From Desulfosediminicola ganghwensis (GTDB lineage Bacteria > Desulfobacterota > Desulfobulbia > Desulfobulbales > Desulfocapsaceae): DNA of 64,000 bases. Under the pieces are notes generated by a model. That model was not told the DNA's origin. It saw nothing but the letters and a program-made list of their open reading frames with translations, and searched no databases. The stretch spans positions 1,449,001 to 1,513,000 of the forward strand of contig NZ_CP050699.1 in NCBI RefSeq assembly GCF_005116675.2, in the 5' to 3' direction. A program made the translations under genes and the position numbers. Shown here piece after piece: positions 1-64,000 of the stretch (the stretch's first letter is position 1; each line of letters opens with the position of its first letter).

Positions 1-2
1 GG

Positions 3-3000
3 TTTCCTGAAATTTCCGCCATCCTTCATTCTCTGCGCGAGAGTTGCTGTGAGGACCCGGCCTGCAGCTATTGCCGGATGCATCACAACCCTGGCCATTT
101 CTTACAAACCTATTTCGGCTTTAAAGAGTTTCGGCCCACGCCTGCAACGAAAGACGGTAAAAGCCTGCAGGGTGAAATTGTTTCTGCCGCCGCCAGGAGC
201 GCGACCCTGTTCGCTACACTTCCCACCGGTGGGGGAAAGTCGCTCTGTTATCTGCTGCCCGCGCTTATGCGTTATACGCGGCGCAATTTACTCACCATCG
301 TGATATCGCCACTGCAGGCGTTGATGAAAGATCAGGTGGACAATTTTTCTGAAAGTACCGGCACCAAACTGGCCGCAGCACTCTATGGTATGCTTACCAT
401 GCCGGAGCGCAGCGAAGTGCTGGATTCTATCCGGCTCGGTGATATCGGCATTCTCTACGTTTCTCCAGAGCAATTACGTAACCGCTCCTTTGTTCAGACC
501 ATAAAGCAGCGCGAGATAGGTGCCTGGGTGTTTGACGAGGCGCACTGTATGTCTAAGTGGGGGCATGATTTCAGGCCCGATTATTTCTATGCTGTCCGTT
601 TTATACGTGAGTTGGCCGGCAAGACCAACTCCCAGGTTCCACCGGTGCAGTGCTTTACTGCCACCGCCAAAAAAGATGTTCGGCAGGAGATCATAGACAC
701 GGTTCAGAGTGAGCTTGGGCTGCAGGTTTTGCAATATGAAGGGGGGCACGAACGGACCAACCTGAACTACGAAGTCTATAGCGTCGACAGCTATGGTAAG
801 GGTCAGGTTATTATCGACTTGCTGCGCTCGCGCTACGACGACGAGGGGAGTGTGGTCATCTACTGTGCAACCCGAAAAAACACAGAGACACTGGCCGCCG
901 ATCTGCAAAAGGTTGGGTATACCGTTGAGGCTTTTCATGCGGGGCTGGATGTGTCGCTCAAAAAGCGTATCCAGGAGCAGTTTATCACGGGTGAACTGCC
1001 TGTGATTTGCGCAACCAACGCCTTTGGCATGGGGATCGATAAGGACGATGTGAGGCTCGTCATCCATGCCGATATCCCCGGCTCGCTTGAGAATTATCTG
1101 CAGGAGGCAGGGCGGGCAGGGCGTGACAGAAAGGCCGCTGAGTGCATTCTCGTTTTTGATGAGCAGGACATCGAGGGGCAATTCAGGCTCGGCTCCATGT
1201 CACGACTCACCAGGCGCGAAATAGCCCAGATGCTGAGAGGGATACGGGCGGCTTCCAGGGGGGAGCAGCAGGTAATACTCACAGCAGGAGAATTGCTTCG
1301 CCGGGATGATGTGGATATCGACCCGGATAAACTGAACGATGCCGATTCCCGGGTTCGCACGGCAATAGCCTGGTTGGAGCGGGCTGGGTTTATAAAGCGA
1401 GATGAAAATGAAACCCGGGTGTTCCAGGGGAAGCCCCTGGTGAAAGATCTCGAAGAGGCAGCAGGCAAGATCGCGGGGCTCAATCTCTCAAAACGGCAGG
1501 AGCAACGCTGGCTCGATGTGTTGAGTGCTTTGATGGAATCCGGGAGTAATCGTGGTTTTTCCGCCGATGAACTGGCGGGTATGTCTTCGTTTGCCACGGC
1601 GGAAAACGATAACGTTTATGAAACCGAGACCCAGCGGGTATTAAGAACTCTGCACGACATGGCCGAGCAGGGAGTGCTTTCTAAAGAGACGACCCTCTCT
1701 GCCTATCTCAGGTATAAGGTGAAAAATGGTGCGCCACTGCATTTGCAGCGGTTATGTGAGCTGGAGCGACAATTTATCCGGCTTATGGAGGAAAACGCAC
1801 CGGAAGTGGAGACGGAAACATTTCTGCAACTTGATCTGCGCCAGATAAACCAGCAGCTTATAGATTGCGGCAATGAAGATACAACCCCCCATGTATTGAA
1901 ACTTATTCTGTACGGCCTCAGCCGCGACGGTAAGGGCCTGGCGGGACAGGCGGGCAGCATCACCACCAAATCCCAGGCAAGTAATTGCTTCAGTATCTAT
2001 CTCCACCGCGACTGGGATTCGTTGAAAAAGACCGTGGAAATACGCCAGCAGGCGTCGCAGGTGGCGCTCAGGAGTATAATGGAGGGGATAAAAGACGGGG
2101 AAAAGCCAAATGGCAGTCTGCTGGTGGAGTTTACACTGGAGCAGATAGTGGAGGCTTTTAAGAGGGATCTGTTGCTCTTTCCATTACTCAAAGATCCGTT
2201 GGCGGCAGCTGAGCGAACCCTGACCTTTATGCACGAACAGGGCGTGATTGACCTTCAGCATGGTCTGGCCATTTTCAACCAGGCTATGACTCTGCAGCTG
2301 CAATCGGAGGGAAAGGGGAGACGGTATACCAATCAGGATTTTTCTCCTTTGAAAACCCACTACACCGAGCGAAATTTTCAGATCCATGTGATGAATGAAT
2401 ACGCTCGTAAGGCTATGGAGAAAGTGAGCTCCGCCATGCGGTTGGTCTCTTCCTATTTCAATGATGACAAGGAAGAGTTTGTGTTGCGCTATTTTCCCGG
2501 CCGGGAAAAAATGCTGGACAGGGCAACCAGCCAGCAGTCGTACCAGCGCATTGTTGATGACCTGAAGAACAAGGCACAGGCGGCAATCGTTTCGGCTCCC
2601 GCCGAGAAGAATATGCTGGTGCTGGCCGGTCCCGGAGCGGGCAAGACCAGGGTGGTCACCCATCGGGTTGCATATCTGTTGCGGGTAGAGCGTGTAAAGC
2701 CGCAAGCCATACTGGTGCTCTGTTTTAATCACTCGGCCGCCGTGGGGCTCAGGAAGAAGCTACGTGATCTTGTGGGTAATGAAATGGCCCATGTGACCAC
2801 CCTGACCTACCACGGGCTCGCCTTGCGTTTGAGTGGACGTTCTCTTGCGACAGCCGGCAGAACGGGAAGCGGTGAAATTGATTTCGGTAAAATAATCCCG
2901 GAGGCGATAGCGCTGCTCAAAGGGGAAACTGAGGCCCTGGGTTTTGAGAGTATTTCTGCAAGGGATGCGCTCATCGGCAGGTTCAGCCACATATTGGTGG

Positions 3001-4463
3001 ATGAATATCAGGATATTGATGCCGGGCAATATGAGCTTGTATCGTTGCTGGCCGGGAGAACTCTTCTGGAAAATGAGCAGAAGATGACAATTCTGGCTGT
3101 TGGTGATGACGACCAGAATATTTACGGCTTTCGGGGAACGAACGTTGGCTTCATTCGCAGATTTGAGGAAGATTTCACCGCTGAGAAAAAGTACCTGATC
3201 GAGAACTATCGTTCTACGGCAAACATTATTAGTGCAGCGAATAGCCTGATCACCCATAGCAGTGACCGGATGAAGGGAGAGCATCCGATAAAGGTCAATT
3301 CGGCACGCCGTATGTTACCTGTGGGTGGCAACTACCAGATCAATGACCACATTGCCCGGGGCAAGGTGCAGATTTTCGAGGTGGCAAATGCGGAAACGCA
3401 GGCGCGGGCGGCTGTGGAAGAGATCAGGCGTTTGCAAAGCCTTGAAGGGCATTTCGATTTGAACAATTGCGCAGTGCTCGGTAGAAACTGGAAAGATCTT
3501 GCTCTTATCCGCAGTACTTTTGAGGCAGAAGGCATAGCGGTAAACTTTAATTGGGGAAGAAGCGGCAACAATGGTTTTCCCGGTTTATCGAGAATCCGCG
3601 AAAATGCAGTGTTTCTCGAACAGCTGAGGTTGCGACGAACAGAGTCTCTCAGGGCTACAGACCTGTTTGTGATGCTGCCCGATTGTTCAGAATCGGAGAA
3701 TAACAATCTCTGGTTGAGCAATCTCCGCAGTTTGCTGACCGACTGGCAGGAAGAGACCGCGAATACGGGGCAGCCGGTTTCGGTCATAGAAGATTATCTG
3801 TATGAAGCGCTTTCAGAGCAGGGGCGCTCCCGTAACCTCGGTAGCGGTGTTTTTCTTTCTACAGTTCACTCTGTCAAGGGGATGGAATTCGATCACGTCT
3901 TCATGCTCGGCAATGGCTGGCAGTTCAAGCAGGGGAATAATGAGGATGAGGAGCGCAGGCTCTATTATGTAGGGATGTCCAGGGCCCGGCAGACCCTGCA
4001 ACTCTTTTCCCTGCCGGGAGGAGGAACGTCTTTTGCCGGCCAGGTACAGGGTGATTCAGTCATAAAACGGACAATTCCGGCAACAGATGGTATTAAATTG
4101 CCCGGCACAAGCTACCATCTCCTTGGCATGAGAGATCTTGACCTTGGTTTTGGCGGACGATTGAGAAGTAACCACCCGACATTAAACGCTCTCCCCGCTC
4201 TGAAGCCCGGTGATAGCCTTGGTATGGAGATTCGTAATGATCATGTCGAGATTGTCAACAGCGAGGGCGTTTCTGTTGCCCGTCTGTCCCGAAAAGCACG
4301 GGCCGAGTGGTCGAAATGGTTGAATGAAGTTCGTAGCGTTACGGTTGTGGCATTGGTCAAACGTTATAAGAGTGATGTGAAGGATGAAGAATATCTGAAG
4401 TATTGCCTATCCGATGTTTGGGAGGTTGTTGTTTGTGAGGTGCAGCGACAAGAGTCGGGCTGA
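3..4463 (+). CDS. RecQ-UvrD fusion DNA helicase, 5' partial
   Basis: The reading frame is open from the window edge, so the gene begins upstream; the first ATG at 78 is internal. The visible part carries two complete helicase engines. A RecQ-like SF2 module has the Walker A motif LPTGGGKS (about 205-240), the DEAH box FDEAHCMSKWGHDFR (about 530-575) and a C-terminal helicase half with GMGIDKDDVR and QEAGRAGRD. A UvrD/Rep-type SF1 module has LAGPGAGKT (about 2623-2647), VDEYQDID (about 2997), GDDDQNIYGFRG (about 3103), TVHSVKGMEFDH and YVGMSRA. Just before codon 78 lies a cysteine cluster (CCEDPACSYC, about 45-74), a possible zinc or Fe-S site at the end of an unseen N-terminal domain. It is likely a DNA repair or recombination-intermediate enzyme. 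Fusion of the two superfamilies in one chain is uncommon. The helicase calls are firm; the cellular role is inferred. Confidence 0.9.
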   Translation, partial: FPEISAILHSLRESCCEDPACSYCRMHHNPGHFLQTYFGFKEFRPTPATKDGKSLQGEIVSAAARSATLFATLPTGGGKSLCYLLPALMRYTRRNLLTIVISPLQALMKDQVDNFSESTGTKLAAALYGMLTMPERSEVLDSIRLGDIGILYVSPEQLRNRSFVQTIKQREIGAWVFDEAHCMSKWGHDFRPDYFYAVRFIRELAGKTNSQVPPVQCFTATAKKDVRQEIIDTVQSELGLQVLQYEGGHERTNLNYEVYSVDSYGKGQVIIDLLRSRYDDEGSVVIYCATRKNTETLAADLQKVGYTVEAFHAGLDVSLKKRIQEQFITGELPVICATNAFGMGIDKDDVRLVIHADIPGSLENYLQEAGRAGRDRKAAECILVFDEQDIEGQFRLGSMSRLTRREIAQMLRGIRAASRGEQQVILTAGELLRRDDVDIDPDKLNDADSRVRTAIAWLERAGFIKRDENETRVFQGKPLVKDLEEAAGKIAGLNLSKRQEQRWLDVLSALMESGSNRGFSADELAGMSSFATAENDNVYETETQRVLRTLHDMAEQGVLSKETTLSAYLRYKVKNGAPLHLQRLCELERQFIRLMEENAPEVETETFLQLDLRQINQQLIDCGNEDTTPHVLKLILYGLSRDGKGLAGQAGSITTKSQASNCFSIYLHRDWDSLKKTVEIRQQASQVALRSIMEGIKDGEKPNGSLLVEFTLEQIVEAFKRDLLLFPLLKDPLAAAERTLTFMHEQGVIDLQHGLAIFNQAMTLQLQSEGKGRRYTNQDFSPLKTHYTERNFQIHVMNEYARKAMEKVSSAMRLVSSYFNDDKEEFVLRYFPGREKMLDRATSQQSYQRIVDDLKNKAQAAIVSAPAEKNMLVLAGPGAGKTRVVTHRVAYLLRVERVKPQAILVLCFNHSAAVGLRKKLRDLVGNEMAHVTTLTYHGLALRLSGRSLATAGRTGSGEIDFGKIIPEAIALLKGETEALGFESISARDALIGRFSHILVDEYQDIDAGQYELVSLLAGRTLLENEQKMTILAVGDDDQNIYGFRGTNVGFIRRFEEDFTAEKKYLIENYRSTANIISAANSLITHSSDRMKGEHPIKVNSARRMLPVGGNYQINDHIARGKVQIFEVANAETQARAAVEEIRRLQSLEGHFDLNNCAVLGRNWKDLALIRSTFEAEGIAVNFNWGRSGNNGFPGLSRIRENAVFLEQLRLRRTESLRATDLFVMLPDCSESENNNLWLSNLRSLLTDWQEETANTGQPVSVIEDYLYEALSEQGRSRNLGSGVFLSTVHSVKGMEFDHVFMLGNGWQFKQGNNEDEERRLYYVGMSRARQTLQLFSLPGGGTSFAGQVQGDSVIKRTIPATDGIKLPGTSYHLLGMRDLDLGFGGRLRSNHPTLNALPALKPGDSLGMEIRNDHVEIVNSEGVSVARLSRKARAEWSKWLNEVRSVTVVALVKRYKSDVKDEEYLKYCLSDVWEVVVCEVQRQESG

Positions 4464-4564
4464 ATTTCCCTCGATGCCACGATTTGAGTGAAAACGCAGT
4501 AATCGGGAGACTTTTGCGGCTGGCTGAGGCAGAATCTGCATAAACAATCACGTGGAATTTCATC

Positions 4565-4669
4565 ATGATTCTCTATGACCAGAGTATACCGGCAAGTAGA
4601 GAAGAGTTTGGATTTCAGTTCCCTGTGCGGGACAGTCGGGTTATCAACACATTTTGTCAAGTTCCCTGA
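4565..4669 (+). pseudogene. truncated 5' copy of histone-deacetylase-like gene
   Basis: An ATG-initiated 34-codon frame closely matches the first 30 codons of the intact gene at 6685: both start MILYDQSIPAS and share PVRDSRVI. DNA identity over the first 90 nt is roughly 80 percent, by eye. Similarity then fades with an apparent small deletion, and the frame stops at TGA (4667-4669). It has no Zn-binding motifs and cannot be functional. It looks like the remnant of an old partial duplication or of an insertion that left a 5' stub. Confidence 0.8.
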
Positions 4670-4755
4670 TTAAGGAGAAATCTGTCGGGGTCAGCCTCTT
4701 GCTTGATGCAGGCTCTGGTCTGGCTGGGCTTCTTTGAGAGCGAAATAACGAAAAA

Positions 4756-4780
4756 GGGTAGCCCCGATTTCTCGTGAGCT
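4756..4780. repeat. 25-nt dispersed repeat, copy 1
   Basis: The sequence GGGTAGCCCCGATTTCTCG followed by TGAGCT matches 61632-61656 at about 21 of 25 positions. Both copies lie in non-coding DNA almost 57 kb apart. It could be an end fragment of a mobile element; its identity is unknown. Confidence 0.45.
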
Positions 4781-5074
4781 GCCTTTTGAATATGTTACAA
4801 GTCTCGGCCTGGAAGCATGGGCATATCGGATAATCTAACTGGGGGCGAATCGGGCGACTGGTAGATGTGTAGGGGCTGATTCTGTTTATTTGCTGAGTAG
4901 CAGATTCGCTGCATTTTTGGGGCTATGACTTTCTCGATTTTAGAAAATTTCACTATGAAGTCGAATAGATGTATTCAAAGCTTACCATTGCAGTACTTGT
5001 GCCACTGGATGCCTTGACCAGCGGTGTCCCCATGACGATAATCTGTGTATCGATTTAAAAAAATAGTGAAGCCA

Positions 5075-5150
5075 TAAAAGATAAAGCCAAACCTGCCGCA
5101 AGGCAGGGACGGAAAGTCACGGGTCTTAAATGATAGCCGAACTGCCTTTG
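5075..5150 (+). promoter_or_regulatory. cyclic di-GMP-I (GEMM) riboswitch aptamer
   Basis: The segment has the GEMM-I hallmarks in order: GCCAAACC (5086-5093); a 6-bp hairpin CCTGCC-GCAA-GGCAGG (5092-5107) capped by a GNRA tetraloop; GGGACGGAAAGTCACGGGTCT; then GATAGCCGAACTGCC (5132-5146). These align with the family consensus (GGCAAACC, GNRA hairpin, GGGACGCAAAGCC, CACGGGTCT, AGCCGGGTTGCC). The second stem is unusually short. The 3' strand is also the 5' arm of the terminator that follows, so ligand binding and termination should compete. Known members sense c-di-GMP. The downstream target is the secreted protein at 5390. Confidence 0.87.
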
Positions 5151-5173
5151 AGAAGGTGGTTCGGCTTTTTTTT
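5135..5173 (+). terminator. Rho-independent terminator, expression platform of GEMM
   Basis: A perfect 12-bp stem (with G-U pairs) joins AGCCGAACTGCC (5135-5146) and GGTGGTTCGGCT (5155-5166), with an 8-nt loop and eight T residues. It reuses the 3' end of the aptamer. Ligand-stabilised aptamer should disrupt the terminator, giving an ON switch by c-di-GMP; the direction is inferred. Confidence 0.85.
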
Positions 5174-5389
5174 ATTGTCAGTTTGCTTGTTGCTGAAAGG
5201 GTATTGAGGTGGAACGACAACATTTCCGGTATGCCTTCGGCATTAAGTTGTGTGGAGATAGAGAGGGGGATGAGAATGCAGCTGCTTTATCAATGCTTGC
5301 CGGCGGGACAAGAGGCTGCTCCGGAAGCTTTGCCTTGCTACTTTATTCCCGCTCATTGACAACGTATCAGAATACAACTGGAGGACACC

Positions 5390-5917
5390 ATGAAAACTTC
5401 AATTATCAGTGTCTGCATGTTTTTGGGGCTGCTTGGTGGCAACGTAGCACTTGCAGATAACACAAGTGAAATGATTGCCAGTGCAGAAAGCGCGGCTCCC
5501 CCTGTCGTTACTGGGGATGCCACCATAAAGGCATCGGACGGTACTGTTCTGCGCGAAGGTACAAACGGCTATACCTGTTATCCGCAACAAGAGACCATGG
5601 GGCCAATGTGTAATGACGCGGTTTGGGATGAGCTCATTGACGCGATGGTGAATAAACGGGATTTCCAGGCCAACAGCGTCGGCATTTCGTACATGCTGGC
5701 AGGTGAAGGCACTGCCCTCGGAGTAAGTAACAGCGACCCCTATCTCAGGGAACCAAAAGAAGGCGATGACTGGGTAAAGGAGGGACCTCACCTGATGATT
5801 GTTGTTCCTGACCGTACCATGCTCGACGGTCTGTCAACGGACCCCAAAGACCCGGTCTACGTGATGTGGAAAGATACGCCATACGCACACATCATGGTCA
5901 AAATCGCACCTGAATAA
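5390..5917 (+). CDS. secreted protein of unknown function
   Basis: A 175-residue protein with a clear signal peptide (cleavage likely after VALA, about residue 22), so exported to the periplasm or outside. The mature part contains NGYTCYPQ, a second cysteine in MCND, GISYMLAGEG, GPHLMIVVPD and a C-terminal YVMWKDTPYAHIMVKI. The two cysteines may form a disulfide. It resembles a conserved proteobacterial family of uncharacterised exported proteins; I know no function. GGAGG precedes the ATG by 7 nt. The gene stands alone, 215 nt after the c-di-GMP riboswitch/terminator, so its expression probably follows c-di-GMP. A stem-loop at 5931-5960 follows it. Confidence 0.8.
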   Translation: MKTSIISVCMFLGLLGGNVALADNTSEMIASAESAAPPVVTGDATIKASDGTVLREGTNGYTCYPQQETMGPMCNDAVWDELIDAMVNKRDFQANSVGISYMLAGEGTALGVSNSDPYLREPKEGDDWVKEGPHLMIVVPDRTMLDGLSTDPKDPVYVMWKDTPYAHIMVKIAPE

Positions 5918-5930
5918 TGCGGGATTACAG

Positions 5931-5960
5931 GCATAGGCACTCGCTTGCAAGTGTCTATGC
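5931..5960 (+). terminator. stem-loop after secreted protein gene
   Basis: GCATAGGCACT pairs with AGTGTCTATGC (11 bp, one G-T pair) around an 8-nt loop, 14 nt after the stop codon. There is no strong T tract, so it is a possible terminator or 3' mRNA stabiliser. Confidence 0.4.
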
Positions 5961-6205
5961 CCTAAAGGGCTGTGGTTTAAGTAGAGTAATCCGGGAGGGC
6001 AAACTGGATGGAAAAGTCTTCGGCTGTTACACGTAGGGGGAATTGCTGAGATACAAAGAGGTTAGCAACAGTGCATTATAATTGAAAGGTACCCTATTAT
6101 TTTGGCTGATTGATAAGAGTCGGTTCTCGTCAGTTGACATGGGAGCTTCAAGGTTGTCGCTGAGTTATTCTTTTACTCTTGGAAAACCGCCTCATCTATC
6201 ATTAG

Positions 6206-6352
6206 AAGTTCAGTACTAAAGAGGAAGCTGAGAAAAACTATCTGTTTACATCTGGGATGTACTACATGCGTAGTAGAAAGCGCTCGGCTAATGGCTCTAA
6301 ATCTCAAGCCGAATTTGAGGCCAGTAGCGAGTTGCTACTGAAGGTGGCTTAA
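6206..6352 (+). pseudogene. IS3-family transposase C-terminal remnant
   Basis: Translating from 6206 gives a 48-residue open tail that includes YYMRSRKRSANGSKSQAEFE before a stop. This matches the end of IS3-type OrfB transposases, typically YNxRRRHSANGYKSPAEFE, which follows the last catalytic Glu of the DDE domain. Nothing upstream in frame continues the domain (TAG at 6203). It is a relic of an insertion sequence, not a functional gene. Confidence 0.6.
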
Positions 6353-6463
6353 CTTATCCTCCACATTATTGGGAAAGAGAATTAAATTCTATTCCCCTTG
6401 TGTGATAGGTATTATAAAGAGTAAAGAGTAGTGGCTGGGATTATGTCGGACCAGGCCTTTCTG

Positions 6464-6490
6464 CGGAGTCCCGCTCCGCTCACTTACCTG
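6464..6490. repeat. short dispersed motif, copy A
   Basis: The motif CGGAGTCCCGCTCCGCTCAC followed by TTACCTG contains the hairpin GCGGAG-TCCCG-CTCCGC. Related sequences, all ending CGCTyAC-TTAC-like, occur at 8661-8684 and 63618-63643, each in non-coding DNA. Confidence 0.35.
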
Positions 6491-6684
6491 TTCAACTGGT
6501 TGTTATCGGTTGAAAATTAATGCTTGCAGATAAGCGAACGAAGATAGATATCGATATCAGACCCATGGCATCGCTTAATTTTCGTTCGATGCCTGAATTT
6601 GCGAAAAAATTTGCAATACCCTGAAAGACTCCTGGATCCGGTTCGAGCTGATATCTGCACAAATACTCAGAAGGAAATCAAACC

Positions 6685-7698
6685 ATGATTCTCTACGATC
6701 AGAGCATACCAGCCAGCATTGAAGAGTTCGGAGTTCAGATTCCTGTACGAGACAGTCGGGTCATAAAAACCTTTCAGGCCCTCTTGGACGATTCCCAGTT
6801 AAAGGCCAGGCAAGCCGACTGGCATGTCCCCAAAATTGCCGAACAGTTAAGGCGTGAAGATCTGTTGCGGGCCCACTCTGAGGAGTATGTGCAACGGTTG
6901 TACTCGGCCGGGCTTGAGCAGGAGATTATCTCTACCTTCGAGTTGATTGATGAAGAGGGTAAATATCACCGTTACGACCCGGATTCGGCGATAAGGCCGC
7001 TGACCGATCTTTTTGACCGACTGCTGAAAAAAACTGCGGGGTCGGTTCAGGCTGCGCGTCTGGCATTGCAGCATGGGTTCTGTTTTTCTTTCACTGGTGG
7101 TGCTCATCACGCCCAGCACAACTATGGCAATGGCTTTTGCTTACTCAATGACATTATTATCGCCTGCCGTAAGTTGCAGGCCGAAGGGCTGGTGCGGCAG
7201 GTCTGGGTAATCGATGTCGATGCTCACAAAGGCGATGGTACCGCTGCCCTTGCCGAGCATGATTCTTCAATTCGCACCCTGAGCATACACATGGCAAAAG
7301 GCTGGCCGCTGGATGGGCCGGAGAAACTCGCAGACGGTAGCCTTAACCCCTCTTTTATCCGAAGTGATATCGACATACCAATCGAAAGCGGCGAGGAAAG
7401 CCTTTATCTGGACAGGCTACGCATGGGTTTAGATACTCTGGAGGAAGTAGGCCGGGCCGATCTGGCCATTGTCGTCTGCGGGGCGGATCCGTATGAGGGC
7501 GATGAACTGCCCTCTGCTGCACTGTTGAAGCTCAGTCTGGAACAGATGTTCGAACGCGACAGACTTTTATATGAGTGGCTTGCCGCGCGAGACGTACCGG
7601 CGGCTTTTTTGATGGCAGGAGGGTACGGCGATAAGGTGTGGCGGGTCTACAGCCAGTTTTTGTTATGGGTACTGCATAAGCGTTTTGTTGCTGCATGA
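6685..7698 (+). CDS. histone deacetylase superfamily (AcuC/HdaH-like) hydrolase
   Basis: A 337-residue cytoplasmic protein of the arginase/deacetylase fold. It has the family motifs GGAHHAQHNYGNGFCLLND (about 134-152) with the His-His pair, VIDVDAHKGDGT (about 169-180) giving two Zn ligands (Asp, His), the third Zn-ligand region CGADPYEGDELP (about 264-275), and LMAGGYG near the C terminus. Members deacetylate acetylated lysine, polyamines or other amides; the substrate cannot be told from sequence. AAGGAAA precedes the ATG. The gene stands alone. A decayed copy of its start lies 2.1 kb upstream at 4565, so the region between may be an old insertion. Confidence 0.9.
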   Translation: MILYDQSIPASIEEFGVQIPVRDSRVIKTFQALLDDSQLKARQADWHVPKIAEQLRREDLLRAHSEEYVQRLYSAGLEQEIISTFELIDEEGKYHRYDPDSAIRPLTDLFDRLLKKTAGSVQAARLALQHGFCFSFTGGAHHAQHNYGNGFCLLNDIIIACRKLQAEGLVRQVWVIDVDAHKGDGTAALAEHDSSIRTLSIHMAKGWPLDGPEKLADGSLNPSFIRSDIDIPIESGEESLYLDRLRMGLDTLEEVGRADLAIVVCGADPYEGDELPSAALLKLSLEQMFERDRLLYEWLAARDVPAAFLMAGGYGDKVWRVYSQFLLWVLHKRFVAA

Positions 7699-8029
7699 GT
7701 GGCTAAGTGTTGAACGTTGAATAGATAGTATGGAGCTGTTGAGGTGTTGACTCAGCAGGTCAATCTTTTGCGGGTTATGAACATCTGGTACTGGGCAGAA
7801 TGGTAACTAGCAATGAAGGAAAGGAATCTCCCAGCAGTTATAGACCTGAGAGGGCCCCGGGAGACTTCGAATAATAGACATTTCAGTCTCTCTGAGTATT
7901 CTAATAACATAAGATTGAAGCGAATGAGAATGTTCTCATCTTGTTGCTCAGGCAGGAGATGGTCAATCTCCCGCCCAGTAAAACACGCAAATGAAAGATA
8001 ACGTCACTTAACAACTATGGAGGCTTCCG
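7699..8029. other. intergenic region with inverted repeats
   Basis: No credible gene. Before the lipoprotein gene it holds the 16-bp inverted repeat ATGAGAA-TG-TTCTCAT (7924-7939), a possible repressor site, and a GC hairpin GGCAGGAGA...TCTCCCGCC (about 7950-7974). Confidence 0.4.
7924..7939. promoter_or_regulatory. inverted repeat upstream of lipoprotein gene
   Basis: ATGAGAA and TTCTCAT form a perfect 7-bp inverted repeat with a 2-nt spacer, 90 nt before the lipoprotein start. This is the geometry of a dimeric regulator site. It faintly resembles Fur-type boxes, but the factor is unknown. Confidence 0.35.
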
Positions 8030-8467
8030 ATGAGCGCGAATTTGAAAAAGCTTTTGATTGTTTTAACAATTGCTATGTTTTCAATGATTGTGACTGCTTG
8101 CAAGGACAGCACTGAAGAACCTGCCGAGTCCGCTGTTGGAGAAGCGGTTGAAGAAACTGGCGAGGCCATGCAGGATGCAGGTGAAACTGTGATTGAGAAG
8201 ACCCAGGAGGCAGGCGAGGCAGTGCAGGAAAAAGCTGAGGAAGCCGGTCAGGCGATGCAGGATGCCGGTACCGCCACCCAGGAAGCTGCTGAAGAGGCGG
8301 CCATGAAGACTGGGGAAGCCATGGAAGAGATGGCTGATCAGAGTGCAGATGCTATGGAATCGGCGGGGGATGCAGCCAGTGATGCTATGCAACCAGCCGA
8401 TGAAAAAGTCGACGAGACCATGGAGTCTGCTGAAGGCGCGATGGAATCGGACCAGAAGACCGAGTGA
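8030..8467 (+). CDS. repeat-rich acidic lipoprotein, LEA/apolipoprotein-like
   Basis: A 145-residue protein with a lipoprotein signal peptide and lipobox VTAC (Cys 24). The rest is low-complexity and strongly acidic, built of imperfect repeats of roughly 11 residues such as EAVEETGEAMQDAGE and EAGEAVQEKAEE, rich in Ala, Glu, Met and Gln. This is predicted to form amphipathic helices like LEA proteins or entericidin-type stress lipoproteins. It should be anchored to the outer or inner membrane facing the periplasm. GGAGG precedes the ATG by about 7 nt. Likely an envelope-stress or structural protein; the function is inferred only from composition. Confidence 0.75.
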   Translation: MSANLKKLLIVLTIAMFSMIVTACKDSTEEPAESAVGEAVEETGEAMQDAGETVIEKTQEAGEAVQEKAEEAGQAMQDAGTATQEAAEEAAMKTGEAMEEMADQSADAMESAGDAASDAMQPADEKVDETMESAEGAMESDQKTE

Positions 8468-8831
8468 TTCGTGACTTTTGATATCCTTATTACGCACCAT
8501 TTCCCTGATTTGCCTGGCGCCGGGGCCTGTAAGTCGTGGGCAATTTCTCCTGATAACCCGGCGTTGTCGGATTAAAAATAATGCTCGCAGATACACCAAG
8601 GAAATGAACCTGCGCTAATAGGGATATTAGGGGGCTCTGTCTGATTTACATTCGATACTCCGGAGTCTCGCGCTCGCTTACTTGATTTATACGACAGAAT
8701 TGAGATAATTCGGCAGAAACATGCTTTGAATCTGTTGTGGTGTCTCTGTTTTCATCTGCCCGGATGTACTTTAATTGTGGCCTGGCAGGGAAATTCTCGT
8801 CAGCGCTATACATCTGCACGGAGCGTCGCTC
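8468..8831. other. intergenic region, no gene recognised
   Basis: 364 nt with no credible ORF. It includes a stretch at about 8562-8596 resembling 6503-6540 and motif copy B at 8661-8684. The SLC13 promoter probably lies in the last 150 nt, but I cannot place it. Confidence 0.4.
8661..8684. repeat. short dispersed motif, copy B
   Basis: CGGAGTCTCGCGCTCGCTTA then CTTG shares CAGAGTCTCGCG and GCTCGCTTAC with the copy at 63618-63643, and the outline of the copy at 6464-6490. Non-coding in all three places. Confidence 0.35.
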
Positions 8832-10679
8832 ATGGATAACTCTGTTTTGACTTCAGAGATGCTGATTGTTTTCGGACTGCTTGGTTTTGCCATAATTTTA
8901 TTTGTCTTTGAATTACTGCGGGTAGATATTGTCGGTTTACTTATGATGGTTCTTTTGCCTCTGTTGGGGGTGATAGAACCTCAGGACGCTCTGGCTGGTT
9001 TAAGTTCTAACGCAGTTGTATCTGTTATCGCGGTGATGATAATCGGCGCGGGCCTGAATCGGACCGGGGTGATGAATGTGGTCGCCTCAAAGATCATTAA
9101 ACTGGCCGGGCGGGGAGAGAAACAGATCATGCTGGTGGTGGCCACTGTGGTGGCGATCATCTCCAGCTTTATGCAGAATATAGGTGCGGCAGCCCTGTTT
9201 TTACCGGCTACCATGCGAATATGCCGCCGCCTTAATATCTCCGCCAGTCGTATTATTATGCCGATGGGCTTTGCGGCAATTACCGGTGGTTGTCTGACCC
9301 TTGTCGGCTCCAGCCCCCTGATCATGCTCAACGATCTGATGGCGAGCTGGTGGGCAAATAATAGTGAAGCGGTTGGCGGCTCTCAGTTTGTACCTCTCGA
9401 ATTGCTCTCAATTACTCCTGTCGGGCTGGTGTTGCTGGCCTGCGTCCTGGTCTATTTTGCGGTATTCGGGAGCAGGTTGCTACCGGCAGATATGTGTGAG
9501 ATTGATGAAGACTGCATGGATAAACGGCTGCAGGAAATCTATGGCAGTGTGGTCGGGGATGGCTATGAACTTGAGGTTCCACTATCATTTAGGCCCAAAA
9601 GTCTTGGGGAGCTGGAACTTCGATCACAGTTTAACATTACCGTTGTGGGTATAGCCAAAAATGAAGGTTATGTGAAAAATCTGGCACCCGTGATGGATTC
9701 GGTTGTAGGCCCCGGTGATGTGCTGTGGATCATCAGCTCAAAAGAAAAAATTGAGAAAGTAGCCGATGCTTACGGCTGGCGAATAAAGAAGCAGCATGAA
9801 ATATTTGCCGAGGAAAACTCGCCGGATGAATCGGGTGTCATCGAAGGGGTAGTAATTCCCCACTCCAATCTCAGTGGTCACACCATGGCAGAGCTCCGCT
9901 TTCGCGACCTTTTTCAGGTGAACCCGCTGGCTATTGTGCGAGGCGATGAGATCATCATGGAGAATATCAATGTCACCACCCTTCTCCAGGGCGATACCAT
10001 ACTCTTACAGGGGCGGTGGCAGAGGTTTGAACTGCTGCGCCAGAAGATGGATATCGCCTTTATCGAAGAGGTAAAAGGGGAGCAATTTCTGCCTGAGAGA
10101 ACGCGCTCGGCGATGTTTTTTGTGGTCCTGTCCCTGGTGCTTGCTCTCAGCTTTCATATAAAGCTTTCCATCGCCCTGCTTACCGGCGCCCTCGGGATGA
10201 TTATTACCGGGGTGATAGCTGCAGACCGGGCCTACGAAGCGGTGGACTGGAGAACGGTTTTTCTGCTTTCCGGCCTGATCCCCCTTGGCGCAGCCTTTGA
10301 ACAGACAGGTGCCGCAGCATATCTGGCAGAGCGTGTGATGAGTGTGGTCGGGACGCCGAACTCGCTGGTATTGCTGCTTGTAGTCTCAATGCTGAGCGCG
10401 TTTTTTTCTTTGCTGGCATCCAATGTGGGGGCGGCAGTACTGATGGTGCCCCTGGCCATGAACATGGCTGTTGAAGTGGGAGTAAACCCGGTTGTTGCAG
10501 GCATAGCCGTTGCTATGTCTGCGTCCAACACCTTTATTCTGCCCACGCACCAGGTAAATGCTCTCTTGATGCGTCCCGGAGGGTATAGAACAAAGGATTA
10601 CATGCGGGCAGGCATCGGCATCACCATAATATATACAGTGGTGCTGGTTGCCTGCCTTGCAATGTTTTATGATCTGTAA
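8832..10679 (+). CDS. SLC13-family permease with TrkA-C (RCK) domains
   Basis: A 615-residue inner-membrane transporter. Hydrophobic blocks of five to six helices at the N terminus (about residues 12-185) and C terminus (about 420-610) flank a soluble central part (about 190-400) with two TrkA-C/RCK-type subdomains (LGELELRSQFNITVVGIAKN and the MAELRFRDLF region). This layout marks the DASS/SLC13 permeases for sulfate, dicarboxylates or similar anions; the C-terminal SNTFILPTHQVNALLM resembles the family's second SNT-type signature. The ATG at 8832 has CGGAG 8 nt upstream and is preferred over an upstream TTG. In a sulfate reducer sulfate is an attractive but unproven substrate. Single gene. 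Confidence 0.85.
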   Translation: MDNSVLTSEMLIVFGLLGFAIILFVFELLRVDIVGLLMMVLLPLLGVIEPQDALAGLSSNAVVSVIAVMIIGAGLNRTGVMNVVASKIIKLAGRGEKQIMLVVATVVAIISSFMQNIGAAALFLPATMRICRRLNISASRIIMPMGFAAITGGCLTLVGSSPLIMLNDLMASWWANNSEAVGGSQFVPLELLSITPVGLVLLACVLVYFAVFGSRLLPADMCEIDEDCMDKRLQEIYGSVVGDGYELEVPLSFRPKSLGELELRSQFNITVVGIAKNEGYVKNLAPVMDSVVGPGDVLWIISSKEKIEKVADAYGWRIKKQHEIFAEENSPDESGVIEGVVIPHSNLSGHTMAELRFRDLFQVNPLAIVRGDEIIMENINVTTLLQGDTILLQGRWQRFELLRQKMDIAFIEEVKGEQFLPERTRSAMFFVVLSLVLALSFHIKLSIALLTGALGMIITGVIAADRAYEAVDWRTVFLLSGLIPLGAAFEQTGAAAYLAERVMSVVGTPNSLVLLLVVSMLSAFFSLLASNVGAAVLMVPLAMNMAVEVGVNPVVAGIAVAMSASNTFILPTHQVNALLMRPGGYRTKDYMRAGIGITIIYTVVLVACLAMFYDL

Positions 10680-10793
10680 GTGTCAATCTACGCAGCGTCA
10701 TCATCTTCCCTGTTTCGGTAGAAAGCATAGCTACTGTGGCTTACCGCTAAAAGCTTGGAACCTGACGTTGCCTGAACCGATGAGAGAGGTATG

Positions 10794-11639
10794 TCAACTG
10801 AGGTTGAGGTTATAAAAGGTGTTGATGTAGGCCTTTGGGGCAACCGTCTTTTTCTGAAAGACAACATCTTTGATGTGAAGATCCCTGATGAGGTTTTCGG
10901 TAAACTTCTGCCTGGTATACTGATCGGTTTTCAAGCCGCCTCCCAGGTTGTCGAGGGCTATGATACCGTCATCTATCAGGCTCACCGTGATCTTTGGCGA
11001 ATGTTTGGCAACCCTGGCCTGGACCTTGGCTAACAGGGTTTTCTTCTCCAGCAGTTGCGCTGATTCACTCGTTGTTTGGAATTGCGGCATCCTGGCCATG
11101 TGAACAAGCATATCGGCAGCCTCATTGATAGAAAGCCGATCGAGATTGAGCACGAGATCGTAAAGGCGGCTATCCCAGGCATCCTTGCCATAGATCCTCA
11201 GATTCCATTTTTGTCTCTCTTCATCGTCATGTTTCAGTCTGTCCCTGGCTTCTTCCTGAGTCCCGCCTTCGCGCGTCATTTCTTCCTTGATTCGCGAGCC
11301 CTTGCTGGCGATTATGCGAACTTTCAGCACGTGAGGAATATCTTCGAGAAAAAAATGGCCTGCAAGACCATGGTAAACGACATTATCTCTGGATACATGA
11401 GAGAGCAGGGCGGATTGAAAATAACGCAGATATCGTTCCCGATCGTAATAAAAGCGGTCGAGCATGGTGGGAGGGTCGTGCAGGATTTTGGCGATTTTTG
11501 ACTCCGGGACATTGAATTCATTTGCGGCTTCAAGCAAAACCTCACGCGATGTGCAGATATATCCGAGCTTTTCTGCAAGCGCTTCGGCAACGTCCTTACC
11601 TTTACTGTAGCTCCCTCTGGAAATGGTAATGATCGACAT
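10794..11639 (-). CDS. cytidylate-kinase-like family protein
   Basis: A 281-residue protein beginning MSIITISRGSYSKGKDVAEA, which carries the modified P-loop of cytidylate-kinase-like proteins (SRGSYSKGKDVA), followed by REVLLEAANEF, the arginine-rich LID-like KGSRIKEEM segment and the DDEERQKWNLRIYGKDAWDS motif typical of this family rather than of true Cmk. The C-terminal 80 residues (KITVSLIDDGIIALDNL onwards) look like a small BON-like domain, an inference from the hydrophobic pattern. The ATG at 11639 has GAGG 6 nt upstream, better than the TTG 12 nt earlier. It converges on the SLC13 gene with 114 nt between. The substrate is unknown. Confidence 0.82.
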   Translation of the reverse strand: MSIITISRGSYSKGKDVAEALAEKLGYICTSREVLLEAANEFNVPESKIAKILHDPPTMLDRFYYDRERYLRYFQSALLSHVSRDNVVYHGLAGHFFLEDIPHVLKVRIIASKGSRIKEEMTREGGTQEEARDRLKHDDEERQKWNLRIYGKDAWDSRLYDLVLNLDRLSINEAADMLVHMARMPQFQTTSESAQLLEKKTLLAKVQARVAKHSPKITVSLIDDGIIALDNLGGGLKTDQYTRQKFTENLIRDLHIKDVVFQKKTVAPKAYINTFYNLNLS

Positions 11640-12027
11640 GTTGAACCTCAAATTTGGGGGATATGGAAAACAATGCGTAGAAATACATCAGAGCCTAACA
11701 TAAGCATTGTGACATCAAATGCATGCGGCGTTCTGAAGGTTAAGCGAGTTGAAGAACTATTGAAAAATTCAACGAAGCAGAAGATTGGTAGATATTCATG
11801 CACAAAATTAGTAACATAAGATGTTGTGGCAGGTGGACGAAGTGTTTTGGACCAGGCTGAATGAAATATTTCTGGTCAGCTCAAGGGTAAGCTATAATTG
11901 TTGCAGATGACCAACTAATCATGATACTTTCTCAGGGTCATTGCAGCGCACACTGTCATGGCATATTTTAACCAATTATATGTGCTTTTTTGCGTAATTC
12001 GCAATTATTGATGATCAGCAGAAATAT
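11640..12027. other. divergent intergenic region
   Basis: 388 nt between a minus-strand kinase-like gene and a plus-strand acyltransferase. A TATAAT hexamer at 11893-11898 could be a -10 element for the acyltransferase, although the -35 is poor. No ORF or RNA structure stands out. Confidence 0.35.
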
Positions 12028-12819
12028 ATGAAACAGGAACTTTTAAAAGATTACCGATACGTCAGTGCTGGTACCCCGCCATCCTTGGTTGGCCGCACCT
12101 TTCCTTCACTGATTTTTTATATTCGCTTTATTCGCATAATTTCTCAATGTGCCAGCATGGCAAAACGGGGGGAGTTTGGCGATCAGCAGTGGCTGGAGAA
12201 GAGCTGGCAGGTTGTTAAAGTACTGGAAGATGTCGGTGTTCGGGTAAGAGTTACAGGGATGGAGCATGTCGAAGCGGATGGAGGCCCTTGTGTTTTTATC
12301 GGCAATCATATGAGCTTCCTGGAAACGGTTATTCTGCCTGCCATAATTTTACCCAAGCCTGTGACTTTCGTGGTTAAGCAAAGCCTGCTGGAATATCCAA
12401 TATTCAAACATGTCTTGGCTTCCCGCGATCCCATTGCGGTTACCAGAACGAATCCACGGCAGGATCTTAAAGCGGTACTCGATGAGGGAGTAAAACGGTT
12501 ACAGCAGGGAACGTCTGTTGTGGTGTTCCCACAATCGACCAGGTCACATGTATTTGATCCTGCCAAGATGAGTTCAATAGGCGTCAAGCTCGCCAGAAAA
12601 GCCAATGTACCCGTAGTGCCTATTGCCTTGAAAACAGATGCGCTGCAGAATGGCAAAATGCTCAAAGATTTTGGAAAGGTCGAACCGAGTCTTTCCATTG
12701 AGTTTGCCTTTGGTGCGCAACTGACAATTGAAGACCGTGGCAATGGCGTGCAGGAAGAGGTGAACAGCTTTATTGAAAAGAAGCTGGACCAGTGGGGAAA
12801 AGAACTGCTTTCCGTTTAA
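12028..12819 (+). CDS. PlsC-like 1-acylglycerol-3-phosphate acyltransferase
   Basis: A 263-residue acyltransferase of the LPLAT family. The catalytic block is NHMSFLET (about 92-99), a HX4E version of the usual HX4D motif. The second block VVFPQSTRS (about 167-175) replaces the common FPEGTRS. Later VPVVPIALKT matches block IV. Such enzymes acylate lysophosphatidate or related lysolipids at the inner membrane. The two conservative substitutions suggest a divergent subfamily, so substrate assignment is open. A weak ribosome site precedes the ATG. It is followed by the bidirectional hairpin at 12844-12882. Confidence 0.8.
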   Translation: MKQELLKDYRYVSAGTPPSLVGRTFPSLIFYIRFIRIISQCASMAKRGEFGDQQWLEKSWQVVKVLEDVGVRVRVTGMEHVEADGGPCVFIGNHMSFLETVILPAIILPKPVTFVVKQSLLEYPIFKHVLASRDPIAVTRTNPRQDLKAVLDEGVKRLQQGTSVVVFPQSTRSHVFDPAKMSSIGVKLARKANVPVVPIALKTDALQNGKMLKDFGKVEPSLSIEFAFGAQLTIEDRGNGVQEEVNSFIEKKLDQWGKELLSV

Positions 12820-12843
12820 CTGGAAAACAGGTAGCAAAAAAAA

Positions 12844-12882
12844 AGGATGAGCTTCGGCTTTATTGATACCGAAGCTCATCCT
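12844..12882 (-). terminator. terminator between convergent genes
   Basis: A 14-bp hairpin AGGATGAGCTTCGG / CCGAAGCTCATCCT. The A run at 12836-12843 becomes a T tract on the minus strand, so it terminates the zinc-finger gene and probably also limits readthrough from the acyltransferase. Confidence 0.8.
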
Positions 12883-12893
12883 GGAAGAAAGAA

Positions 12894-13244
12894 TCAGTCT
12901 TTGGAGAGTTCTGGTTCCTGCTCGAAATCGTCGTCATCGTCATCATAAACGTCTTCTTCCTCATCATCGCTGTCGCCGTCGTCTTCTTCTGCGGCTTTCT
13001 GCTCTTCGTGCTCCTGGATTGCAGCTTCATTCTGCATCCGGACGGCCTTAGGAATTTTCGATTCAGGAAGAATCATTTCGGTGATTTTTGCGATCTCATC
13101 GTGGACATCGTTGTCTTGTTGACAGATCGGGCATTCATCTACATGGCGCTCCATAAAACCAACCATGCGGGCAGGCGCCATTGTCTCGTCTCTGACGCTT
13201 ACGAACCATTGTTTCGTCAGTTTTATTAATCGTTCACACTGCAT
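12894..13244 (-). CDS. ZAS-like zinc-finger protein with acidic tail
   Basis: A 116-residue soluble protein with no signal peptide or membrane segment. Around residue 33 it has HVDECPIC, an HX3CX2C motif identical in spacing to the ZAS zinc-binding motif of anti-sigma factors. It is followed by a helical stretch and a C-terminal third made almost entirely of Asp and Glu (EEDDGDSDDEEEDVYDDDDD). It might bind zinc and a nucleic-acid-binding or sigma-like partner, with the acidic tail as a DNA mimic; that is inference. I do not recognise a named family. It lies upstream of tRNA-Sec on the other strand. Confidence 0.7.
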   Translation of the reverse strand: MQCERLIKLTKQWFVSVRDETMAPARMVGFMERHVDECPICQQDNDVHDEIAKITEMILPESKIPKAVRMQNEAAIQEHEEQKAAEEDDGDSDDEEEDVYDDDDDDFEQEPELSKD

Positions 13245-13314
13245 TTTGTTGTATTTTACCTATGTTTTAAGATAGTTACCTGTGGCCGTATGTGGCCTGC
13301 AGGGTAACACTTTT

Positions 13315-13343
13315 TTGAAAAAACGATTTGAAGAATGTATTAT
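13315..13343 (+). promoter_or_regulatory. promoter for tRNA-Sec
   Basis: TTGAAA (13315-13320) and TATTAT (13338-13343) are separated by 17 nt, a good sigma-70 arrangement about 60 nt before the tRNA. Confidence 0.5.
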
Positions 13344-13405
13344 AATAAAAACTTGTTTTCGAGGTCAATACTTATTAGTATGTCGTCTCCGTTCAAATCG
13401 CCAAC

Positions 13406-13503
13406 GGAAGTGGACAGGGCACTGGTGGCCCTCCCGGACTTCAAATCCGGTGTAGCGGGTTAATAGCCCGCTAGGTGGGTTCGATTCCCATGCACTTCCG
13501 CCA
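13406..13503 (+). tRNA. selC: tRNA-Sec (UCA)
   Basis: The acceptor stem GGAAGTG pairs with CACTTCC, then G and an encoded CCA. The anticodon loop CTTCAAA (13439-13445) gives anticodon UCA at 13441-13443, between CCGGA and TCCGG. There is a long variable arm (AGCGGGTTAATAGCCCGCT) and a T arm with GGTTCGATTCC. The 98-nt length and long extra arm are typical of bacterial tRNA-Sec. This shows that the organism inserts selenocysteine; selA, selB and selD are not in the window, and no gene here shows an obvious in-frame UGA. Confidence 0.96.
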
Positions 13504-13513
13504 AGATATATTT

Positions 13514-13548
13514 AAGCGCCTTATGCCTCGTGCATAAGGCGCTTTTTT
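13514..13548 (+). terminator. terminator of tRNA-Sec
   Basis: AAGCGCCTTATGC and GCATAAGGCGCTT form a 13-bp stem with a 5-nt loop, followed by six T residues, 11 nt after the tRNA. Confidence 0.9.
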
Positions 13549-13864
13549 GTTTCATGAGAACCTGCCTACATGGAACAACATTTCACCTAAAATTAGGTTT
13601 CCTGGTCGCAAAAATCAAGGTGCACCGCCCTAATGTGCTGTTTTGGTACATAATTATCAAATGGCAGGATTCTTTGGCTGAAAACGGATTCTGGCATTAA
13701 GACCTTTATCGATGATTGTTTTCGAGAATGAGAACAGCCCATACACCGCTCTTGAATTTACTATATCACGACACGGGTGAAACCAGAGCACAAGAATTGA
13801 AAATATATGAAGGGTCCCAAGTGTTAGGGTGAAGCTTTAACATTCCATATGCAAATAAAAGCAT

Positions 13865-13897
13865 AAGGCGCCTGCAGCTCAAGACTGCAGGCGCCTT
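13865..13897 (-). terminator. terminator of glyQ
   Basis: AAGGCGCCTGCAG / CTGCAGGCGCCTT, a 13-bp GC-rich stem, lies 20 nt after the glyQ stop on the minus strand, followed by ATGCTTTTATTT. It indicates that glyQ is transcribed without a downstream glyS. Confidence 0.75.
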
Positions 13898-13917
13898 TGT
13901 CAGACTGCGGGAACTTC

Positions 13918-14784
13918 TTATTTGATAAGAGGATGCCCCATCTCTTCGCGCTGAAGTACGTAACGCTCAGCAACCTTTCTGGCAATATTACGGATTCTGC
14001 CAATGTAACGGGTACGTTCTGCAACACTGATTGCCTTGCGAGCGTCCAGCAGGTTGAAGGTGTGGGAACATTTCAGGCAGTAGTCGTATGCCGGGAGGAT
14101 GAGTCCCTTCTCCACCAGCTTCAACGCTTCTTCTTCAAATGAATTGAAAAAGCCGATCATCTTTTCAACGTTGGCCTCTTCGAAATTGAAGGTCGAGAAC
14201 TCGACTTCAGCCTGATGGAAGATTTCGCCATAGGTGACGTTATCGTTCCACTTGATATCATAGACACTCTCAACCCCCTGGAGATACATGGCGATGCGTT
14301 CGAGGCCGTAGGTGATCTCCACAGTGGTGGGGTGCAGCTCAATGGAACCAGCCTGCTGAAAGTAGGTAAACTGGGTTATCTCCATGCCGTCGAGCCACAC
14401 TTCCCAACCCAGGCCTGATGCACCGAGTGTTGGGGATTCCCAGTCGTCTTCTACGAAGCGGATATCGTGCTCAAGCAGATCAAGGCCGAATTGTTTGAGA
14501 CTGCCGAGGTAGAGTTCCTGAACATCTAGTGGCGAGGGTTTCAAGACAACCTGGTACTGATAGTAATGCTGCAGTCGGTTCGGGTTGTCTCCATAGCGAC
14601 CATCTGTAGGGCGGCGGGATGGCTGCGGGTAGGCTGCTTTCCACGGCTCGGGGCCAAGTGCCCTGAGAAGGGTCGCGGGGTGGAAGGTGCCGGCTCCTAC
14701 CTCCATATCATATGGTTGCTGGATAACACAGCCCTGACCTGACCAGTAGGTGTCGAGCTCAAATATTATATCTTGAAAGTTCAT
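13918..14784 (-). CDS. glyQ: glycine--tRNA ligase alpha subunit
   Basis: A 288-residue protein starting [20 protein letters not shown] with the classic [17 protein letters not shown] motif, [15 protein letters not shown] and [20 protein letters not shown], all diagnostic of the alpha chain of bacterial alpha2beta2 glycyl-tRNA synthetase. It makes glycyl-adenylate and charges tRNA-Gly with GlyS in the cytoplasm. In most bacteria glyS follows directly. Here a terminator lies 20 nt downstream and the next feature is unrelated, so the beta subunit must be encoded elsewhere. Length is normal. Confidence 0.97.
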
Positions 14785-15049
14785 GAAATTCCCTCGTAAT
14801 TCGTACTGGGTATTGAAAAGAAAAGTTACGGATTCTGCGATATCAACCCATGCCGGCGCTTTGGCAGATTGACGGGCAGATTAGCGATATATAAACACAA
14901 TGCAAGTATAATTGCTCCCTTGACTTTTGTCTATTGGATCATAATTATATGCGCTTAAGCTACCACAGCAGCCCCAGCGGGTAAATATTTTTCTCCGGTG
15001 AGAGTTTCTGTATATTTTCTCTATTCCGTTACATTTCAACGGCTTCTAA

Positions 15050-15472
15050 ATGCTACATATCCCCAGTCACAAAGATTATTCGGCAATACTCACCAGCGCA
15101 AAAAACATTGCGGTGGTAGGCCTTTCACCAAAAGCAGCGCGCCCGAGCAATGATGTCGCCCGCTACCTGATCGGGGTTGGGTATACAGTTTACCCGGTTA
15201 ATCCAGGCCAGGATTCCATTCTGGGTTTGAAATGCTATCCCAGTCTGGATGCACTTTCTGCTTCAATTGATATCGTCAATATCTTCAGACGATCCTCTGA
15301 AGTGTTGCCGATCGTTGAAGCGGCGGTGGAAATTGGCGCATCCACAGTCTGGATGCAGGAGGGCATAGTCAACACCGAGGCTGCCGACTATGCCGAGGCT
15401 CACGGCCTGCAGGTGGTGATGGACAGGTGTATCAAGATAGATCATATGAACCTGGCGCCGATAGCACACTGA
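15050..15472 (+). CDS. CoA-binding domain protein (YccU-like)
   Basis: A 140-residue Rossmann-fold protein of the CoA_binding_2 family: AVVGLSPKAARPSNDVARYL (about 21-40), YPVNPGQDSILGLKCYPSL, DIVNIFRRSSEVLPIVEAAV and VWMQEGIVNTEAADYAEAHG. It is homologous to the nucleotide-binding domain of succinyl-CoA synthetase alpha and to Thermus YccU-type proteins, which bind CoA. The physiological role is unknown. It lies 41 nt before uvrA on the same strand and may be co-transcribed with it. Confidence 0.9.
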   Translation: MLHIPSHKDYSAILTSAKNIAVVGLSPKAARPSNDVARYLIGVGYTVYPVNPGQDSILGLKCYPSLDALSASIDIVNIFRRSSEVLPIVEAAVEIGASTVWMQEGIVNTEAADYAEAHGLQVVMDRCIKIDHMNLAPIAH

Positions 15473-15513
15473 TTCAGAACCTCCGCTGAAAATCCTTATA
15501 CCCCTTTCTTTTT

Positions 15514-18375
15514 ATGGAACCAAAACTGCTTAGCATACGCGGTGCGCGCATGCACAACCTGAAAAATATCGATGTTGACCTCCCTAGAAATAAACTGGTT
15601 GTTTTTACAGGTCTTTCCGGGTCCGGCAAATCGACCCTTGCTTTTGATACCCTCTATGCAGAAGGTCAGAGGCGTTATGTCGAGTCTCTTTCCACCTATG
15701 CCCGCCAGTTTCTCGGGCAGATGGATAAGCCGGATGTCGACTCGCTGGAAGGGCTTTCCCCCGCGGTTTCCATAGAACAGAAAACCACCAGCAAAAATCC
15801 GCGTTCCACTGTGGGAACTGTAACTGAGATTTATGATCATTTGCGTCTGCTCTATGCGAGATGTGGTCGGCCTCATTGCCCAGAGTGCGGTTCGGAAATT
15901 CAGGCCCAGTCCATTGAGGATATGGTCAATACGCTGATGGCTGAGCCGGAAGGCAAGAAAGTTATACTGATGGCCCCTCTGGTTACGGCCAGGAAAGGCC
16001 GCCATGAGCAGATACTGGCAAGAATTCGCAAGGAAGGTTTTGTCAGGGTTCGGGTCGATGGTGAGATTTACCATGCAGACGAGATCACTGCGCTTGAGAA
16101 GAATAAACGTCATACAATCGAAGTGGTCATTGACAGGCTGGTCATTAAGCCATCCATCAGGAGAAGACTGTCAGACTCTGTCAGCACAGCGGTGAAGGTG
16201 ACTGATGGCTTTTTGCTGGCCAACTACCCTGATGACAATTCAGAACAACTCTTCAGCGAGCATGCGGCCTGCCATAGTTGCGGAATTTCCATGCCGCAGA
16301 TTTCAACCCAGCTCTTTTCGTTTAACAACCCCCAAGGCGCGTGTCCTGAATGCAGTGGTCTTGGGGTAAACCAGTTTTTTGACGCATCTCTAGTAGTTCC
16401 GGATCAAAGTAAGTCTATAATTGATGGCGCTATCGCTCCGTGGGGGTGGCGTTCTGAGTCTACATATACTGGACAATTGCTCTCGGCTGTGGCCAAGCAT
16501 TATGGATTTCGTCTGAGCACTCCTTTTAGCAAGCTTGCACCTGAACACCAGAAGGTCATTCTGTTTGGGACAGGGGATGAAGAAATTCATTTCTATTACC
16601 AGAAGGGGCGGCGGGTAATGACCGCCGAAAAGAGTTTTGAAGGGGTTATTCCCCAGCTCGACCGGCGTTTCCACGAAACACAATCACCGATGATCCGCGA
16701 TGAACTCTCTAAATTCATGAATGAGCAGACCTGTTCGAAATGTAAGGGAGCCCGCCTGAAACCAGAGGCACTTGCGGTAAAAGTTGGCCCACATTCCATC
16801 TATGAGTTGACCAGATTTTCAATAGGCAAACTGCTCAATGAACTGCCGCTTCTGCCGTTTAACTCCAGGGAACGGAAGATCGGTGAACCGATTTTAAAAG
16901 AGATCGTAGACAGACTTTCATTTCTGGAAGATGTCGGCTTGAGCTATTTATCCCTGGAACGGCGGGCAGGGACCCTTTCGGGCGGCGAGGCCCAGCGAAT
17001 TCGCCTGGCATCCCAGATTGGTTCCAGGCTTGCAGGTGTCTTATACATTCTCGATGAGCCAAGTATAGGTTTGCACCAGAGGGATAACCAGAAACTGATT
17101 AATACCCTTATCGAATTGCGTGATCTTGGCAACAGCGTGATTGTCGTCGAGCACGACACGGATACTATTCTCGCCGCGGATCATATACTCGATATGGGAC
17201 CTGGTGCCGGAATCCATGGTGGAGAGGTGGTCTACGGGGGCGATGTGAAAGGGCTGCTGGCCGACGACACATCGGTAACAGGGGCGTATCTTTCCAATCG
17301 TAAACGCATTGAGGTTCCTGGAAAGCGCAGAAAAGTACACAAGAAAAAGTCGAACAACCTGGTGGTCAAGAACGCTACAACCAACAACCTCAAAGGGATT
17401 ACCGCCAATTTCCCTATTGGTGTCATGACCTGTGTAACAGGTGTCTCCGGTTCTGGTAAGAGTTCTCTGGTAATTGAGACGCTGTATGGGCTGGCCAAGA
17501 AGGGTCTGTCGCTGAGGCAGAATAAATTTGAAACAGAGGCTGGTGAAATTTCGGGGCTGCAGCATATTGATAAGATTGTCGATATTGATCAGAGCCCGAT
17601 TGGGCGTACCCCGAGATCAAACCCGGCGACGTATGCTGGAGTATTTACGCCGATTCGAGAACTGTTTTCCCGCTTGCCCGAATCTCGTGCCCGTGGATAC
17701 AAGCCGGGACGATTCAGCTTCAACATCAAAGGCGGACGCTGCGAGGCCTGTGATGGCGAGGGTGTAAACAAAATTGCCATGCACTTTCTACCCGATATTT
17801 ATGTGGTTTGTGAAACTTGCCAGGGCAAACGCTATAATACTGAGACCCTCGATATTCTCTATCGTGACAAAAACATCCACGAGGTTCTCAACATGACGGT
17901 GGCTGAAGCTCTGGAATTTTTCCAGAACATTCCGCCAATAAAGAACAGGCTCCAGACATTGTATGATGTGGGGTTGTCTTATATTAAGCTTGGGCAGTCA
18001 TCAGTTACGCTCTCGGGCGGTGAGGCACAGCGGGTGAAGCTTGGCCGGGAACTGTCTGGCCGGCCAAGTGGTAAGACACTTTATATTCTGGACGAGCCCA
18101 CAACTGGTCTTCACCCTGCAGATATTCAACATCTACTCAATGTTCTTGGACGGCTGGTTGAGCATGGGAACTCTGTTGTGATAATTGAGCATAACCTTGA
18201 TGTTGTAAAAACAGCAGACTGGATTATCGATGTCGGGCCGGAAGGCGGCGATGATGGTGGCGAGATAGTTGCGTGTGGCACCCCTGAAGATATCTCGTCA
18301 GTTCAGAATTCACATACAGGTCAATTTCTGCTGCCGGTTCTGGAACAGAATGTTACCGAGAACAGTTTGAACTGA
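15514..18375 (+). CDS. uvrA: excinuclease ABC subunit A
   Basis: A 953-residue damage-recognition ATPase of nucleotide excision repair. It has two ABC cassettes, each with Walker A ([12 protein letters not shown] near residue 31; [12 protein letters not shown] near 645), signature [12 protein letters not shown] / [12 protein letters not shown] and Walker B (ILDEPSIGL / ILDEPTTGL). Zinc-finger CxxC pairs are visible (CPECGSE, CHSCG...CPECSG, CSKCKG and CEACDGEG...CETCQGKR). Length is normal for UvrA. It works with UvrB and UvrC, which are not in the window. Confidence 0.98.
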
Positions 18376-18508
18376 AATCTGTCGAAAAGCTTGAATGATG
18401 TGGTCAAGTGCGGTTAAATGCCATCCGACCACTTGAATATGCGTTGGACGAAACATTTAAATATCCAATACATCAATTACATAACTATAAAGAAAAACGA
18501 GGGAGATA

Positions 18509-18988
18509 ATGGCTGAAAATACCGACAACCAACAATCAGCTCCACGTCCGGAGTTCCGCATGCAGAAAATGTTCATCAAAGATCTTTCCTTTGAGAACCC
18601 AAATGCTCCGGAAGTATACATTACCCAGCAGAAATCTGAGCCAAAGGTAGAGCTGAATCTCAACCTCAATCACAAGAAGATCGATGATGATCATTTTGAG
18701 GTTGCGTTGCAGGTTTATGCCAAAGTTTCTTCCAAAGATGATGATAAGGCGCTTTTTATTCTCGAGATTGAGCATGCAGGTATTTTCCTGGTAAAGAACA
18801 TCCCTGCAGAGCATGTGGAGATGGTTCTTGGCGTTGACTGCCCAACCCTGCTGTTCCCATTCACCCGCCAGATCGTCAGCCAGATCACCGTGGATGGTGG
18901 TTTCTCTCCATTCCTTATGGAGCCTGTGAACTTCATGGCTCTTTTCCAGAATGCCAAGGCGAAGAAAGAGGCAAGCCAGAACAATTAA
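18509..18988 (+). CDS. secB: protein-export chaperone SecB
   Basis: A 159-residue cytosolic chaperone homologous to E. coli SecB. Family features are QKMFIKDLSFENPNAP (about 19-34), VELNLNLNHKKIDDDHFEVAL, LEIEHAGIFLVKNIP and the C-terminal PFTRQIVSQITVDGGFSPFL. It keeps preproteins unfolded and hands them to SecA. The ATG at 18509 has GAGGGAG upstream. Single gene closed by the terminator at 19014-19049. Confidence 0.95.
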   Translation: MAENTDNQQSAPRPEFRMQKMFIKDLSFENPNAPEVYITQQKSEPKVELNLNLNHKKIDDDHFEVALQVYAKVSSKDDDKALFILEIEHAGIFLVKNIPAEHVEMVLGVDCPTLLFPFTRQIVSQITVDGGFSPFLMEPVNFMALFQNAKAKKEASQNN

Positions 18989-19013
18989 TCTGTTCAGGTT
19001 TCCTTGAAAATAG

Positions 19014-19049
19014 AAAAGGGGAATGCTCAATTGAGCATTCCCCTTTTTT
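19014..19049. terminator. bidirectional terminator, secB / pilus operon end
   Basis: AAAAGGGGAATGCTCAA pairs perfectly with TTGAGCATTCCCCTTTT, with a T run on the plus strand and an A run (T on minus) on the other side. It lies between the convergent secB and the lipoprotein gene at 19081. Confidence 0.9.
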
Positions 19050-19080
19050 CGTTTGGAGAGACTTGTATTAAGAGTTCCAG

Positions 19081-20097
19081 CTAAAGGAAGGTGTAGATAA
19101 CAAAGTTGTCTACAAGCGTAGTTACACCTTTCTCGATGGCTTTGTTGAACAGGGTGTCATACTGGTTGTCGGCATAAACAGATTCCGGAGATACCAGCAC
19201 TCTTATGCGGTTGGTGTATACCACGTTTCCGGTTGCTGCTTCCTGAACCCAGATACGGAGCTGGACGGCTGCCTGGTCGACACGGTTCTGGTAGGATTGC
19301 TTGCCGGCAAACATACCGACAGAGCCCCAGAGGATGGCATTGGCGGTATCTCCACCGCTGATACCGAGAATCTCGTCACCCTCGCCCCACGGTGAACCAA
19401 CATTGTGACCGATGATTCCACCTAAAATTCCGCCAGTGAGCATGTTGTTGGTTTCATCGTATTCATCGGAGCTGGCAAAACCAAAGGCGAGGCGATTGGC
19501 ACTGTTGTTGACGAATGGAATTATACCTTTTTTCCAGGGAACCCATTCTGTATCCTGACGGGTCTTGTATTCAAGGATACGACCACGGACAATGTAATCA
19601 GCGTCGAATTGGCGACCGATCTTGGCGACAGTCTGTTTGGTGAGGCCGTGGGTGCCTGGACTGCTAACTGCCTCATTCTGATTTTTAAAGGATTGTTCGT
19701 TGTAATGAGTCAGGATTGAGGTCATGGTATCAGACCAATCCCCTGAGTTGATTTCCTGGCTGAGTGAGCTTGAACCAATTGACTCGTACGGCATTAAGGC
19801 AATTACATTTTGGTTCACTAAATATTGAAAGACATCTTCCTGAATCGGCAACCCAAAACCGTTAGCAGACAACCTGTCGACAAGCGTCTCGGTGACCATC
19901 ATGTTGCGTCGATGGGCGGAGTCTATCGCATCGCCTTGCGAATAATCCGCAAATGGTAGAATAACTACTGTCTTGCCGTAACCTGGGGCATTGGGGCCTG
20001 GGTTTTCAGGTACGTTCAGGGTTTCTATCACTGTTTGTCCACAACCTGTAAGAGCCAGTGTAAGAATACCTAATAAAAAAATTCTGAGCCTCTCCAT
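19081..20097 (-). CDS. CsgG/TolB-N-like lipoprotein in pilus operon
   Basis: A 338-residue lipoprotein with lipobox LTGC at about residue 19. The N-terminal mature part has TVVILPFADYSQGDAIDS and later FDADYIVRGRILEY, a pattern seen in CsgG, FlgT and TolB-N like outer-membrane-associated proteins. A glycine-rich segment (MLTGGILGGIIGHNVGSPWG) follows, then a beta-rich region with VQLRIWVQEAATGNVVYTNR. The ATG at 20097 has TAGGAG 6 nt upstream and is better than the TTG at 20103. It is the last gene of the pilM-led operon, 43 nt after the secretin, and so may help assemble or stabilise the secretin. No named family is certain. Confidence 0.75.
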   Translation of the reverse strand: MERLRIFLLGILTLALTGCGQTVIETLNVPENPGPNAPGYGKTVVILPFADYSQGDAIDSAHRRNMMVTETLVDRLSANGFGLPIQEDVFQYLVNQNVIALMPYESIGSSSLSQEINSGDWSDTMTSILTHYNEQSFKNQNEAVSSPGTHGLTKQTVAKIGRQFDADYIVRGRILEYKTRQDTEWVPWKKGIIPFVNNSANRLAFGFASSDEYDETNNMLTGGILGGIIGHNVGSPWGEGDEILGISGGDTANAILWGSVGMFAGKQSYQNRVDQAAVQLRIWVQEAATGNVVYTNRIRVLVSPESVYADNQYDTLFNKAIEKGVTTLVDNFVIYTFL

Positions 20098-20146
20098 GAT
20101 CAACTCCTAACGTGTATTTGATAATTGATGTCCGATAAGGATGTAT

Positions 20147-21826
20147 TTAGATGATTACTGGGCGCAAAAGAATTATAAGCTCTCGCTTAGTTTTAATTTT
20201 CTCCTTATAGCCGAATAAGTACTTAATAACTGGTATATCTCCAACTACCGGAGCAAATGCGTCTTGAGTATCATCAACGTTACTAATCAATCCTCCAATT
20301 ACCAGCATGTCACCATTTTTAACACGTACTGTTGTGCTCATCTCCCGGACATTGACAATTGGTAAGCCGACTTCGGCACCATCAGGTCCAATGGGCTGAT
20401 ATGTAATAGGTTCTTCAAGTTCAGAGGTTACAGGAACAAGGTTCATGATAATTTCATCATCATCAAGAATGGTAGCGGTCAGTGCCATTCCAATTCCAGA
20501 TAGTATTCGTTCTGTTTCAGCAGAGTATGTAGTGATACCATTTTCTATATCTCTGTCGGCCTCTACTCTGTCAATGTAGGTAACGTTACGGCCAACGGTG
20601 ATCAAGGCTGGTTGCCCGTTCATTACACTGATTTTCGGGTTAGACAGTATTTGGGTATTACCTTGTTCTTTTAGGGCGTTAAGGAAAACGCCAAATTCAG
20701 CTGATTTTAAGGTGATGCTTGATATGAAATCGCTGCCTGCAGAAGGATAGATTTGCCCTGTAACGGGATCGCCGAAGTTAACCATACCTGAAACAGGGAA
20801 GTCTTTAAGAACGCTGCTCCAATTAATGCCAATTGATGATGAATCGTTTAATTGAACTTCGACTATCTTTGCCTCAATAGTGATCTGCTTATAAAGTTCT
20901 TTTTTAAGAGTAACAAAATAAGCGTCGAGTCGTTCGAGTAAGGGGCGTGGAGCAGAAACGGTTACAACGCCTATGGGCTTGTCGATGATGTACATCGAGC
21001 CACCGCTGGAAATTTGACGGGTCGCTAATTGACCATCACTATCGGTTTCCTGATCTGTTGTATTAGAATTATCGGTAGCAGCAGGGGGGGCAGTAGCCTG
21101 GGTAAAAGCTCGTGTGTTCCAGGTGTTAATGATTGCATCCATGTTGTCCTGAACATTCTTCCAGATATCAAATTCATTATCAGAGCTTTTTAATGATATC
21201 GTTCCATCTATATCTGTTCCGCTTGAATCGCCGCCTAAAACATTACCGCCAGTACCGGTGGAGTATCTCTGGTTGGTAAAAGGCATGGCAATATGATAGC
21301 GGCGGGTTTCTTTATACTTTACGACAACTGTATTTCCCTGTACCTCATGGAAGTAGTCGACCTGGCGAAGCAGGTTGTCGATAGAGTCGTAGAAATCGTC
21401 GTTGGCACTGATATCGACGTCGACCAGTACCTTCTGGTCAACATCACTGGCCCAGGATACATTCATTCCCTTGAGTGCGGCGAGGCGTTTGAGGATATCC
21501 CAGAGAGGCTGGGGGCCCCGGGTGGATCGAATTGAGGCACCCACCTTGATCGAGGTGATCTCCTCTTCTTCCAGCGTATCCTTACCTTCCATATCGAGCA
21601 TATAGCTTGGAGTCTGATAACGGACTGGTAGAGTAAGTGGCCCCTCGGGTGCTTGTGCCAATACCCGGGGTTGGGCCAGTGGTTCTTCAACGATTGCAGA
21701 CTGTTCTGCAGCCGGTGCGGGTGCAGGGGTTGCATCTGCCCCATCGGGAGAGTGCTTGCAAGCATTGAGGCTGGTAAGAAGAAGTACCAGGCTGCCGGCT
21801 AGAAAAATGTTTTTTATGGACATCAT
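20147..21826 (-). CDS. lipoprotein secretin, MshL/PilQ-like
   Basis: A 559-residue outer-membrane secretin with a lipobox (SLNAC, Cys about 23). The N-terminal half has an STN-like segment (WDILKRLAALKGMNVSWAS) and an N1-type fold. A long Ser/Thr/Ala-rich insert follows, then the secretin core: ITIEAKIVEVQLNDSSSIGI, GNTQILSNPKISVMNGQPA, TVRVKNGDMLVIGGL and a C-terminal KRELIILLRPVII. It forms the gated ring through which type IV or MSHA-type pili exit. The AMIN domains usually found in PilQ are absent here and sit in the separate upstream gene at 21896. Overall organisation resembles MshL. Confidence 0.88.
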   Translation of the reverse strand: MMSIKNIFLAGSLVLLLTSLNACKHSPDGADATPAPAPAAEQSAIVEEPLAQPRVLAQAPEGPLTLPVRYQTPSYMLDMEGKDTLEEEEITSIKVGASIRSTRGPQPLWDILKRLAALKGMNVSWASDVDQKVLVDVDISANDDFYDSIDNLLRQVDYFHEVQGNTVVVKYKETRRYHIAMPFTNQRYSTGTGGNVLGGDSSGTDIDGTISLKSSDNEFDIWKNVQDNMDAIINTWNTRAFTQATAPPAATDNSNTTDQETDSDGQLATRQISSGGSMYIIDKPIGVVTVSAPRPLLERLDAYFVTLKKELYKQITIEAKIVEVQLNDSSSIGINWSSVLKDFPVSGMVNFGDPVTGQIYPSAGSDFISSITLKSAEFGVFLNALKEQGNTQILSNPKISVMNGQPALITVGRNVTYIDRVEADRDIENGITTYSAETERILSGIGMALTATILDDDEIIMNLVPVTSELEEPITYQPIGPDGAEVGLPIVNVREMSTTVRVKNGDMLVIGGLISNVDDTQDAFAPVVGDIPVIKYLFGYKEKIKTKRELIILLRPVII

Positions 21827-21895
21827 AAAAACCTCGTGGTGCTGTCTATCAATTGTAAGAGAAATTGACCAAATTTATTCTGGAACTCGAACCTA

Positions 21896-23806
21896 TTAAT
21901 TACCTGCCGCAACACGTTCTTGAATATACTCCTTCAAGTCTGGACGAAGTTGATATCCGGAAGTAATGATCGCGCTGTATTCTTTAACTGCCTGTTCACT
22001 GTTCCCGATCTTATCGTATATACGGGCTCTGGTGAGCATGGTGTCGAGAGTCTCACCATAATATTTGTGATATTGGTTGATCAATTTAAGTGCAGCCTGA
22101 TGCTGATTGTTGGATTCATTGAAGGCTGCAAAACTGAAGAGAGCTTCTTTCAGGGGAGGCTCCTGACTGACTGCTTGCATGAAGTACTCTGAAGCCTCAC
22201 CAGTGCGTTGCATATTGGCAAGGCCGATTGCAGCATAGAGGGCGGCACGGCTATTTGTTGGGTCGGCTTCGAGTGCTTTTTTTGCGCAATAGACCGCTTT
22301 GGCATTCATGCCCATATGAACGAGGTAGATTGTGGCCATACGGTTGTGGATGTTAGAATTCGTAGGCCACAGTTCGACAGCTTCTTCATAGAGTTTGACT
22401 GCTCGCTCATAATTCTGTTTGTCATCCGCAGCTTTTGCCACCTTGAGAATCTCTTTTGCTTTCATGAGTTCAGGTGTTTGAGTCGCTGTCTGTTCGATGA
22501 TGAGAGCTTCCTGTTCAACGACCTGCAGGTCAGCTTCAAAAGAGAGATTGTCAACCGCTCGTTCAGGCCACTCAAAAGCTTTCTTTTTTGGGTAGATAAC
22601 GATGGTGTTAAAACGCTCTTCCTTGACCAGGTCATGGAGGTTCAGGATCACATCCAGGGCGAAATCCCAGGGAACATCGCTTAAGGCAAGGGTCACGGTG
22701 CCGGCAACACCTTCGTCTACGATGATGTTGAGATCTGTGATCTGCCTGAACAGACGGAAGACATTGTGAATGTCAATTTTATAGAAATCGACACTGATCC
22801 GCTGATTGTTGTAGCCGGAGAACGCAAAAGTGTCCTGAAGGGATGGTACCGTATCTGCTTTTGGAATGCCTGGAGATGAGCCTGGCTTGACTTTCGCAAG
22901 AAGGTCGCTTGATGATTCGATCAACTCATCGAGGGTTGAGTCAGCGTTGGCAGGCACTGAGGAGCGGCTGCCGGTTGCCGAGACAGTTCCAGCCCCGAGG
23001 TTGTTTTTGACAATGACTTTGAGCCCCTGTTCGGTGTTTTGAATGTCGTAATCAAAAATTTCAGTCGTGGCTGAATCAAAGACTATCCTTGCACCTGCTC
23101 CGCGTTCAGCGACCCGGATTTTGTCGACAGCGGTGCCAACGTATTTCTCACGAAGTAATTCGATGATAGAGACGTCTGAAATATCGATGAACATCCTGGC
23201 GGGTTTGTCACCTTCACCGGCCAGTGTGGCAGTTTTGTAGCTTGTTACCGGAGCTGTCGAAGAAAGCAGAATTGTCGTTTCCATCTCATTTTTGCTGATT
23301 TGAAAATCGGTAATGGATGGAACCGATGGGGTGTTGAGTTTCAATCGCTCATTGCGATCCTCATCGGCCGGTGCTATGACAATCGAGATATTGTTACCGT
23401 TTCGGTTAACGGTATAGTCATGGGAATCGGCGATGGCGATTTCAAAGCGAGTGACCTGCGGGTCCTGATCAGAGAGAGTGGTAACAGTCATCTGGCCCAC
23501 AGGGTTTTGGACAATCAGAGGGGCGGTGGTTGACACGCCTTCATCAAAAACAGCACCTGCGACATTGACAACCACCCTGAACGGAGCAAACAGCTCTGAC
23601 ACCGTGTATGGTGGGATAGATTTACCAACAATGTCTATTGAAAGAGTGTTGTTTGCAAATTTTGATTCAAGTGCGGAAATGTGATATTTCTGCAGTGCTG
23701 TAGCATTTTCTGCCTCCTGAGCGAAAACCTCGGCTCTACCGGATAGCAGGATAATGGTCAGCACAGAAAGAACGGCCAATTGGGAAATTGCAGACCTCGC
23801 GTACAT
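21896..23806 (-). CDS. AMIN-AMIN-STN-TPR protein, split PilQ N-terminal part
   Basis: A 636-residue exported protein (signal peptide about 1-29). Two AMIN-like beta domains (about 40-135 and 160-265) resemble the peptidoglycan-binding N terminus of PilQ. Next is a secretin STN domain (ISVDFYKIDIHNVFRLFRQI, then LALSDVPWDFALDVIL, about 335-405). Instead of a secretin barrel, the C terminus has four to five TPR units (about 450-625, e.g. YERAVKLYEEAVELWPTNSN). The start is 3 nt from the pilP stop, so the genes are tightly coupled. It probably bridges peptidoglycan, PilP and the lipoprotein secretin encoded next. Confidence 0.82.
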   Translation of the reverse strand: MYARSAISQLAVLSVLTIILLSGRAEVFAQEAENATALQKYHISALESKFANNTLSIDIVGKSIPPYTVSELFAPFRVVVNVAGAVFDEGVSTTAPLIVQNPVGQMTVTTLSDQDPQVTRFEIAIADSHDYTVNRNGNNISIVIAPADEDRNERLKLNTPSVPSITDFQISKNEMETTILLSSTAPVTSYKTATLAGEGDKPARMFIDISDVSIIELLREKYVGTAVDKIRVAERGAGARIVFDSATTEIFDYDIQNTEQGLKVIVKNNLGAGTVSATGSRSSVPANADSTLDELIESSSDLLAKVKPGSSPGIPKADTVPSLQDTFAFSGYNNQRISVDFYKIDIHNVFRLFRQITDLNIIVDEGVAGTVTLALSDVPWDFALDVILNLHDLVKEERFNTIVIYPKKKAFEWPERAVDNLSFEADLQVVEQEALIIEQTATQTPELMKAKEILKVAKAADDKQNYERAVKLYEEAVELWPTNSNIHNRMATIYLVHMGMNAKAVYCAKKALEADPTNSRAALYAAIGLANMQRTGEASEYFMQAVSQEPPLKEALFSFAAFNESNNQHQAALKLINQYHKYYGETLDTMLTRARIYDKIGNSEQAVKEYSAIITSGYQLRPDLKEYIQERVAAGN

Positions 23807-23809
23807 TAT

Positions 23810-24352
23810 TTACTCCTCTCCCTCTTTCTTGAGAACCATAACGGTTTTAGTAACTATTTTTCTTCCGGATCGGGTTTCCGCTGTTTCCTCGATAAAGACT
23901 TTGTTCGGAATGATGTCTATAACGGTGCCACGCCTTCCGATTTTAGTCCCTACTGAAATGATGTATCCCTTACCGGTAAAATCCTCGACCATGGCGAACT
24001 GCTTTCCGCCACTTTTCAACATTCCCACTAGGTTGAGCTGGCCCGGCTCAAAAAGCTGCATGCCGGTTAACGTGACTTTCTTTTCGACAATTTCATCTGG
24101 TTGTACTTCGTTGGTAGTCGATTTGGTTGAGATAAAAGGCACGAATGGGTCTTTACGGTTCTCCAGGATGTATTCAAAATTCTCCTGAGAGGTTACAGCG
24201 GCGATCTCAATTTCACCATTTTGAGATTCTGCTGCTGAACCTGGCAATGGCAAAGAGATCAGCAGAGCGAGTGTAGACCCAGCAAGGCAGGTTCTCTTGC
24301 CTGTTTTGTGCGGGAAAAGAAATCCGAGTATTGAATGTTTCATAGAATACAT
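23810..24352 (-). CDS. pilP: type IV pilus assembly lipoprotein-like PilP
   Basis: A 180-residue exported protein (signal sequence near residues 20-42). The mature part has NRKDPFVPFI and QLNLVGMLKSGGKQFAMVED, GKGYIISVGTKIGRRGTVID, the PilP core that contacts the secretin N domains and PilN/PilO. A second ATG at 24343 is equally plausible as start. It lies 14 nt after pilO. Confidence 0.88.
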   Translation of the reverse strand: MYSMKHSILGFLFPHKTGKRTCLAGSTLALLISLPLPGSAAESQNGEIEIAAVTSQENFEYILENRKDPFVPFISTKSTTNEVQPDEIVEKKVTLTGMQLFEPGQLNLVGMLKSGGKQFAMVEDFTGKGYIISVGTKIGRRGTVIDIIPNKVFIEETAETRSGRKIVTKTVMVLKKEGEE

Positions 24353-24366
24353 CTTCCAGTTAGCTT

Positions 24367-24987
24367 TTATCTCTTCTTTTTGTTCTGCTTTGGAAGCTCT
24401 TTATTGGTAAACTGATACGTTACCAGCCTGCAGTCTGAATTCAGTAGCATTTCACCGCCTTCAAGCTTAGGCGAACTCATTTTTACATTGGAAACCGAAA
24501 CTATGCGCTCGAGCTTGCTGACCCTGTCGAAAAAAGCCCCGACGTTGTGATATGGGCCACGTACGTTTATTGAAACTGGTATTTCGGCATAAAAATCTCT
24601 CGGTACGCTTGGCATTGGTTTGAACTGGATGAAATCCAGGCCGGCATGTCTTCCGAGGGACGAGATATCGCGAAGGAGCTGGGGGATTTCTTTTTCTTTC
24701 GGAAGAAGCAAAGATTTTTCAGCAAACTCATTTTGCACCTGTGCAAGGTCTGCCTCAAGCTTGGGGAGATCTTTAGCTCTGTTCTGTACTTTGTGGAGTT
24801 GAGTGGTGAGTTGGCGTTTTTTGTTCTCAAGTCTTTCTATTTCTTCAAAGTTTGGGCTGAGAAAAAAGAGATAGAAAATAAGTGCTGGAAGGACGAATAC
24901 AGCAACGGCCAAGAGAATCTTGAATTTTTTCTCGAGGGGAATGTATTTGGTATCTATGAAATTATTAATTGCTTCGTTCTTTTTCAT
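24367..24987 (-). CDS. pilO: type IV pilus inner-membrane protein PilO
   Basis: A 206-residue bitopic protein with one N-terminal transmembrane helix (about 24-46), a coiled coil (about 50-95, LENKKRQLTTQLHKVQNRAK) and a ferredoxin-like periplasmic domain with GLDFIQFKPM and VNVRGPYHNVGAFFDRVSKLERIV, typical of PilO. It pairs with PilN and binds PilP. Gap to pilN 17 nt. Confidence 0.92.
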   Translation of the reverse strand: MKKNEAINNFIDTKYIPLEKKFKILLAVAVFVLPALIFYLFFLSPNFEEIERLENKKRQLTTQLHKVQNRAKDLPKLEADLAQVQNEFAEKSLLLPKEKEIPQLLRDISSLGRHAGLDFIQFKPMPSVPRDFYAEIPVSINVRGPYHNVGAFFDRVSKLERIVSVSNVKMSSPKLEGGEMLLNSDCRLVTYQFTNKELPKQNKKKR

Positions 24988-25004
24988 ACCGTAAGTACTC
25001 GAGG

Positions 25005-25592
25005 TTATTTTTTCGCTTTAGCGACACTTTCTTCACCAGCCTTTGGCTGTGGCTGAGCGACACTGCATCTTAATGAGAAACTTTTCAAATCCCTGCCGGC
25101 GATTTTCTTCAGCGACGAGTCAGTGAGATCAACTGATTTTACAAAATCAGAGGCTTTCAGTATGTCCATGAACTGCGCCACAGTCTGATTATCGAGTGCG
25201 ACACCAGACAGTTGGAGTGAACTACCCTGCTGGTTGAGAGAAAGCAGCCATAAACGCTCATTGTCGACTCTGTTTGCAACCTCATCAAGTACTCTGACTG
25301 TAAGAGAAGAGTCTGATTTCAGTTTGTCGATTACCGCTGTCTTTCGCTGAAGTTCCGCCATTGTTTTCTCAATTTCCTTGATTTTTGCCAGCGGTTTATT
25401 GTATTTGCGAATCTCAGCATTAAGAGTGTTGATGTTCCCATTCAGGGAATTGACTTTTCCAGTCTGGATAGAAAAGACAATCCCGAATAGGCCGAGAAAT
25501 AAAACAAAGCCGGCCAGGACAGCAAAGATCTGACGGAGTGCATTTGCCCTTTGTTTAAGTTGCCGAACAGGGAGCAGGTTGATTCGAATCAT
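25005..25592 (-). CDS. pilN: type IV pilus inner-membrane protein PilN
   Basis: A 195-residue protein starting MIRINLLPVRQ, the conserved cytoplasmic PilM-binding motif of PilN. One transmembrane helix (about 23-45), a coiled coil and a PilO-like periplasmic domain (RVDNERLWLLSLNQQGSSLQLSG region) follow. The end is lysine-rich. It lies 29 nt after pilM. Confidence 0.93.
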   Translation of the reverse strand: MIRINLLPVRQLKQRANALRQIFAVLAGFVLFLGLFGIVFSIQTGKVNSLNGNINTLNAEIRKYNKPLAKIKEIEKTMAELQRKTAVIDKLKSDSSLTVRVLDEVANRVDNERLWLLSLNQQGSSLQLSGVALDNQTVAQFMDILKASDFVKSVDLTDSSLKKIAGRDLKSFSLRCSVAQPQPKAGEESVAKAKK

Positions 25593-25621
25593 AACTCTTC
25601 CATGATCGGGCCCACTGGCCC

Positions 25622-26680
25622 TTAAATTACAGATGGTCTAATGGCAATCCCGGTTGCAATGGCCATTTCAGGTCCGATACTGTTGAGATAGTCAGTGTCT
25701 ATTTTTTTGGGGTCAAACCCCATATTTTTGAACGGGTTGAATAAGTTGACTTCCAGGCCTGTCTCCTGGGACAGGAAGTCGCACATGCCGGCAACTTTGG
25801 CACCGCCGCCACTCAGTACGATCTGTTGGAGCGGCATGTCGGGGTTGTTAGCATGGTACAGGTCAATAGCCTTTTTGATCTCAAGAACCCATTGGGTGCA
25901 GGTCGAGAGAAAAATTTCTTCGATGGTCTCCTGGTTTTCGCCGGCGGGCTCCTGACCGAGTTTGATCGCTTCCGCGTCTTCATAGTCAGTGTCAAGCGAG
26001 GCCTGAATCTGCTCTGTGAGCTGGCGGCTCCCTACTACGATATCCCGCGCCACGACTGATAGGCCATCGGAGATGATATTGATGTTCATTTTTGAAGCGC
26101 CGATATCAACCAGGGCAACGTTGGTGAGGTCTCGGGAGCATTGCTCGAAGGTGTTTTCCATTGCGAATCCATCGACATCCACCAGGACCACCTGAAGGCC
26201 GATGCCCTCAAGCATCTGCAGGTAATCGTCTATCACCTCTTTCTTGGCGGCGACCAGCATGACGTCAGTGCGCTCTTCACTTTCTTCCTGAGGTGTTATA
26301 CGCTGAAAATCGAGGTAGACGTCTTGTATATCAAAAGGTATATATTGTTCTGCTTCGGCCAGAATATGCTCTTCGAGCTGTTTGTCGTCCATGGCATGCA
26401 GGTTGACCTTTTTAACGATCACAGAATAGCCGGAGATTGAAATGCCGACTTTTTTGGTTCGTATTTTCAGGTTGGAAAACAATTCGGCAATGGTCTTGCC
26501 GACTATTTCCGGCTCTACCAGAGTGCCATCGTCGACAGCTCCTTCGGGTAGCACAGCACTGCCGACGGAAATAACCTTGAATCCATTGTCTGTCTCCTTA
26601 AGTTGACAGACTTTTATTGCATGGGATCCAATATCCACGCCAATGACGAGATCCTTTTTTGATAGAAACGGCAAATTCAT
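25622..26680 (-). CDS. pilM: type IV pilus assembly ATPase-like PilM
   Basis: A 352-residue actin-fold (FtsA-like) cytoplasmic protein. It has phosphate-1 VIGVDIGSHAIKVCQL (about 12-27), EQYIPFDIQDVYLDFQ, phosphate-2 VALVDIGASKMNINII and the adenosine motif VLSGGGAKVAGMCDFL. It binds the PilN N terminus and anchors the alignment subcomplex. First gene of the operon pilM-N-O-P, AMIN/TPR, secretin, lipoprotein. The ATG at 26680 is chosen; a TTG lies 6 nt upstream. Confidence 0.95.
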   Translation of the reverse strand: MNLPFLSKKDLVIGVDIGSHAIKVCQLKETDNGFKVISVGSAVLPEGAVDDGTLVEPEIVGKTIAELFSNLKIRTKKVGISISGYSVIVKKVNLHAMDDKQLEEHILAEAEQYIPFDIQDVYLDFQRITPQEESEERTDVMLVAAKKEVIDDYLQMLEGIGLQVVLVDVDGFAMENTFEQCSRDLTNVALVDIGASKMNINIISDGLSVVARDIVVGSRQLTEQIQASLDTDYEDAEAIKLGQEPAGENQETIEEIFLSTCTQWVLEIKKAIDLYHANNPDMPLQQIVLSGGGAKVAGMCDFLSQETGLEVNLFNPFKNMGFDPKKIDTDYLNSIGPEMAIATGIAIRPSVI

Positions 26681-27080
26681 GGTCAATAGTTGGGCATTAA
26701 TTTTTAAACTATCAAATAACCGAATTTAGCAGTACTGCGCTAAACTCCAGATTTCTCATACTTAGTCGTTATTAAGGACACAATTGAGTTGAATTGTCAA
26801 GGGAAACAGCAGGGCCAAAAGGTATTAATTTCTTTTTTTAAACAGTGATTTAGCAGGCACTGAGAGGGTGCTGAGAGTCATTCTCCACAATATATTGTCT
26901 ACCAACCGCCCGATTACTCTCTATATAGTAGGTGTTGTTGGAAAAAATGAGTATTACTAGGAGCTGCAGGGAATCTGAAAATTGTCGGGGCAATGTCGCT
27001 TGTATTTAAAGTCTGGATAATGTAGCCTTGCTTTGTTTCTATCATCATGAATACTTTTCAAGCCGAAATGAGGTTCGAAG
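26681..27080. other. divergent promoter region pilM / lepB
   Basis: 400 nt with no gene. It contains the inverted repeat TTTAGC-AGTACTGC-GCTAAA (about 26726-26745) close to pilM, a possible operator. AT-rich sequence with TATATA near 26925 could serve lepB. No RNA structure is recognised. Confidence 0.4.
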
Positions 27081-27725
27081 TTGACTAAAACGAACAATAA
27101 AAAATCTCTTGTCAGGGAATATATTGAAGCCATAATTATTGCAATACTCCTTGCATTATTTATTCGCACTTTCATCGTGCAGGCCTTTAAGATTCCTTCG
27201 GGTTCAATGTTGCCGACATTGAAAATAGGTGATCATTTACTGGTAAATAAATTCAGCTATGGGCTTAAGTTGCCTTTCACCGGCACAGTGGTGATCCCCT
27301 GGAAGGATCCGCAACGAGGAGATGTTGTGGTGTTCAAGTTCCCAAAAGATCGTTCAATTGATTATATAAAGCGTGTTGTCGGTGTGCCCGGAGATATCGT
27401 TGAAATAAAAAACAAGCGAGTCTATATCAACGGTACGGCTATCGAAGACCCCCATGCCCATTTTACCTCACAACTGGTAGTCAGCGGCAGGGAGAGCAAT
27501 CGGGATAACTATGGGCCGGTAACTGTCCCGGATGGGTCGCTACTTGTGCTTGGCGACAACCGTGATAACAGTTACGACGGCAGATTCTGGGGATTCGTTG
27601 ACCAAAGAGACGTGCTGGGCAAGGCCTTTATCCTGTATTGGTCATGGGATCTCGAGAAACCGCTACTTTCAATGGATAGGTTCACGTCGGTTCGCTGGAG
27701 TCGGATCGGCAGCCTTATAGACTGA
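27081..27725 (+). CDS. lepB: signal peptidase I
   Basis: A 214-residue inner-membrane protease. One N-terminal helix (about 13-32), then the catalytic serine box FKIPSGSMLPTL (Ser about 40), the lysine box GDVVVFKFP...DYIKRVVGVPGD (Lys about 97) and LVLGDNRDNSYDGRFWG. It cleaves signal peptides on the periplasmic side. The start is TTG at 27081 with GAGG about 7 nt upstream; the overlapping ATG at 27068 is out of frame and short. First gene of lepB-pyrB-pyrC. Confidence 0.95.
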   Translation: MTKTNNKKSLVREYIEAIIIAILLALFIRTFIVQAFKIPSGSMLPTLKIGDHLLVNKFSYGLKLPFTGTVVIPWKDPQRGDVVVFKFPKDRSIDYIKRVVGVPGDIVEIKNKRVYINGTAIEDPHAHFTSQLVVSGRESNRDNYGPVTVPDGSLLVLGDNRDNSYDGRFWGFVDQRDVLGKAFILYWSWDLEKPLLSMDRFTSVRWSRIGSLID

Positions 27726-27751
27726 TAAACCTTTGAACACGGGTAACACCA

Positions 27752-28708
27752 TTGCAGGAAAACTATAACTTCAAGCACAGGCATATCCTCGGTCTCGAGC
27801 AAATGAGCGCCGATGATATCTGCCATGTGATCAATACAGCACGCTCATTTAAGGAGGTCTCCGCACGGCCGATAAAAAAGGTGCCGACCCTCCGCGGTAA
27901 GACAATCGTCAATTTCTTTTTTGAGCCATCGACAAGGACCCGCCTCTCATTTGAGATAGCAGCCAAACGAATGAGTGCCGATACCTTCAATATCTCGGCA
28001 TCGACGAGCTCCGCCACCAAGGGTGAGACCCTCATTGACACTGCGAGAAACCTGCAGGCGATGAATCCTGATATCATTATCCTTCGCCACTCCAGTTCCG
28101 GGGCGCCGCATCTTCTTGCACGTAATGTTCAAGCTTCGATCATTAATGCAGGGGACGGAACTCACGAGCATCCGAGTCAGGGGCTTTTAGACATCATGAC
28201 TATCATGGAGCATAAAGGTAGTCTCGCGGGTTTGAAAATCGCCATAATAGGTGATATTGCCCATAGCAGGGTCGCCGGCTCTGATATCAGGGGCTTTACC
28301 ACACTCGGTGCACAGGTTTACCTGGCTGGTCCCAAAACTTTCATGCCGGCCGCGATCGAGCAGATGGGAGCAGTTGTCTGTGAAGATGTGCGCGACGCTG
28401 TTCGCGATGCGGATGTGGTTATGGCGCTCAGGATTCAGCAGGAGAGGCAGAATGACTCCCTCATCCCCAGTCTGCGTGAGTATGCCGTCTGCTACGGCAT
28501 TAATGACAGGTTGCTGCAGCTGGCTAAAGACGATGTGTTGGTAATGCACCCCGGGCCAATTAACCGAGGTGTGGAGATGAATCCGGATGTTGCAGACGGC
28601 GCAAGATCTGTGATTCTGGATCAGGTGACAAATGGTGTGGCTGTCCGGATGGCACTGCTCTATCTCGTGTTGGGAGGAGATAAACCGGGCGTGGAGCAGG
28701 GAGGCTGA
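27752..28708 (+). CDS. pyrB: aspartate carbamoyltransferase, catalytic chain
   Basis: A 318-residue enzyme for the committed step of pyrimidine synthesis (carbamoyl phosphate + aspartate). It has the carbamoyl-phosphate loop [13 protein letters not shown] (about 52-64), [41 protein letters not shown] and [11 protein letters not shown]. The track of conserved residues supports a TTG start at 27752 (TTGCAGGAAAAC); the next ATG would remove conserved HRHILGLEQ. It lies 26 nt after lepB and 1 nt before pyrC. No regulatory pyrI is seen. Confidence 0.96.
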
Positions 28709-28709
28709 T

Positions 28710-29981
28710 ATGGACGGATTAATCATTTTAAAAGGCGGGAGGGTAATCGACCCGGTAAATGGCAGAGATGAAGTTGCGGATCTCTGGGTTACAGATGGGA
28801 AGATTGTAGCCTCTCAGGCTGAGACGCCTGCGGATGCCAAAGTAATTGATGCGACTGGTTGCTGGGTGGTGCCAGGGTTGATAGACATCCATGTCCATCT
28901 CCGCGAGCCAGGCCAGGAGTACAAGGAGAACGTGGCGTCTGGTACCCAGGCTGCCGCGGCCGGTGGCTTCACCGCTGTGGCATGTATGCCCAATACCACC
29001 CCGGTCAACGATAACGGCTCGGTGACCCGGCTCATACTTGAGCGGGCCGAAGGCTGTGCCGCCAGGGTGTATCCGGTTGGTGCAATCAGCAAAGGCAGCA
29101 AAGGCGAATCCCTTGCTGACTACGCAGAGATGAAAGAGGCCGGCATTGTCGCTGTGACAGATGACGGAATGCCTGTTGTCGACAGTCAGCTGATGCGCCG
29201 GGCCATGGAGTATGCGGCAAGTCACAAACTTGTTGTCATGTCCCACTCTGAAGAAGAGGCGCTGGTTAGAAACGGTTGTATGAATGAAGGGCTTAACTCC
29301 ACCCGGCTCGGGCTTCGTGGAATCCCTGCCGCAGCCGAGTCTATCATGGTCTATCGCGAAGTGGCCCTGGCTGAGCTTACTGGCACCCATGTCCATATAG
29401 CTCATGTGAGTTGCGAAGATGCCCTGGCGGTTATCCGCTTGGCGAAACAACGTGGGGTGAAGGTTACTGCCGAGACCGCTCCGCATTACTTTACGCTCAC
29501 CGATGACGCCGTGTTGGGGTACAACACCAATGCCAAGATGAACCCGCCACTCAGGTCGGAAAAAGACCGGGAGGCGATCAGGGCTGCCCTGGCGGATGGT
29601 ACTCTCGATGCAATTGCCACTGATCATGCTCCGCACTCCGTTTTAGAAAAAGAGCTGGAGTTCAACTACGCTGCCAACGGCATCACCGGGTTGGAGACAT
29701 CCTTGTCACTCACTCTGGAGCTTGTGCGCCAGGGAGTAATTACCGAAAGCAGGATGGTTGAGCTGATGAGCGCCGGTCCTGCGGGCATTATCGGTGTAGA
29801 AGGTGGTCAGCTTGGTGAAGGGGCAGTTGCGGATATCACTGTGATCGACCCGGAAATGGAGTACGTCTTTACCGCTGAAGCGAGTTTTTCAAAGGGGAAG
29901 AATTCTCCCTTTAATGAAACAAAGATGAAAGGGCGGGCGATAATGACCTTGGTCGATGGCGAGGTGAAGTACAGGCTCTGA
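28710..29981 (+). CDS. pyrC: dihydroorotase
   Basis: A 423-residue metal-dependent amidohydrolase (class I dihydroorotase) of pyrimidine synthesis. Zinc motif DIHVHLREPGQEYKEN (about 58-73), ACMPNTTPVND, VMSHSEE, HIAHVSC and ATDHAPHS with the catalytic Asp. The ATG at 28710 has GGAGG directly upstream; longer in-frame starts overlap pyrB. PyrB and PyrC of this type often form a complex. Closed by the terminator at 30012. Confidence 0.96.
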   Translation: MDGLIILKGGRVIDPVNGRDEVADLWVTDGKIVASQAETPADAKVIDATGCWVVPGLIDIHVHLREPGQEYKENVASGTQAAAAGGFTAVACMPNTTPVNDNGSVTRLILERAEGCAARVYPVGAISKGSKGESLADYAEMKEAGIVAVTDDGMPVVDSQLMRRAMEYAASHKLVVMSHSEEEALVRNGCMNEGLNSTRLGLRGIPAAAESIMVYREVALAELTGTHVHIAHVSCEDALAVIRLAKQRGVKVTAETAPHYFTLTDDAVLGYNTNAKMNPPLRSEKDREAIRAALADGTLDAIATDHAPHSVLEKELEFNYAANGITGLETSLSLTLELVRQGVITESRMVELMSAGPAGIIGVEGGQLGEGAVADITVIDPEMEYVFTAEASFSKGKNSPFNETKMKGRAIMTLVDGEVKYRL

Positions 29982-30011
29982 TCATTTTTCGCATACCTGA
30001 GTCATTTTTTT

Positions 30012-30046
30012 AAAGGGCGAAAGAGCTTGTGCTCCTCGCCCTTTTT
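30012..30046 (+). terminator. terminator of lepB-pyrBC
   Basis: AAAGGGCGA pairs with TCGCCCTTT, with an inner GAGC/GCTC stem, followed by a T run, 30 nt after pyrC. Confidence 0.85.
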
Positions 30047-30099
30047 CTATTGGTGCGAAGTGAGGGCCGTCAGGTCTTGTGCGTTTTATGGAAATAAGG

Positions 30100-30795
30100 T
30101 TATATTTCGCAAGGTAATTTTCGTATCACATCAATACCGTGAGGTGATACCTCGGCCTGGTATGCGAGAATCATAACTCCTTTGTCGACGGCTTCTTTCA
30201 AGGTCTCGCTGTACACGGGGTCGATATGGGCAGCAGGTGCAAAGCTGTCTGTGTCCATGCGCTGTACCAGAAAGAATATACAGGCACCGTGCCCCTGTTC
30301 TGAAAGGATCATTAATTCCTTAAGGTGCTTAGTGCCGCGGGTGGTCACGGCATCCGGAAACATTGCCTGACCATTTTCAACAAGCGAGCAGTTTTTTATT
30401 TCAACATAGGTTGTCATCTCGTTATGGCTGACAGCCAGGTCGAGTCTGCTGGAGCTTGAAACCTTCACTTCTCGACGAATAGCAGTCACTTTATCGAACT
30501 CGGCAATTTGACCGTCGTTGATTGCTTCTGCAACCAGTCGGTTGGTGAGGCCGGTGTTCACGCCTATCCAGGTACCATTATTTTGTACCATTTCGAGAGT
30601 GTGGGGGTATTTTCTCTTCGGGTTGTCTGATATACTCATGGCAACCGGGCTGCCGGGTTCAGAACAGGAGCGCATGGAACCAGTATTCGGGCAGTGGATA
30701 GTGAGGGTGGAACCGTCGGTGAGTTCCACATCGACGAGAAAACGTTTGTAGCGCCGGATTAAGGTGGCAGTTGTTAGAGGTGGATTAAATTGCAT
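30100..30795 (-). CDS. sfsA: SfsA-family DNA/RNA nuclease homolog
   Basis: A 231-residue protein with the SfsA pattern: RYKRFLVDVEL, CPNTGSM (about 35-41), WIGVNTGLTNRLVAEAI, SRLDLAV, YVEIKNCSLV (PD-(D/E)XK-like core) and FPDAVTTRGTKHLKEL. Originally named for sugar fermentation stimulation; more recent views place it with nucleases. Single gene, convergent with pyrC and divergent from gap. Confidence 0.93.
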   Translation of the reverse strand: MQFNPPLTTATLIRRYKRFLVDVELTDGSTLTIHCPNTGSMRSCSEPGSPVAMSISDNPKRKYPHTLEMVQNNGTWIGVNTGLTNRLVAEAINDGQIAEFDKVTAIRREVKVSSSSRLDLAVSHNEMTTYVEIKNCSLVENGQAMFPDAVTTRGTKHLKELMILSEQGHGACIFFLVQRMDTDSFAPAAHIDPVYSETLKEAVDKGVMILAYQAEVSPHGIDVIRKLPCEI

Positions 30796-30862
30796 GCTTT
30801 TTTTGGGGATGTGTGGTATTCCTGATAGGTTTCTTTATGAAAAACAATGACGTCGCGTATAA

Positions 30863-30882
30863 ACGAAATTTATGAATTTCGT
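30863..30882. promoter_or_regulatory. palindrome upstream of gap
   Basis: ACGAAATT-TATG-AATTTCGT, a perfect 8-bp inverted repeat with a 4-nt spacer, lies 90 nt before gap and 68 nt before sfsA. Its placement suits an operator for the glycolytic operon or the divergent gene; the regulator is unknown. Confidence 0.4.
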
Positions 30883-30972
30883 TCGTTGAGGCCCCGCAAG
30901 CGATCCTTGATTGCGGACATAGAGGCGGCATTAACACTTGTGACACAATACTCATAAAGGAGACGTATTGCC

Positions 30973-32190
30973 ATGTATTTAGGTATCAACGGTCTTGGAC
31001 GAATTGGGAAGCTTTCATTATGGCACCATGTATCGCGTAAGCACTTCTCAGGGCTTGTTGTTAATACCGGTCGCGAAGTCGGAGGCGGACTTGCCGATCT
31101 TGCAGCGATCATAGAGCGTGATTCAACATATGGACGGCTGGGTACGTATCTCCACGGCCATACGGCAGGGAGGATGATCCAGGAGCTTGATGAAGAGAAA
31201 GGCTCCATGGTGATTAATGGTGTTCCTGTACGCATACTGCGGGAAGCCAGAAATCCTCTCGATATTGCCTGGCGGGAAAATGATGTCAAGCTGGTGGTGG
31301 ATACCACCGGTGTCTTCAAAGACCCCACTGCGGATGCCAGTGAAGGCCGTGGTGCAATGAGAGGTCATATGCAGGCAGGTGCGGAAAAGGTTTTATTGTC
31401 TGCGCCATTCAAGATTAAATCCAAAGGGCTGGATATGCCGGACGATGCCATTACCACGGTAATGGGCATCAATGACGACATGTACGATCCGGCCAGGCAC
31501 AATCTCATCTCTGCTGCCTCATGTACCACTACCTGCTTGTCATACATGATCAAACCACTCATGGAGCGAATGGGAGCGGATCGTATTCTCAGTGCTTCAA
31601 TGGTGACTGTTCACGCGGCAACAGGCAGCCAGCAGGTACTTGATCGTCTGCCCGGCGCAGGTGCAGCCGACCTCAGGAAAAACCGTTCGATTCTCAATAA
31701 TATCATCCTGACAACCACCGGAGCGGCCAAAGCGCTTTCGTTGGTTATTCCAGAGATGGAGAAAATCGGTTTTATGGCAGAATCTGTCCGTATTCCGACT
31801 TCAAGTGGTTCCCTGATTATCCTGGTGCTCAATCTGCAGGATGAGCTTGATACCCCGACAAAGCGCGCGGATATCAACAGCATCTACAGAGAGTTTTCTG
31901 AGGTTACCCCATACCTCGAGTATACCGAGCAGCAGAATGTCAGCTCGGATATCCTCGGCACTCCAAGGGCTGCTGCGGTTATTGAAGCGTCTGAGACGCA
32001 TACGCGTACCGCTGCTATTCCGGTCAACCTTGGTAAGGTCAAGGGGGCAACTGTTGCAGCTGGTGCCGATCCTGTCCTCAATGTACCGGTAACCCAGGCG
32101 GTGGTTTATGGCTGGTATGACAACGAACTTGGTAGCTATACCAATATGCTCGGTGATTTAACCGTCAAGGTTGCCGACGAAATGGTTTAA
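30973..32190 (+). CDS. gap: glyceraldehyde-3-phosphate dehydrogenase
   Basis: A 405-residue enzyme, longer than the usual 330-340. It has the NAD-binding start LGINGLGRIGKL, the catalytic SAASCTTTCLSYMIKP (Cys about 179), HAATGSQQVLDRLPG, TTGAAKALSLVIPEM and YDNELGSYTNMLGDL. It interconverts glyceraldehyde 3-phosphate and 1,3-bisphosphoglycerate. The sequence belongs to a divergent, larger GAPDH class with an insertion after the Rossmann part (residues about 60-100). AAGGAGACG precedes the ATG. It heads gap-rimI-pgk-tpiA-secG-tRNA-Leu. Confidence 0.93.
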   Translation: MYLGINGLGRIGKLSLWHHVSRKHFSGLVVNTGREVGGGLADLAAIIERDSTYGRLGTYLHGHTAGRMIQELDEEKGSMVINGVPVRILREARNPLDIAWRENDVKLVVDTTGVFKDPTADASEGRGAMRGHMQAGAEKVLLSAPFKIKSKGLDMPDDAITTVMGINDDMYDPARHNLISAASCTTTCLSYMIKPLMERMGADRILSASMVTVHAATGSQQVLDRLPGAGAADLRKNRSILNNIILTTTGAAKALSLVIPEMEKIGFMAESVRIPTSSGSLIILVLNLQDELDTPTKRADINSIYREFSEVTPYLEYTEQQNVSSDILGTPRAAAVIEASETHTRTAAIPVNLGKVKGATVAAGADPVLNVPVTQAVVYGWYDNELGSYTNMLGDLTVKVADEMV

Positions 32191-32200
32191 GTCGTTACCT

Positions 32201-32650
32201 GTGAATATCCGTAACATGGCTCCGGAAGACTGCGGGGCCATTTCCATTATCGAGCAGGAGTCTCCATCTCCGTGGACACCTGCTCAGATTCTTGCCGAAC
32301 TCCCCCTGCCCGAAAGTATTGTGCTTGTCTCAACCGATGACGATGGTAACATTAATGGCTGGTGTTGTTCTCGCTATTGCGGGCCTGAAGCCGAGTTGCT
32401 GAAGATCGCGGTTGCGGCCTCCGAGCGCAGAAAAGGTGTGGCGCAAAAATTGCTCAGAGTTCTTATCAAAAAACTGGCGGCTGTTAACGTCAGTAGTCTC
32501 TTTCTTGAAGTACGGTCGAAAAATGAACCGGCGTGTAAATTTTATTGTTCCCAGGGGTTTGCTCAAGTTGGCGAACGCGCTGGGTATTACGCGAATCCCA
32601 GGGATAATGCCTTGATTTATAGGAAAGAATTGCTCTATATTGATGGTTGA
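32201..32650 (+). CDS. rimI: RimI-like ribosomal protein N-acetyltransferase
   Basis: About 149 residues of the GNAT fold: LLKIAVAASERRKGVAQKLL is the acetyl-CoA pyrophosphate loop (R/Q-x-x-G-x-G/A), then LFLEVRSKNEPACKFYCSQGF and AGYYANPRDNALIYRKEL, the RimI signature. It probably acetylates ribosomal protein S18 or other N termini. A GTG at 32201 is chosen because the upstream TTG at 32171 lies inside gap. Insertion between gap and pgk is unusual but the spacing (10 and 52 nt) fits one operon. Confidence 0.85.
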   Translation: MNIRNMAPEDCGAISIIEQESPSPWTPAQILAELPLPESIVLVSTDDDGNINGWCCSRYCGPEAELLKIAVAASERRKGVAQKLLRVLIKKLAAVNVSSLFLEVRSKNEPACKFYCSQGFAQVGERAGYYANPRDNALIYRKELLYIDG

Positions 32651-32702
32651 AGGTGCTATTTTCTTCCAGTTAGACAACCAGCCTTGTTCCGGAGATTTTA
32701 CG

Positions 32703-33881
32703 ATGAAGACTATATATGATTTAGAACTGTCGGGCAAACGTGTGCTCGTGCGCGCCGATTTCAATGTGCCGATGGATGATGGCGGCAATATAACCGATGA
32801 CATTCGCATCCGTATGGTGTTGCCGACCTTGCAGCATATCCTTGAGCAGGGAGGCTTACCGGTTATCTGTTCCCATATGGGGCGGCCCAAAGGGCAAAGG
32901 GTGGAAGCGTTCAGCCTGCGCCCGGTAGCGGAACACCTGGCAGCCTTAATTGGGAAAAAAGTGCATTTTGCCACCGATTGTATCGGCGAAGAGGCAGAAA
33001 AGGTCGTGGCGGCAATGGCAACAGGCGAATTAGTCCTGCTGGAGAATCTGCGCTATTATAATGAAGAGACAGCCAATGATCCGGATTTTTCCAAAAAGCT
33101 AGCCCGCCATGCTGAGGTTTACATAAACGATGCTTTTGCCTGCTCGCACAGGGCGCATGCCTCTGTGGTAGGCGTTGCCGAATTGGTCAAAGATAAAGGC
33201 GCCGGCATGTTGCTCCAGACAGAAATGGATTACTTTCACAAGTCGATGGATAATCCTGTTCGTCCCTTAGTTGCTCTGGTTGGTGGTGCAAAGGTGTCAT
33301 CGAAGATCGGTGCACTTGAGAATATGCTCGGCAAGGTAGATAGTATGGTGATCGGCGGCGCAATGGCCAACACTTTTCTAAAATCCATGGGAGTTGAGGT
33401 CGGTGCCTCAAAAGTGGAAGATGATCTGCTCGATACTGCCAGAAATTTCATAGCCGCAGCCGAAAAACAGGGAGTAAAGCTCTATCTGCCGGTGGATTTT
33501 GTGGCTGCTGACTCATTCAGTCCCCACGCAGTTACCAAAAACGTGACCTACAAGGATATCCCGGAAAACTGGATGGCCCTTGATATTGGGCCGGCAACCA
33601 CTATCCTATTTCAGGAAGCGTTGGCTGATGCCAGAACCATTGTCTGGAACGGGCCAATGGGAGCTTTTGAGATGGACGCCTTTGCGCGGGGAACCATGGC
33701 TATCTGTCAGGCTGTCGCCTCATCACATGCACTGTCCATAACTGGTGGCGGCGACTCAAATGCGGCAGTGAAGAAGTCTGGTGAATCCAGAAATATCTCG
33801 TATATGTCCACCGGTGGTGGTGCCTTTTTACACCTTATGGAAGGGAAAGAGCTGCCGGGTGTTATTGCACTTGGCGACTAA
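32703..33881 (+). CDS. pgk: phosphoglycerate kinase
   Basis: A 392-residue glycolytic enzyme: KRVLVRADFNVPMD (about 14-27), SHMGRPKG (about 60-67), ENLRYY, NDAFACSHRAHAS, ALVGGAKVSSKIG, and WNGPMGAFE with ITGGGDSNAAV near the C terminus. It transfers phosphate from 1,3-bisphosphoglycerate to ADP. The ATG at 32703 has GGAG upstream; the longer frame would overlap rimI. Followed by tpiA 54 nt on. Confidence 0.97.
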   Translation: MKTIYDLELSGKRVLVRADFNVPMDDGGNITDDIRIRMVLPTLQHILEQGGLPVICSHMGRPKGQRVEAFSLRPVAEHLAALIGKKVHFATDCIGEEAEKVVAAMATGELVLLENLRYYNEETANDPDFSKKLARHAEVYINDAFACSHRAHASVVGVAELVKDKGAGMLLQTEMDYFHKSMDNPVRPLVALVGGAKVSSKIGALENMLGKVDSMVIGGAMANTFLKSMGVEVGASKVEDDLLDTARNFIAAAEKQGVKLYLPVDFVAADSFSPHAVTKNVTYKDIPENWMALDIGPATTILFQEALADARTIVWNGPMGAFEMDAFARGTMAICQAVASSHALSITGGGDSNAAVKKSGESRNISYMSTGGGAFLHLMEGKELPGVIALGD

Positions 33882-33935
33882 GACGTAACCGGTCGAGTCT
33901 GTTTACGTCATAGCAAAATTTCAAAGAGGATCATC

Positions 33936-34694
33936 ATGAGAAAATCGTTGATGGCCGGTAACTGGAAAATGCATACCACCCGTGAGGATGCATGCCGGTT
34001 GGCTGAAGAAGTTATGAAGCATTGTCCCACCTTTGCGGATCGGGAGGTGCTTCTCGCTCCACCCTACACCGTTATAGCTGCGGTGGCTGAAACGGTTTCA
34101 GGCAGTGATATCATTGTGTCGTCCCAGAATGTCTGCTGGGAGGAACAAGGCGCTTTTACCGGTGAGATTTCACCGGTAATGGTTAAAGATGCTGGTGGTA
34201 GTGCGGCCATTATTGGCCATTCAGAGCGCAGGCAGCTGTTTTTTGAGACTGATACCCTGATAAATCAGCGGGTAAAAGGCGCTCTGGATTTTGATCTCAT
34301 GGCCCTGCTTTGTGTCGGAGAGACCCTGACAGAACGTGAGTCGGGCCAAATGCTCAATGTCCTTGAAACCCAGATTAGAAACGGATTGGCCGGGGTGAGA
34401 GCCGAGCAGATGGCCAGGGTTGTTATTGCCTACGAGCCAGTCTGGGCTATTGGCACAGGCAAAACAGCAAGCAAAGAGCAGGCACAGGAAGCTCATGCTT
34501 TTATCAGGGAACTTATCTCAAAGTTGTTTGAAAAAAACGTTGCTGAGCAAATGAGAATATTGTATGGTGGCTCGGTCAAACCAACCAACGTAGATGAGTT
34601 GATGGCGCAACCCGATATAGACGGTGCGCTGGTTGGCGGAGCCGCTCTGGACGCTGAATCGTTCGGGCGTATTATTAATTACCAGAAGAACTAA
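33936..34694 (+). CDS. tpiA: triosephosphate isomerase
   Basis: A 252-residue TIM barrel: MAGNWKMHTT (catalytic Lys about 12), GHSERRQLF (catalytic His about 94), AYEPVWAIGTGKTAS (catalytic Glu about 167), YGGSVKPTN and GALVGGAALDAESF. It interconverts dihydroxyacetone phosphate and glyceraldehyde 3-phosphate. AAGAGGATC precedes the ATG. Classic gap-pgk-tpiA order, interrupted only by rimI. Confidence 0.98.
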   Translation: MRKSLMAGNWKMHTTREDACRLAEEVMKHCPTFADREVLLAPPYTVIAAVAETVSGSDIIVSSQNVCWEEQGAFTGEISPVMVKDAGGSAAIIGHSERRQLFFETDTLINQRVKGALDFDLMALLCVGETLTERESGQMLNVLETQIRNGLAGVRAEQMARVVIAYEPVWAIGTGKTASKEQAQEAHAFIRELISKLFEKNVAEQMRILYGGSVKPTNVDELMAQPDIDGALVGGAALDAESFGRIINYQKN

Positions 34695-34706
34695 AAGAAG
34701 GTCTGA

Positions 34707-35075
34707 ATGGATACATTACTCACAATTGCACACGTTGTCGTTTGCCTCTTCCTGGTAGGCATTGTCCTGCTTCAGCAAGGTAAAGGCGCCGATATAGGTG
34801 CAAGCTTCGGTGGGTCCAGTCAGTCACTTTTTGGCTCAGAGGGCCCAATACCACTGCTGAATAAAATCACCACGGCAGCGGCTGTAATTTTTATGGTAAC
34901 TTCGTTGTCTCTTGCCTATATTTCATCGGAAAAAAGTGCTGGATCTGTGATGAAAAGTGTGGTAAAAGAGCAACCCGCAGCAGTTGAAGAGGCAAAACCT
35001 CTTGCCCAGGAAGATGCAGTTCTTCCCGCAGCAGAAGAGACAGAAGCAGCAACAACTGACAGCGAAACAAAATAG
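34707..35075 (+). CDS. secG: preprotein translocase subunit SecG
   Basis: A 122-residue inner-membrane protein with two transmembrane helices (about 3-22 and 51-71) joined by the conserved QQGKGADIGASFGGSSQSLF loop typical of SecG. The C-terminal 45 residues are an Ala/Glu-rich tail (EEAKPLAQEDAV) longer than in E. coli. It assists SecYE. The tpiA-secG-tRNA-Leu order is common in proteobacteria. Confidence 0.94.
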   Translation: MDTLLTIAHVVVCLFLVGIVLLQQGKGADIGASFGGSSQSLFGSEGPIPLLNKITTAAAVIFMVTSLSLAYISSEKSAGSVMKSVVKEQPAAVEEAKPLAQEDAVLPAAEETEAATTDSETK

Positions 35076-35090
35076 ACACACTCTTTGAGT

Positions 35091-35176
35091 GCCGAAGTGG
35101 TGGAATTGGTAGACACGCTATCTTGAGGGGGTAGTGGGCCACGCCCGTACGAGTTCGACTCTCGTCTTCGGCACCA
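35091..35176 (+). tRNA. tRNA-Leu (GAG), copy 1
   Basis: Acceptor GCCGAAG pairs with CTTCGGC, then A and encoded CCA. The anticodon stem CTATC/GGTAG encloses loop TTGAGGG with anticodon GAG at 35125-35127. A long variable arm marks a class II tRNA. It lies 15 nt after secG and is followed by a terminator. An identical 86-nt copy is at 39741. Confidence 0.96.
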
Positions 35177-35587
35177 TTTATATAAAACCGTAAATTACTG
35201 AACAGTAATTTACGGTTTTTTTTTATCCATTTTTTTAAATTGGATTTTCAGGTTGCTTTTGAATCTCAGCAAGGATCGATCGGGAATTAGGCGTGAGAAT
35301 ACAGACGTATAGGTTCAGTTGATTATATGCCTGATAAAAATACGCTGAAAGAATTGGAATGAAACGCTGCCCTGGTAGGGTGTAACTTCTAAATCTTTTT
35401 TTTATCCTCCCTCAAATCTTACGCTGAGGATGCTGGTAATCTCATTGTGTGTTGTCGCCATGTTGTCTATGTCTATAAACGACTATCCATCTATTCCCCG
35501 CCACCTTGTAATCATTGACCCCTTAACGGTTTCTCACTATCATCTGCTTTTCATGTAGGCAATCGAAATGTATTCAGTGAGGCAAGA
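35177..35587. other. intergenic region upstream of CooA-like gene
   Basis: 410 nt. It begins with the tRNA-Leu terminator (35184-35224). The rest has no gene. Two direct TGTC half-sites spaced in TTGTCGCCATGTTGTC (about 35453-35468) are the only hint of a CooA-type half-site near the regulator gene. Confidence 0.4.
35184..35224 (+). terminator. terminator of gap-secG-tRNA-Leu unit
   Basis: AAAACCGTAAATTACTG pairs with CAGTAATTTACGGTTTT (17 bp) followed by nine T residues. Confidence 0.93.
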
Positions 35588-36250
35588 ATGAAATTTCTAG
35601 AGGCGAATCTTCTCGATCATCTTGAAAGACCTGAGTTTGCAGACCTGTATTCAGCCCTGGAGCCCGAATATCATGCCAAGGGGAACTTTGTCAGTCAGCC
35701 GGGTGATCAGCGCAATCGAATCTTCATTGTTGTGCATGGCCGGGTGCGTATTTATCTCGGTTATGAGGAAAAGGAGTTCAGTCTCGGTATTCTGACGCGC
35801 GGAGATATCTATTCGAGCCATACCCCTACATTTGTGCAGGCGCTTACTGACGCAACCCTGCTTACCGCCAACGTTGAGACTTTCCGGCAACGCATGGTCG
35901 GTGACCCTGAAATCACCAAAGCCATGGTACGGGTGCTGGGTAATATTCTGGAGCGTTCTTTCTCAATAATTGACAGCCTTGCCTTTAAGGATGTGGGTGC
36001 ACGTCTGATAGCTCTGCTCTCCTACGAAGCGAGAAAACACGGATCAGTGCAGGGTGATGGTTCAATTGAGGTTGAAATAGATCTGTCGACCGAGCACCTG
36101 GCTCGTCTTGTGGGCTCGTCGAGGCAGACGATCTCAATGCTCCTCAATGAACTTATACGTGGCGATCTTGTTATCCGGCCACGGCGGGGACTCTATGTAA
36201 TTCAGGACATTCAGGCCCTGGAACATGCTGGTGGGATAGGTATCCAGTAA
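35588..36250 (+). CDS. cooA: CooA-like CO-sensing Crp/Fnr regulator
   Basis: A 220-residue Crp/Fnr-family activator. The effector domain contains HGRVRIYLG and GDIYSSHTP; His 78 aligns with the heme-ligand His77 of Rhodospirillum rubrum CooA (GDMFCMHSG). A Ser replaces R. rubrum Cys75, as expected for most other CooAs. A long C-helix precedes the winged HTH with LVGSSRQTISMLLNELI, close to CooA's recognition helix SSRQTTSTALN. It lies 131 nt before cooS, which has a perfect CooA-type box in its promoter. This context and the aligned His make CO sensing through heme the best reading. N-terminal Pro ligand is not obvious (MKFLEANLL), so the second heme ligand is uncertain. Confidence 0.85.
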   Translation: MKFLEANLLDHLERPEFADLYSALEPEYHAKGNFVSQPGDQRNRIFIVVHGRVRIYLGYEEKEFSLGILTRGDIYSSHTPTFVQALTDATLLTANVETFRQRMVGDPEITKAMVRVLGNILERSFSIIDSLAFKDVGARLIALLSYEARKHGSVQGDGSIEVEIDLSTEHLARLVGSSRQTISMLLNELIRGDLVIRPRRGLYVIQDIQALEHAGGIGIQ

Positions 36251-36276
36251 GCGGTATTGTTTTTTTCTTTTTCCTC

Positions 36277-36292
36277 TGTCAGGTAGACGACA
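36277..36292. promoter_or_regulatory. CooA binding box upstream of cooS
   Basis: TGTCA-GGTAGA-CGACA is an exact match to the R. rubrum CooA operator TGTCA-N6-CGACA. It is about 90 nt before the cooS start and about 40 nt before TACATA (about 36322-36327), a possible -10, fitting a class II activator position. Confidence 0.82.
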
Positions 36293-36381
36293 GTTTTTTA
36301 ACTGACGACGGTGTACTGATGTACATACCTAGTGAGGTAAACCGGGTTTCCTGAGCGTAAAAAGATTTCGGAGGAGAAAAG

Positions 36382-38271
36382 ATGGCTAAAGATAGTGGTG
36401 ATGTGAAGAACAAAAGCATCTGGGAAGATGCTACGAAAATGATAGAAAAAGCGGCCAGGGATGGCGTGGAAACTGTCTGGGATCGTTTTGAACAACAAAC
36501 ACCCGGGTGCAAATTCTGTGAATTGGGGTTGACCTGCAAAAACTGCAATATGGGACCATGCAGGATCAGCCTCAAAGAAAACGGCAAGATGCAGCGTGGA
36601 GTTTGCGGGGCTGATGGTAACGTCATTGTAGCCCGAAATTTCGGCCGCTTTGTCGCTGGTGGCTCTGCTGGACATTCCGACCATGGCCGGGACCTGATTG
36701 AAGTACTTGAAGCGATAGTGGAGGGCAAAGCCAGTGCTTACACCATCACGAATGAAGAGAAGCTGTACCGGGTCGCACAGGAGGTAGGAGTAGCCACCGA
36801 TGGCAGGACAAAGCAGGATGTGGCGAGAGAACTGGTCGATGTCTTGTTTGCAGATTTCGGCAGCAGAAAAAAAGAACTGGCCTTTATGGGCCGGGTTCCC
36901 GAGAAGCGAAAAGAGATCTGGCGGCAGTTGAATGTAATTCCCCGGGGGGTGGACAGGGAAATAGCAGAGATGATGCACCGCACCCATATGGGGTGTGATA
37001 ATGACGCGATTTCCACCATGCTGCACTCAGCCCGGACGGCCTTGGCAGATGGTTGGGGTGGCTCGATGATTGGGACTGAATTGTCGGATATTATTTTCGG
37101 AGTACCGACCCCCGCTGCATCGAAAGTAAACCTGGGAGTGATCCGGAAAGAACAGGTCAATATCCTGGTGCATGGCCACAATCCGGTGGTCTCAGAAATG
37201 GTTTTGGCAGCAGCCCGTGATCCGGAAATGATTGCCAAAGCAAAAGCAGCCGGCGCGGAAGGCATCAATATCGGTGGATTGTGTTGTACCGGCAATGAGC
37301 TGCTCGGCCGTCAGGGAATTCCCATGGCAGGCAACCACCTGATGACGGAACTGGCCATAGTGACCGGGGCGGTGGAAGCTGTTGTGGTCGATTACCAGTG
37401 CATTATGCCAAGCCTGGTTCAGGCGGCTGCGTGTTATCATACCAGGTTTATCACGACTTCCGACAAGGCGCGTTTTACCGGTGCAACCCATGTGTCATTT
37501 GATACTTCAAGAGCAGCGGAGCAGGCGCGCCAGATCGTCGAAATGAGTATTGAGGCATATGGTAGTAGGGATAACTCAAGGGTTGAGATCCCGGTGGAGC
37601 CGGTGGATATAGTCTCAGGTTTCTCCAACGAAGCCCTGCTGGACATGCTGGGAGGTAGTCTTGAACCGTTGCTTGAGGCCATTAAGGACGGATCGATCCG
37701 TGGTGTCGTGGCGATAGTTGGCTGCAATAACCCCAAATTCACCCACGATTCACAGAACGTGGGGCTCGCTAAAGAGCTCATCAAGAGAGATATTCTCGTG
37801 CTCGCCACCGGCTGTATCACCACAGCGGCAGGAAAGGCGGGACTGATGGTTCCAGCAGGTGCCGAAATGGCAGGGCCGGGTTTGCAGAAGATCTGTGGCG
37901 CTCTTGATATACCACCGGTGCTGCACTTCGGCTCATGTGTTGATAATTCGCGGGTCATCCAGTTATGCGGTAGTATTGCCGACGCTCTGGGCGTTGACAT
38001 CTCTGATCTTCCGGTCTGGGGCGCTTCGCCTGAGTGGTATTCGGAGAAAGCGGTGGCTATTGGCGTTTATTGCGTGGCTTCCGGTATTCCGGTGCAGATC
38101 GGTACCCCGCCCCAGATCACTGGTTCAAAGCTGGTGACTGATCTGGCAACAGGTGGGCTGGAAGACGTTTTTGGCGCATCATTTCTGGTGGAAGCGGATT
38201 ACAGGATTGCGGCAGAGAAGATGGATGAGCGGATCAAGGCAAAGCGTAAGGCGCTTGGGCTTGGTGAGTAG
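36382..38271 (+). CDS. cooS: anaerobic carbon-monoxide dehydrogenase, Ni-Fe catalytic subunit
   Basis: A 629-residue CODH oxidising CO with water to CO2, two electrons and protons. Cluster D/B cysteines are in GCKFCELGLTCKNCNMGPC (about 37-55). The C-cluster ligands are all visible: His in LVHGHNPVV, Cys in GGLCCTGNELL, Cys in DYQCIMPSL, VGCNNPKF, ATGCITTAAGKAG and HFGSCVDNSR. Length is typical. There is no cooF, cooC, hydrogenase or acs cluster in the window, so electron acceptor and Ni insertion factors are encoded elsewhere. GGAGGAG precedes the ATG. Regulation by the neighbouring CooA-like protein through the box at 36277 is strongly suggested. Confidence 0.97.
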   Translation: MAKDSGDVKNKSIWEDATKMIEKAARDGVETVWDRFEQQTPGCKFCELGLTCKNCNMGPCRISLKENGKMQRGVCGADGNVIVARNFGRFVAGGSAGHSDHGRDLIEVLEAIVEGKASAYTITNEEKLYRVAQEVGVATDGRTKQDVARELVDVLFADFGSRKKELAFMGRVPEKRKEIWRQLNVIPRGVDREIAEMMHRTHMGCDNDAISTMLHSARTALADGWGGSMIGTELSDIIFGVPTPAASKVNLGVIRKEQVNILVHGHNPVVSEMVLAAARDPEMIAKAKAAGAEGINIGGLCCTGNELLGRQGIPMAGNHLMTELAIVTGAVEAVVVDYQCIMPSLVQAAACYHTRFITTSDKARFTGATHVSFDTSRAAEQARQIVEMSIEAYGSRDNSRVEIPVEPVDIVSGFSNEALLDMLGGSLEPLLEAIKDGSIRGVVAIVGCNNPKFTHDSQNVGLAKELIKRDILVLATGCITTAAGKAGLMVPAGAEMAGPGLQKICGALDIPPVLHFGSCVDNSRVIQLCGSIADALGVDISDLPVWGASPEWYSEKAVAIGVYCVASGIPVQIGTPPQITGSKLVTDLATGGLEDVFGASFLVEADYRIAAEKMDERIKAKRKALGLGE

Positions 38272-38358
38272 TCACAATTCAGGTTGTAAAGGGTGGGGCA
38301 GTACACGGCAATAACATTGCTGTGATACGTTCAACTGTACGACAGATCACAGACAAAG

Positions 38359-38393
38359 AAAAAGGGGGTGTTCCGTGTGAACACCCCCTTTTT
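38359..38393. terminator. bidirectional terminator cooS / satP
   Basis: AAAAAGGGGGTGTTC pairs with GAACACCCCCTTTTT (15 bp) between the convergent cooS and acetate-transporter genes, with T runs in both directions. Confidence 0.92.
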
Positions 38394-38423
38394 CCGTTCG
38401 GCGAATTACAGGCTGATACCAGC

Positions 38424-38987
38424 TTATTTCTTTAGTGCACCAATGGGCAGAACGGTACGGCCGTACTCATTGTTCAGTACCTGCGCCATGGCAAAATAGA
38501 TCGCGCTCGCGCCACAGATGATGCCTTCAAAGCCGGCAATGGTACCGATCAACTCGCTGCCGGTGAAATCGCGGGCAGCAAGCAGAAAGAACAGCAGCGT
38601 CAATGAACCGAACACAAACTGTTTGGCCCGGGGATAGCGGAGTGAGCCGACAAACATGAAGGTGGTGAAAATTCCCCAGAGGAGAAGGTACCAGCCCATG
38701 AAGCTATGTGGACTTGCAGGTAGTCCCATATGCGGCATGGTGAGCAGGCCAACAAGGGTAAGCCAGAACAGTCCGTAAGAAGTAAAGGCCGTGGTGCCGA
38801 AGGTGTCACCCCGGAAAAAGCACATGATGCCGACGATTACCTGGGCTATACCACCATAGAAAATGCCCATGGCAAGAATCATGGAGTCGATGGGAAAGAA
38901 CCCGGCATTGTGAATATTGAGCAGAATAGTTGTCATACCGAACCCCATAAGTCCTAGGGGTGCGGGATTGGCAAGTTCGCGAGACAT
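38424..38987 (-). CDS. satP: SatP/YaaH-family acetate (succinate) transporter
   Basis: A 187-residue membrane protein with six transmembrane helices. It begins with the family signature NPAPLGLMGFGMTTILLN (about 7-24) of the GPR1/FUN34/YaaH (AceTr) family, and has GIFYGGIAQVIVGIMCF and GTTAFTSYGLFW. It moves acetate or other short carboxylates across the inner membrane. Its position between two identical tRNA-Leu genes, next to CODH, suggests a link with C1/acetate metabolism; this is inference only. Start ATG at 38987 has AGGGTGAAAC upstream. Confidence 0.93.
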   Translation of the reverse strand: MSRELANPAPLGLMGFGMTTILLNIHNAGFFPIDSMILAMGIFYGGIAQVIVGIMCFFRGDTFGTTAFTSYGLFWLTLVGLLTMPHMGLPASPHSFMGWYLLLWGIFTTFMFVGSLRYPRAKQFVFGSLTLLFFLLAARDFTGSELIGTIAGFEGIICGASAIYFAMAQVLNNEYGRTVLPIGALKK

Positions 38988-39740
38988 GTTTCACCCTTTG
39001 TAAATGAATAATTCCAGCCACCGTTGATGCTACTGCGCATCAGGTGCAAAAGAAAAAGGGAGGAACTTACAGAAAGACGGGGAGTAAAGCAATTAAAATT
39101 CACGAAAACATGTTGTGATATGTACTTCGCAAAGTGATAGTTCTACCTCTGTGATGAGGGAATGTGCTGGTATCTCAAAGATATTCAGAAGCCAGGATGT
39201 ACCGCTCTCATAGATGACAAAAATGCAGAATGTCGAATGAGGTTTTACGGCATATCCTCAAAGCGACGGGTTGAGCTCATTCGGCAGAAATATTCTCTAT
39301 GTGGACGCGGGGTGAGAACCTCGATGTCCTTTGCAGGGCAACCTCATATTATGACCCTGCAGTAAGGTCCTAGCGTTATGAGTAATTCTCCGCAGGCATC
39401 TGTGGGTAACGTAGCGGGAGCCTCTCAAACGGTTTGGCAGAATCGGGCATAGAGTAAATTTGAAGGTGAAATTGACCGTTTGTTTATGCGAGATGATCTT
39501 TAGCTGCGAAAAGTCGGGTAAAGGTGTCATGCGTAGACATCTGTGTGGACTGTGTTACAATCAACAAAGAAAATTGAATTATGTTGTGAACAATTCTTGA
39601 CCTTGTCCCGGGGCTATGGTAAAAACACGTCTCCTTGCTACGGGAGAGCAGAAACTGCTCAACCGTCCGGGTCAACTACCTGATATCAGCAGTCCGGATA
39701 CCAGGCAGCTTTAACCGGAGCAATCATATTGCTGTTATGT
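38988..39740. other. long non-coding gap before second tRNA-Leu
   Basis: About 750 nt with no credible ORF on either strand. The sequence 39240-39480 has coding-like but broken frames (e.g. RRVELIRQKYSL), compatible with decayed mobile DNA that I cannot identify. TTGACC (39597) and TAAAAA (39620) with 17-nt spacing could be a promoter for the tRNA at 39741, although 115 nt away. Confidence 0.4.
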
Positions 39741-39826
39741 GCCGAAGTGGTGGAATTGGTAGACACGCTATCTTGAGGGGGTAGTGGGCCACGCCCGTAC
39801 GAGTTCGACTCTCGTCTTCGGCACCA
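39741..39826 (+). tRNA. tRNA-Leu (GAG), copy 2
   Basis: Identical over all 86 nt to 35091-35176, including CCA and anticodon GAG (39775-39777). Flanking DNA differs except for a short ATATAAAA before each terminator. Antisense translation of this tRNA gives a spurious protein, which I do not annotate. Confidence 0.95.
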
Positions 39827-40157
39827 ACATATAAAAAAGCCGGAATCACTGAAAAGTGATTCCGGCTTTTTTCGTTTATACCGTTCTCGAATTATAATTC
39901 CCCATGAGATAGCAGAGGTTTCGAATTCTGGTCCCTGCATAAACAAATAATCTGATCACCAAGACTCCACAGCTAAAGGTTGATGCGTGGCAGAAGCAAC
40001 GGGGACCAGAAGTGAAACTGCATGATAATCGATTTTCACGAAGCAGGAGCACATCGCCCAATGATAGGGTAATGTTTGATGGTGCAGGACTGTGGCGTAT
40101 GTAACTCTGCTGAAAAAAACTCAGCGGATCAAGCTTTGCTCTGGAAAGGAGAAGAGT
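39827..40157. other. intergenic region after tRNA-Leu copy 2
   Basis: 330 nt. After the terminator (39833-39872) there is no gene. A small hairpin with an A-rich loop (about 40116-40137) lies shortly before the oxidoreductase start. Confidence 0.4.
39833..39872 (+). terminator. terminator of second tRNA-Leu
   Basis: AAAAAAGCCGGAATCACT and AGTGATTCCGGCTTTTTT form an 18-bp stem with a 4-nt GAAA loop. Confidence 0.93.
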
Positions 40158-41342
40158 ATGGGGACGGATGGCTATAATCCAGCTTTGCATCATCTGGGCA
40201 GGCGTTTGCGGTTGGCAGTGATTGGTGGCGGCCCTGGATCGTTTATCGGGGGAATGCACCGGCAGGCGGCCAGATTGACTGACTGTTACGAGTTGGTTGC
40301 TGCAGCACTTTCCTCAAACCCGGAGCGCGCAAGACAAGGCGGGAAAGATCTGGGCCTTTCAGAAGATCGCATCTACACTGATGGACTGGAGCTGATTCGA
40401 TCCGAAGTGGCCAGAGACAACGGTGCAGAGGTTGTGGCGATCATGACACCGAATGACAGTCACTTTATCTATGCGGCTGCCGCAATGAAGGGTGGTCTGG
40501 ATGTGATATGTGATAAGCCGATGACCAATACTCTGGATGAGGCAGAGAAGCTTGTCGACATGGTAGCGCAGACAGGGCGGATATTCAGGCTTACGCATAA
40601 TTACACCGGCTATCCACTGGTTCGTCAGGCAAAAGCCATGGTGGAACAGGAGGAATTAGGTGAGATTCGACTGATTCAGATTGAGTATGTGCAGGGCGGC
40701 AAGGCTGATGAGTCGAAGGCAGATCCGACAGGGGCAAATGCTCCCTGGCGTTATCGAGTTGAAAAAGGTGGTCCTTCTCTGGTGATGGGGGATATCGGAA
40801 CCCATGCCCATAATCTTATCAGATATGTGACAGGACTGGAGGTTGCGGAGGTTGCTGCAGAGGCAGGTGCCATAGTACCGAACCGGCTGATTGACGATTA
40901 TGCCGGGGCCATGCTCCGCATGAATAATGGTGCGCGGGGGAGTTTCTGGGTAACCCAGGCCGCGGCGGGGGTGGAGAATTCGTTGCAGTTTCGAATCTCC
41001 GGAACTAAAGGTACTTTGGAGTGGGGCCAGGAGGTTCCGCAGCGTTTAACTTTTAAGCCCCTTGGCCGGCCGGCAGAGGTGAGGACACCAAACGGCCCCG
41101 GAACTTTGATGCTTTCCGCATATGCCAGCCATATTGTTGCAGGGCACCCGGAAGGTTTTCCGGATGGATTCGCCAATATTTACCGGGATGCTGCAGAAGC
41201 TATAGCTGCAAAACGTGCTGGTGTTCAACCAAGGGGGGAGGCGATGACCTGTCCTGATGAAAAAGACGGACTAGCCTCTATCCGCTTTGTGACAGCTGTG
41301 CTGAAATCCTCTGAGCTTGAGAGCCGTTGGGTTGGAGTTTAG
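40158..41342 (+). CDS. Gfo/Idh/MocA-family NAD(P) oxidoreductase
   Basis: A 394-residue cytoplasmic enzyme. The Rossmann start is RLAVIGGGPGSFIGGMHRQA (about 17-36), the cofactor motif VICDKPMTNTLDEA (about 120) includes the EKP-like Lys (here DKP), and a C-terminal alpha/beta domain has GGPSLVMGDIGTHAHNLIRY with the likely catalytic Asp/His. The family oxidises sugars, inositols or glycosides. The ATG at 40158 has AAGGAG 7 nt upstream. It stands alone, so the substrate cannot be deduced. Confidence 0.88.
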   Translation: MGTDGYNPALHHLGRRLRLAVIGGGPGSFIGGMHRQAARLTDCYELVAAALSSNPERARQGGKDLGLSEDRIYTDGLELIRSEVARDNGAEVVAIMTPNDSHFIYAAAAMKGGLDVICDKPMTNTLDEAEKLVDMVAQTGRIFRLTHNYTGYPLVRQAKAMVEQEELGEIRLIQIEYVQGGKADESKADPTGANAPWRYRVEKGGPSLVMGDIGTHAHNLIRYVTGLEVAEVAAEAGAIVPNRLIDDYAGAMLRMNNGARGSFWVTQAAAGVENSLQFRISGTKGTLEWGQEVPQRLTFKPLGRPAEVRTPNGPGTLMLSAYASHIVAGHPEGFPDGFANIYRDAAEAIAAKRAGVQPRGEAMTCPDEKDGLASIRFVTAVLKSSELESRWVGV

Positions 41343-41557
41343 TTGTTTCTTCTAACTATCAGAATTGTAGAGGGTTCTCTAAACTTTTTCAGGCTGAAGA
41401 TTGGGGTTGAATAATCGTTCTTGTTAATGTCGTCTTGGACCGGACGGATAAGCGTTATGGTCATGTGTCTAATTATGCCTATCAATCAAGTGTAGTTATT
41501 TCCGATTGAAAATAATCATTCAAAAAGTTAGGTTTGGGGTGCTGGTGGTGTAAATCC

Positions 41558-41575
41558 TTAATCGTCTACGATTAA
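41558..41575. promoter_or_regulatory. inverted repeat before carboxypeptidase gene
   Basis: TTAATCG-TCTA-CGATTAA, a perfect 7-bp inverted repeat 22 nt before the ATG. Its nearness to the start suggests an operator or leader hairpin. Confidence 0.35.
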
Positions 41576-41596
41576 TCTAACTCAACAGGGTGACTT

Positions 41597-42781
41597 ATGA
41601 TCAAGCAAATGGCATTGTGCGTTACGTTGGCCTTGAGCGCTGGTTCAGCAATAGCTGCTACGGAGATAACGCCGGGTGGTCCCTGGCTCACACCAAATCA
41701 GCAGGTTTCATTATCGAGGATCAGCACATACGAAGATCTTGAGAAGAAACTTTTTCAGTTAGAAAAATCTTCCAAGGGTCTGGTGGAGCTGGAGGTAATT
41801 GGGCATTCCGGGCAGGAGAGAAATATCTATCTGGCAAAAGTCGGTAATCCTGCAAACACTCCCGTTATGATAATGACTCAGCAGCATGGTAATGAACAGA
41901 TGACCACAGAGGCTGCGTTGCAGGTGTTGCAGCAACTTGCCACCGGCAACAGCAAGGTAATGTCGATTCTCGATAAACTTTACGTCCTGATGATTGTACG
42001 GGCTAATCCTGATGGTGCTGTGTTGGATACCAGGGGAAACACTGACCCATCGGCACCTCCGCGCAACTCAGGGAGTTGTTTTGCCAGTGATGGCACGGTT
42101 ATTGATGAACTACTTGATCAGGGGCGAGGGGTGTATTCCACAACTTTCGTGGATGCTGATGGAGTCCTTCAATCGGACTATGATATCAACAGATATCATT
42201 GGCACGATTGGTCGCAGAGTGATCAAGTCGTCTGCAATCCAGGGCTGTCAGGCCCTGCATTTGATCCAGATGTCAACCCGGTACCTGAAGCTCAGGCAGT
42301 TCTTGATGCCTTCAACTATTATGCCCCTCTCTGGATTGCAGATTTTCATCATCAGGCGACATATGTCACAGATGATGGTGAAAATGTCACGAGCTCAATT
42401 CTCTGGCCGAGAAATGAGAATGTTGAGGCGGGGGTAGTCGATCTTTCGAAACAGTTGTGTGTGACAATCTATGAGCATATGCAGCAATTTGGTTTCTCGA
42501 CTGTAACACTTTATCCTGGTGGTACCTTCCCTGGAATTGCCAGGAATGCTTACGGACTTGGTGGCTCCGGTTCAATTCTCGTTGAACTGAAAGGTGCAAT
42601 AGGGCAGAAGCAAAGTGGTATGATCATTAAGCACGCCTCAGAACAAATGTGGGCTATACTGGAGGCCACCGCAAACGAAAGCCTTTTTGGGATAGATCCG
42701 CTATTGGCTGATGAGATACCGGCAGATCGTTACTTCTATTACAAAGATTTCCAGAAGTCGGCAGATGACAGTGAAGAATAG
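41597..42781 (+). CDS. secreted M14-type zinc carboxypeptidase
   Basis: A 394-residue exported protein with a signal peptide (about 1-20, AIAA cleavage). The zinc site is visible: HxxE in QQHGNEQM (about 95-99) and the His of IADFHHQ (about 252), with VRANPDGAV and a C-terminal ILVELKGAIG supplying the catalytic Glu. It should trim peptides or peptidoglycan-derived amino acids outside the inner membrane. Four cysteines may form disulfides. The small palindrome just before the start may control it. Confidence 0.85.
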   Translation: MIKQMALCVTLALSAGSAIAATEITPGGPWLTPNQQVSLSRISTYEDLEKKLFQLEKSSKGLVELEVIGHSGQERNIYLAKVGNPANTPVMIMTQQHGNEQMTTEAALQVLQQLATGNSKVMSILDKLYVLMIVRANPDGAVLDTRGNTDPSAPPRNSGSCFASDGTVIDELLDQGRGVYSTTFVDADGVLQSDYDINRYHWHDWSQSDQVVCNPGLSGPAFDPDVNPVPEAQAVLDAFNYYAPLWIADFHHQATYVTDDGENVTSSILWPRNENVEAGVVDLSKQLCVTIYEHMQQFGFSTVTLYPGGTFPGIARNAYGLGGSGSILVELKGAIGQKQSGMIIKHASEQMWAILEATANESLFGIDPLLADEIPADRYFYYKDFQKSADDSEE

Positions 42782-43255
42782 ATCACGGCAATCTCCTGAT
42801 TGGTTGCCGTCAGCTCTCTGCAGCACCATTTTAGTTTGCTGAGAGGTCGTTTCATGCTCTATTGGCCTGCGTTCCCTGTGAACAGCGGGCGGATAGAGCA
42901 TGAAGCCGAACTGCTGGGCGATTATGAAAGGCATCATTATTGATATTGCTCACAAAACCCGCAAATTGTGAATTTCCAGATTGCGCGGCTGTAGTGGTTG
43001 CTCCCAACAAGCGTTCCTGAATTGGATCAGGTTTTAATAAGGCAGTCCGACCGTACTTCTTTTTTTGCAGAACTGATTTTCGCAGGCAAGGTGTTCATAT
43101 TATTTAAAAGGTTAGGCTTTTGCTCATTATGTGTGCTGAATACGTGGTGGTTTCAGTAGATTTTCTCAATGAGAAAGATTCCTGATTGTGGTATTGACTC
43201 GTGAAAGATAGCGCTTCAGCTGTATTTGTAATTATTCTTTCAACGAGCAGTTACC
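42782..43255. other. intergenic region with long inverted repeat
   Basis: 474 nt without a gene. It contains a 54-nt inverted repeat, TTCATGCTCTAT (42851-42862) and ATAGAGCATGAA (42893-42904), with a partly self-pairing GC-rich centre. It lacks a T run, so a terminator is doubtful. The last 100 nt probably contain the promoter of the next gene. Confidence 0.4.
42851..42904. repeat. 12-bp-arm inverted repeat
   Basis: Perfect 12-nt arms TTCATGCTCTAT / ATAGAGCATGAA, separated by 30 nt that can fold further. It could be a 3' mRNA structure of the carboxypeptidase gene or a regulatory site. Confidence 0.45.
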
Positions 43256-44602
43256 ATGTTAAACAATTCTGTAGATTCTCCATCAGAGCCAAGTCCCTCG
43301 GCTCTGGCTCTTTTGCCGCTTGGCGTTTTTCTTCTGCTATTTATAGGGGTTGGCGGTTATTTGACCATGCAGGGGGTAGATTTTGCCTTCTATCAGCTTC
43401 CTGCCCCCGTTGCCGCCTTGCCTGCCGTTATCCTGGCACTCATTTTGAGTAAGGATAAACTCAATAAGGCACTCGAACATTTTCTGCGCGGCGTAGGCCA
43501 TAACGATATAATGGCCATGTGTATGATCTATCTGCTGGCAGGCGCATTTGCCGCTGTTGCCAAGGCAACGGGTGGTGTTGATGCCACTGTCAATCTGGGC
43601 CTGTCTCTGTTGCCGGCGAGTTTTATCCTGCCTGGCATATTTATTATTTCAGCTTTTATCTCAACAGCCATGGGCACTTCTATGGGCACCATTGCTGCTG
43701 TCGCCCCCGTGGCGTTGGGAATTGCGCAGGTGGCAGGCATTGATACATCCCTGATGGCTGGTGTGGTCTTGAGTGGTGCCATGTTCGGCGATAACCTGTC
43801 TATCATTTCCGATACCACTATTGCGGCAACCCGCTCCCAGGGCTGCCACATGAAGGATAAATTCAGGGAAAACCTGTTTATTGCCCTGCCTGCAGCTGCT
43901 GCAGCAATCGCCATATTCATGATGAGCAACAGTGTTACCGATGCTCCGGCAGCAGAGTCTTTTGAGTGGATCAAGGTACTTCCCTATATAACGATCCTGG
44001 TATTGGCCGTTTCGGGGTTGAATGTTTTTGTGGTTTTGGGAATTGGCATTTTGCTGGCTGGAACGATTGGTATGGTTTCGGCAGCGGATTATACCCTGGG
44101 AAATTATGTAAAAGATATTTATGCAGGTTTTGGCAATATGCAGGAGATTTTCCTGCTCTCCATGCTTATCGGCGGCATCGGTGAATTGATGCGAAGACAA
44201 GGTGGTCTCGCCTGGCTTACAGGTCTGGTTGGGCGGGTAATCGGTGCGTTCAGCAAGGATCATAACACCGGCAGTAACCTGAAGGCAAGTGAGCTGGGGA
44301 TCGCTGGGCTTGTGGCCCTTACCAATGTCTGTACAGCGAACAATACTGTCGCTATTATCGTTTCCGGTGGTGTGGCCCGCAAGCTGGCTGAGGAAAACGG
44401 GGTAACAGCAAGGCGGTCCGCAAGTCTGCTGGATATTTTCTCCTGCGTCATACAGGGCTTGTTGCCCTATGGTGCCCAGGCATTGTTGCTTGGTTCGGTT
44501 TTTGCGCTTTCGCCTCTTTCTGTGGTCTCACATTCGTACTATTGTTTGTTGCTTGCAGCATCAGGTATCATTGCGGTTTTTTTGAAACGTCGAAGGCAAT
44601 AA
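43256..44602 (+). CDS. NhaC-type Na+/H+ antiporter family permease
   Basis: A 448-residue protein of about eleven transmembrane helices. The signature GAMFGDNLSIISDTTIAAT (about 180-198) and FISTAMGTSMGTIAAVAPVA belong to the NhaC/ion-transporter (IT) superfamily permeases, as does the repeated TNVCTANNTVAIIV in the C-terminal half. Members exchange Na+ for protons or move metabolites such as lactate/malate. The substrate cannot be told. Single gene. Confidence 0.85.
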   Translation: MLNNSVDSPSEPSPSALALLPLGVFLLLFIGVGGYLTMQGVDFAFYQLPAPVAALPAVILALILSKDKLNKALEHFLRGVGHNDIMAMCMIYLLAGAFAAVAKATGGVDATVNLGLSLLPASFILPGIFIISAFISTAMGTSMGTIAAVAPVALGIAQVAGIDTSLMAGVVLSGAMFGDNLSIISDTTIAATRSQGCHMKDKFRENLFIALPAAAAAIAIFMMSNSVTDAPAAESFEWIKVLPYITILVLAVSGLNVFVVLGIGILLAGTIGMVSAADYTLGNYVKDIYAGFGNMQEIFLLSMLIGGIGELMRRQGGLAWLTGLVGRVIGAFSKDHNTGSNLKASELGIAGLVALTNVCTANNTVAIIVSGGVARKLAEENGVTARRSASLLDIFSCVIQGLLPYGAQALLLGSVFALSPLSVVSHSYYCLLLAASGIIAVFLKRRRQ

Positions 44603-44889
44603 CCGGCGGGTTGTCATTCATCAGGGTTAAGGGGCGGAATACGGCGTGCCGGCATAATGCTGGTGCGCATATTCTATTCTACGAGTTCATCTTTCCCGGA
44701 CACAAACGTGGATACTGGGGATGTATCTCCGCTCTTGATTATCTCAGAACATTCTGCAATCGTTGAAATAGGAATAGTTGGTGACTTTGTAACGAGTGAT
44801 TTTACTGTTCCGGGCTTTGATCTGCAGTTGCATGTTGGCAGATTTGAAGGAGTTCTATTATTAACAGCAGGTGGCCAAGTGAGGAGGCT

Positions 44890-45375
44890 ATGGAAAGTAA
44901 ACATATAGCAATGAACGCATTGAAAAAAAGTATTTCGATATCAATAATGTTGGCAGCAATGGCTCTTTTTGCCAGTGGTTGTTCAGTATCCTATTCTCTG
45001 GAGAAATCATCCGATTCCGTTTCCAAGAGCTCTGAGTCGATTATGGGGAGTTTTGAGTCAATTTCCGCAAGCTCATCCGGCTCTGATGAGTCTGTGGCAA
45101 TGAATCTGAAGCTTTATCAGGATGACGTTGCAGGTCTGGTGAGTTTTTATGTGAAAAGGCACGGAAAGAGCCGGGCTGCATTTGAGAATGACCTGAATCA
45201 GATTGCCAGATCCCATGGCATTACTAACTGGGAGACAATGGAAGAAACCTACGAGGCAATTGGACGTGGTCTCAGTATTGGCGGTGTCTCAGTTTATGGG
45301 CATAGCTGGTTGCTCGACGAAGGGTTGATGAAAAGATATGATAGAGCCCTGAAAAGAGGATATGGCGTTTCCTAA
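44890..45375 (+). CDS. small lipoprotein of unknown function
   Basis: A 161-residue lipoprotein. A second ATG at 44911 (MNALKKS) gives a more typical lipoprotein signal; the lipobox is FASGC. A Ser-rich linker follows (SSDSVSKSSESIMGSFESIS), then a folded domain (YQDDVAGLVSFYVKRHGKSR onward). It overlaps the next gene by 14 nt, so the two are translationally coupled and probably act together at the outer membrane. I do not recognise the family. Confidence 0.75.
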   Translation: MESKHIAMNALKKSISISIMLAAMALFASGCSVSYSLEKSSDSVSKSSESIMGSFESISASSSGSDESVAMNLKLYQDDVAGLVSFYVKRHGKSRAAFENDLNQIARSHGITNWETMEETYEAIGRGLSIGGVSVYGHSWLLDEGLMKRYDRALKRGYGVS

Positions 45376-47149
45376 GTATATTTCCGCTCTTTTTCTCTTT
45401 CTGTTTTTTTCCTGCTCTGCCCTGGCGGTAGAGCAGGAGCTTACCCTTGATTTCGTCTACGTTTCTCCCAATACCGGGCATGCTGCTGGTGGCCATTATG
45501 GTTTGAAGTTAGGGGGATTTCTGTACCATTACCAGTTTTTTGCTAATGGTGAATTCCTGCTTGTGCGGGACAGCTGGCAAAAGTTCACTCTTATTTATGC
45601 CGAGTTAAGCAACCGCCCTATTCATATCGCTGAAGTACCTGTTGATGCCAACACCTTTGAAAAAGTTGAGCATCAGCTGGCACAGACCCTGGTCAGGCAG
45701 AAGCTTGATCAGCAGCAGCGCCATGACCTGATCAGGGCCCAGCGTTTGCTTGATTCTCTGAAAAGTGATAACAGCCGTATTGTTATCCCTGCTGTGGGAT
45801 TTTTTGCAGTAGATAATTCAGTTGGTGCTGCCAGGTTGTCGACTTCTTTACGGCAGAAAATTGCCGCAGATATTGGCGGTGGGGCTTTTGCAGAGAAAAT
45901 CGGCAGGATTGAACAGCGTATCGCCTTGCATGAGACAAAGCCTGTTACTGCTCAATGGAGCCTGGAACTGCAGAATATGTTGCAGAAAAAGCTTGCCTTG
46001 GAGGTTATTGATTCAGGGCGTAGCCTCAGTGAGTCGGCGGTCATTGCACCTCTCCCCGACGAATTGCCGCTCAATGAAGATGTTCTGGCTGCTCTTAAAA
46101 AATATCGGCAGACTGTATATCAATCACTGTTGAGGCTTATCGTCTCAGATCGTGCCGGCGACGGGTCGGCGCTGCTCCTCCAGCTTGCCAGATACCATGT
46201 GCTGTCTCTGTCCCTGGAAGAGCGGAGACTGTACTCACTCGACCCCTTTCCTGAAGATGCCCTTACAATTACCCTTTCAGAGCAAATTGTTGAATCTGAT
46301 GCCTTGCAGAACCTTTATCGCGCCCAGTTGCTTGACCGCCGGAATCTGATGGAGCAGATGGTGACGGGTCAACATCATGAACTGGTAATAAACAGGCTGG
46401 AAGAGGTTCGGGGGAGAATGGCTGAACTCGATAAGGTGTTTCAGGGCGCGGATCAAATACGTTATGATCGAGGCAAAATGGTGCCAGAGAAATCCGGGGC
46501 TGTGCACTATGACTTTCAGTTTTCAGAAGATACCTTGGAGGCGGCCATTGCAGACATCTCAGACGAATTAGAGCAGGCGAACCGCCAGATTCTTGCAAAT
46601 TACAGCTATAACTTGCTCAGTCGTAACTGTGTGACAGAGATGAATCACCAGCTGAACGCATCGTTTTCCTCCCGCGAAGAGGGTGAACGGCAGTTGGGGG
46701 GCTGGATCTCGCCGGGTGAGCAATTCTCCTTCAGTCCATTCATGTTCCACAGCCTGGTCAAAAAAAATTATAATCTCCATGATAAAGAGGAGATTCTGTC
46801 AAGGCGATTACGTCAGCTTGAAGACCAGCAACTGAATTCGCTTATTGCCTGGCTGCGAGAGTCCAATGCGATGACGAGTACCCTCTATACCAGACGGGAC
46901 CGAGATACTGCCTTTCTGATGTTTACCGATAACAACTGGGCATTACGACCGGTGTTTGGGCTGGTCAATGCAGGATATGGCGCTCTTTATACTCTCGTCG
47001 GGGTGTTGACCTTGCCTTTTGATAAAGGTGAACGTTTAGAGCAGGGAGCACAGGGGGTATTCTATAGCCTTCCAGAACTGGTATTCGTCAATATTCGCAA
47101 GGGTACATATCTTGCGCCGGATTATTCCTTTCTAGAGGAATCCCCGTAA
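45362..47149 (+). CDS. DUF4105-like periplasmic protein with papain-like motifs
   Basis: A 595-residue protein with a signal peptide (about 1-22). The N terminus has GHAAGGHYGLKLGGFLYHYQ, and much later comes NLLSRNCVTEMNHQLN. This His-before-Cys order and spacing resembles DUF4105 and other circularly permuted NlpC/P60-like papain folds, with His and Cys as the putative catalytic pair. The long middle (about 90-380) is helical and unrecognised. It is coupled to the upstream lipoprotein by a 14-nt overlap. A cell-wall or lipid-modifying role is possible; the function is unproven. Confidence 0.65.
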   Translation: MAFPKYISALFLFLFFSCSALAVEQELTLDFVYVSPNTGHAAGGHYGLKLGGFLYHYQFFANGEFLLVRDSWQKFTLIYAELSNRPIHIAEVPVDANTFEKVEHQLAQTLVRQKLDQQQRHDLIRAQRLLDSLKSDNSRIVIPAVGFFAVDNSVGAARLSTSLRQKIAADIGGGAFAEKIGRIEQRIALHETKPVTAQWSLELQNMLQKKLALEVIDSGRSLSESAVIAPLPDELPLNEDVLAALKKYRQTVYQSLLRLIVSDRAGDGSALLLQLARYHVLSLSLEERRLYSLDPFPEDALTITLSEQIVESDALQNLYRAQLLDRRNLMEQMVTGQHHELVINRLEEVRGRMAELDKVFQGADQIRYDRGKMVPEKSGAVHYDFQFSEDTLEAAIADISDELEQANRQILANYSYNLLSRNCVTEMNHQLNASFSSREEGERQLGGWISPGEQFSFSPFMFHSLVKKNYNLHDKEEILSRRLRQLEDQQLNSLIAWLRESNAMTSTLYTRRDRDTAFLMFTDNNWALRPVFGLVNAGYGALYTLVGVLTLPFDKGERLEQGAQGVFYSLPELVFVNIRKGTYLAPDYSFLEESP

Positions 47150-47394
47150 AAAAATAGGCACTATTTGTTTTAATTATAGGATCGCGAAAGATTAGTGATC
47201 ATGCCAATCTGTGAAATTCATTGTGCTTTCTGAAATGATAAACTAGGTTTCTGGCCACGATGTAGCGCATAGTGTGCAAAATGTGCATTTGTCACATTGT
47301 GGCCGTAGGGACGGAAGATGTGAAGGGCAGACTCAGGTGTCTGTACTCGCATGGAATATTTTTTTAATAAGTTTATTCAAGGAGTTGAGGTACG

Positions 47395-49095
47395 ATGTCG
47401 GATACCCACAAAGTTGCAGAAAGACGCCCGCTGTATATCTCATATGCCGGGCCCGCATTGCTCGAAACACCACTTTTGAATAAAGGAAGCGCCTTTACCG
47501 AATATGAACGACTTATGTTCAATCTGGAGGGGTTGCTGCCGCACAATATAGAGACAATCGAAGAGCAGGCCGAGCGTTGTTACCAGCAGTTTAAAAGTTT
47601 TGAGAACTCACTGGATAGACATATCTATCTGCGCAATATCCAGGATACCAACGAAACCCTCTTTTTCCGACTGGTGGTTGAAAACGTGGAAGAGGTTATG
47701 CCGTATATTTACACCCCTACAGTGGGAAAGGCATGTCAGGAGTTCTCGAAGATATACCGTCGTAAGCGGGGATTATTCATCTCGTATCCCGATCGTGACC
47801 GCATAGATGACATTTTGCAGAATGCGACCAAGCACAATGTTAAAGTGATTGTCGTCACCGATGGTGAACGAATTCTGGGACTTGGTGATCAGGGTATCGG
47901 CGGCATGGGCATTCCTATCGGTAAGCTCTCGCTGTATACCGCCTGTGGTGGAATCAGCCCGGCGTATACTTTGCCGATTGTGCTTGATGTCGGAACCAAC
48001 AATGAAGAGCTTCGCAACGATCCGCTCTATATGGGGTGGCGCAATGAGCGAATCGATGGTGATGAATATTTCGAGTTTGTAGAGAAATTCGTGCAGGCGG
48101 TTAAACGCCGCTGGCCGGATGTGCTGCTGCAGTTTGAGGATTTTGCCGCAACGCATGCTTCGCCGTTGCTGGAAGAATATCGTGACCGGATGTGCTGCTT
48201 CAACGATGATATACAAGGCACCGCAGCCGTTACTGTAGGGACTTTGCTGGCAGCGTGTAAAAATCTTGATCAGCAGTTGGGGGAACAGAGAATTCTCTTT
48301 TTGGGAGCGGGTTCAGCCGGCTGCGGTATCGGTGAGCAGATTATCGCACACATGAAACAAGGCGGGCTGACCGACGAGGAGGCCCGTGGCAGAATTGCCC
48401 TCATAGATTCCCGTGGTCTGGTCACGGATGATCTGGAGTATTTGAAAGATTTCCAGAAACCGGTTGCCCAGAAGCGTGAGGCCAGTGAAGGTTGGCAGCG
48501 TAACGAGAAAGGGCGGGTCGATTTTGTCAACACTGTTCGTAACTACAAGCCGACTGTGTTGATCGGTGTATCTATGCAGCCGCAGGTTTTCACCAAAGAG
48601 ATCGTTGACCTGATGCTGGAGACTACTGAAACCCCAATTATTCTTCCCCTTTCCAATCCGACTTCCAAATGTGAGGCGTACCCCGAAGACCTGTTGACCT
48701 GGACTGATGGTAAGGCGGTTGTGGCTACAGGCAGTCCGTTTGATCCGGTAGAGCTGAATGGTAAGAGCTATCCGATTGCCCAGTGTAATAACTCGTATAT
48801 CTTTCCGGGTGTTGGTCTTGCTGTTTTGGCCTCGAAAGCAGGCAGGGTGACGGAGAATATGCTGATGGCTTCCAGTGAAGCACTTGCAGAATGCTCAAAA
48901 GAGTATGAGGGCGATGCCTTATTGCCACCACTGACTGATATTCGTGAGGTGAGTGTAAAGATAGCCCGGGCAGTTGCCAAGCAAGCAATGGCGGATGGTG
49001 TGGCAAACGTCATCACTGACGAGGCTCTTGACGAGCAACTTTGTGAGAACTTCTGGGGTCCTGAATATCGTAATTACAGACGTACCTCCATCTGA
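47395..49095 (+). CDS. maeA: NAD-dependent malic enzyme
   Basis: A 566-residue enzyme of the large SfcA class: [19 protein letters not shown], Tyr in [15 protein letters not shown] (about 104), [32 protein letters not shown]-like motif ([19 protein letters not shown], metal ligands), [15 protein letters not shown] for NAD binding, and [10 protein letters not shown]. It decarboxylates malate to pyruvate with NAD. Length is normal. AAGGAGTTGAGG precedes the ATG. Followed by a hairpin at 49143-49174. Confidence 0.96.
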
Positions 49096-49597
49096 TCAGC
49101 TATCACAGTGGCTCACGTTATCTGAGATGGGCCGGATCTTCAATTGAGCGGGAGGCTGTTGCCTTCCGCTCAATAGTTCGGCTAAGAGGTATTCTTCAGC
49201 TTCTTAGCTCCCTCCCTGTTGTTTTACTTCCCCTTAAGGCTAGACGGTTGCCAAACGGTCAGACAAGAAAAAATGTGCCTGCATGGCAGTTCCGGGCAAT
49301 TGGTTCTTGTTGTCGAAATATTGCGCAAAGAATAGTTCTTATTACTGATTGTGCTTGCTTTGCGCTATTATCTTTTATATCGGAAAGTTTTTCCATGGTC
49401 CTGTCAAGTAGTTGATTTCAAACTGGGGCAGGAGGAATTTAAAGCGAGAATAGTTTAAGTTTTAAGTGTGGCTAAATTGCCTGGGGACTACGCCCTGCTT
49501 ATACTTTTGCATCAGTGGATCCCGGAAGGGAACCGTTTGAAAAGAGCTGGAAATCAGCTTCAGGTATTTGATACAACCTCAATTTGGGATGCATATA
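49096..49597. other. intergenic region, leader of amino-acid ABC operon
   Basis: About 500 nt. It starts with the hairpin at 49143-49174 (possible malic-enzyme terminator) and then a weak stem GCTAAGA/TCTTAGC (about 49181-49209). The AT-rich part around 49360-49390 may hold the ABC operon promoter. No gene. Confidence 0.4.
49143..49174 (+). terminator. hairpin after malic enzyme
   Basis: ATTGAGCGGGAGGC-TGTT-GCCTTCCGCTCAAT, 14 bp with one G-T pair, 47 nt after the stop. The T tract is poor, so a terminator is likely but not certain. Confidence 0.5.
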
Positions 49598-50356
49598 ATG
49601 AAAAGCAGAACCGCAATATTCTTTTTCGCTCTTTTGGTGAGCCTTCTGGTAGGTGTTTCTTCTGTTGTTGCAAACACTGTGGTGAAAGTGGGGATGTCCG
49701 GCAGATATTTTCCATTTACTTTTGTTCAGATGGATAAACTGCAAGGTTTTGAAGTTGATCTCTGGAATGAGATTGCCAAGCGAAACAACTACATAGTCGA
49801 GTATGTCACTGCCAACTTCTCCGGTCTTTTTGGTCTCCTGGAGACGGGGCGGATCGATACCATCTCCAACCAGATAACCATTACCCCGGAGCGAAGCGCA
49901 AAATATCTGTTCTCTGAACCATATGTTATCGATGGGGCGCAGTTGGTGGTCAAGAGGGGGAATGGTGAAATTCAGGGCGTGGATGACCTGGATGGTAAAA
50001 CCGTTGGTGTGAACCTCGGCTCAAATTACGAACAGCTGCTTCGTGAACTTGATATAGAGGGAACCATTAAAATCAAGACCTACGATACCGGCATTGAGCA
50101 TGACGTTGCCCTGGGGCGGACAGATGCATTTGTCATGGATCGGCTCTCAACTGTACAGCTTATCAAAAAGGCCAACTTGCCGCTTGAGCCTGTTGGTGAG
50201 CCCTTTGAAAGGATTGAGAATGCCTGGCCCTTTGTCAATAATGCCCAAGGAGTGCAGTTGCGGGACGAGGTGAACAGTGCCCTTCGGGCAATGCGTGCGG
50301 ACGGTACCCTGGGAGCGATAGCAGTAAAGTGGTTTGACGCGGATATCACAAAATAA
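49598..50356 (+). CDS. polar amino-acid ABC transporter, substrate-binding protein
   Basis: About 252 residues; the ATG at 49598 starts a clean signal peptide (MKSRTAIFFFALLVSLLVG) although longer frames exist. The mature protein shows VGMSGRYFPFTFVQMDKLQGFEVDLWNEIAKRN, ETGRIDTISNQITITPERS and VGVNLGSNYEQLLREL, the SBP_bac_3 fold. It captures an amino acid such as cystine or glutamine in the periplasm; ligand unknown. First gene of a three-gene importer. Confidence 0.9.
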   Translation: MKSRTAIFFFALLVSLLVGVSSVVANTVVKVGMSGRYFPFTFVQMDKLQGFEVDLWNEIAKRNNYIVEYVTANFSGLFGLLETGRIDTISNQITITPERSAKYLFSEPYVIDGAQLVVKRGNGEIQGVDDLDGKTVGVNLGSNYEQLLRELDIEGTIKIKTYDTGIEHDVALGRTDAFVMDRLSTVQLIKKANLPLEPVGEPFERIENAWPFVNNAQGVQLRDEVNSALRAMRADGTLGAIAVKWFDADITK

Positions 50357-50400
50357 TAATCGGGGATTGGTTTTGAATACCTGTCTCCAGGTGGGGGGCC

Positions 50401-51072
50401 ATGATTTTTGACCTGCAATATATGTTTTCGCTTATGCCGATTTTGTTCAGATATCTGGGCATAACCTTGGGTATGGCCTTTTGGGGGCTGTTATTCAGCC
50501 TTGTCATTGCGGTAGTTCTGGCGCTGGTTCGGGTATATCGGCTCCCAATTTTTAATCAGTTGAGTCAGCTTTATATTAGCTTTTTCAGGGGAACACCTCT
50601 CCTGGTGCAGCTCTTTCTGCTCTATTACGGTCTGCCGCAGATTGCCCCAGTGTTTGTGGGTCTCAATGCTTTTTCGGCAGCGGTGATAGGTTTGAGTCTA
50701 CATTTTGCCGCCTATATGGCTGAATCTATCCGCGCTGCAGTTATTGGTGTTGATCGCAGTCAGCGGGAGGCGAGTTTATCTATCGGCATGACAGAGATGC
50801 AGGCCATGCGTCGGGTTATACTCCCCCAGGCTACCAGGGTCGCCCTGCCGTCGCTTATGAACTATTTTATCGATATGATCAAGTCTACCTCGCTGGCGTT
50901 TACCCTTGGCGTGGCAGAGATAATGGCCAGGGCGCAGATGGAAGCATCTTCCAGCTTCAAGTTTTTTGAAGCGTTTCTGGCGGTGGCGCTCATCTATTGG
51001 GGGATGGTGTTGATCCTTACCCAGGTGCAGAATTGGGCAGAGATCAGGTTGAACAGGGCGTATAATCAATAA
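50401..51072 (+). CDS. polar amino-acid ABC transporter, permease
   Basis: A 223-residue inner-membrane permease with about five helices and the HisMQ-type EAA loop AVIGVDRSQREASLSIGMTEMQAMRRVILPQA. FFRGTPLLVQLFLLYYGLP is the usual N-terminal signature of the family. It lies 44 nt after the binding-protein gene. Confidence 0.93.
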   Translation: MIFDLQYMFSLMPILFRYLGITLGMAFWGLLFSLVIAVVLALVRVYRLPIFNQLSQLYISFFRGTPLLVQLFLLYYGLPQIAPVFVGLNAFSAAVIGLSLHFAAYMAESIRAAVIGVDRSQREASLSIGMTEMQAMRRVILPQATRVALPSLMNYFIDMIKSTSLAFTLGVAEIMARAQMEASSSFKFFEAFLAVALIYWGMVLILTQVQNWAEIRLNRAYNQ

Positions 51073-51113
51073 TTTTTCAGCTCTTATCTATCTTGGGGCC
51101 TGGCAGTACATCT

Positions 51114-51851
51114 ATGATTCAGATCAGAAATCTTAGTAAGAAATTTGGAGAAAACAGGATCTTCTCAGGCATTGATCTCGATATTGCCAAAGGAGAAATT
51201 GTTGCCATAATAGGCCCTTCGGGAACAGGGAAATCTACCCTGCTCCGTTGCATCAATTTCCTCGAGACAGCCGATACCGGCAGCGTCAGGATTGACGATG
51301 TGTCGTGCGATATTCGCAGCGCCAGGAAGAGTGATATTCTGGCACTGCGTCGCAAGACCGGTTTTGTCTTTCAGAATTACGCGCTCTTTGCCCATATGAC
51401 CGCCCTGCAGAATATAGCGGAAGGGCTGACAACCGTACATGGTTGGAAGAAATGGGCTGCCTGTGACCGGGCCCGGCAGATTTTAGAAGATATTGGTCTC
51501 GGTGATAAGGGGGATCATTATCCTGCTGCTCTATCTGGTGGTCAGCAGCAGCGGGTCGGCATTGGCCGGGCAATGGCGCTGGATGCCAAGTTACTGCTCT
51601 TTGATGAACCGACCTCATCACTCGACCCTGAGTGGGTGGGGGAGGTGCTCGGCCTGATGCAGAAACTTGCCCGCCGCCATCAGACCATGCTGGTGGTCAC
51701 CCATGAGATGCAGTTTGCCAGAAATATCGCCGACAGGGTTATCTTTATGGCTGACGGCGGATTCGTTGAACAGGGCGAACCGGCCAGGATCTTCTCGGCG
51801 GCAGAAGATGTGCGTTTGAAAAAATTCCTCAACCAGATTCAAATCCACTAA
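51114..51851 (+). CDS. polar amino-acid ABC transporter, ATP-binding protein
   Basis: A 245-residue ATPase: Walker A GPSGTGKST (about 34-42), Q-loop FVFQNYALFAHMTALQN, signature LSGGQQQRVGIGRAMA, Walker B LLFDEPTSSLDPEW and switch His VTHEM. The ATG at 51114 gives the usual MIQIRNLSKKFG start. It lies 41 nt after the permease and completes the importer. Confidence 0.94.
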   Translation: MIQIRNLSKKFGENRIFSGIDLDIAKGEIVAIIGPSGTGKSTLLRCINFLETADTGSVRIDDVSCDIRSARKSDILALRRKTGFVFQNYALFAHMTALQNIAEGLTTVHGWKKWAACDRARQILEDIGLGDKGDHYPAALSGGQQQRVGIGRAMALDAKLLLFDEPTSSLDPEWVGEVLGLMQKLARRHQTMLVVTHEMQFARNIADRVIFMADGGFVEQGEPARIFSAAEDVRLKKFLNQIQIH

Positions 51852-52340
51852 GAAGCCTCAAAAGTTTAAACAGAAAAATTTCTTCTACTCTTCCCGTAGC
51901 TATGGAGCAGAGATGCATCTGTTTGAATCCACCCATATTTGCAATCACTTCACATATTTTTCTCAATTTCATAGAATTAGCACACGTGCAGTTTCGGTAT
52001 CATCACCTGGCTCGGTTTGGCTATTATCAGTCAGCAGTTCTCTCAAGTTATTGTGGGTACGCTTCTGGCAGGTACATCAAATGATGCCATTGGGGGGGAT
52101 TTTGTAAGGTTCGGTTGACAGATGTAGGTCCTGGCTTGGGTCCGTTCTATGCCTTATGTTTTTGGTTGGTTTAGGTTGGGGTGGGTCATTTGCATCGTAT
52201 TGTTAGGTTCTTAATGGGGCTGGTCGATTGTGTTAAATATTTATTACTGCTTACGGCAGTGCTTGCATCCCAGCTGTGTACCATGTATATAGGTCAATAA
52301 TTGGATACATATGTATTAACACTCGGGAGAATGTATCACT
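51852..52340. other. intergenic region upstream of SorC-type regulator
   Basis: 489 nt with no convincing gene. Near the 3' end it contains the 12-bp palindrome ATACATATGTAT (52305-52316), a candidate operator just before the regulator's GTG start. The rest is unassigned. Confidence 0.4.
52305..52316. promoter_or_regulatory. palindrome upstream of SorC regulator
   Basis: ATACATATGTAT, a perfect 12-bp palindrome 25 nt before the start codon; a related CATGTATAT occurs at about 52282. It could be an autoregulatory operator. Confidence 0.35.
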
Positions 52341-53276
52341 GTGAACAATGAACATACCTTACTGACACGGATCGCTTGGGCCTACTATAACGAAGGGTTA
52401 ACTCAGGCCGAAATCGCCACCAAGCTCGGGATAACCCGTGCACGGGTTAATAAGTCACTTCAGGATTGCCGGGATAGTGGTTTTGTCCAGATTATCATTA
52501 ATGCCGAAGAGGTAAGTTGTGCAGAGCTGGAGAATAAGCTCGAGAAGCGGTATGGACTTGTTAAAGCTATGGTGGTACCGACTCCCGTCAAGGAAAAACA
52601 TCTCTATGCAGCGATAGGGGAAACCGCTGGCTCCTATGTTTCAGGTAATTTGCGGGATGGGCAGAGTCTTGGGCTTGGCTGGGGGAAGACCCTGCGTGCT
52701 GGCCTGGGCGGGGTGGTGCAGCGGGGACCATCTGAAACCTCCATTGTCTCACTCTTTGGTGGTCTGCCAAGAAGCGGAACGACTAATCCCTATGATATCG
52801 CAGCGGTTTTTTCCAGGCGGCTCAATGTTTCGAAATGTCATTATATCGCCGCCCCCATGTATGTAACCTCTGAGGAGGTTCGTACCACTCTCATGACCCA
52901 GCCAATGTTTGAAAGAACCTTTCAGCGTGCAGTAGAAGTGGATATGGCGCTGGTCGGTGCAGGTGATCTTACCGTTCGTTCCACCAATGTGGTGCTCGGG
53001 GCGCTTACCGAAAGTGAATGGAATTCCCTTCTTGAAGCAGATTCTGTCGGGGAGGTGTTCGGCTATTTTCTGGACAAAGACGGTCAGCCGATTGATCATC
53101 CTATTAACCGACGGTTCATGGGAGCCGATCTACATCACTTGAAGAAAATACCGACCAAAGTGGTCGCCTCGGGTGGTATTCATAAAGTTCCAATTATTCA
53201 GGCGGTCCTGCGGGCAGGATACGCAGATATACTCGTTACTGATGAGGTAACCGCTCAAGCTGTGCTTGAGAATTGA
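52341..53276 (+). CDS. SorC-family transcriptional regulator
   Basis: A 311-residue regulator. The N-terminal HTH (LLTRIAWAYYNEGLTQAEIATKLGITRARVNKSL, about 7-40) is SorC-type. The large C-terminal domain has GLGWGKTLRAGL, ALVGAGDL and VASGGIHKVPIIQAVLRAGYADILVTDE, the sugar-phosphate sensor fold of DeoR/SorC regulators. The start is GTG with GGGAGA upstream. It lies 20 nt before the HAD gene and is probably the local regulator of the HAD-TRAP-GDPD unit, sensing a phosphorylated intermediate. Confidence 0.9.
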   Translation: MNNEHTLLTRIAWAYYNEGLTQAEIATKLGITRARVNKSLQDCRDSGFVQIIINAEEVSCAELENKLEKRYGLVKAMVVPTPVKEKHLYAAIGETAGSYVSGNLRDGQSLGLGWGKTLRAGLGGVVQRGPSETSIVSLFGGLPRSGTTNPYDIAAVFSRRLNVSKCHYIAAPMYVTSEEVRTTLMTQPMFERTFQRAVEVDMALVGAGDLTVRSTNVVLGALTESEWNSLLEADSVGEVFGYFLDKDGQPIDHPINRRFMGADLHHLKKIPTKVVASGGIHKVPIIQAVLRAGYADILVTDEVTAQAVLEN

Positions 53277-53296
53277 TACAAACGAGGTTGTAAAAC

Positions 53297-53983
53297 ATGG
53301 GTAGTACAGTTGCATCATCGGACAGGGCTGTTATTGAAGCGGTGTTCTGGGATATTGACGGAACGCTGATTGACAGTGAAGAGTTGCATTATGAAGTAAT
53401 AGCCGATTGGTGTCGCTTACGGGGCTATACCCTCAATAAGCAGGACAATGAACTTTTGCTTGGTAAGTCCATGGCTGAGAAATGGCAGTATCTTGCGAAA
53501 GTCCATGAGTTCAACAGTAATCTGGAATCTTTTTGCCAGGAGTGCGCCGATATCTATTGCGAGGCTCTGCAAGAGGGGATGGCGCGGTCTGAATCAATTG
53601 CTGTTTTCAATAAAATTGCCGAACTTGGTATTCCCCAGGCCTGTGTATCCAACGGCGACATGCAGGTAGTCGAGGCCAATCTCGCCCTGTTGGGGCTGAG
53701 AGAAATGGTACGTTTCAGCATATCAGGGCAGGATGTGGTAAATGGCAAGCCTGATCCGGAACCGTATCTGGTGGCGGCAGAAAAGCTTGGGGTGAGCCCG
53801 GCCAGATGTCTGGTGGTGGAAGATTCCATTGTCGGGGTTTCGGCGGCTGTTAAGGCAGGAATGACAGCGGTCGCCTGGCCAGAAGCAGGCACAAGCAGAA
53901 CAGGATATGAGGCTGCACAATATTTTCTTTGTTCCCGGGAGGAGTTTCCCTGGAAGTTGTTGAACTATGAGTTGAAGAGTTAG
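53297..53983 (+). CDS. HAD-superfamily phosphatase (beta-phosphoglucomutase-like)
   Basis: A 228-residue HAD hydrolase: FWDIDGTLIDSE (nucleophile Asp about 19, motif I), SNGDM (motif II), NGKPDPEPYL (motif III Lys), LVVEDSIVGVSAAVKAGM (motif IV). A C1 cap lies between. It probably removes phosphate from a small metabolite such as glycerol 3-phosphate or a sugar phosphate made from the imported compound; substrate inferred from neighbours. Between the SorC regulator and the TRAP genes. Confidence 0.88.
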   Translation: MGSTVASSDRAVIEAVFWDIDGTLIDSEELHYEVIADWCRLRGYTLNKQDNELLLGKSMAEKWQYLAKVHEFNSNLESFCQECADIYCEALQEGMARSESIAVFNKIAELGIPQACVSNGDMQVVEANLALLGLREMVRFSISGQDVVNGKPDPEPYLVAAEKLGVSPARCLVVEDSIVGVSAAVKAGMTAVAWPEAGTSRTGYEAAQYFLCSREEFPWKLLNYELKS

Positions 53984-54080
53984 TTTTTCCCTGTCTGCTG
54001 GTACGAGCCAGGGAGAATACATATACAGCGTTGTACAAAACACCACGCGATAAAGTGGAAAACGATTAAAGGAGAAAAAA

Positions 54081-55079
54081 ATGCGTAAAAGTAAACTGGC
54101 GGCACTGGGACTTTTTGTTTCTATGACCTTGGCTGGTGGATCATCTGCCATTGCTGACGATTATAAATTAACCCTGAGATTGAGCCACGTTTTCAGCCCG
54201 GCAGAGCAGTTGACCATATCCATGGATGCTGTGGCGGATTCCATTCGGGAGAAGACCGATGGGGCGATCAATATCCAGACTTTTCCACAAGCGCAGCTCC
54301 CAGCTTATAAGGAAGGTGTGGAGCAGGTAGTTCGCGGAGCCAACTTCATTTCTGTTGAAGATCCATCTTTCATCGGTGATTATGTTCCAGACTTTAAAGC
54401 GCTCTATGCCCCAATGCTCTATCGCAGCTTCGATGAATACGTTGCCCTTACCGAGGGTGAACTTGTTGCCGATATGATGGCCAAGGCCGAGGAGCAGGGT
54501 ATTAAGATTCTCGCCCTCGACTATGTATATGGTTTCAGAAACCTGATCACCCAGAAAGTCATCACCACTCCGGAAGATCTGAATGGCATGAAGATCAGAA
54601 CTCCGGGTTCCAAGTCCTATATCGATACCCTTACCGCCATGGGCGCAGTTGCAACTCCTCTGCCATGGGGTGAGACCTTGTCCGCTGTTCAGCAGGGTGT
54701 TGTGGATGGACTTGAAGGTTCCGAGTTCACCAATATCGGTACCAAGGTATACGAAGGCCCAACCAAAAATGTTGCTAATACCCGTCATATTCTTGGCACC
54801 TGTGGTGTATATATTTCTACAGATGTATGGAACTCTATCCCTGCCAAGTATCAGGCTATCATTGCGGAAGAGTTCACCAAAGGCGCAACCGATATGGTAG
54901 AACTGCTGAAGTCCCAGCACGGTGGTGTGGTGAAGGAGCTTGAGTCATACGGCGTGAAGTTCAATGAAGTTGACGGCGATGCGTTCCGCAAGGCGCTGGC
55001 TCCGCTGTATAAAGAAGATCAGGGTATGACTCCTGGTGTTTTTGAAGCGATTTTCTCAGAGCTTGACAGCATGAGATAA
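54081..55079 (+). CDS. dctP: TRAP transporter substrate-binding protein (DctP family)
   Basis: A 332-residue periplasmic binding protein with a signal peptide (about 1-25). It has the DctP core LNGMKIRTPGSKSYIDTLTA (the conserved Arg contacts a carboxylate in known structures), ATPLPWGETLSAVQQGVVDGLEG and KYQAIIAEEF. It delivers a ligand to the DctQM permease using a sodium or proton gradient. GGAG lies 8 nt before the ATG. A stem-loop follows at 55092. Confidence 0.93.
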   Translation: MRKSKLAALGLFVSMTLAGGSSAIADDYKLTLRLSHVFSPAEQLTISMDAVADSIREKTDGAINIQTFPQAQLPAYKEGVEQVVRGANFISVEDPSFIGDYVPDFKALYAPMLYRSFDEYVALTEGELVADMMAKAEEQGIKILALDYVYGFRNLITQKVITTPEDLNGMKIRTPGSKSYIDTLTAMGAVATPLPWGETLSAVQQGVVDGLEGSEFTNIGTKVYEGPTKNVANTRHILGTCGVYISTDVWNSIPAKYQAIIAEEFTKGATDMVELLKSQHGGVVKELESYGVKFNEVDGDAFRKALAPLYKEDQGMTPGVFEAIFSELDSMR

Positions 55080-55091
55080 AATTTCTTATCG

Positions 55092-55119
55092 GTGCACGGA
55101 AGGTATGTCTTCCGTGCAC
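55092..55119 (+). promoter_or_regulatory. intra-operon stem-loop between dctP and dctQ
   Basis: GTGCACGGAAG-GTATGT-CTTCCGTGCAC, an 11-bp stem with no T tract 13 nt after dctP. Such hairpins usually stabilise the upstream message, giving more binding protein than permease. Confidence 0.6.
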
Positions 55120-55133
55120 GTTCTTTGTGAGCA

Positions 55134-55649
55134 ATGTCGAATACACCTAAAAAGATTTACAGCAATTTAGACCTTATCCTCGCCGGTGCTTTTCTCTGTG
55201 TCACCGTACTGGTAGTCATTGTCAATGTAGCCCTGAGGTACCTTTTCCACGGTGGCTTGTATTGGGCTGAAGAGGTGGCCACAACCAGTTTTATCTGGTC
55301 TGTTTTTGTGGGCTCCGCTGCGGCTTATCGTTACAAAATGCATATTGGTATCGATTTCGTTACCCGCTTTGGTCCCCGGACGTATCGCGCTGTTATCGCA
55401 GTGGTAATCGATATGATGATGGTCATTATCAATGGCTATATCGCTTACCTGAGCGTTCTCTTTATCCAGGCGAACAAGTTGAAACGCACTCCGGTTCTCG
55501 ATATCCCTGCAATTTACGTAAATCTGGCTTTGACTGTTGGTTTTACTTTGATGACGATTTATGCCCTGACCTTTTGCTATCAGGATCTGCGCAAGCTGTT
55601 CTCCCCCGAAGATGACCAGCTTCCCCAAAAAGCGAGTTCATCAAAGTGA
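55134..55649 (+). CDS. dctQ: TRAP transporter small permease (DctQ family)
   Basis: A 171-residue membrane protein with four helices. Features are ALRYLFHGGLYWAEEVATTSFIWSVFVGSA and HIGIDFVTRF, typical of DctQ. It partners DctM at 55715. GTGAG lies before the ATG. Confidence 0.92.
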   Translation: MSNTPKKIYSNLDLILAGAFLCVTVLVVIVNVALRYLFHGGLYWAEEVATTSFIWSVFVGSAAAYRYKMHIGIDFVTRFGPRTYRAVIAVVIDMMMVIINGYIAYLSVLFIQANKLKRTPVLDIPAIYVNLALTVGFTLMTIYALTFCYQDLRKLFSPEDDQLPQKASSSK

Positions 55650-55714
55650 AGATAAGCAAATTATACTTGTCCGAAATCCGCCCAAAGACGTTACATATTT
55701 AAACAAATAACGCC

Positions 55715-56995
55715 ATGTCAACATTCCCCGTCATCATAGTAATGCTGCTTTATTTCACCAGCATTCCCATAGCTTTCGCCCTTTTGGCCGCGGCTCTTGC
55801 CTACTTTACCTTTGGCGATGTGGGAACACCGCCGGATCTCATTCTGCAGAGGTTTCTTACCTCAACCGCTTCGTTCCCGTTGCTGGCTATTCCGTTTTTC
55901 ATCATGGCGGGTGAGATTATGAATTATTCAGGGATAAGTGCTTCGCTGATGAGAATGGCTGAGGTGCTCACCGGCCATCTGCGAGGCGGTCTTGCCCAGG
56001 TGAATGTTCTGCTCTCAACTCTGATGGGCGGTATTTCCGGTTCGGCCAATGCGGATGCGGCCATGCAGTCGAAAATTATTGTGCCGGAGATGAAAAAGCG
56101 CGGTTACAGCGCTCCATTTTCAACAGCGATAACTGCCGCCTCATCTGCAATCGCACCAGTTATCCCGCCAGGCATAAACCTTATTATTTACGCTCTTATC
56201 GCCCAGGTTTCGGTGGCGAAGATGTTCATTGGCGGCTATACACCGGGGCTGCTCATGTGTTTCGGCCTGATGTTTACCGTTCATCTCATTGCCAGAAAGA
56301 GAAATTATCAGCCGACCCGGGAGAAGATGGCCTCTGGAGCTGAGATTTTCAAACAGTTCAAACAGTCGATTTGGGGATTGCTGCTGCCTTTCGGTATAAT
56401 TTTCGGTATCCGCTTTGGTGTTTTTACCCCCACCGAAGCGGGCGCGATGGCGGTGCTGTTCTGTATCGTTATCGGTGCGTTTGTTTACAAACAGCTGAAA
56501 TGGGAACATTTCCCCATAATATTAAAAAATACAGTTCTTGCTACCAGTTCGGTAATGCTGATTATTATTGCAGCTTCCGTTTTTGGCCAGTATATGAGCT
56601 GGGAGAGAATCCCGCACCAGCTGACCCAGAGCATCCTGGCCATTTCAGATTCTCCATGGGTTATACTCATTGTAATAAATGTCCTGCTCCTGATCCTTGG
56701 CATGTTCCTGGAAGGGGGGGCGCTGCTGATCATTGTTGCACCGCTTCTCGTGCCACTGGCCAAAGTTATGGGCATTGACCTGATTCACTTTGGCCTGATC
56801 ATGATTGTAAACATCATGATTGGTGGGATAACACCACCTTTTGGTTCCATGATGTTTACGACCTGCTCCATCACAGGGGTACGGATCGGTCAGTTCATTA
56901 TGGAAATATGGCCATTTATTATTACTCTGCTGTTGGTACTGCTGGTGGTGACCTACCTGCCTGCAGTAGTAATGTTTTTGCCAAACCTCTTGTAA
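55715..56995 (+). CDS. dctM: TRAP transporter large permease (DctM family)
   Basis: A 426-residue permease of about twelve helices: FPLLAIPFFIMAGEIMNYSG, STLMGGISGSANADAAM, VIPPGINLIIYALIAQVS, FGVFTPTEAGAMAVLF and GGITPPFGSMMFTTCS are DctM hallmarks. It lies 65 nt after dctQ and 14 nt before the GDPD gene, with which it is presumably co-transcribed. Confidence 0.95.
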   Translation: MSTFPVIIVMLLYFTSIPIAFALLAAALAYFTFGDVGTPPDLILQRFLTSTASFPLLAIPFFIMAGEIMNYSGISASLMRMAEVLTGHLRGGLAQVNVLLSTLMGGISGSANADAAMQSKIIVPEMKKRGYSAPFSTAITAASSAIAPVIPPGINLIIYALIAQVSVAKMFIGGYTPGLLMCFGLMFTVHLIARKRNYQPTREKMASGAEIFKQFKQSIWGLLLPFGIIFGIRFGVFTPTEAGAMAVLFCIVIGAFVYKQLKWEHFPIILKNTVLATSSVMLIIIAASVFGQYMSWERIPHQLTQSILAISDSPWVILIVINVLLLILGMFLEGGALLIIVAPLLVPLAKVMGIDLIHFGLIMIVNIMIGGITPPFGSMMFTTCSITGVRIGQFIMEIWPFIITLLLVLLVVTYLPAVVMFLPNLL

Positions 56996-57009
56996 TAAAG
57001 GATGTCTAA

Positions 57010-57954
57010 ATGCTGTTGATAGGCCATCGGGGGTGCTATTACCCCGGCTATAATCAGAATACCATTCGCGCTTTCGAGAAAGTTGCCGGAGAAGGTGTTC
57101 CCGCCATTGAATTTGATGTGCAGTTATCGGGTGACGGCCATCTGGTAGTGGTCCATAACCTAGATCTCAAGGAAGTTTCCACTGGTAAAGGTGCGGTCTC
57201 CGGCACCGATTCCAATACTTTGAAGAGCCTTTTCGCCGGGGACCCGACACGTGGTGAGGATCGCATCCCCTTTTTGTCGGAGGTGTTCGACTTTTTCTCG
57301 GCTATTAAGGCTGAAGAACGACCGGCTCTTCACCTCGAGCTCAAAGGGGCTGATACCGGTACCCGGTCTGGTGAAATGCTCGCTGAGTATGTTGCCGCGG
57401 CAAAACTGCAATATTCAGATCTGGTGGTGAGCTCGTTTAACTGGCAGGAACTTGAAGATATTCAAAAGGTTTGTCCGGAGTTGAAAATAGCATTGCTCGA
57501 CGGTGCCATCCGGCGTAAGCAGTTGATGCCAAAGACAGGGCCGGAGGCGGAGCAATATTTTGAGCGTATTTTTGCCTATGGTGCCGAAGAGTATATGCTG
57601 CCGCGGTTTGCCAGCCTTGAGGAAAACCTGCAACTTCTCGATTCAGAGTGCCCTGACCCTGGTTTACGCCAGGTCCTGGCTGAAGAGATCGAGGCATGTC
57701 TGGCCGGTGAATACTATACAGATCAACTGCTCGACAGGGCCTGTGAGATGAATGCGGTGTCGGTTAATGTCTGGTATCGCTCGTTGCCGGCCCACTTTAT
57801 CGAAAGAACTCACAAGCGGGGGCTTCTTCTGCAGGTCTTTACTGTAAATGATCCCGATGACCTGTTGGCTGTCGCCAAGCTGGGAGTCGACGGCATCTTT
57901 ACTGATTATTACAAGGATGCTGCCCGCTTGCTTGCAGATTATATCGAGCAGTAA
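57010..57954 (+). CDS. glycerophosphodiester phosphodiesterase
   Basis: A 314-residue GDPD-family TIM barrel without signal peptide, so cytoplasmic. The active site is visible: GHRGCYYPGYNQNT (first His), EFDVQLSGDGHLVVVHN (Glu, Asp, His), LHLELKG, and a C-terminal QVFTVNDPDDLLAVAKLGVDGIFTDY. It cleaves glycerophosphodiesters to glycerol 3-phosphate and an alcohol. AAAGGA lies 7 nt before the ATG. Its place at the end of a SorC-HAD-TRAP operon suggests that it processes the imported substrate. Confidence 0.92.
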   Translation: MLLIGHRGCYYPGYNQNTIRAFEKVAGEGVPAIEFDVQLSGDGHLVVVHNLDLKEVSTGKGAVSGTDSNTLKSLFAGDPTRGEDRIPFLSEVFDFFSAIKAEERPALHLELKGADTGTRSGEMLAEYVAAAKLQYSDLVVSSFNWQELEDIQKVCPELKIALLDGAIRRKQLMPKTGPEAEQYFERIFAYGAEEYMLPRFASLEENLQLLDSECPDPGLRQVLAEEIEACLAGEYYTDQLLDRACEMNAVSVNVWYRSLPAHFIERTHKRGLLLQVFTVNDPDDLLAVAKLGVDGIFTDYYKDAARLLADYIEQ

Positions 57955-58029
57955 CAAGCTTATAGACTTTTCATGGTCAGGTTTGGTGTGTAGCTTGGAG
58001 GTATCATCAGTTCAGGCAGGGTTATCCTG

Positions 58030-58059
58030 ACCAATTGCCTATAATATTAGGCAATTGGT
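58030..58059. terminator. hairpin after TRAP-GDPD operon
   Basis: ACCAATTGCCTA-TAATAT-TAGGCAATTGGT, a perfect 12-bp stem, no T run. It is likely the 3' end structure of the operon. Confidence 0.5.
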
Positions 58060-58111
58060 AGAACAATATCTTGCAACCTGGTCAAAGAAAATGTAATTAG
58101 CATTCATAGAG

Positions 58112-58149
58112 GTGGTTCCCCGTCCGCCCGGGCGGGCTGAGGGAGCCAC
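58112..58149. repeat. GC-rich nested palindrome
   Basis: Outer arms GTGGTTCCC / GGGAGCCAC (one G-T pair) enclose the perfect palindrome CCGCCCGGGCGG. The composition is far more GC-rich than the surrounding DNA, suggesting a REP-like or mobile-element-derived hairpin. Confidence 0.6.
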
Positions 58150-58304
58150 TTTCAGTATAATTCCAGCGCCTGGGAAACAATTCTACGCTTTTTCCCGGCA
58201 ATCCCTTCAGATACTACCAGAGGCTACACCGTGTTTGTCTTCGATAGTACTGAGTTTGTAGAAAATTCACCCTGACATCTGCAGCTCGTTTTTTACCGTT
58301 GCGG

Positions 58305-61300
58305 ATGCACCCAGATATCATCATGCAAATTCGGCCTTCATCTCTTTTTTTTGATCAGGAAGATTATCAGCTTCTGGAAGTCGTTGTTGATGTCGTGGAC
58401 CAGGGCGCAAGCTCGAAAGTTCTGCAAACTCTGCTTGAAGAGCATATGCACCCCCACGGCATCAAGGAGATGGCCGCTCCCCAGGGCCTTCGTGTTGCCT
58501 ACGCCATGGCAAGGCTGCTCGATTCTTTTGACAAGGGCAAGGCGGAAGGCCGGATCAAGGCATTGCAGGGGCTGCAGGATGAGGTACAGCTCTCTTTGAA
58601 TTTCTATCGCAAAAATGCTGCCCGGGCCTTGCTGCAGATAATGAAAGAGCTGATGCGGAGTAAGGGGGATGAACTTCGTCAGTTGAAACTGGCCCATGAT
58701 TTTCGCATGGTTTCAGCAGGCAATCCCCGGACTGTTCGAGCGCAACTTGAAAAGTACCATCTGCTCGAGATGCCCGAGGAATGGAATCAGTGTGCCTTTG
58801 ATCATCATGTGCACGATGCCAATACCAAGGGCCGGAAATCTCCTACCCATCTTGTAATGGATGCCTGGATCAAGGGAATCAGGCATCTGACAGTTGTTTA
58901 CTATAATTTTGTGCGACCCGATGTGGTGCGGGAATTGATTGCTGCCGGTGAGATCCTTGATGTGAAGGTCCAGGTGGGCATTGAGATGACCAGCAGGTTC
59001 CATGATAAATATGTTCGTTTCACCTGGGAACCTCACGACTTTACCAGCAACAGCCAGTTTCTCAGTTTTCTTGAGCACGAAGAAACACAAAAGCTGATGA
59101 CAGAGGCGAGACAGGTCTCATTGTATCAACAGCGCTATGTTTTTGATGTGTTCGACCTGTTCAATGAGCTGTATCTACCGCAGTTGAACGAAAATCTTCA
59201 GCTCGAGCTTGAGCCGCTTGATCTCAGTAATTTCCTATCTTTTATTGGTGTGGGGCAGCCATCGCTGCTTCATCTCGCCAGATATATTCGGGATACGCTT
59301 TTAAGAGAAATCGGTGCTGTGCTGGAAGAATACAACAGGCACAATCCCGGGGGGCAGGAGAAGCTTTTTGAGTTAAGAAAGAGACGCCTGGCAACCCTTG
59401 AAGTTGAAAACATAATCGATGAGTTCCTGGCGCCGGCACGCAATCCGCAGCTGCATAACCCGAATCGTCCTGTCTTGGTGGACGACGAGAGTAGAGCTGC
59501 TGATATCCCGAAACTGTTACAGGAATCCCCCCAATCTCTGATGCGCAGGTTGCGCTCGTTGCATTCAAGCTCGAGATTTGTTCTGAACCTCGGCAATTTG
59601 TCTCTGCAGGATACCCTTGAGCTACTGTATGACTGTGGGGGAATGATTACCCACATCGAAGCATATAACCTCGTTGATGCAGCCCACGGCATGACTTCCG
59701 GCATAAGCTCAGGCAGGGAATATTTTGCGGGCGAAGCTGTCGATTTAAAGAGTCCGGAGCGAAATTACAAACTTGTCGGTGATTTGCAAAGGGCCTTGAA
59801 TGAAGATAACGTCATCAGTCTCAAGAGAGCGATACGGGCAATTATCTGGGAGCATGAAGAGCGATATCAGTGGATTATCAGGAACCTGCAAGGGAAAAAA
59901 GAGAAAAAAAGCGAGCTGGCACCTGAATTACGGCTCCTTGAAAGCCGTAAACGAAGGTTATTGGATATCCTCTATAATCTCGAAGAATTTCATAATTATT
60001 ACAAACGGAAAAGCCTGCTTTCCCGGATTGGTTCAGGTTCAACAGGGCAGGCTGAACATCGGCACGGGATGGGGTTTGCGGTGATCGATACCTTGCCGTT
60101 GAGGTCACAACGCAAGGTCTATGAGGCTGCAGCCAGTGCTGACCGTACCATTATTCCTGTCAGCGCCATGTTGACCAGGACCAGCCATCGAAAAAGCCAT
60201 CATTTGCCCGATACCGGGAGCCGTTTAAATAAACTGGGTGGTCTCGTCAGGGCTCTCAGAATACGCATGGGGCAGCAGTGGACTGACTGGAGCATGGATG
60301 AATTCGTCGTTCATGCCGGTACTTCCGGTAACATTGCCACGCTTGGTGGTATTGCCAGAGGTTCTGGCAACGGTAGCGCGGACCAGATTAAAAACGGCAG
60401 TCGCGCAAAGCAAGGTGTACCAGCCCGCATCGCGAACAGCTGGAAATATCTGAACACTACCATAAAGAACAGTCTGAAGGTGTTGTTGGGCTTTATACCG
60501 GCTTTTCTTACCTTTTACCTGACGAAAGAGTGGTGGTTACTTGCCTGGTTTGGTGCGGTTATCTGGTTTGGTATTACCGGTTCACGAAATATTATCCAGT
60601 CTGTGTTGGGGGGCGGCGGCCTCAAGCGTTCTCCGTTATTGCCCTGGAGTTCCCTGGTCAATTGGAACCGAATTGCCGACTCCCTCTTATATACCGGCTT
60701 CTCCGTTCCCCTCCTTGATTTCCTGGTGAAAACTCTCTTGCTCGATAAGGGTTTTGGCGTAACCACGGCCAATAACCCGATCATGCTGTACGCAGTGATG
60801 GGGCTAGCCAATGGCATCTATATTTCCAGCCATAATATGTTGCGGGGGCTGCCTAAGGGTGCAACTATAGGTAATTTTTTCCGTTCCATCCTGGCGATTC
60901 CCCTGGCTGTTCTGCTGAACTCTCTGGTTGGAGCCGTTTTGTATATGGCTGGCGTTCCGGATGTTTCTGGAATGTTGCAGAAATGGGCCGCAATAATCTC
61001 AAAATTTGCCTCAGACTGTGTTGCGGGGATAATAGAAGGCCTTGCTGACCGACAAGCAAATATCAGAGCGAGACTGACTGCTTATAGAGCCAAGATCACC
61101 CAACTTTTTGGTGTCTTTTCCCAGCTCGACCTGATGCTTCCTGAAGAGGATGTACTCGACCTTCTGCAGTCTCCGAAAATGACTATCCAGACCCTGAATT
61201 ACCAGGCCAGGGAGCAGGAGAAATATATCATCGTAAACGCGCTTGACCTGATGTATTTCTGGATGTACCAACCGCGTGCAAGCAAGGCATTATGGTTGAC

Positions 61301-61496
61301 CATGCAGGACATGTCGGAAGAGGAGTGGTTGATTTTTTATCGCTCTCAACTGGTGCTGAAAAGACATAAAGAGATCAGCCAGGTATTCGTGGATGGCTTG
61401 GTCGGCAAGAATTTTACCAAGGCCCTGGCTTTTTATCTGGACAGGTCAGAAGAGTATCTCAGGGATCTGGAACGGCTTGGGGCAAAGCGAAGATAG
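58305..61496 (+). CDS. large membrane protein with PHP-like hydrolase domain
   Basis: About 1063 residues. After a helical N-terminal region (about 1-160) comes FDHHVHDANTKGRKSPTHL (about 165-183), then IKGIRHLTVVYYNFVRPDVV and VQVGIEM (about 225). This order resembles the start of PHP phosphoesterases (DxHxH, SP, G-x3-ItD, GxE). Later TLELLYDCGGMITHIEAYNL resembles a second PHP metal-ligand region. A long linker with coiled-coil character leads to a C-terminal membrane domain of at least five helices (about 725-905) and a cytosolic tail. No family name is certain. It may be a membrane-tethered metal-dependent phosphatase or nuclease. ATG at 58305 chosen; 58323 possible. Monocistronic. Confidence 0.75.
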   Translation: MHPDIIMQIRPSSLFFDQEDYQLLEVVVDVVDQGASSKVLQTLLEEHMHPHGIKEMAAPQGLRVAYAMARLLDSFDKGKAEGRIKALQGLQDEVQLSLNFYRKNAARALLQIMKELMRSKGDELRQLKLAHDFRMVSAGNPRTVRAQLEKYHLLEMPEEWNQCAFDHHVHDANTKGRKSPTHLVMDAWIKGIRHLTVVYYNFVRPDVVRELIAAGEILDVKVQVGIEMTSRFHDKYVRFTWEPHDFTSNSQFLSFLEHEETQKLMTEARQVSLYQQRYVFDVFDLFNELYLPQLNENLQLELEPLDLSNFLSFIGVGQPSLLHLARYIRDTLLREIGAVLEEYNRHNPGGQEKLFELRKRRLATLEVENIIDEFLAPARNPQLHNPNRPVLVDDESRAADIPKLLQESPQSLMRRLRSLHSSSRFVLNLGNLSLQDTLELLYDCGGMITHIEAYNLVDAAHGMTSGISSGREYFAGEAVDLKSPERNYKLVGDLQRALNEDNVISLKRAIRAIIWEHEERYQWIIRNLQGKKEKKSELAPELRLLESRKRRLLDILYNLEEFHNYYKRKSLLSRIGSGSTGQAEHRHGMGFAVIDTLPLRSQRKVYEAAASADRTIIPVSAMLTRTSHRKSHHLPDTGSRLNKLGGLVRALRIRMGQQWTDWSMDEFVVHAGTSGNIATLGGIARGSGNGSADQIKNGSRAKQGVPARIANSWKYLNTTIKNSLKVLLGFIPAFLTFYLTKEWWLLAWFGAVIWFGITGSRNIIQSVLGGGGLKRSPLLPWSSLVNWNRIADSLLYTGFSVPLLDFLVKTLLLDKGFGVTTANNPIMLYAVMGLANGIYISSHNMLRGLPKGATIGNFFRSILAIPLAVLLNSLVGAVLYMAGVPDVSGMLQKWAAIISKFASDCVAGIIEGLADRQANIRARLTAYRAKITQLFGVFSQLDLMLPEEDVLDLLQSPKMTIQTLNYQAREQEKYIIVNALDLMYFWMYQPRASKALWLTMQDMSEEEWLIFYRSQLVLKRHKEISQVFVDGLVGKNFTKALAFYLDRSEEYLRDLERLGAKRR

Positions 61497-61527
61497 GGGA
61501 AAAAATTATCTCCGGAGTAGCGCACAA

Positions 61528-61567
61528 AAAGAGCCAGAGTGCGGTATGCGGCGCACTCTGGCTCTTT
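61528..61567. terminator. bidirectional terminator
   Basis: AAAGAGCCAGAGTGCG and CGCACTCTGGCTCTTT form a 16-bp stem between convergent genes, with short A/T runs on both sides. Confidence 0.85.
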
Positions 61568-61631
61568 GGTATTGCATCTGTATCAGATACGTACTCAATC
61601 AGGTTCACGAAGAGAACTGTGAAGAGCACGG

Positions 61632-61656
61632 GGGTAGCCCGAGTTTCTCGTGAACT
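61632..61656. repeat. 25-nt dispersed repeat, copy 2
   Basis: GGGTAGCCCGAGTTTCTCG then TGAACT, about 21 of 25 matches to 4756-4780. Both lie in non-coding DNA. Confidence 0.45.
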
Positions 61657-61743
61657 CAGGCAGTACCATATTGAAATATTCCGACAGGATATTTGCGTAG
61701 TCAGCGCAGTCCTGGGCCTATACGCCTTCAGTGTGCTTTCAGC

Positions 61744-63123
61744 TTAAAAGAACAGGTGTGCCATCATCGCAATGACCGGCAAGGTCACCAGGGTGCGCAC
61801 CAGGAAAATGATGAACAGTTGCCAGAGTTTCACCGGCAGCTTGCTGCCGAGGATAAGCGCGCCCACCTCTGAAAGGTAGATAAGCTGGGTCACGGACACT
61901 GCAGCGATGACGAAGCGGGTCATTTCCGTTTCAATGGATGCGGCCAGGATTGAAGGCACGAACATGTCTGCAAAGCCAACCATTAGAGTCGCTGAGGCTT
62001 TGGCCGCTTCGGGCACGCCCAGCAATTCCAGCAGCGGAATGAACGGCATACCCAGCCAGGTAAAGATCGGCGTCGTTTCTGCAATGACCAGAGCCACAGT
62101 ACCTACCGCCATGATCACCGGCAGCACCCCGATCCATAGATCGGCCACGTTTTTCAGTCCCTGTTGCAGTACCAGACCAGGTTTACTGGCACGTTGCGCC
62201 TGTTGCAGGGCCTGGTGCCAGCCCCAACTCAGTACAGTATGTCCTTTCGGAATCAGGTCTTCATTGCCTTGCCGTTTCTTGCCGTTAATGTATTTGTCGG
62301 TAAAAAGCGATAGTGGTGGGATACGCGGGGTGATAACGGCTGCGGCAAAACCAGCAGCGCAGACGGCAGCATAAAATTGCAGAAACATATGCTCCAGGCG
62401 AACCTGGGCCAGAACCACCAGTGAAAACGTGATAGAGACGGTTGAGAAGGTTGTTGCCATGACCACACCCTCTCTCTGGGTGTAGTGGCAGTCCTCATAT
62501 TGTTTGGTGGTCAGCATGATGCCTACGCTGCCATCACCGAGCCATGAGGCAAGGGAGTCAACTGCGCCACGGCCAGGCAGGGTAAAGAGCGGACGCATGA
62601 TTGTGCTCATCAGGGTGCCCACCAGTTCCAGCAGACCGAAGTAGAGCAAGAGCGGCAGCAACATGCCGGCAAAAAGGAACACACCGAGAAGGGTAGGCAG
62701 CAGATCGAAGAGGATGAGCCCGCCGGTGTCTTCAGACCTGATAACTTCAGGACCGAAGCCAGATACGATGGCGAGCACCATCGCGGCACCTGCCATTCGG
62801 ACCGCATACCAGCCGGGCGAAAGTTTGAACAATGCAGTCAATAAGGGGCTTTTACCCAACCAACTGGGCTTGGCAAACAGCACGTAGCTGCTCATCAGCG
62901 CACTGCTGCATATCAGAGCCGTGATAAGCCACTTTGCCCACTCCCCAATGCCGGTGGTAAAGAGTTTGGCCAGAATGGCAACGGGAATGGTTACAGAGCC
63001 ATTATATGGAATAGGAGTCATAAACAAAAAGACTCCCAGTAAAGATGGCAGCAAGAAGCTGATTACCTTAGGCGAAGTTGTATCTATTTTGCCGGCCAGG
63101 TCGGCTACTTCGGAATTCTGCAT
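61744..63123 (-). CDS. YjiH-family membrane protein (nucleoside-recognition/Gate domain)
   Basis: A 459-residue protein with about eleven transmembrane helices. It has two Gate-type signatures: DSLASWLGDGSVGIMLTTKQYEDC and the C-terminal LMVGFADMFVPSILAASIETEMTRF. This is the YjiH family, related to SpoVM-type nucleoside-recognition membrane proteins; transport of an unknown solute is likely. The ATG at 63123 (MQNSEVADL) is preferred over an upstream TTG; AAGGGAG lies about 11 nt before it. Confidence 0.82.
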   Translation of the reverse strand: MQNSEVADLAGKIDTTSPKVISFLLPSLLGVFLFMTPIPYNGSVTIPVAILAKLFTTGIGEWAKWLITALICSSALMSSYVLFAKPSWLGKSPLLTALFKLSPGWYAVRMAGAAMVLAIVSGFGPEVIRSEDTGGLILFDLLPTLLGVFLFAGMLLPLLLYFGLLELVGTLMSTIMRPLFTLPGRGAVDSLASWLGDGSVGIMLTTKQYEDCHYTQREGVVMATTFSTVSITFSLVVLAQVRLEHMFLQFYAAVCAAGFAAAVITPRIPPLSLFTDKYINGKKRQGNEDLIPKGHTVLSWGWHQALQQAQRASKPGLVLQQGLKNVADLWIGVLPVIMAVGTVALVIAETTPIFTWLGMPFIPLLELLGVPEAAKASATLMVGFADMFVPSILAASIETEMTRFVIAAVSVTQLIYLSEVGALILGSKLPVKLWQLFIIFLVRTLVTLPVIAMMAHLFF

Positions 63124-63365
63124 AACTACAAACTGCTCCCTTCGTAAAACTGATAGGTTCAATGCCTACTGAAAAAAAAGCGGGAGAATAGCGTATATAT
63201 GTAGGCAAGGCAACGACTAAATGGGCAGGTTGTTGTGGTGAAGTAGCCTCTGCGAAGTTCAACAAAATTGGGCATTGCAGCAAAGTTTGGTTATATTCGA
63301 TTGTTATGAAAGTCAGTTTCTATGAGGGGCTTGTGGCGTCTGGGAAAGAATTTTTTTGAGTGTGA

Positions 63366-63446
63366 AAGGAAGGTATCCGGAGAGGGGAGCTGCGGAGAAT
63401 CATAACCCCTCTGATATACCGGAGGCTGTTGGAGACTCCCTTCCTT
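63366..63446. ncRNA. candidate three-helix structured RNA
   Basis: Nested inverted repeats: AAGGAAGG (63366-63373) with CCTTCCTT (63439-63446); GGTAT (63372-63376) plus AGAGGGG (63381-63387) with CCCCTCT (63406-63412) plus ATACC (63416-63420); and GGAG (63421-63424) with CTCC (63436-63439). Together they could form a three-way junction of about 80 nt. No known RNA family is recognised. Confidence 0.3.
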
Positions 63447-63617
63447 GAACTGGGGTAAGGTGGAGGAAAAAGACACCAATGTTAAGAAAACGAGGACAAG
63501 GAGGTGTCCCTATGACCAATTAAACCAACATTCAAGGAACATACATGGCTTTTTGCTCCCTCAGAAGTGTGGCGGAAAAGTGTTGCATTACCTGATTCAG
63601 CTCAGTGCCGCGTACTT

Positions 63618-63643
63618 CAGAGTCTCGCGAGCTCGCTTACCTG
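63618..63643. repeat. short dispersed motif, copy C
   Basis: CAGAGTCTCGCGAGCTCGCT then TACCTG shares AGTCTCGCG and GCTCGCTTAC with 8661-8684, and the general layout with 6464-6490. The central TCGCGA/GAGCTC segments are palindromic. Confidence 0.35.
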
Positions 63644-64000
63644 CCAAGGAGTTGCTGCACGGTACGCGATGATCAGAAAGTTTTGATCTGGGCATAGGGT
63701 GCCTTTTCTCTGTTGGGTTCTGGATGTTTCGACAAGTGGTTATTAGGCATAGCCGAAACGTCCTGATTCACCACGTCAAAAAGAAGATAAACGACTTGCC
63801 GGTGAGATCAAAGCGGCTCACCAAAGAAGCCGGGAAACATATGGGCCAGAAAGGTTACAAGGCGACCTGGCTGAGCATGGTATGCATGTATAGAGCCTTT
63901 GATGGATGTCATTTCGTTGCTCCCCATGAGAGGTGATGTTTGCATTACATAATTTTAGGAGGTTAGATACTTCGGCAGGATTTGCTGAAATACTGCGATG

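Follow-up and report, generated by a model that had tools for sequence, protein, structure and literature searches.

The genome of Desulfosediminicola ganghwensis IMCC35004, described as a sulfate-reducing member of the Desulfocapsaceae of tidal flat origin (PMC8497536), comprises 5,653,142 bases in one contig. The window analysed here, i.e. the whole 64-kb stretch from 1,449,001 to 1,513,000, contains the gene for a Crp/Fnr-type regulator (cooA) which is followed on the same strand, after a gap of 131 nt, by a Ni-CODH gene (cooS). The coordinates and the spacing of the two genes had been given by a first-pass annotation and proved correct when the ORFs were re-checked. The cooA-cooS pair is real, and it is an ordinary arrangement that is widely shared among relatives. 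Desulfosediminicola flagellatus, Desulfopila aestuarii and other Desulfocapsaceae have the same genes, the same box and the same spacing. The features of the locus are collected in Table 1.

Table 1. Features at and around the cooA-cooS locus (positions within the window).
Feature	Position	Strand	Basis or remark
tRNA-Leu(GAG), copy 1, 3' of secG	35089..35176	+	
cooA, CO-sensing Crp/Fnr-type regulator (putative), 220 aa	35588..36250	+	His78, Ser76, Met-Lys N-terminus; PDB sequence matches
Predicted CooA box TGTCAGGTAGACGACA	36277..36292	+	exact TGTCA-N6-CGACA; conserved in cooA-cooS gaps
-10-like hexamer TACTGA	36314..36319	+	first base 29.5 bp from centre of CooA box
GGAGGA, likely cooS ribosome-binding site	36370..36375	+	read off the sequence
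cooS, Ni-CODH, 629 aa	36382..38271	+	TIGR01702, 6b6v, type III D-cluster motif
Acetate transporter gene (AceTr/SatP type), convergent, adjoins cooS	38424..38987	-	NF038013, 279.2 bits (cut-off 50)
tRNA-Leu(GAG), copy 2	39739..39826	+	88 bp identical to copy 1

The product of cooS scores 706.6 bits against the CODH equivalog TIGR01702 (cut-off 478), and its closest PDB match is 6b6v (7.5e-279), which we take to be the CODH of D. vulgaris. In the alignment with 6b6v the residues C301/C302, C340, C448, C478, C519, H264/H266, H98/H101 and K556 are all present; these Cys and His positions presumably represent the ligands of the B- and C-clusters, and the His and Lys residues the acid-base residues. 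The profile score above cut-off, the match to 6b6v and the expected Cys, His and Lys positions bear out the earlier description of cooS as a complete Ni-CODH gene. The D-cluster motif, C43-X2-C46-X5-C52, is of type III. According to PMC6344411, the C-X2-C-X5-C motif defines structural group E-2, which includes the CooS of D. vulgaris, while that of R. rubrum belongs to group F-2; the assignment of the present cooS to E-2 is read from the D-cluster motif and not from a CODH tree. In D. vulgaris, the C-X2-C motif is described as holding a [2Fe-2S] cluster (PMC6168284).

For the regulator, the best match in the PDB is 2fmy, CooA-1 of C. hydrogenoformans (4.2e-41, residues 1-213), which is its best structural relative by sequence. 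The second solved CooA, 1ft9 from R. rubrum, is matched over nearly the full length at 8.3e-32, and the solved CooAs outrank the other full-length Crp/Fnr chains in this search. No NCBIfam equivalog scored above its cut-off for the cooA product and Pfam assigned general Crp domains only, so that the name CooA for 35588-36250 is based on the structure matches together with the genomic context. The segment GDIYSSHTP corresponds to residues 72-80, and its His78 occupies the place of the His in GDMFCMH (1ft9) and in GDIFCTH (2fmy); in R. rubrum CooA this proximal heme ligand is His77. All 75 aligned CooAs (one from the window and 74 from other loci, including a few truncated ones) have His at this position. 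A CooA-type regulator with His78 at the heme-ligand position, as proposed by the first-pass annotation, is what these alignments show.

The R. rubrum protein has Cys75 and a Met-Pro start (PMC6955866), whereas its alignment (1ft9) with the present CooA gives Ser76 and a Met-Lys start, the latter bearing on the ligand opposite His78. Across the 75 CooAs, the Cys75 position is occupied by Ser (48), Ala (15), Val (7) or Thr (5) but never by Cys; in the alignment A1 it is Cys in none of ten CooAs and Pro in one. As the CooA loci were collected with patterns from near relatives of this CooA, which favours similar systems, the Cys-less result describes this CooA lineage and not all CooAs. CooA-1 of C. 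hydrogenoformans differs from the present CooA in having a Cys two residues before the His and a chain that starts 3-4 residues earlier in the alignment. A ferric Cys75 ligand of the R. rubrum type is absent here, and it is not a family requirement, given that the C. hydrogenoformans CooA is described as a heme protein without a redox ligand swap (PMC6955866). We infer from the aligned residues that a thiolate swap does not gate this putative heme sensor, and its gating may differ from that of R. rubrum CooA, since it has neither the Cys ligand nor Pro2 at the N-terminus.

The gap between the two genes contains the sole exact match to TGTCA-N6-CGACA in the window, TGTCAGGTAGACGACA at 36277-36292. 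TGTCA-N6-CGACA is the form of the R. rubrum CooA box, and the CooA/cooFSCTJ system of R. rubrum shares both the regulator family and the box form with our locus. The box had initially been presented as an exact instance of the R. rubrum consensus. It does match that form exactly, but the form is one variant of a palindrome and occurs, on either strand, in 12 of 44 adjacent cooA-cooS pairs. These pairs comprise the window and the 43 of the 74 CooA loci that have a same-strand cooS not more than 600 nt downstream (one with a disrupted cooA); the other 31 loci were left out since the CODH is absent, upstream or more than 600 nt off, or the contig ends. Clustering of the 44 CooAs gives 41 groups at 90% identity and 16 at 70%. 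The pattern TGTC-N8-GACA was found in the gap of 42 pairs, the two others being boxless, while dinucleotide shuffles of the same gaps lead to an expectation of 0.11. The box consensus is a palindrome, roughly TGTCrGCnnGCyGACA. A CooA-type palindrome upstream of cooS is shared with the cooSC loci of D. vulgaris Hildenborough and D. desulfuricans G20, and the Desulfovibrio motif reported upstream of cooSC, TGTCGGCnnGCCGACA, agrees with the palindrome found here (PMC545781).

When the 42 gaps are aligned by their boxes, strong -10 signals become evident: T at +37 (37 gaps), A at +38 (38 gaps) and T at +42 (35 gaps), counted leaving aside bases that touch the CooA box. In the window the hexamer is imperfect, with A rather than T as its last base. 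The fixed distance to the -10 element would place the centre of the box near -41.5, which is the position of a class II activator. With a motif built without the window, the cooS box scores 21.7; the boxes of 31 relatives range from 12.7 to 25.6. Upstream of cooA itself (35181-35588) no box was found at up to one mismatch, while such a box occurs 69-222 nt upstream of cooA in six of the 74 loci and 374 nt upstream in another one. Control of the CODH by CooA, as predicted for this locus, is well supported by the comparison.

It might be argued that the regulator is heme-based but senses another signal, such as NO or redox state, in the manner of HcpR/DNR, and that the adjacent CODH is incidental. 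The absence of the Cys75 and the Pro2 of the model CooA would be in line with this, as would the occurrence of some close CooA homologues in genomes in which no full CODH was found. However, the solved CooAs are better matches than any other full-length Crp/Fnr chain, box and CODH go together in 42 of 44 pairs, and in the four genomes that were searched and yielded no full CODH, the same type of box precedes CODH-derived genes. We consider a regulator for another signal to be quite unlikely.

Counts of the operator pattern say little by themselves, because one-mismatch matches are no commoner than chance in the window or in the genome. The window has 2 one-mismatch matches where 3.39 are expected, and the genome has 339 at up to one mismatch as compared to 333 for the reversed control, i.e. 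there is no enrichment. A genome scan for further exact sites, proposed as a check by the first-pass annotation, gave 10 exact TGTCA-N6-CGACA matches, from which we estimate the chance of an exact match in a given 131-nt gap to be about 2 in 10,000. Eight of the nine exact sites other than that of cooS are inside open frames of at least 120 codons, while the ninth is outside, scores 2.6 and lacks a phased TA. Of those in open frames, three have scores (14.2-17.9) that fall in the family range, and a low-scoring one (6.6) has TA in phase. Of the ten exact sites, only that of cooS combines a family-like score, a position outside of ORFs and a phased TA. Among the listed one-mismatch matches, 16 palindromic or near-palindromic sites were scored; TA was in phase in none of the five that were examined, and the site at 1,337,277 scores 13.9; further CooA targets may exist in the genome. 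That the box is a chance match, with cooS being read through from cooA or transcribed from another promoter, would be compatible with ten exact matches in the genome and the lack of enrichment at one mismatch. We regard this as extremely improbable, since box and phasing are conserved across 42 of 44 pairs and since the other exact sites are in open frames or, as the ninth, score poorly and are not phased. Conservation in relatives supports the predicted operator far better than a single match would, and it removes the doubt about it.

What the computations show is that the two proteins belong to the CooA and CODH families, that the heme-ligand His and the CODH motifs are present, and that the box is conserved at a fixed distance from a -10 element. 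Our reading of the locus, to which we assign a probability of about 0.9, is that CO-bound CooA activates cooS as a class II activator from the box at 36277-36292 and that the CODH oxidises CO. The cooA product would be a CooA-family protein that senses CO through heme and, upon binding of CO to the His78 heme, would bind as a dimer to the palindromic box. As the box is about 41.5 bp upstream of the predicted transcription start, class II activation of the cooS promoter, rather than repression, would be expected. The CODH would then oxidise CO to CO2 at its Ni-Fe-S C-cluster, with electrons leaving through a D-cluster that is probably a [2Fe-2S] cluster of the D. vulgaris type towards an acceptor encoded elsewhere. 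Maturation would probably be mediated by a CooC-type ATPase which is also encoded elsewhere.

The first-pass annotation had noted that the CODH is without cooC, cooF or a hydrogenase nearby. Searches of the 64-kb window for a second CODH, for CooC homologues and for large subunits of [NiFe] hydrogenases found none, and cooF was not seen when the listed ORFs at 4.0-15.5 kb and 28-46 kb were read. This distinguishes the locus from cooFSCTJ of R. rubrum. The lack of cooF fits a survey of cable bacteria (PMC11247825), which describes a cooS-cooF-FNOR operon as absent from other Desulfobulbales. In Desulfovibrio, cooC follows cooS, whereas both clear CooC-like ATPases of the present genome are 2.6 Mb away from cooS. 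One of them (4,074,326-4,074,913) is 44% identical to the CooC of a relative with a cooA-cooS-cooC arrangement and the other (4,066,102) 32% identical; a third match at 636,906 is weak and covers 34 residues only. The description of the locus as a minimal self-contained module is not supported: the CODH of D. vulgaris, when made without the maturase CooC, is reported to be not activatable (PMC6168284).

The absence of an adjacent cooC is not peculiar to this genome. For 36 of the 43 pairs the sequence sufficed for a decision (seven were undecidable), and cooC is within 1.5 kb after cooS in 11 and absent there in 25 of them, so that the cooC-less pair is the common form near this genome. CooA itself (E-values up to 1e-25) was found in 52 of 257 genomes of the order. 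In the three other members of the genus, the pair is intact in two while both genes are disrupted in the third. D. vulgaris has its CODH-associated hydrogenase operon elsewhere in the genome. In D. desulfuricans G20, according to a report of 2004, CooA controls a CODH while no hydrogenase operon is present, the CODH operon being the sole coo operon (PMC545781). The arrangement is not unusual: it is of a kind known from Desulfovibrio (PMC545781) and occurs in 43 further adjacent pairs in relatives.

The purpose of CO oxidation may be other than detoxification. The CODH could mainly serve energy or carbon metabolism, with external CO as a donor for sulfate reduction or in conjunction with CODH/ACS, and this would be compatible with the CooA mechanism, as it concerns the role of the enzyme. 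Two more CODHs, 44% identical to cooS, are found at 4.07-4.08 Mb beside genes that were read by eye as coding for acetyl-CoA synthase, corrinoid protein subunits and a methyltransferase; several [NiFe] hydrogenase large-subunit matches occur in the genome, all outside of the window; and Wood-Ljungdahl genes have been reported for the strain (PMC8497536). On the other hand, there is no hydrogenase beside cooS, and a single inducible enzyme would suit scavenging just as well as detoxification. We rate a primarily energetic or carbon-related role a little below an even chance.

The segment 35177-39738, which carries cooA, cooS and the acetate transporter gene, lies between two tRNA-Leu(GAG) genes that do not differ over their 88 bp; the two remaining matches to this tRNA sequence in the genome have 80% and 78% identity. 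In the corresponding stretches of seven relatives, tRNA-Leu(GAG) likewise follows gap, rimI and secG, with pgk and a full tpiA in between in six of them; in the seventh (G003) no pgk was found in between and tpiA is incomplete. The tRNA gene is present once in six of these relatives and twice in G003, where the copies are 242 bp apart. Neither cooA nor cooS occurs in any of the seven stretches, and the acetate transporter has matches in four of ten relatives searched, all at 36-38% identity. For these reasons, the cooA-cooS module has probably moved to this site. No tRNA-Leu was found in the 8.7-19 kb stretches around cooA in Desulfocapsaceae relatives. A mobile island was considered but is not proposed here: no integrase was seen among the ORFs at 28-46 kb read by eye, the GC content shows no step (0.44-0.54), and G003 has the tRNA duplicate without the module.

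Some close homologues of this CooA occur in genomes in which no full CODH was found but which have a CODH-derived gene that we refer to as mini-CODH. The mini-CODHs, 172-302 aa as called, match CODH from about residue 410 onward only and retain roughly its C-terminal third. The cysteines of the C-cluster are partly or wholly lost, and there is a tail W-[CS]-D-[QR] near the end. Seven of them were found: L093 and L097 from Spirochaetes MAGs, L095 from Cerasicoccus maritimus, L175 (the same protein as L169, found via the Desulfogranum japonicum locus L098) and L176-L178. The match to TIGR01702 is at 9.4e-31 to 8.1e-10 for the first four, and a profile built from these four is matched almost end to end by L176-L178 (6.3e-54 to 9.1e-48). 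A TGTC-N8-GACA box is found close to the start of each of the seven; five have TA at +37 and one has it at +38, while L176 has it in neither place; the box is inside the longest frame in L178 and, under an earlier start than the one chosen, also in L097. In a search of the order, the whole-span mini-CODHs among the matches listed are L175-L178, of which L175 is a profile member by construction; there were also short frames with partial matches, e.g. one of 248 aa. CooA is present in all four genomes of these whole-span matches, as compared to 52 of 257 in the order. The genomes of L093, L095, L097 and L098 yielded no full CODH, nor did genome G109, while G108 and G031 have one. For the genera Desulfogranum and Desulfobulbus, PMC11247825 likewise reports no CODH/ACS, CooC, CooT or CooJ.

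The mini-CODHs differ from the mini-CooS of Thermosinus, which is described as having complete cluster motifs (PMC8776680). The survey in that paper is stated to have excluded hits under 400 aa, and this could explain why the mini-CODHs went unlisted. D. ganghwensis has three full CODHs and three matches to the mini-CODH profile; both matches listed fall inside full CODHs and, among the profile matches listed, the organism would have the cooS output only. We lean slightly towards the view that a Cys-less and probably non-swapping CooA lineage controls two outputs, cooS and, in relatives that include members of the same order, a mini-CODH which would represent a non-enzymatic arm of the CO response.

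In summary, CooA control of a lone CODH is indicated to be recurrent in sulfate reducers of the Desulfobulbales type. The class II geometry, with 29.5 bp from the centre of the box to the -10 element, appears fixed well enough to be used for the prediction of CooA targets. The Cys-less CooAs would be a natural set in which to ask whether CO sensing requires a redox ligand swap. A CODH fragment behind a CooA box, present in genomes that yielded no full CODH, raises the question of what purpose a CO response may have in the absence of a CO-oxidising enzyme of this kind.

A family of short genes, here called mini-CODH, corresponds roughly to the C-terminal third of the Ni-CODH and has lost cluster cysteines. 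In all seven of these genes (see table) a CooA-type box, the palindrome TGTC-N8-GACA, is located near the start. A full CODH was not found in several of the CooA-bearing genomes that carry a mini-CODH.

Features by locus (L-numbers denote genome stretches)
Feature	Location	Strand	CooA-type box	Source
mini-CODH	L093:5691-6332	-	near start	Spirochaetes MAG
mini-CODH	L095:4266-4934	-	near start	Cerasicoccus maritimus
mini-CODH	L097:5670-6185	-	near start	Spirochaetes MAG
mini-CODH	L175:1501-2244	+	near start	
mini-CODH	L176:1402-2130	+	near start	
mini-CODH	L177:1498-2283	-	near start	
mini-CODH	L178:1216-2124	+	near start	
tRNA-Sec gene	window 13406-13503			

Within the window, cooA-cooS and the acetate transporter gene are flanked by identical 88-bp copies of tRNA-Leu(GAG) (35089-35176 and 39739-39826), each followed by a terminator-like hairpin; as read by eye, the two hairpins are similar in layout and differ in their stems. 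The tRNA-Sec gene lies near an opposite-strand gene which, by eye, resembles glyQ, and in locus L049 tRNA-Sec likewise adjoins a gene similar to it. There is also a match to the c-di-GMP-I-GGC riboswitch (5077-5150, 73.2 bits), and about 240 nt downstream of it, at 5390, a 175-aa ORF has a start that resembles a signal peptide.

Among the seven relatives with fetched gap-secG-tRNA stretches, G003 differs from the other six: between gap and secG (L073:7250-9772) a search of that stretch did not find a pgk match, and tpiA is only a partial match. A [NiFe] hydrogenase large-subunit match in genome G000 (C1:1563759-1565216, L162) carries one internal TAG stop, and a similar, stop-free match follows 1.7 kb after it. 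In Desulfogranum japonicum (L098:3957-4913) cooA is preceded by a gene which, by eye only, resembles a hydrogenase small subunit.

In L127 (the same record as L048) cooA has a CooA-type box downstream, at 5543; CODH is absent from the remainder of its 10.2-kb contig, and a CODH-size frame occurs on a different contig of that genome (G027:C108). In G001, which belongs to the same genus as the window, both cooA and cooS are disrupted (L051:5815-8561, a region also represented by L152), which suggests either that the module has been lost there or that the sequence contains errors.
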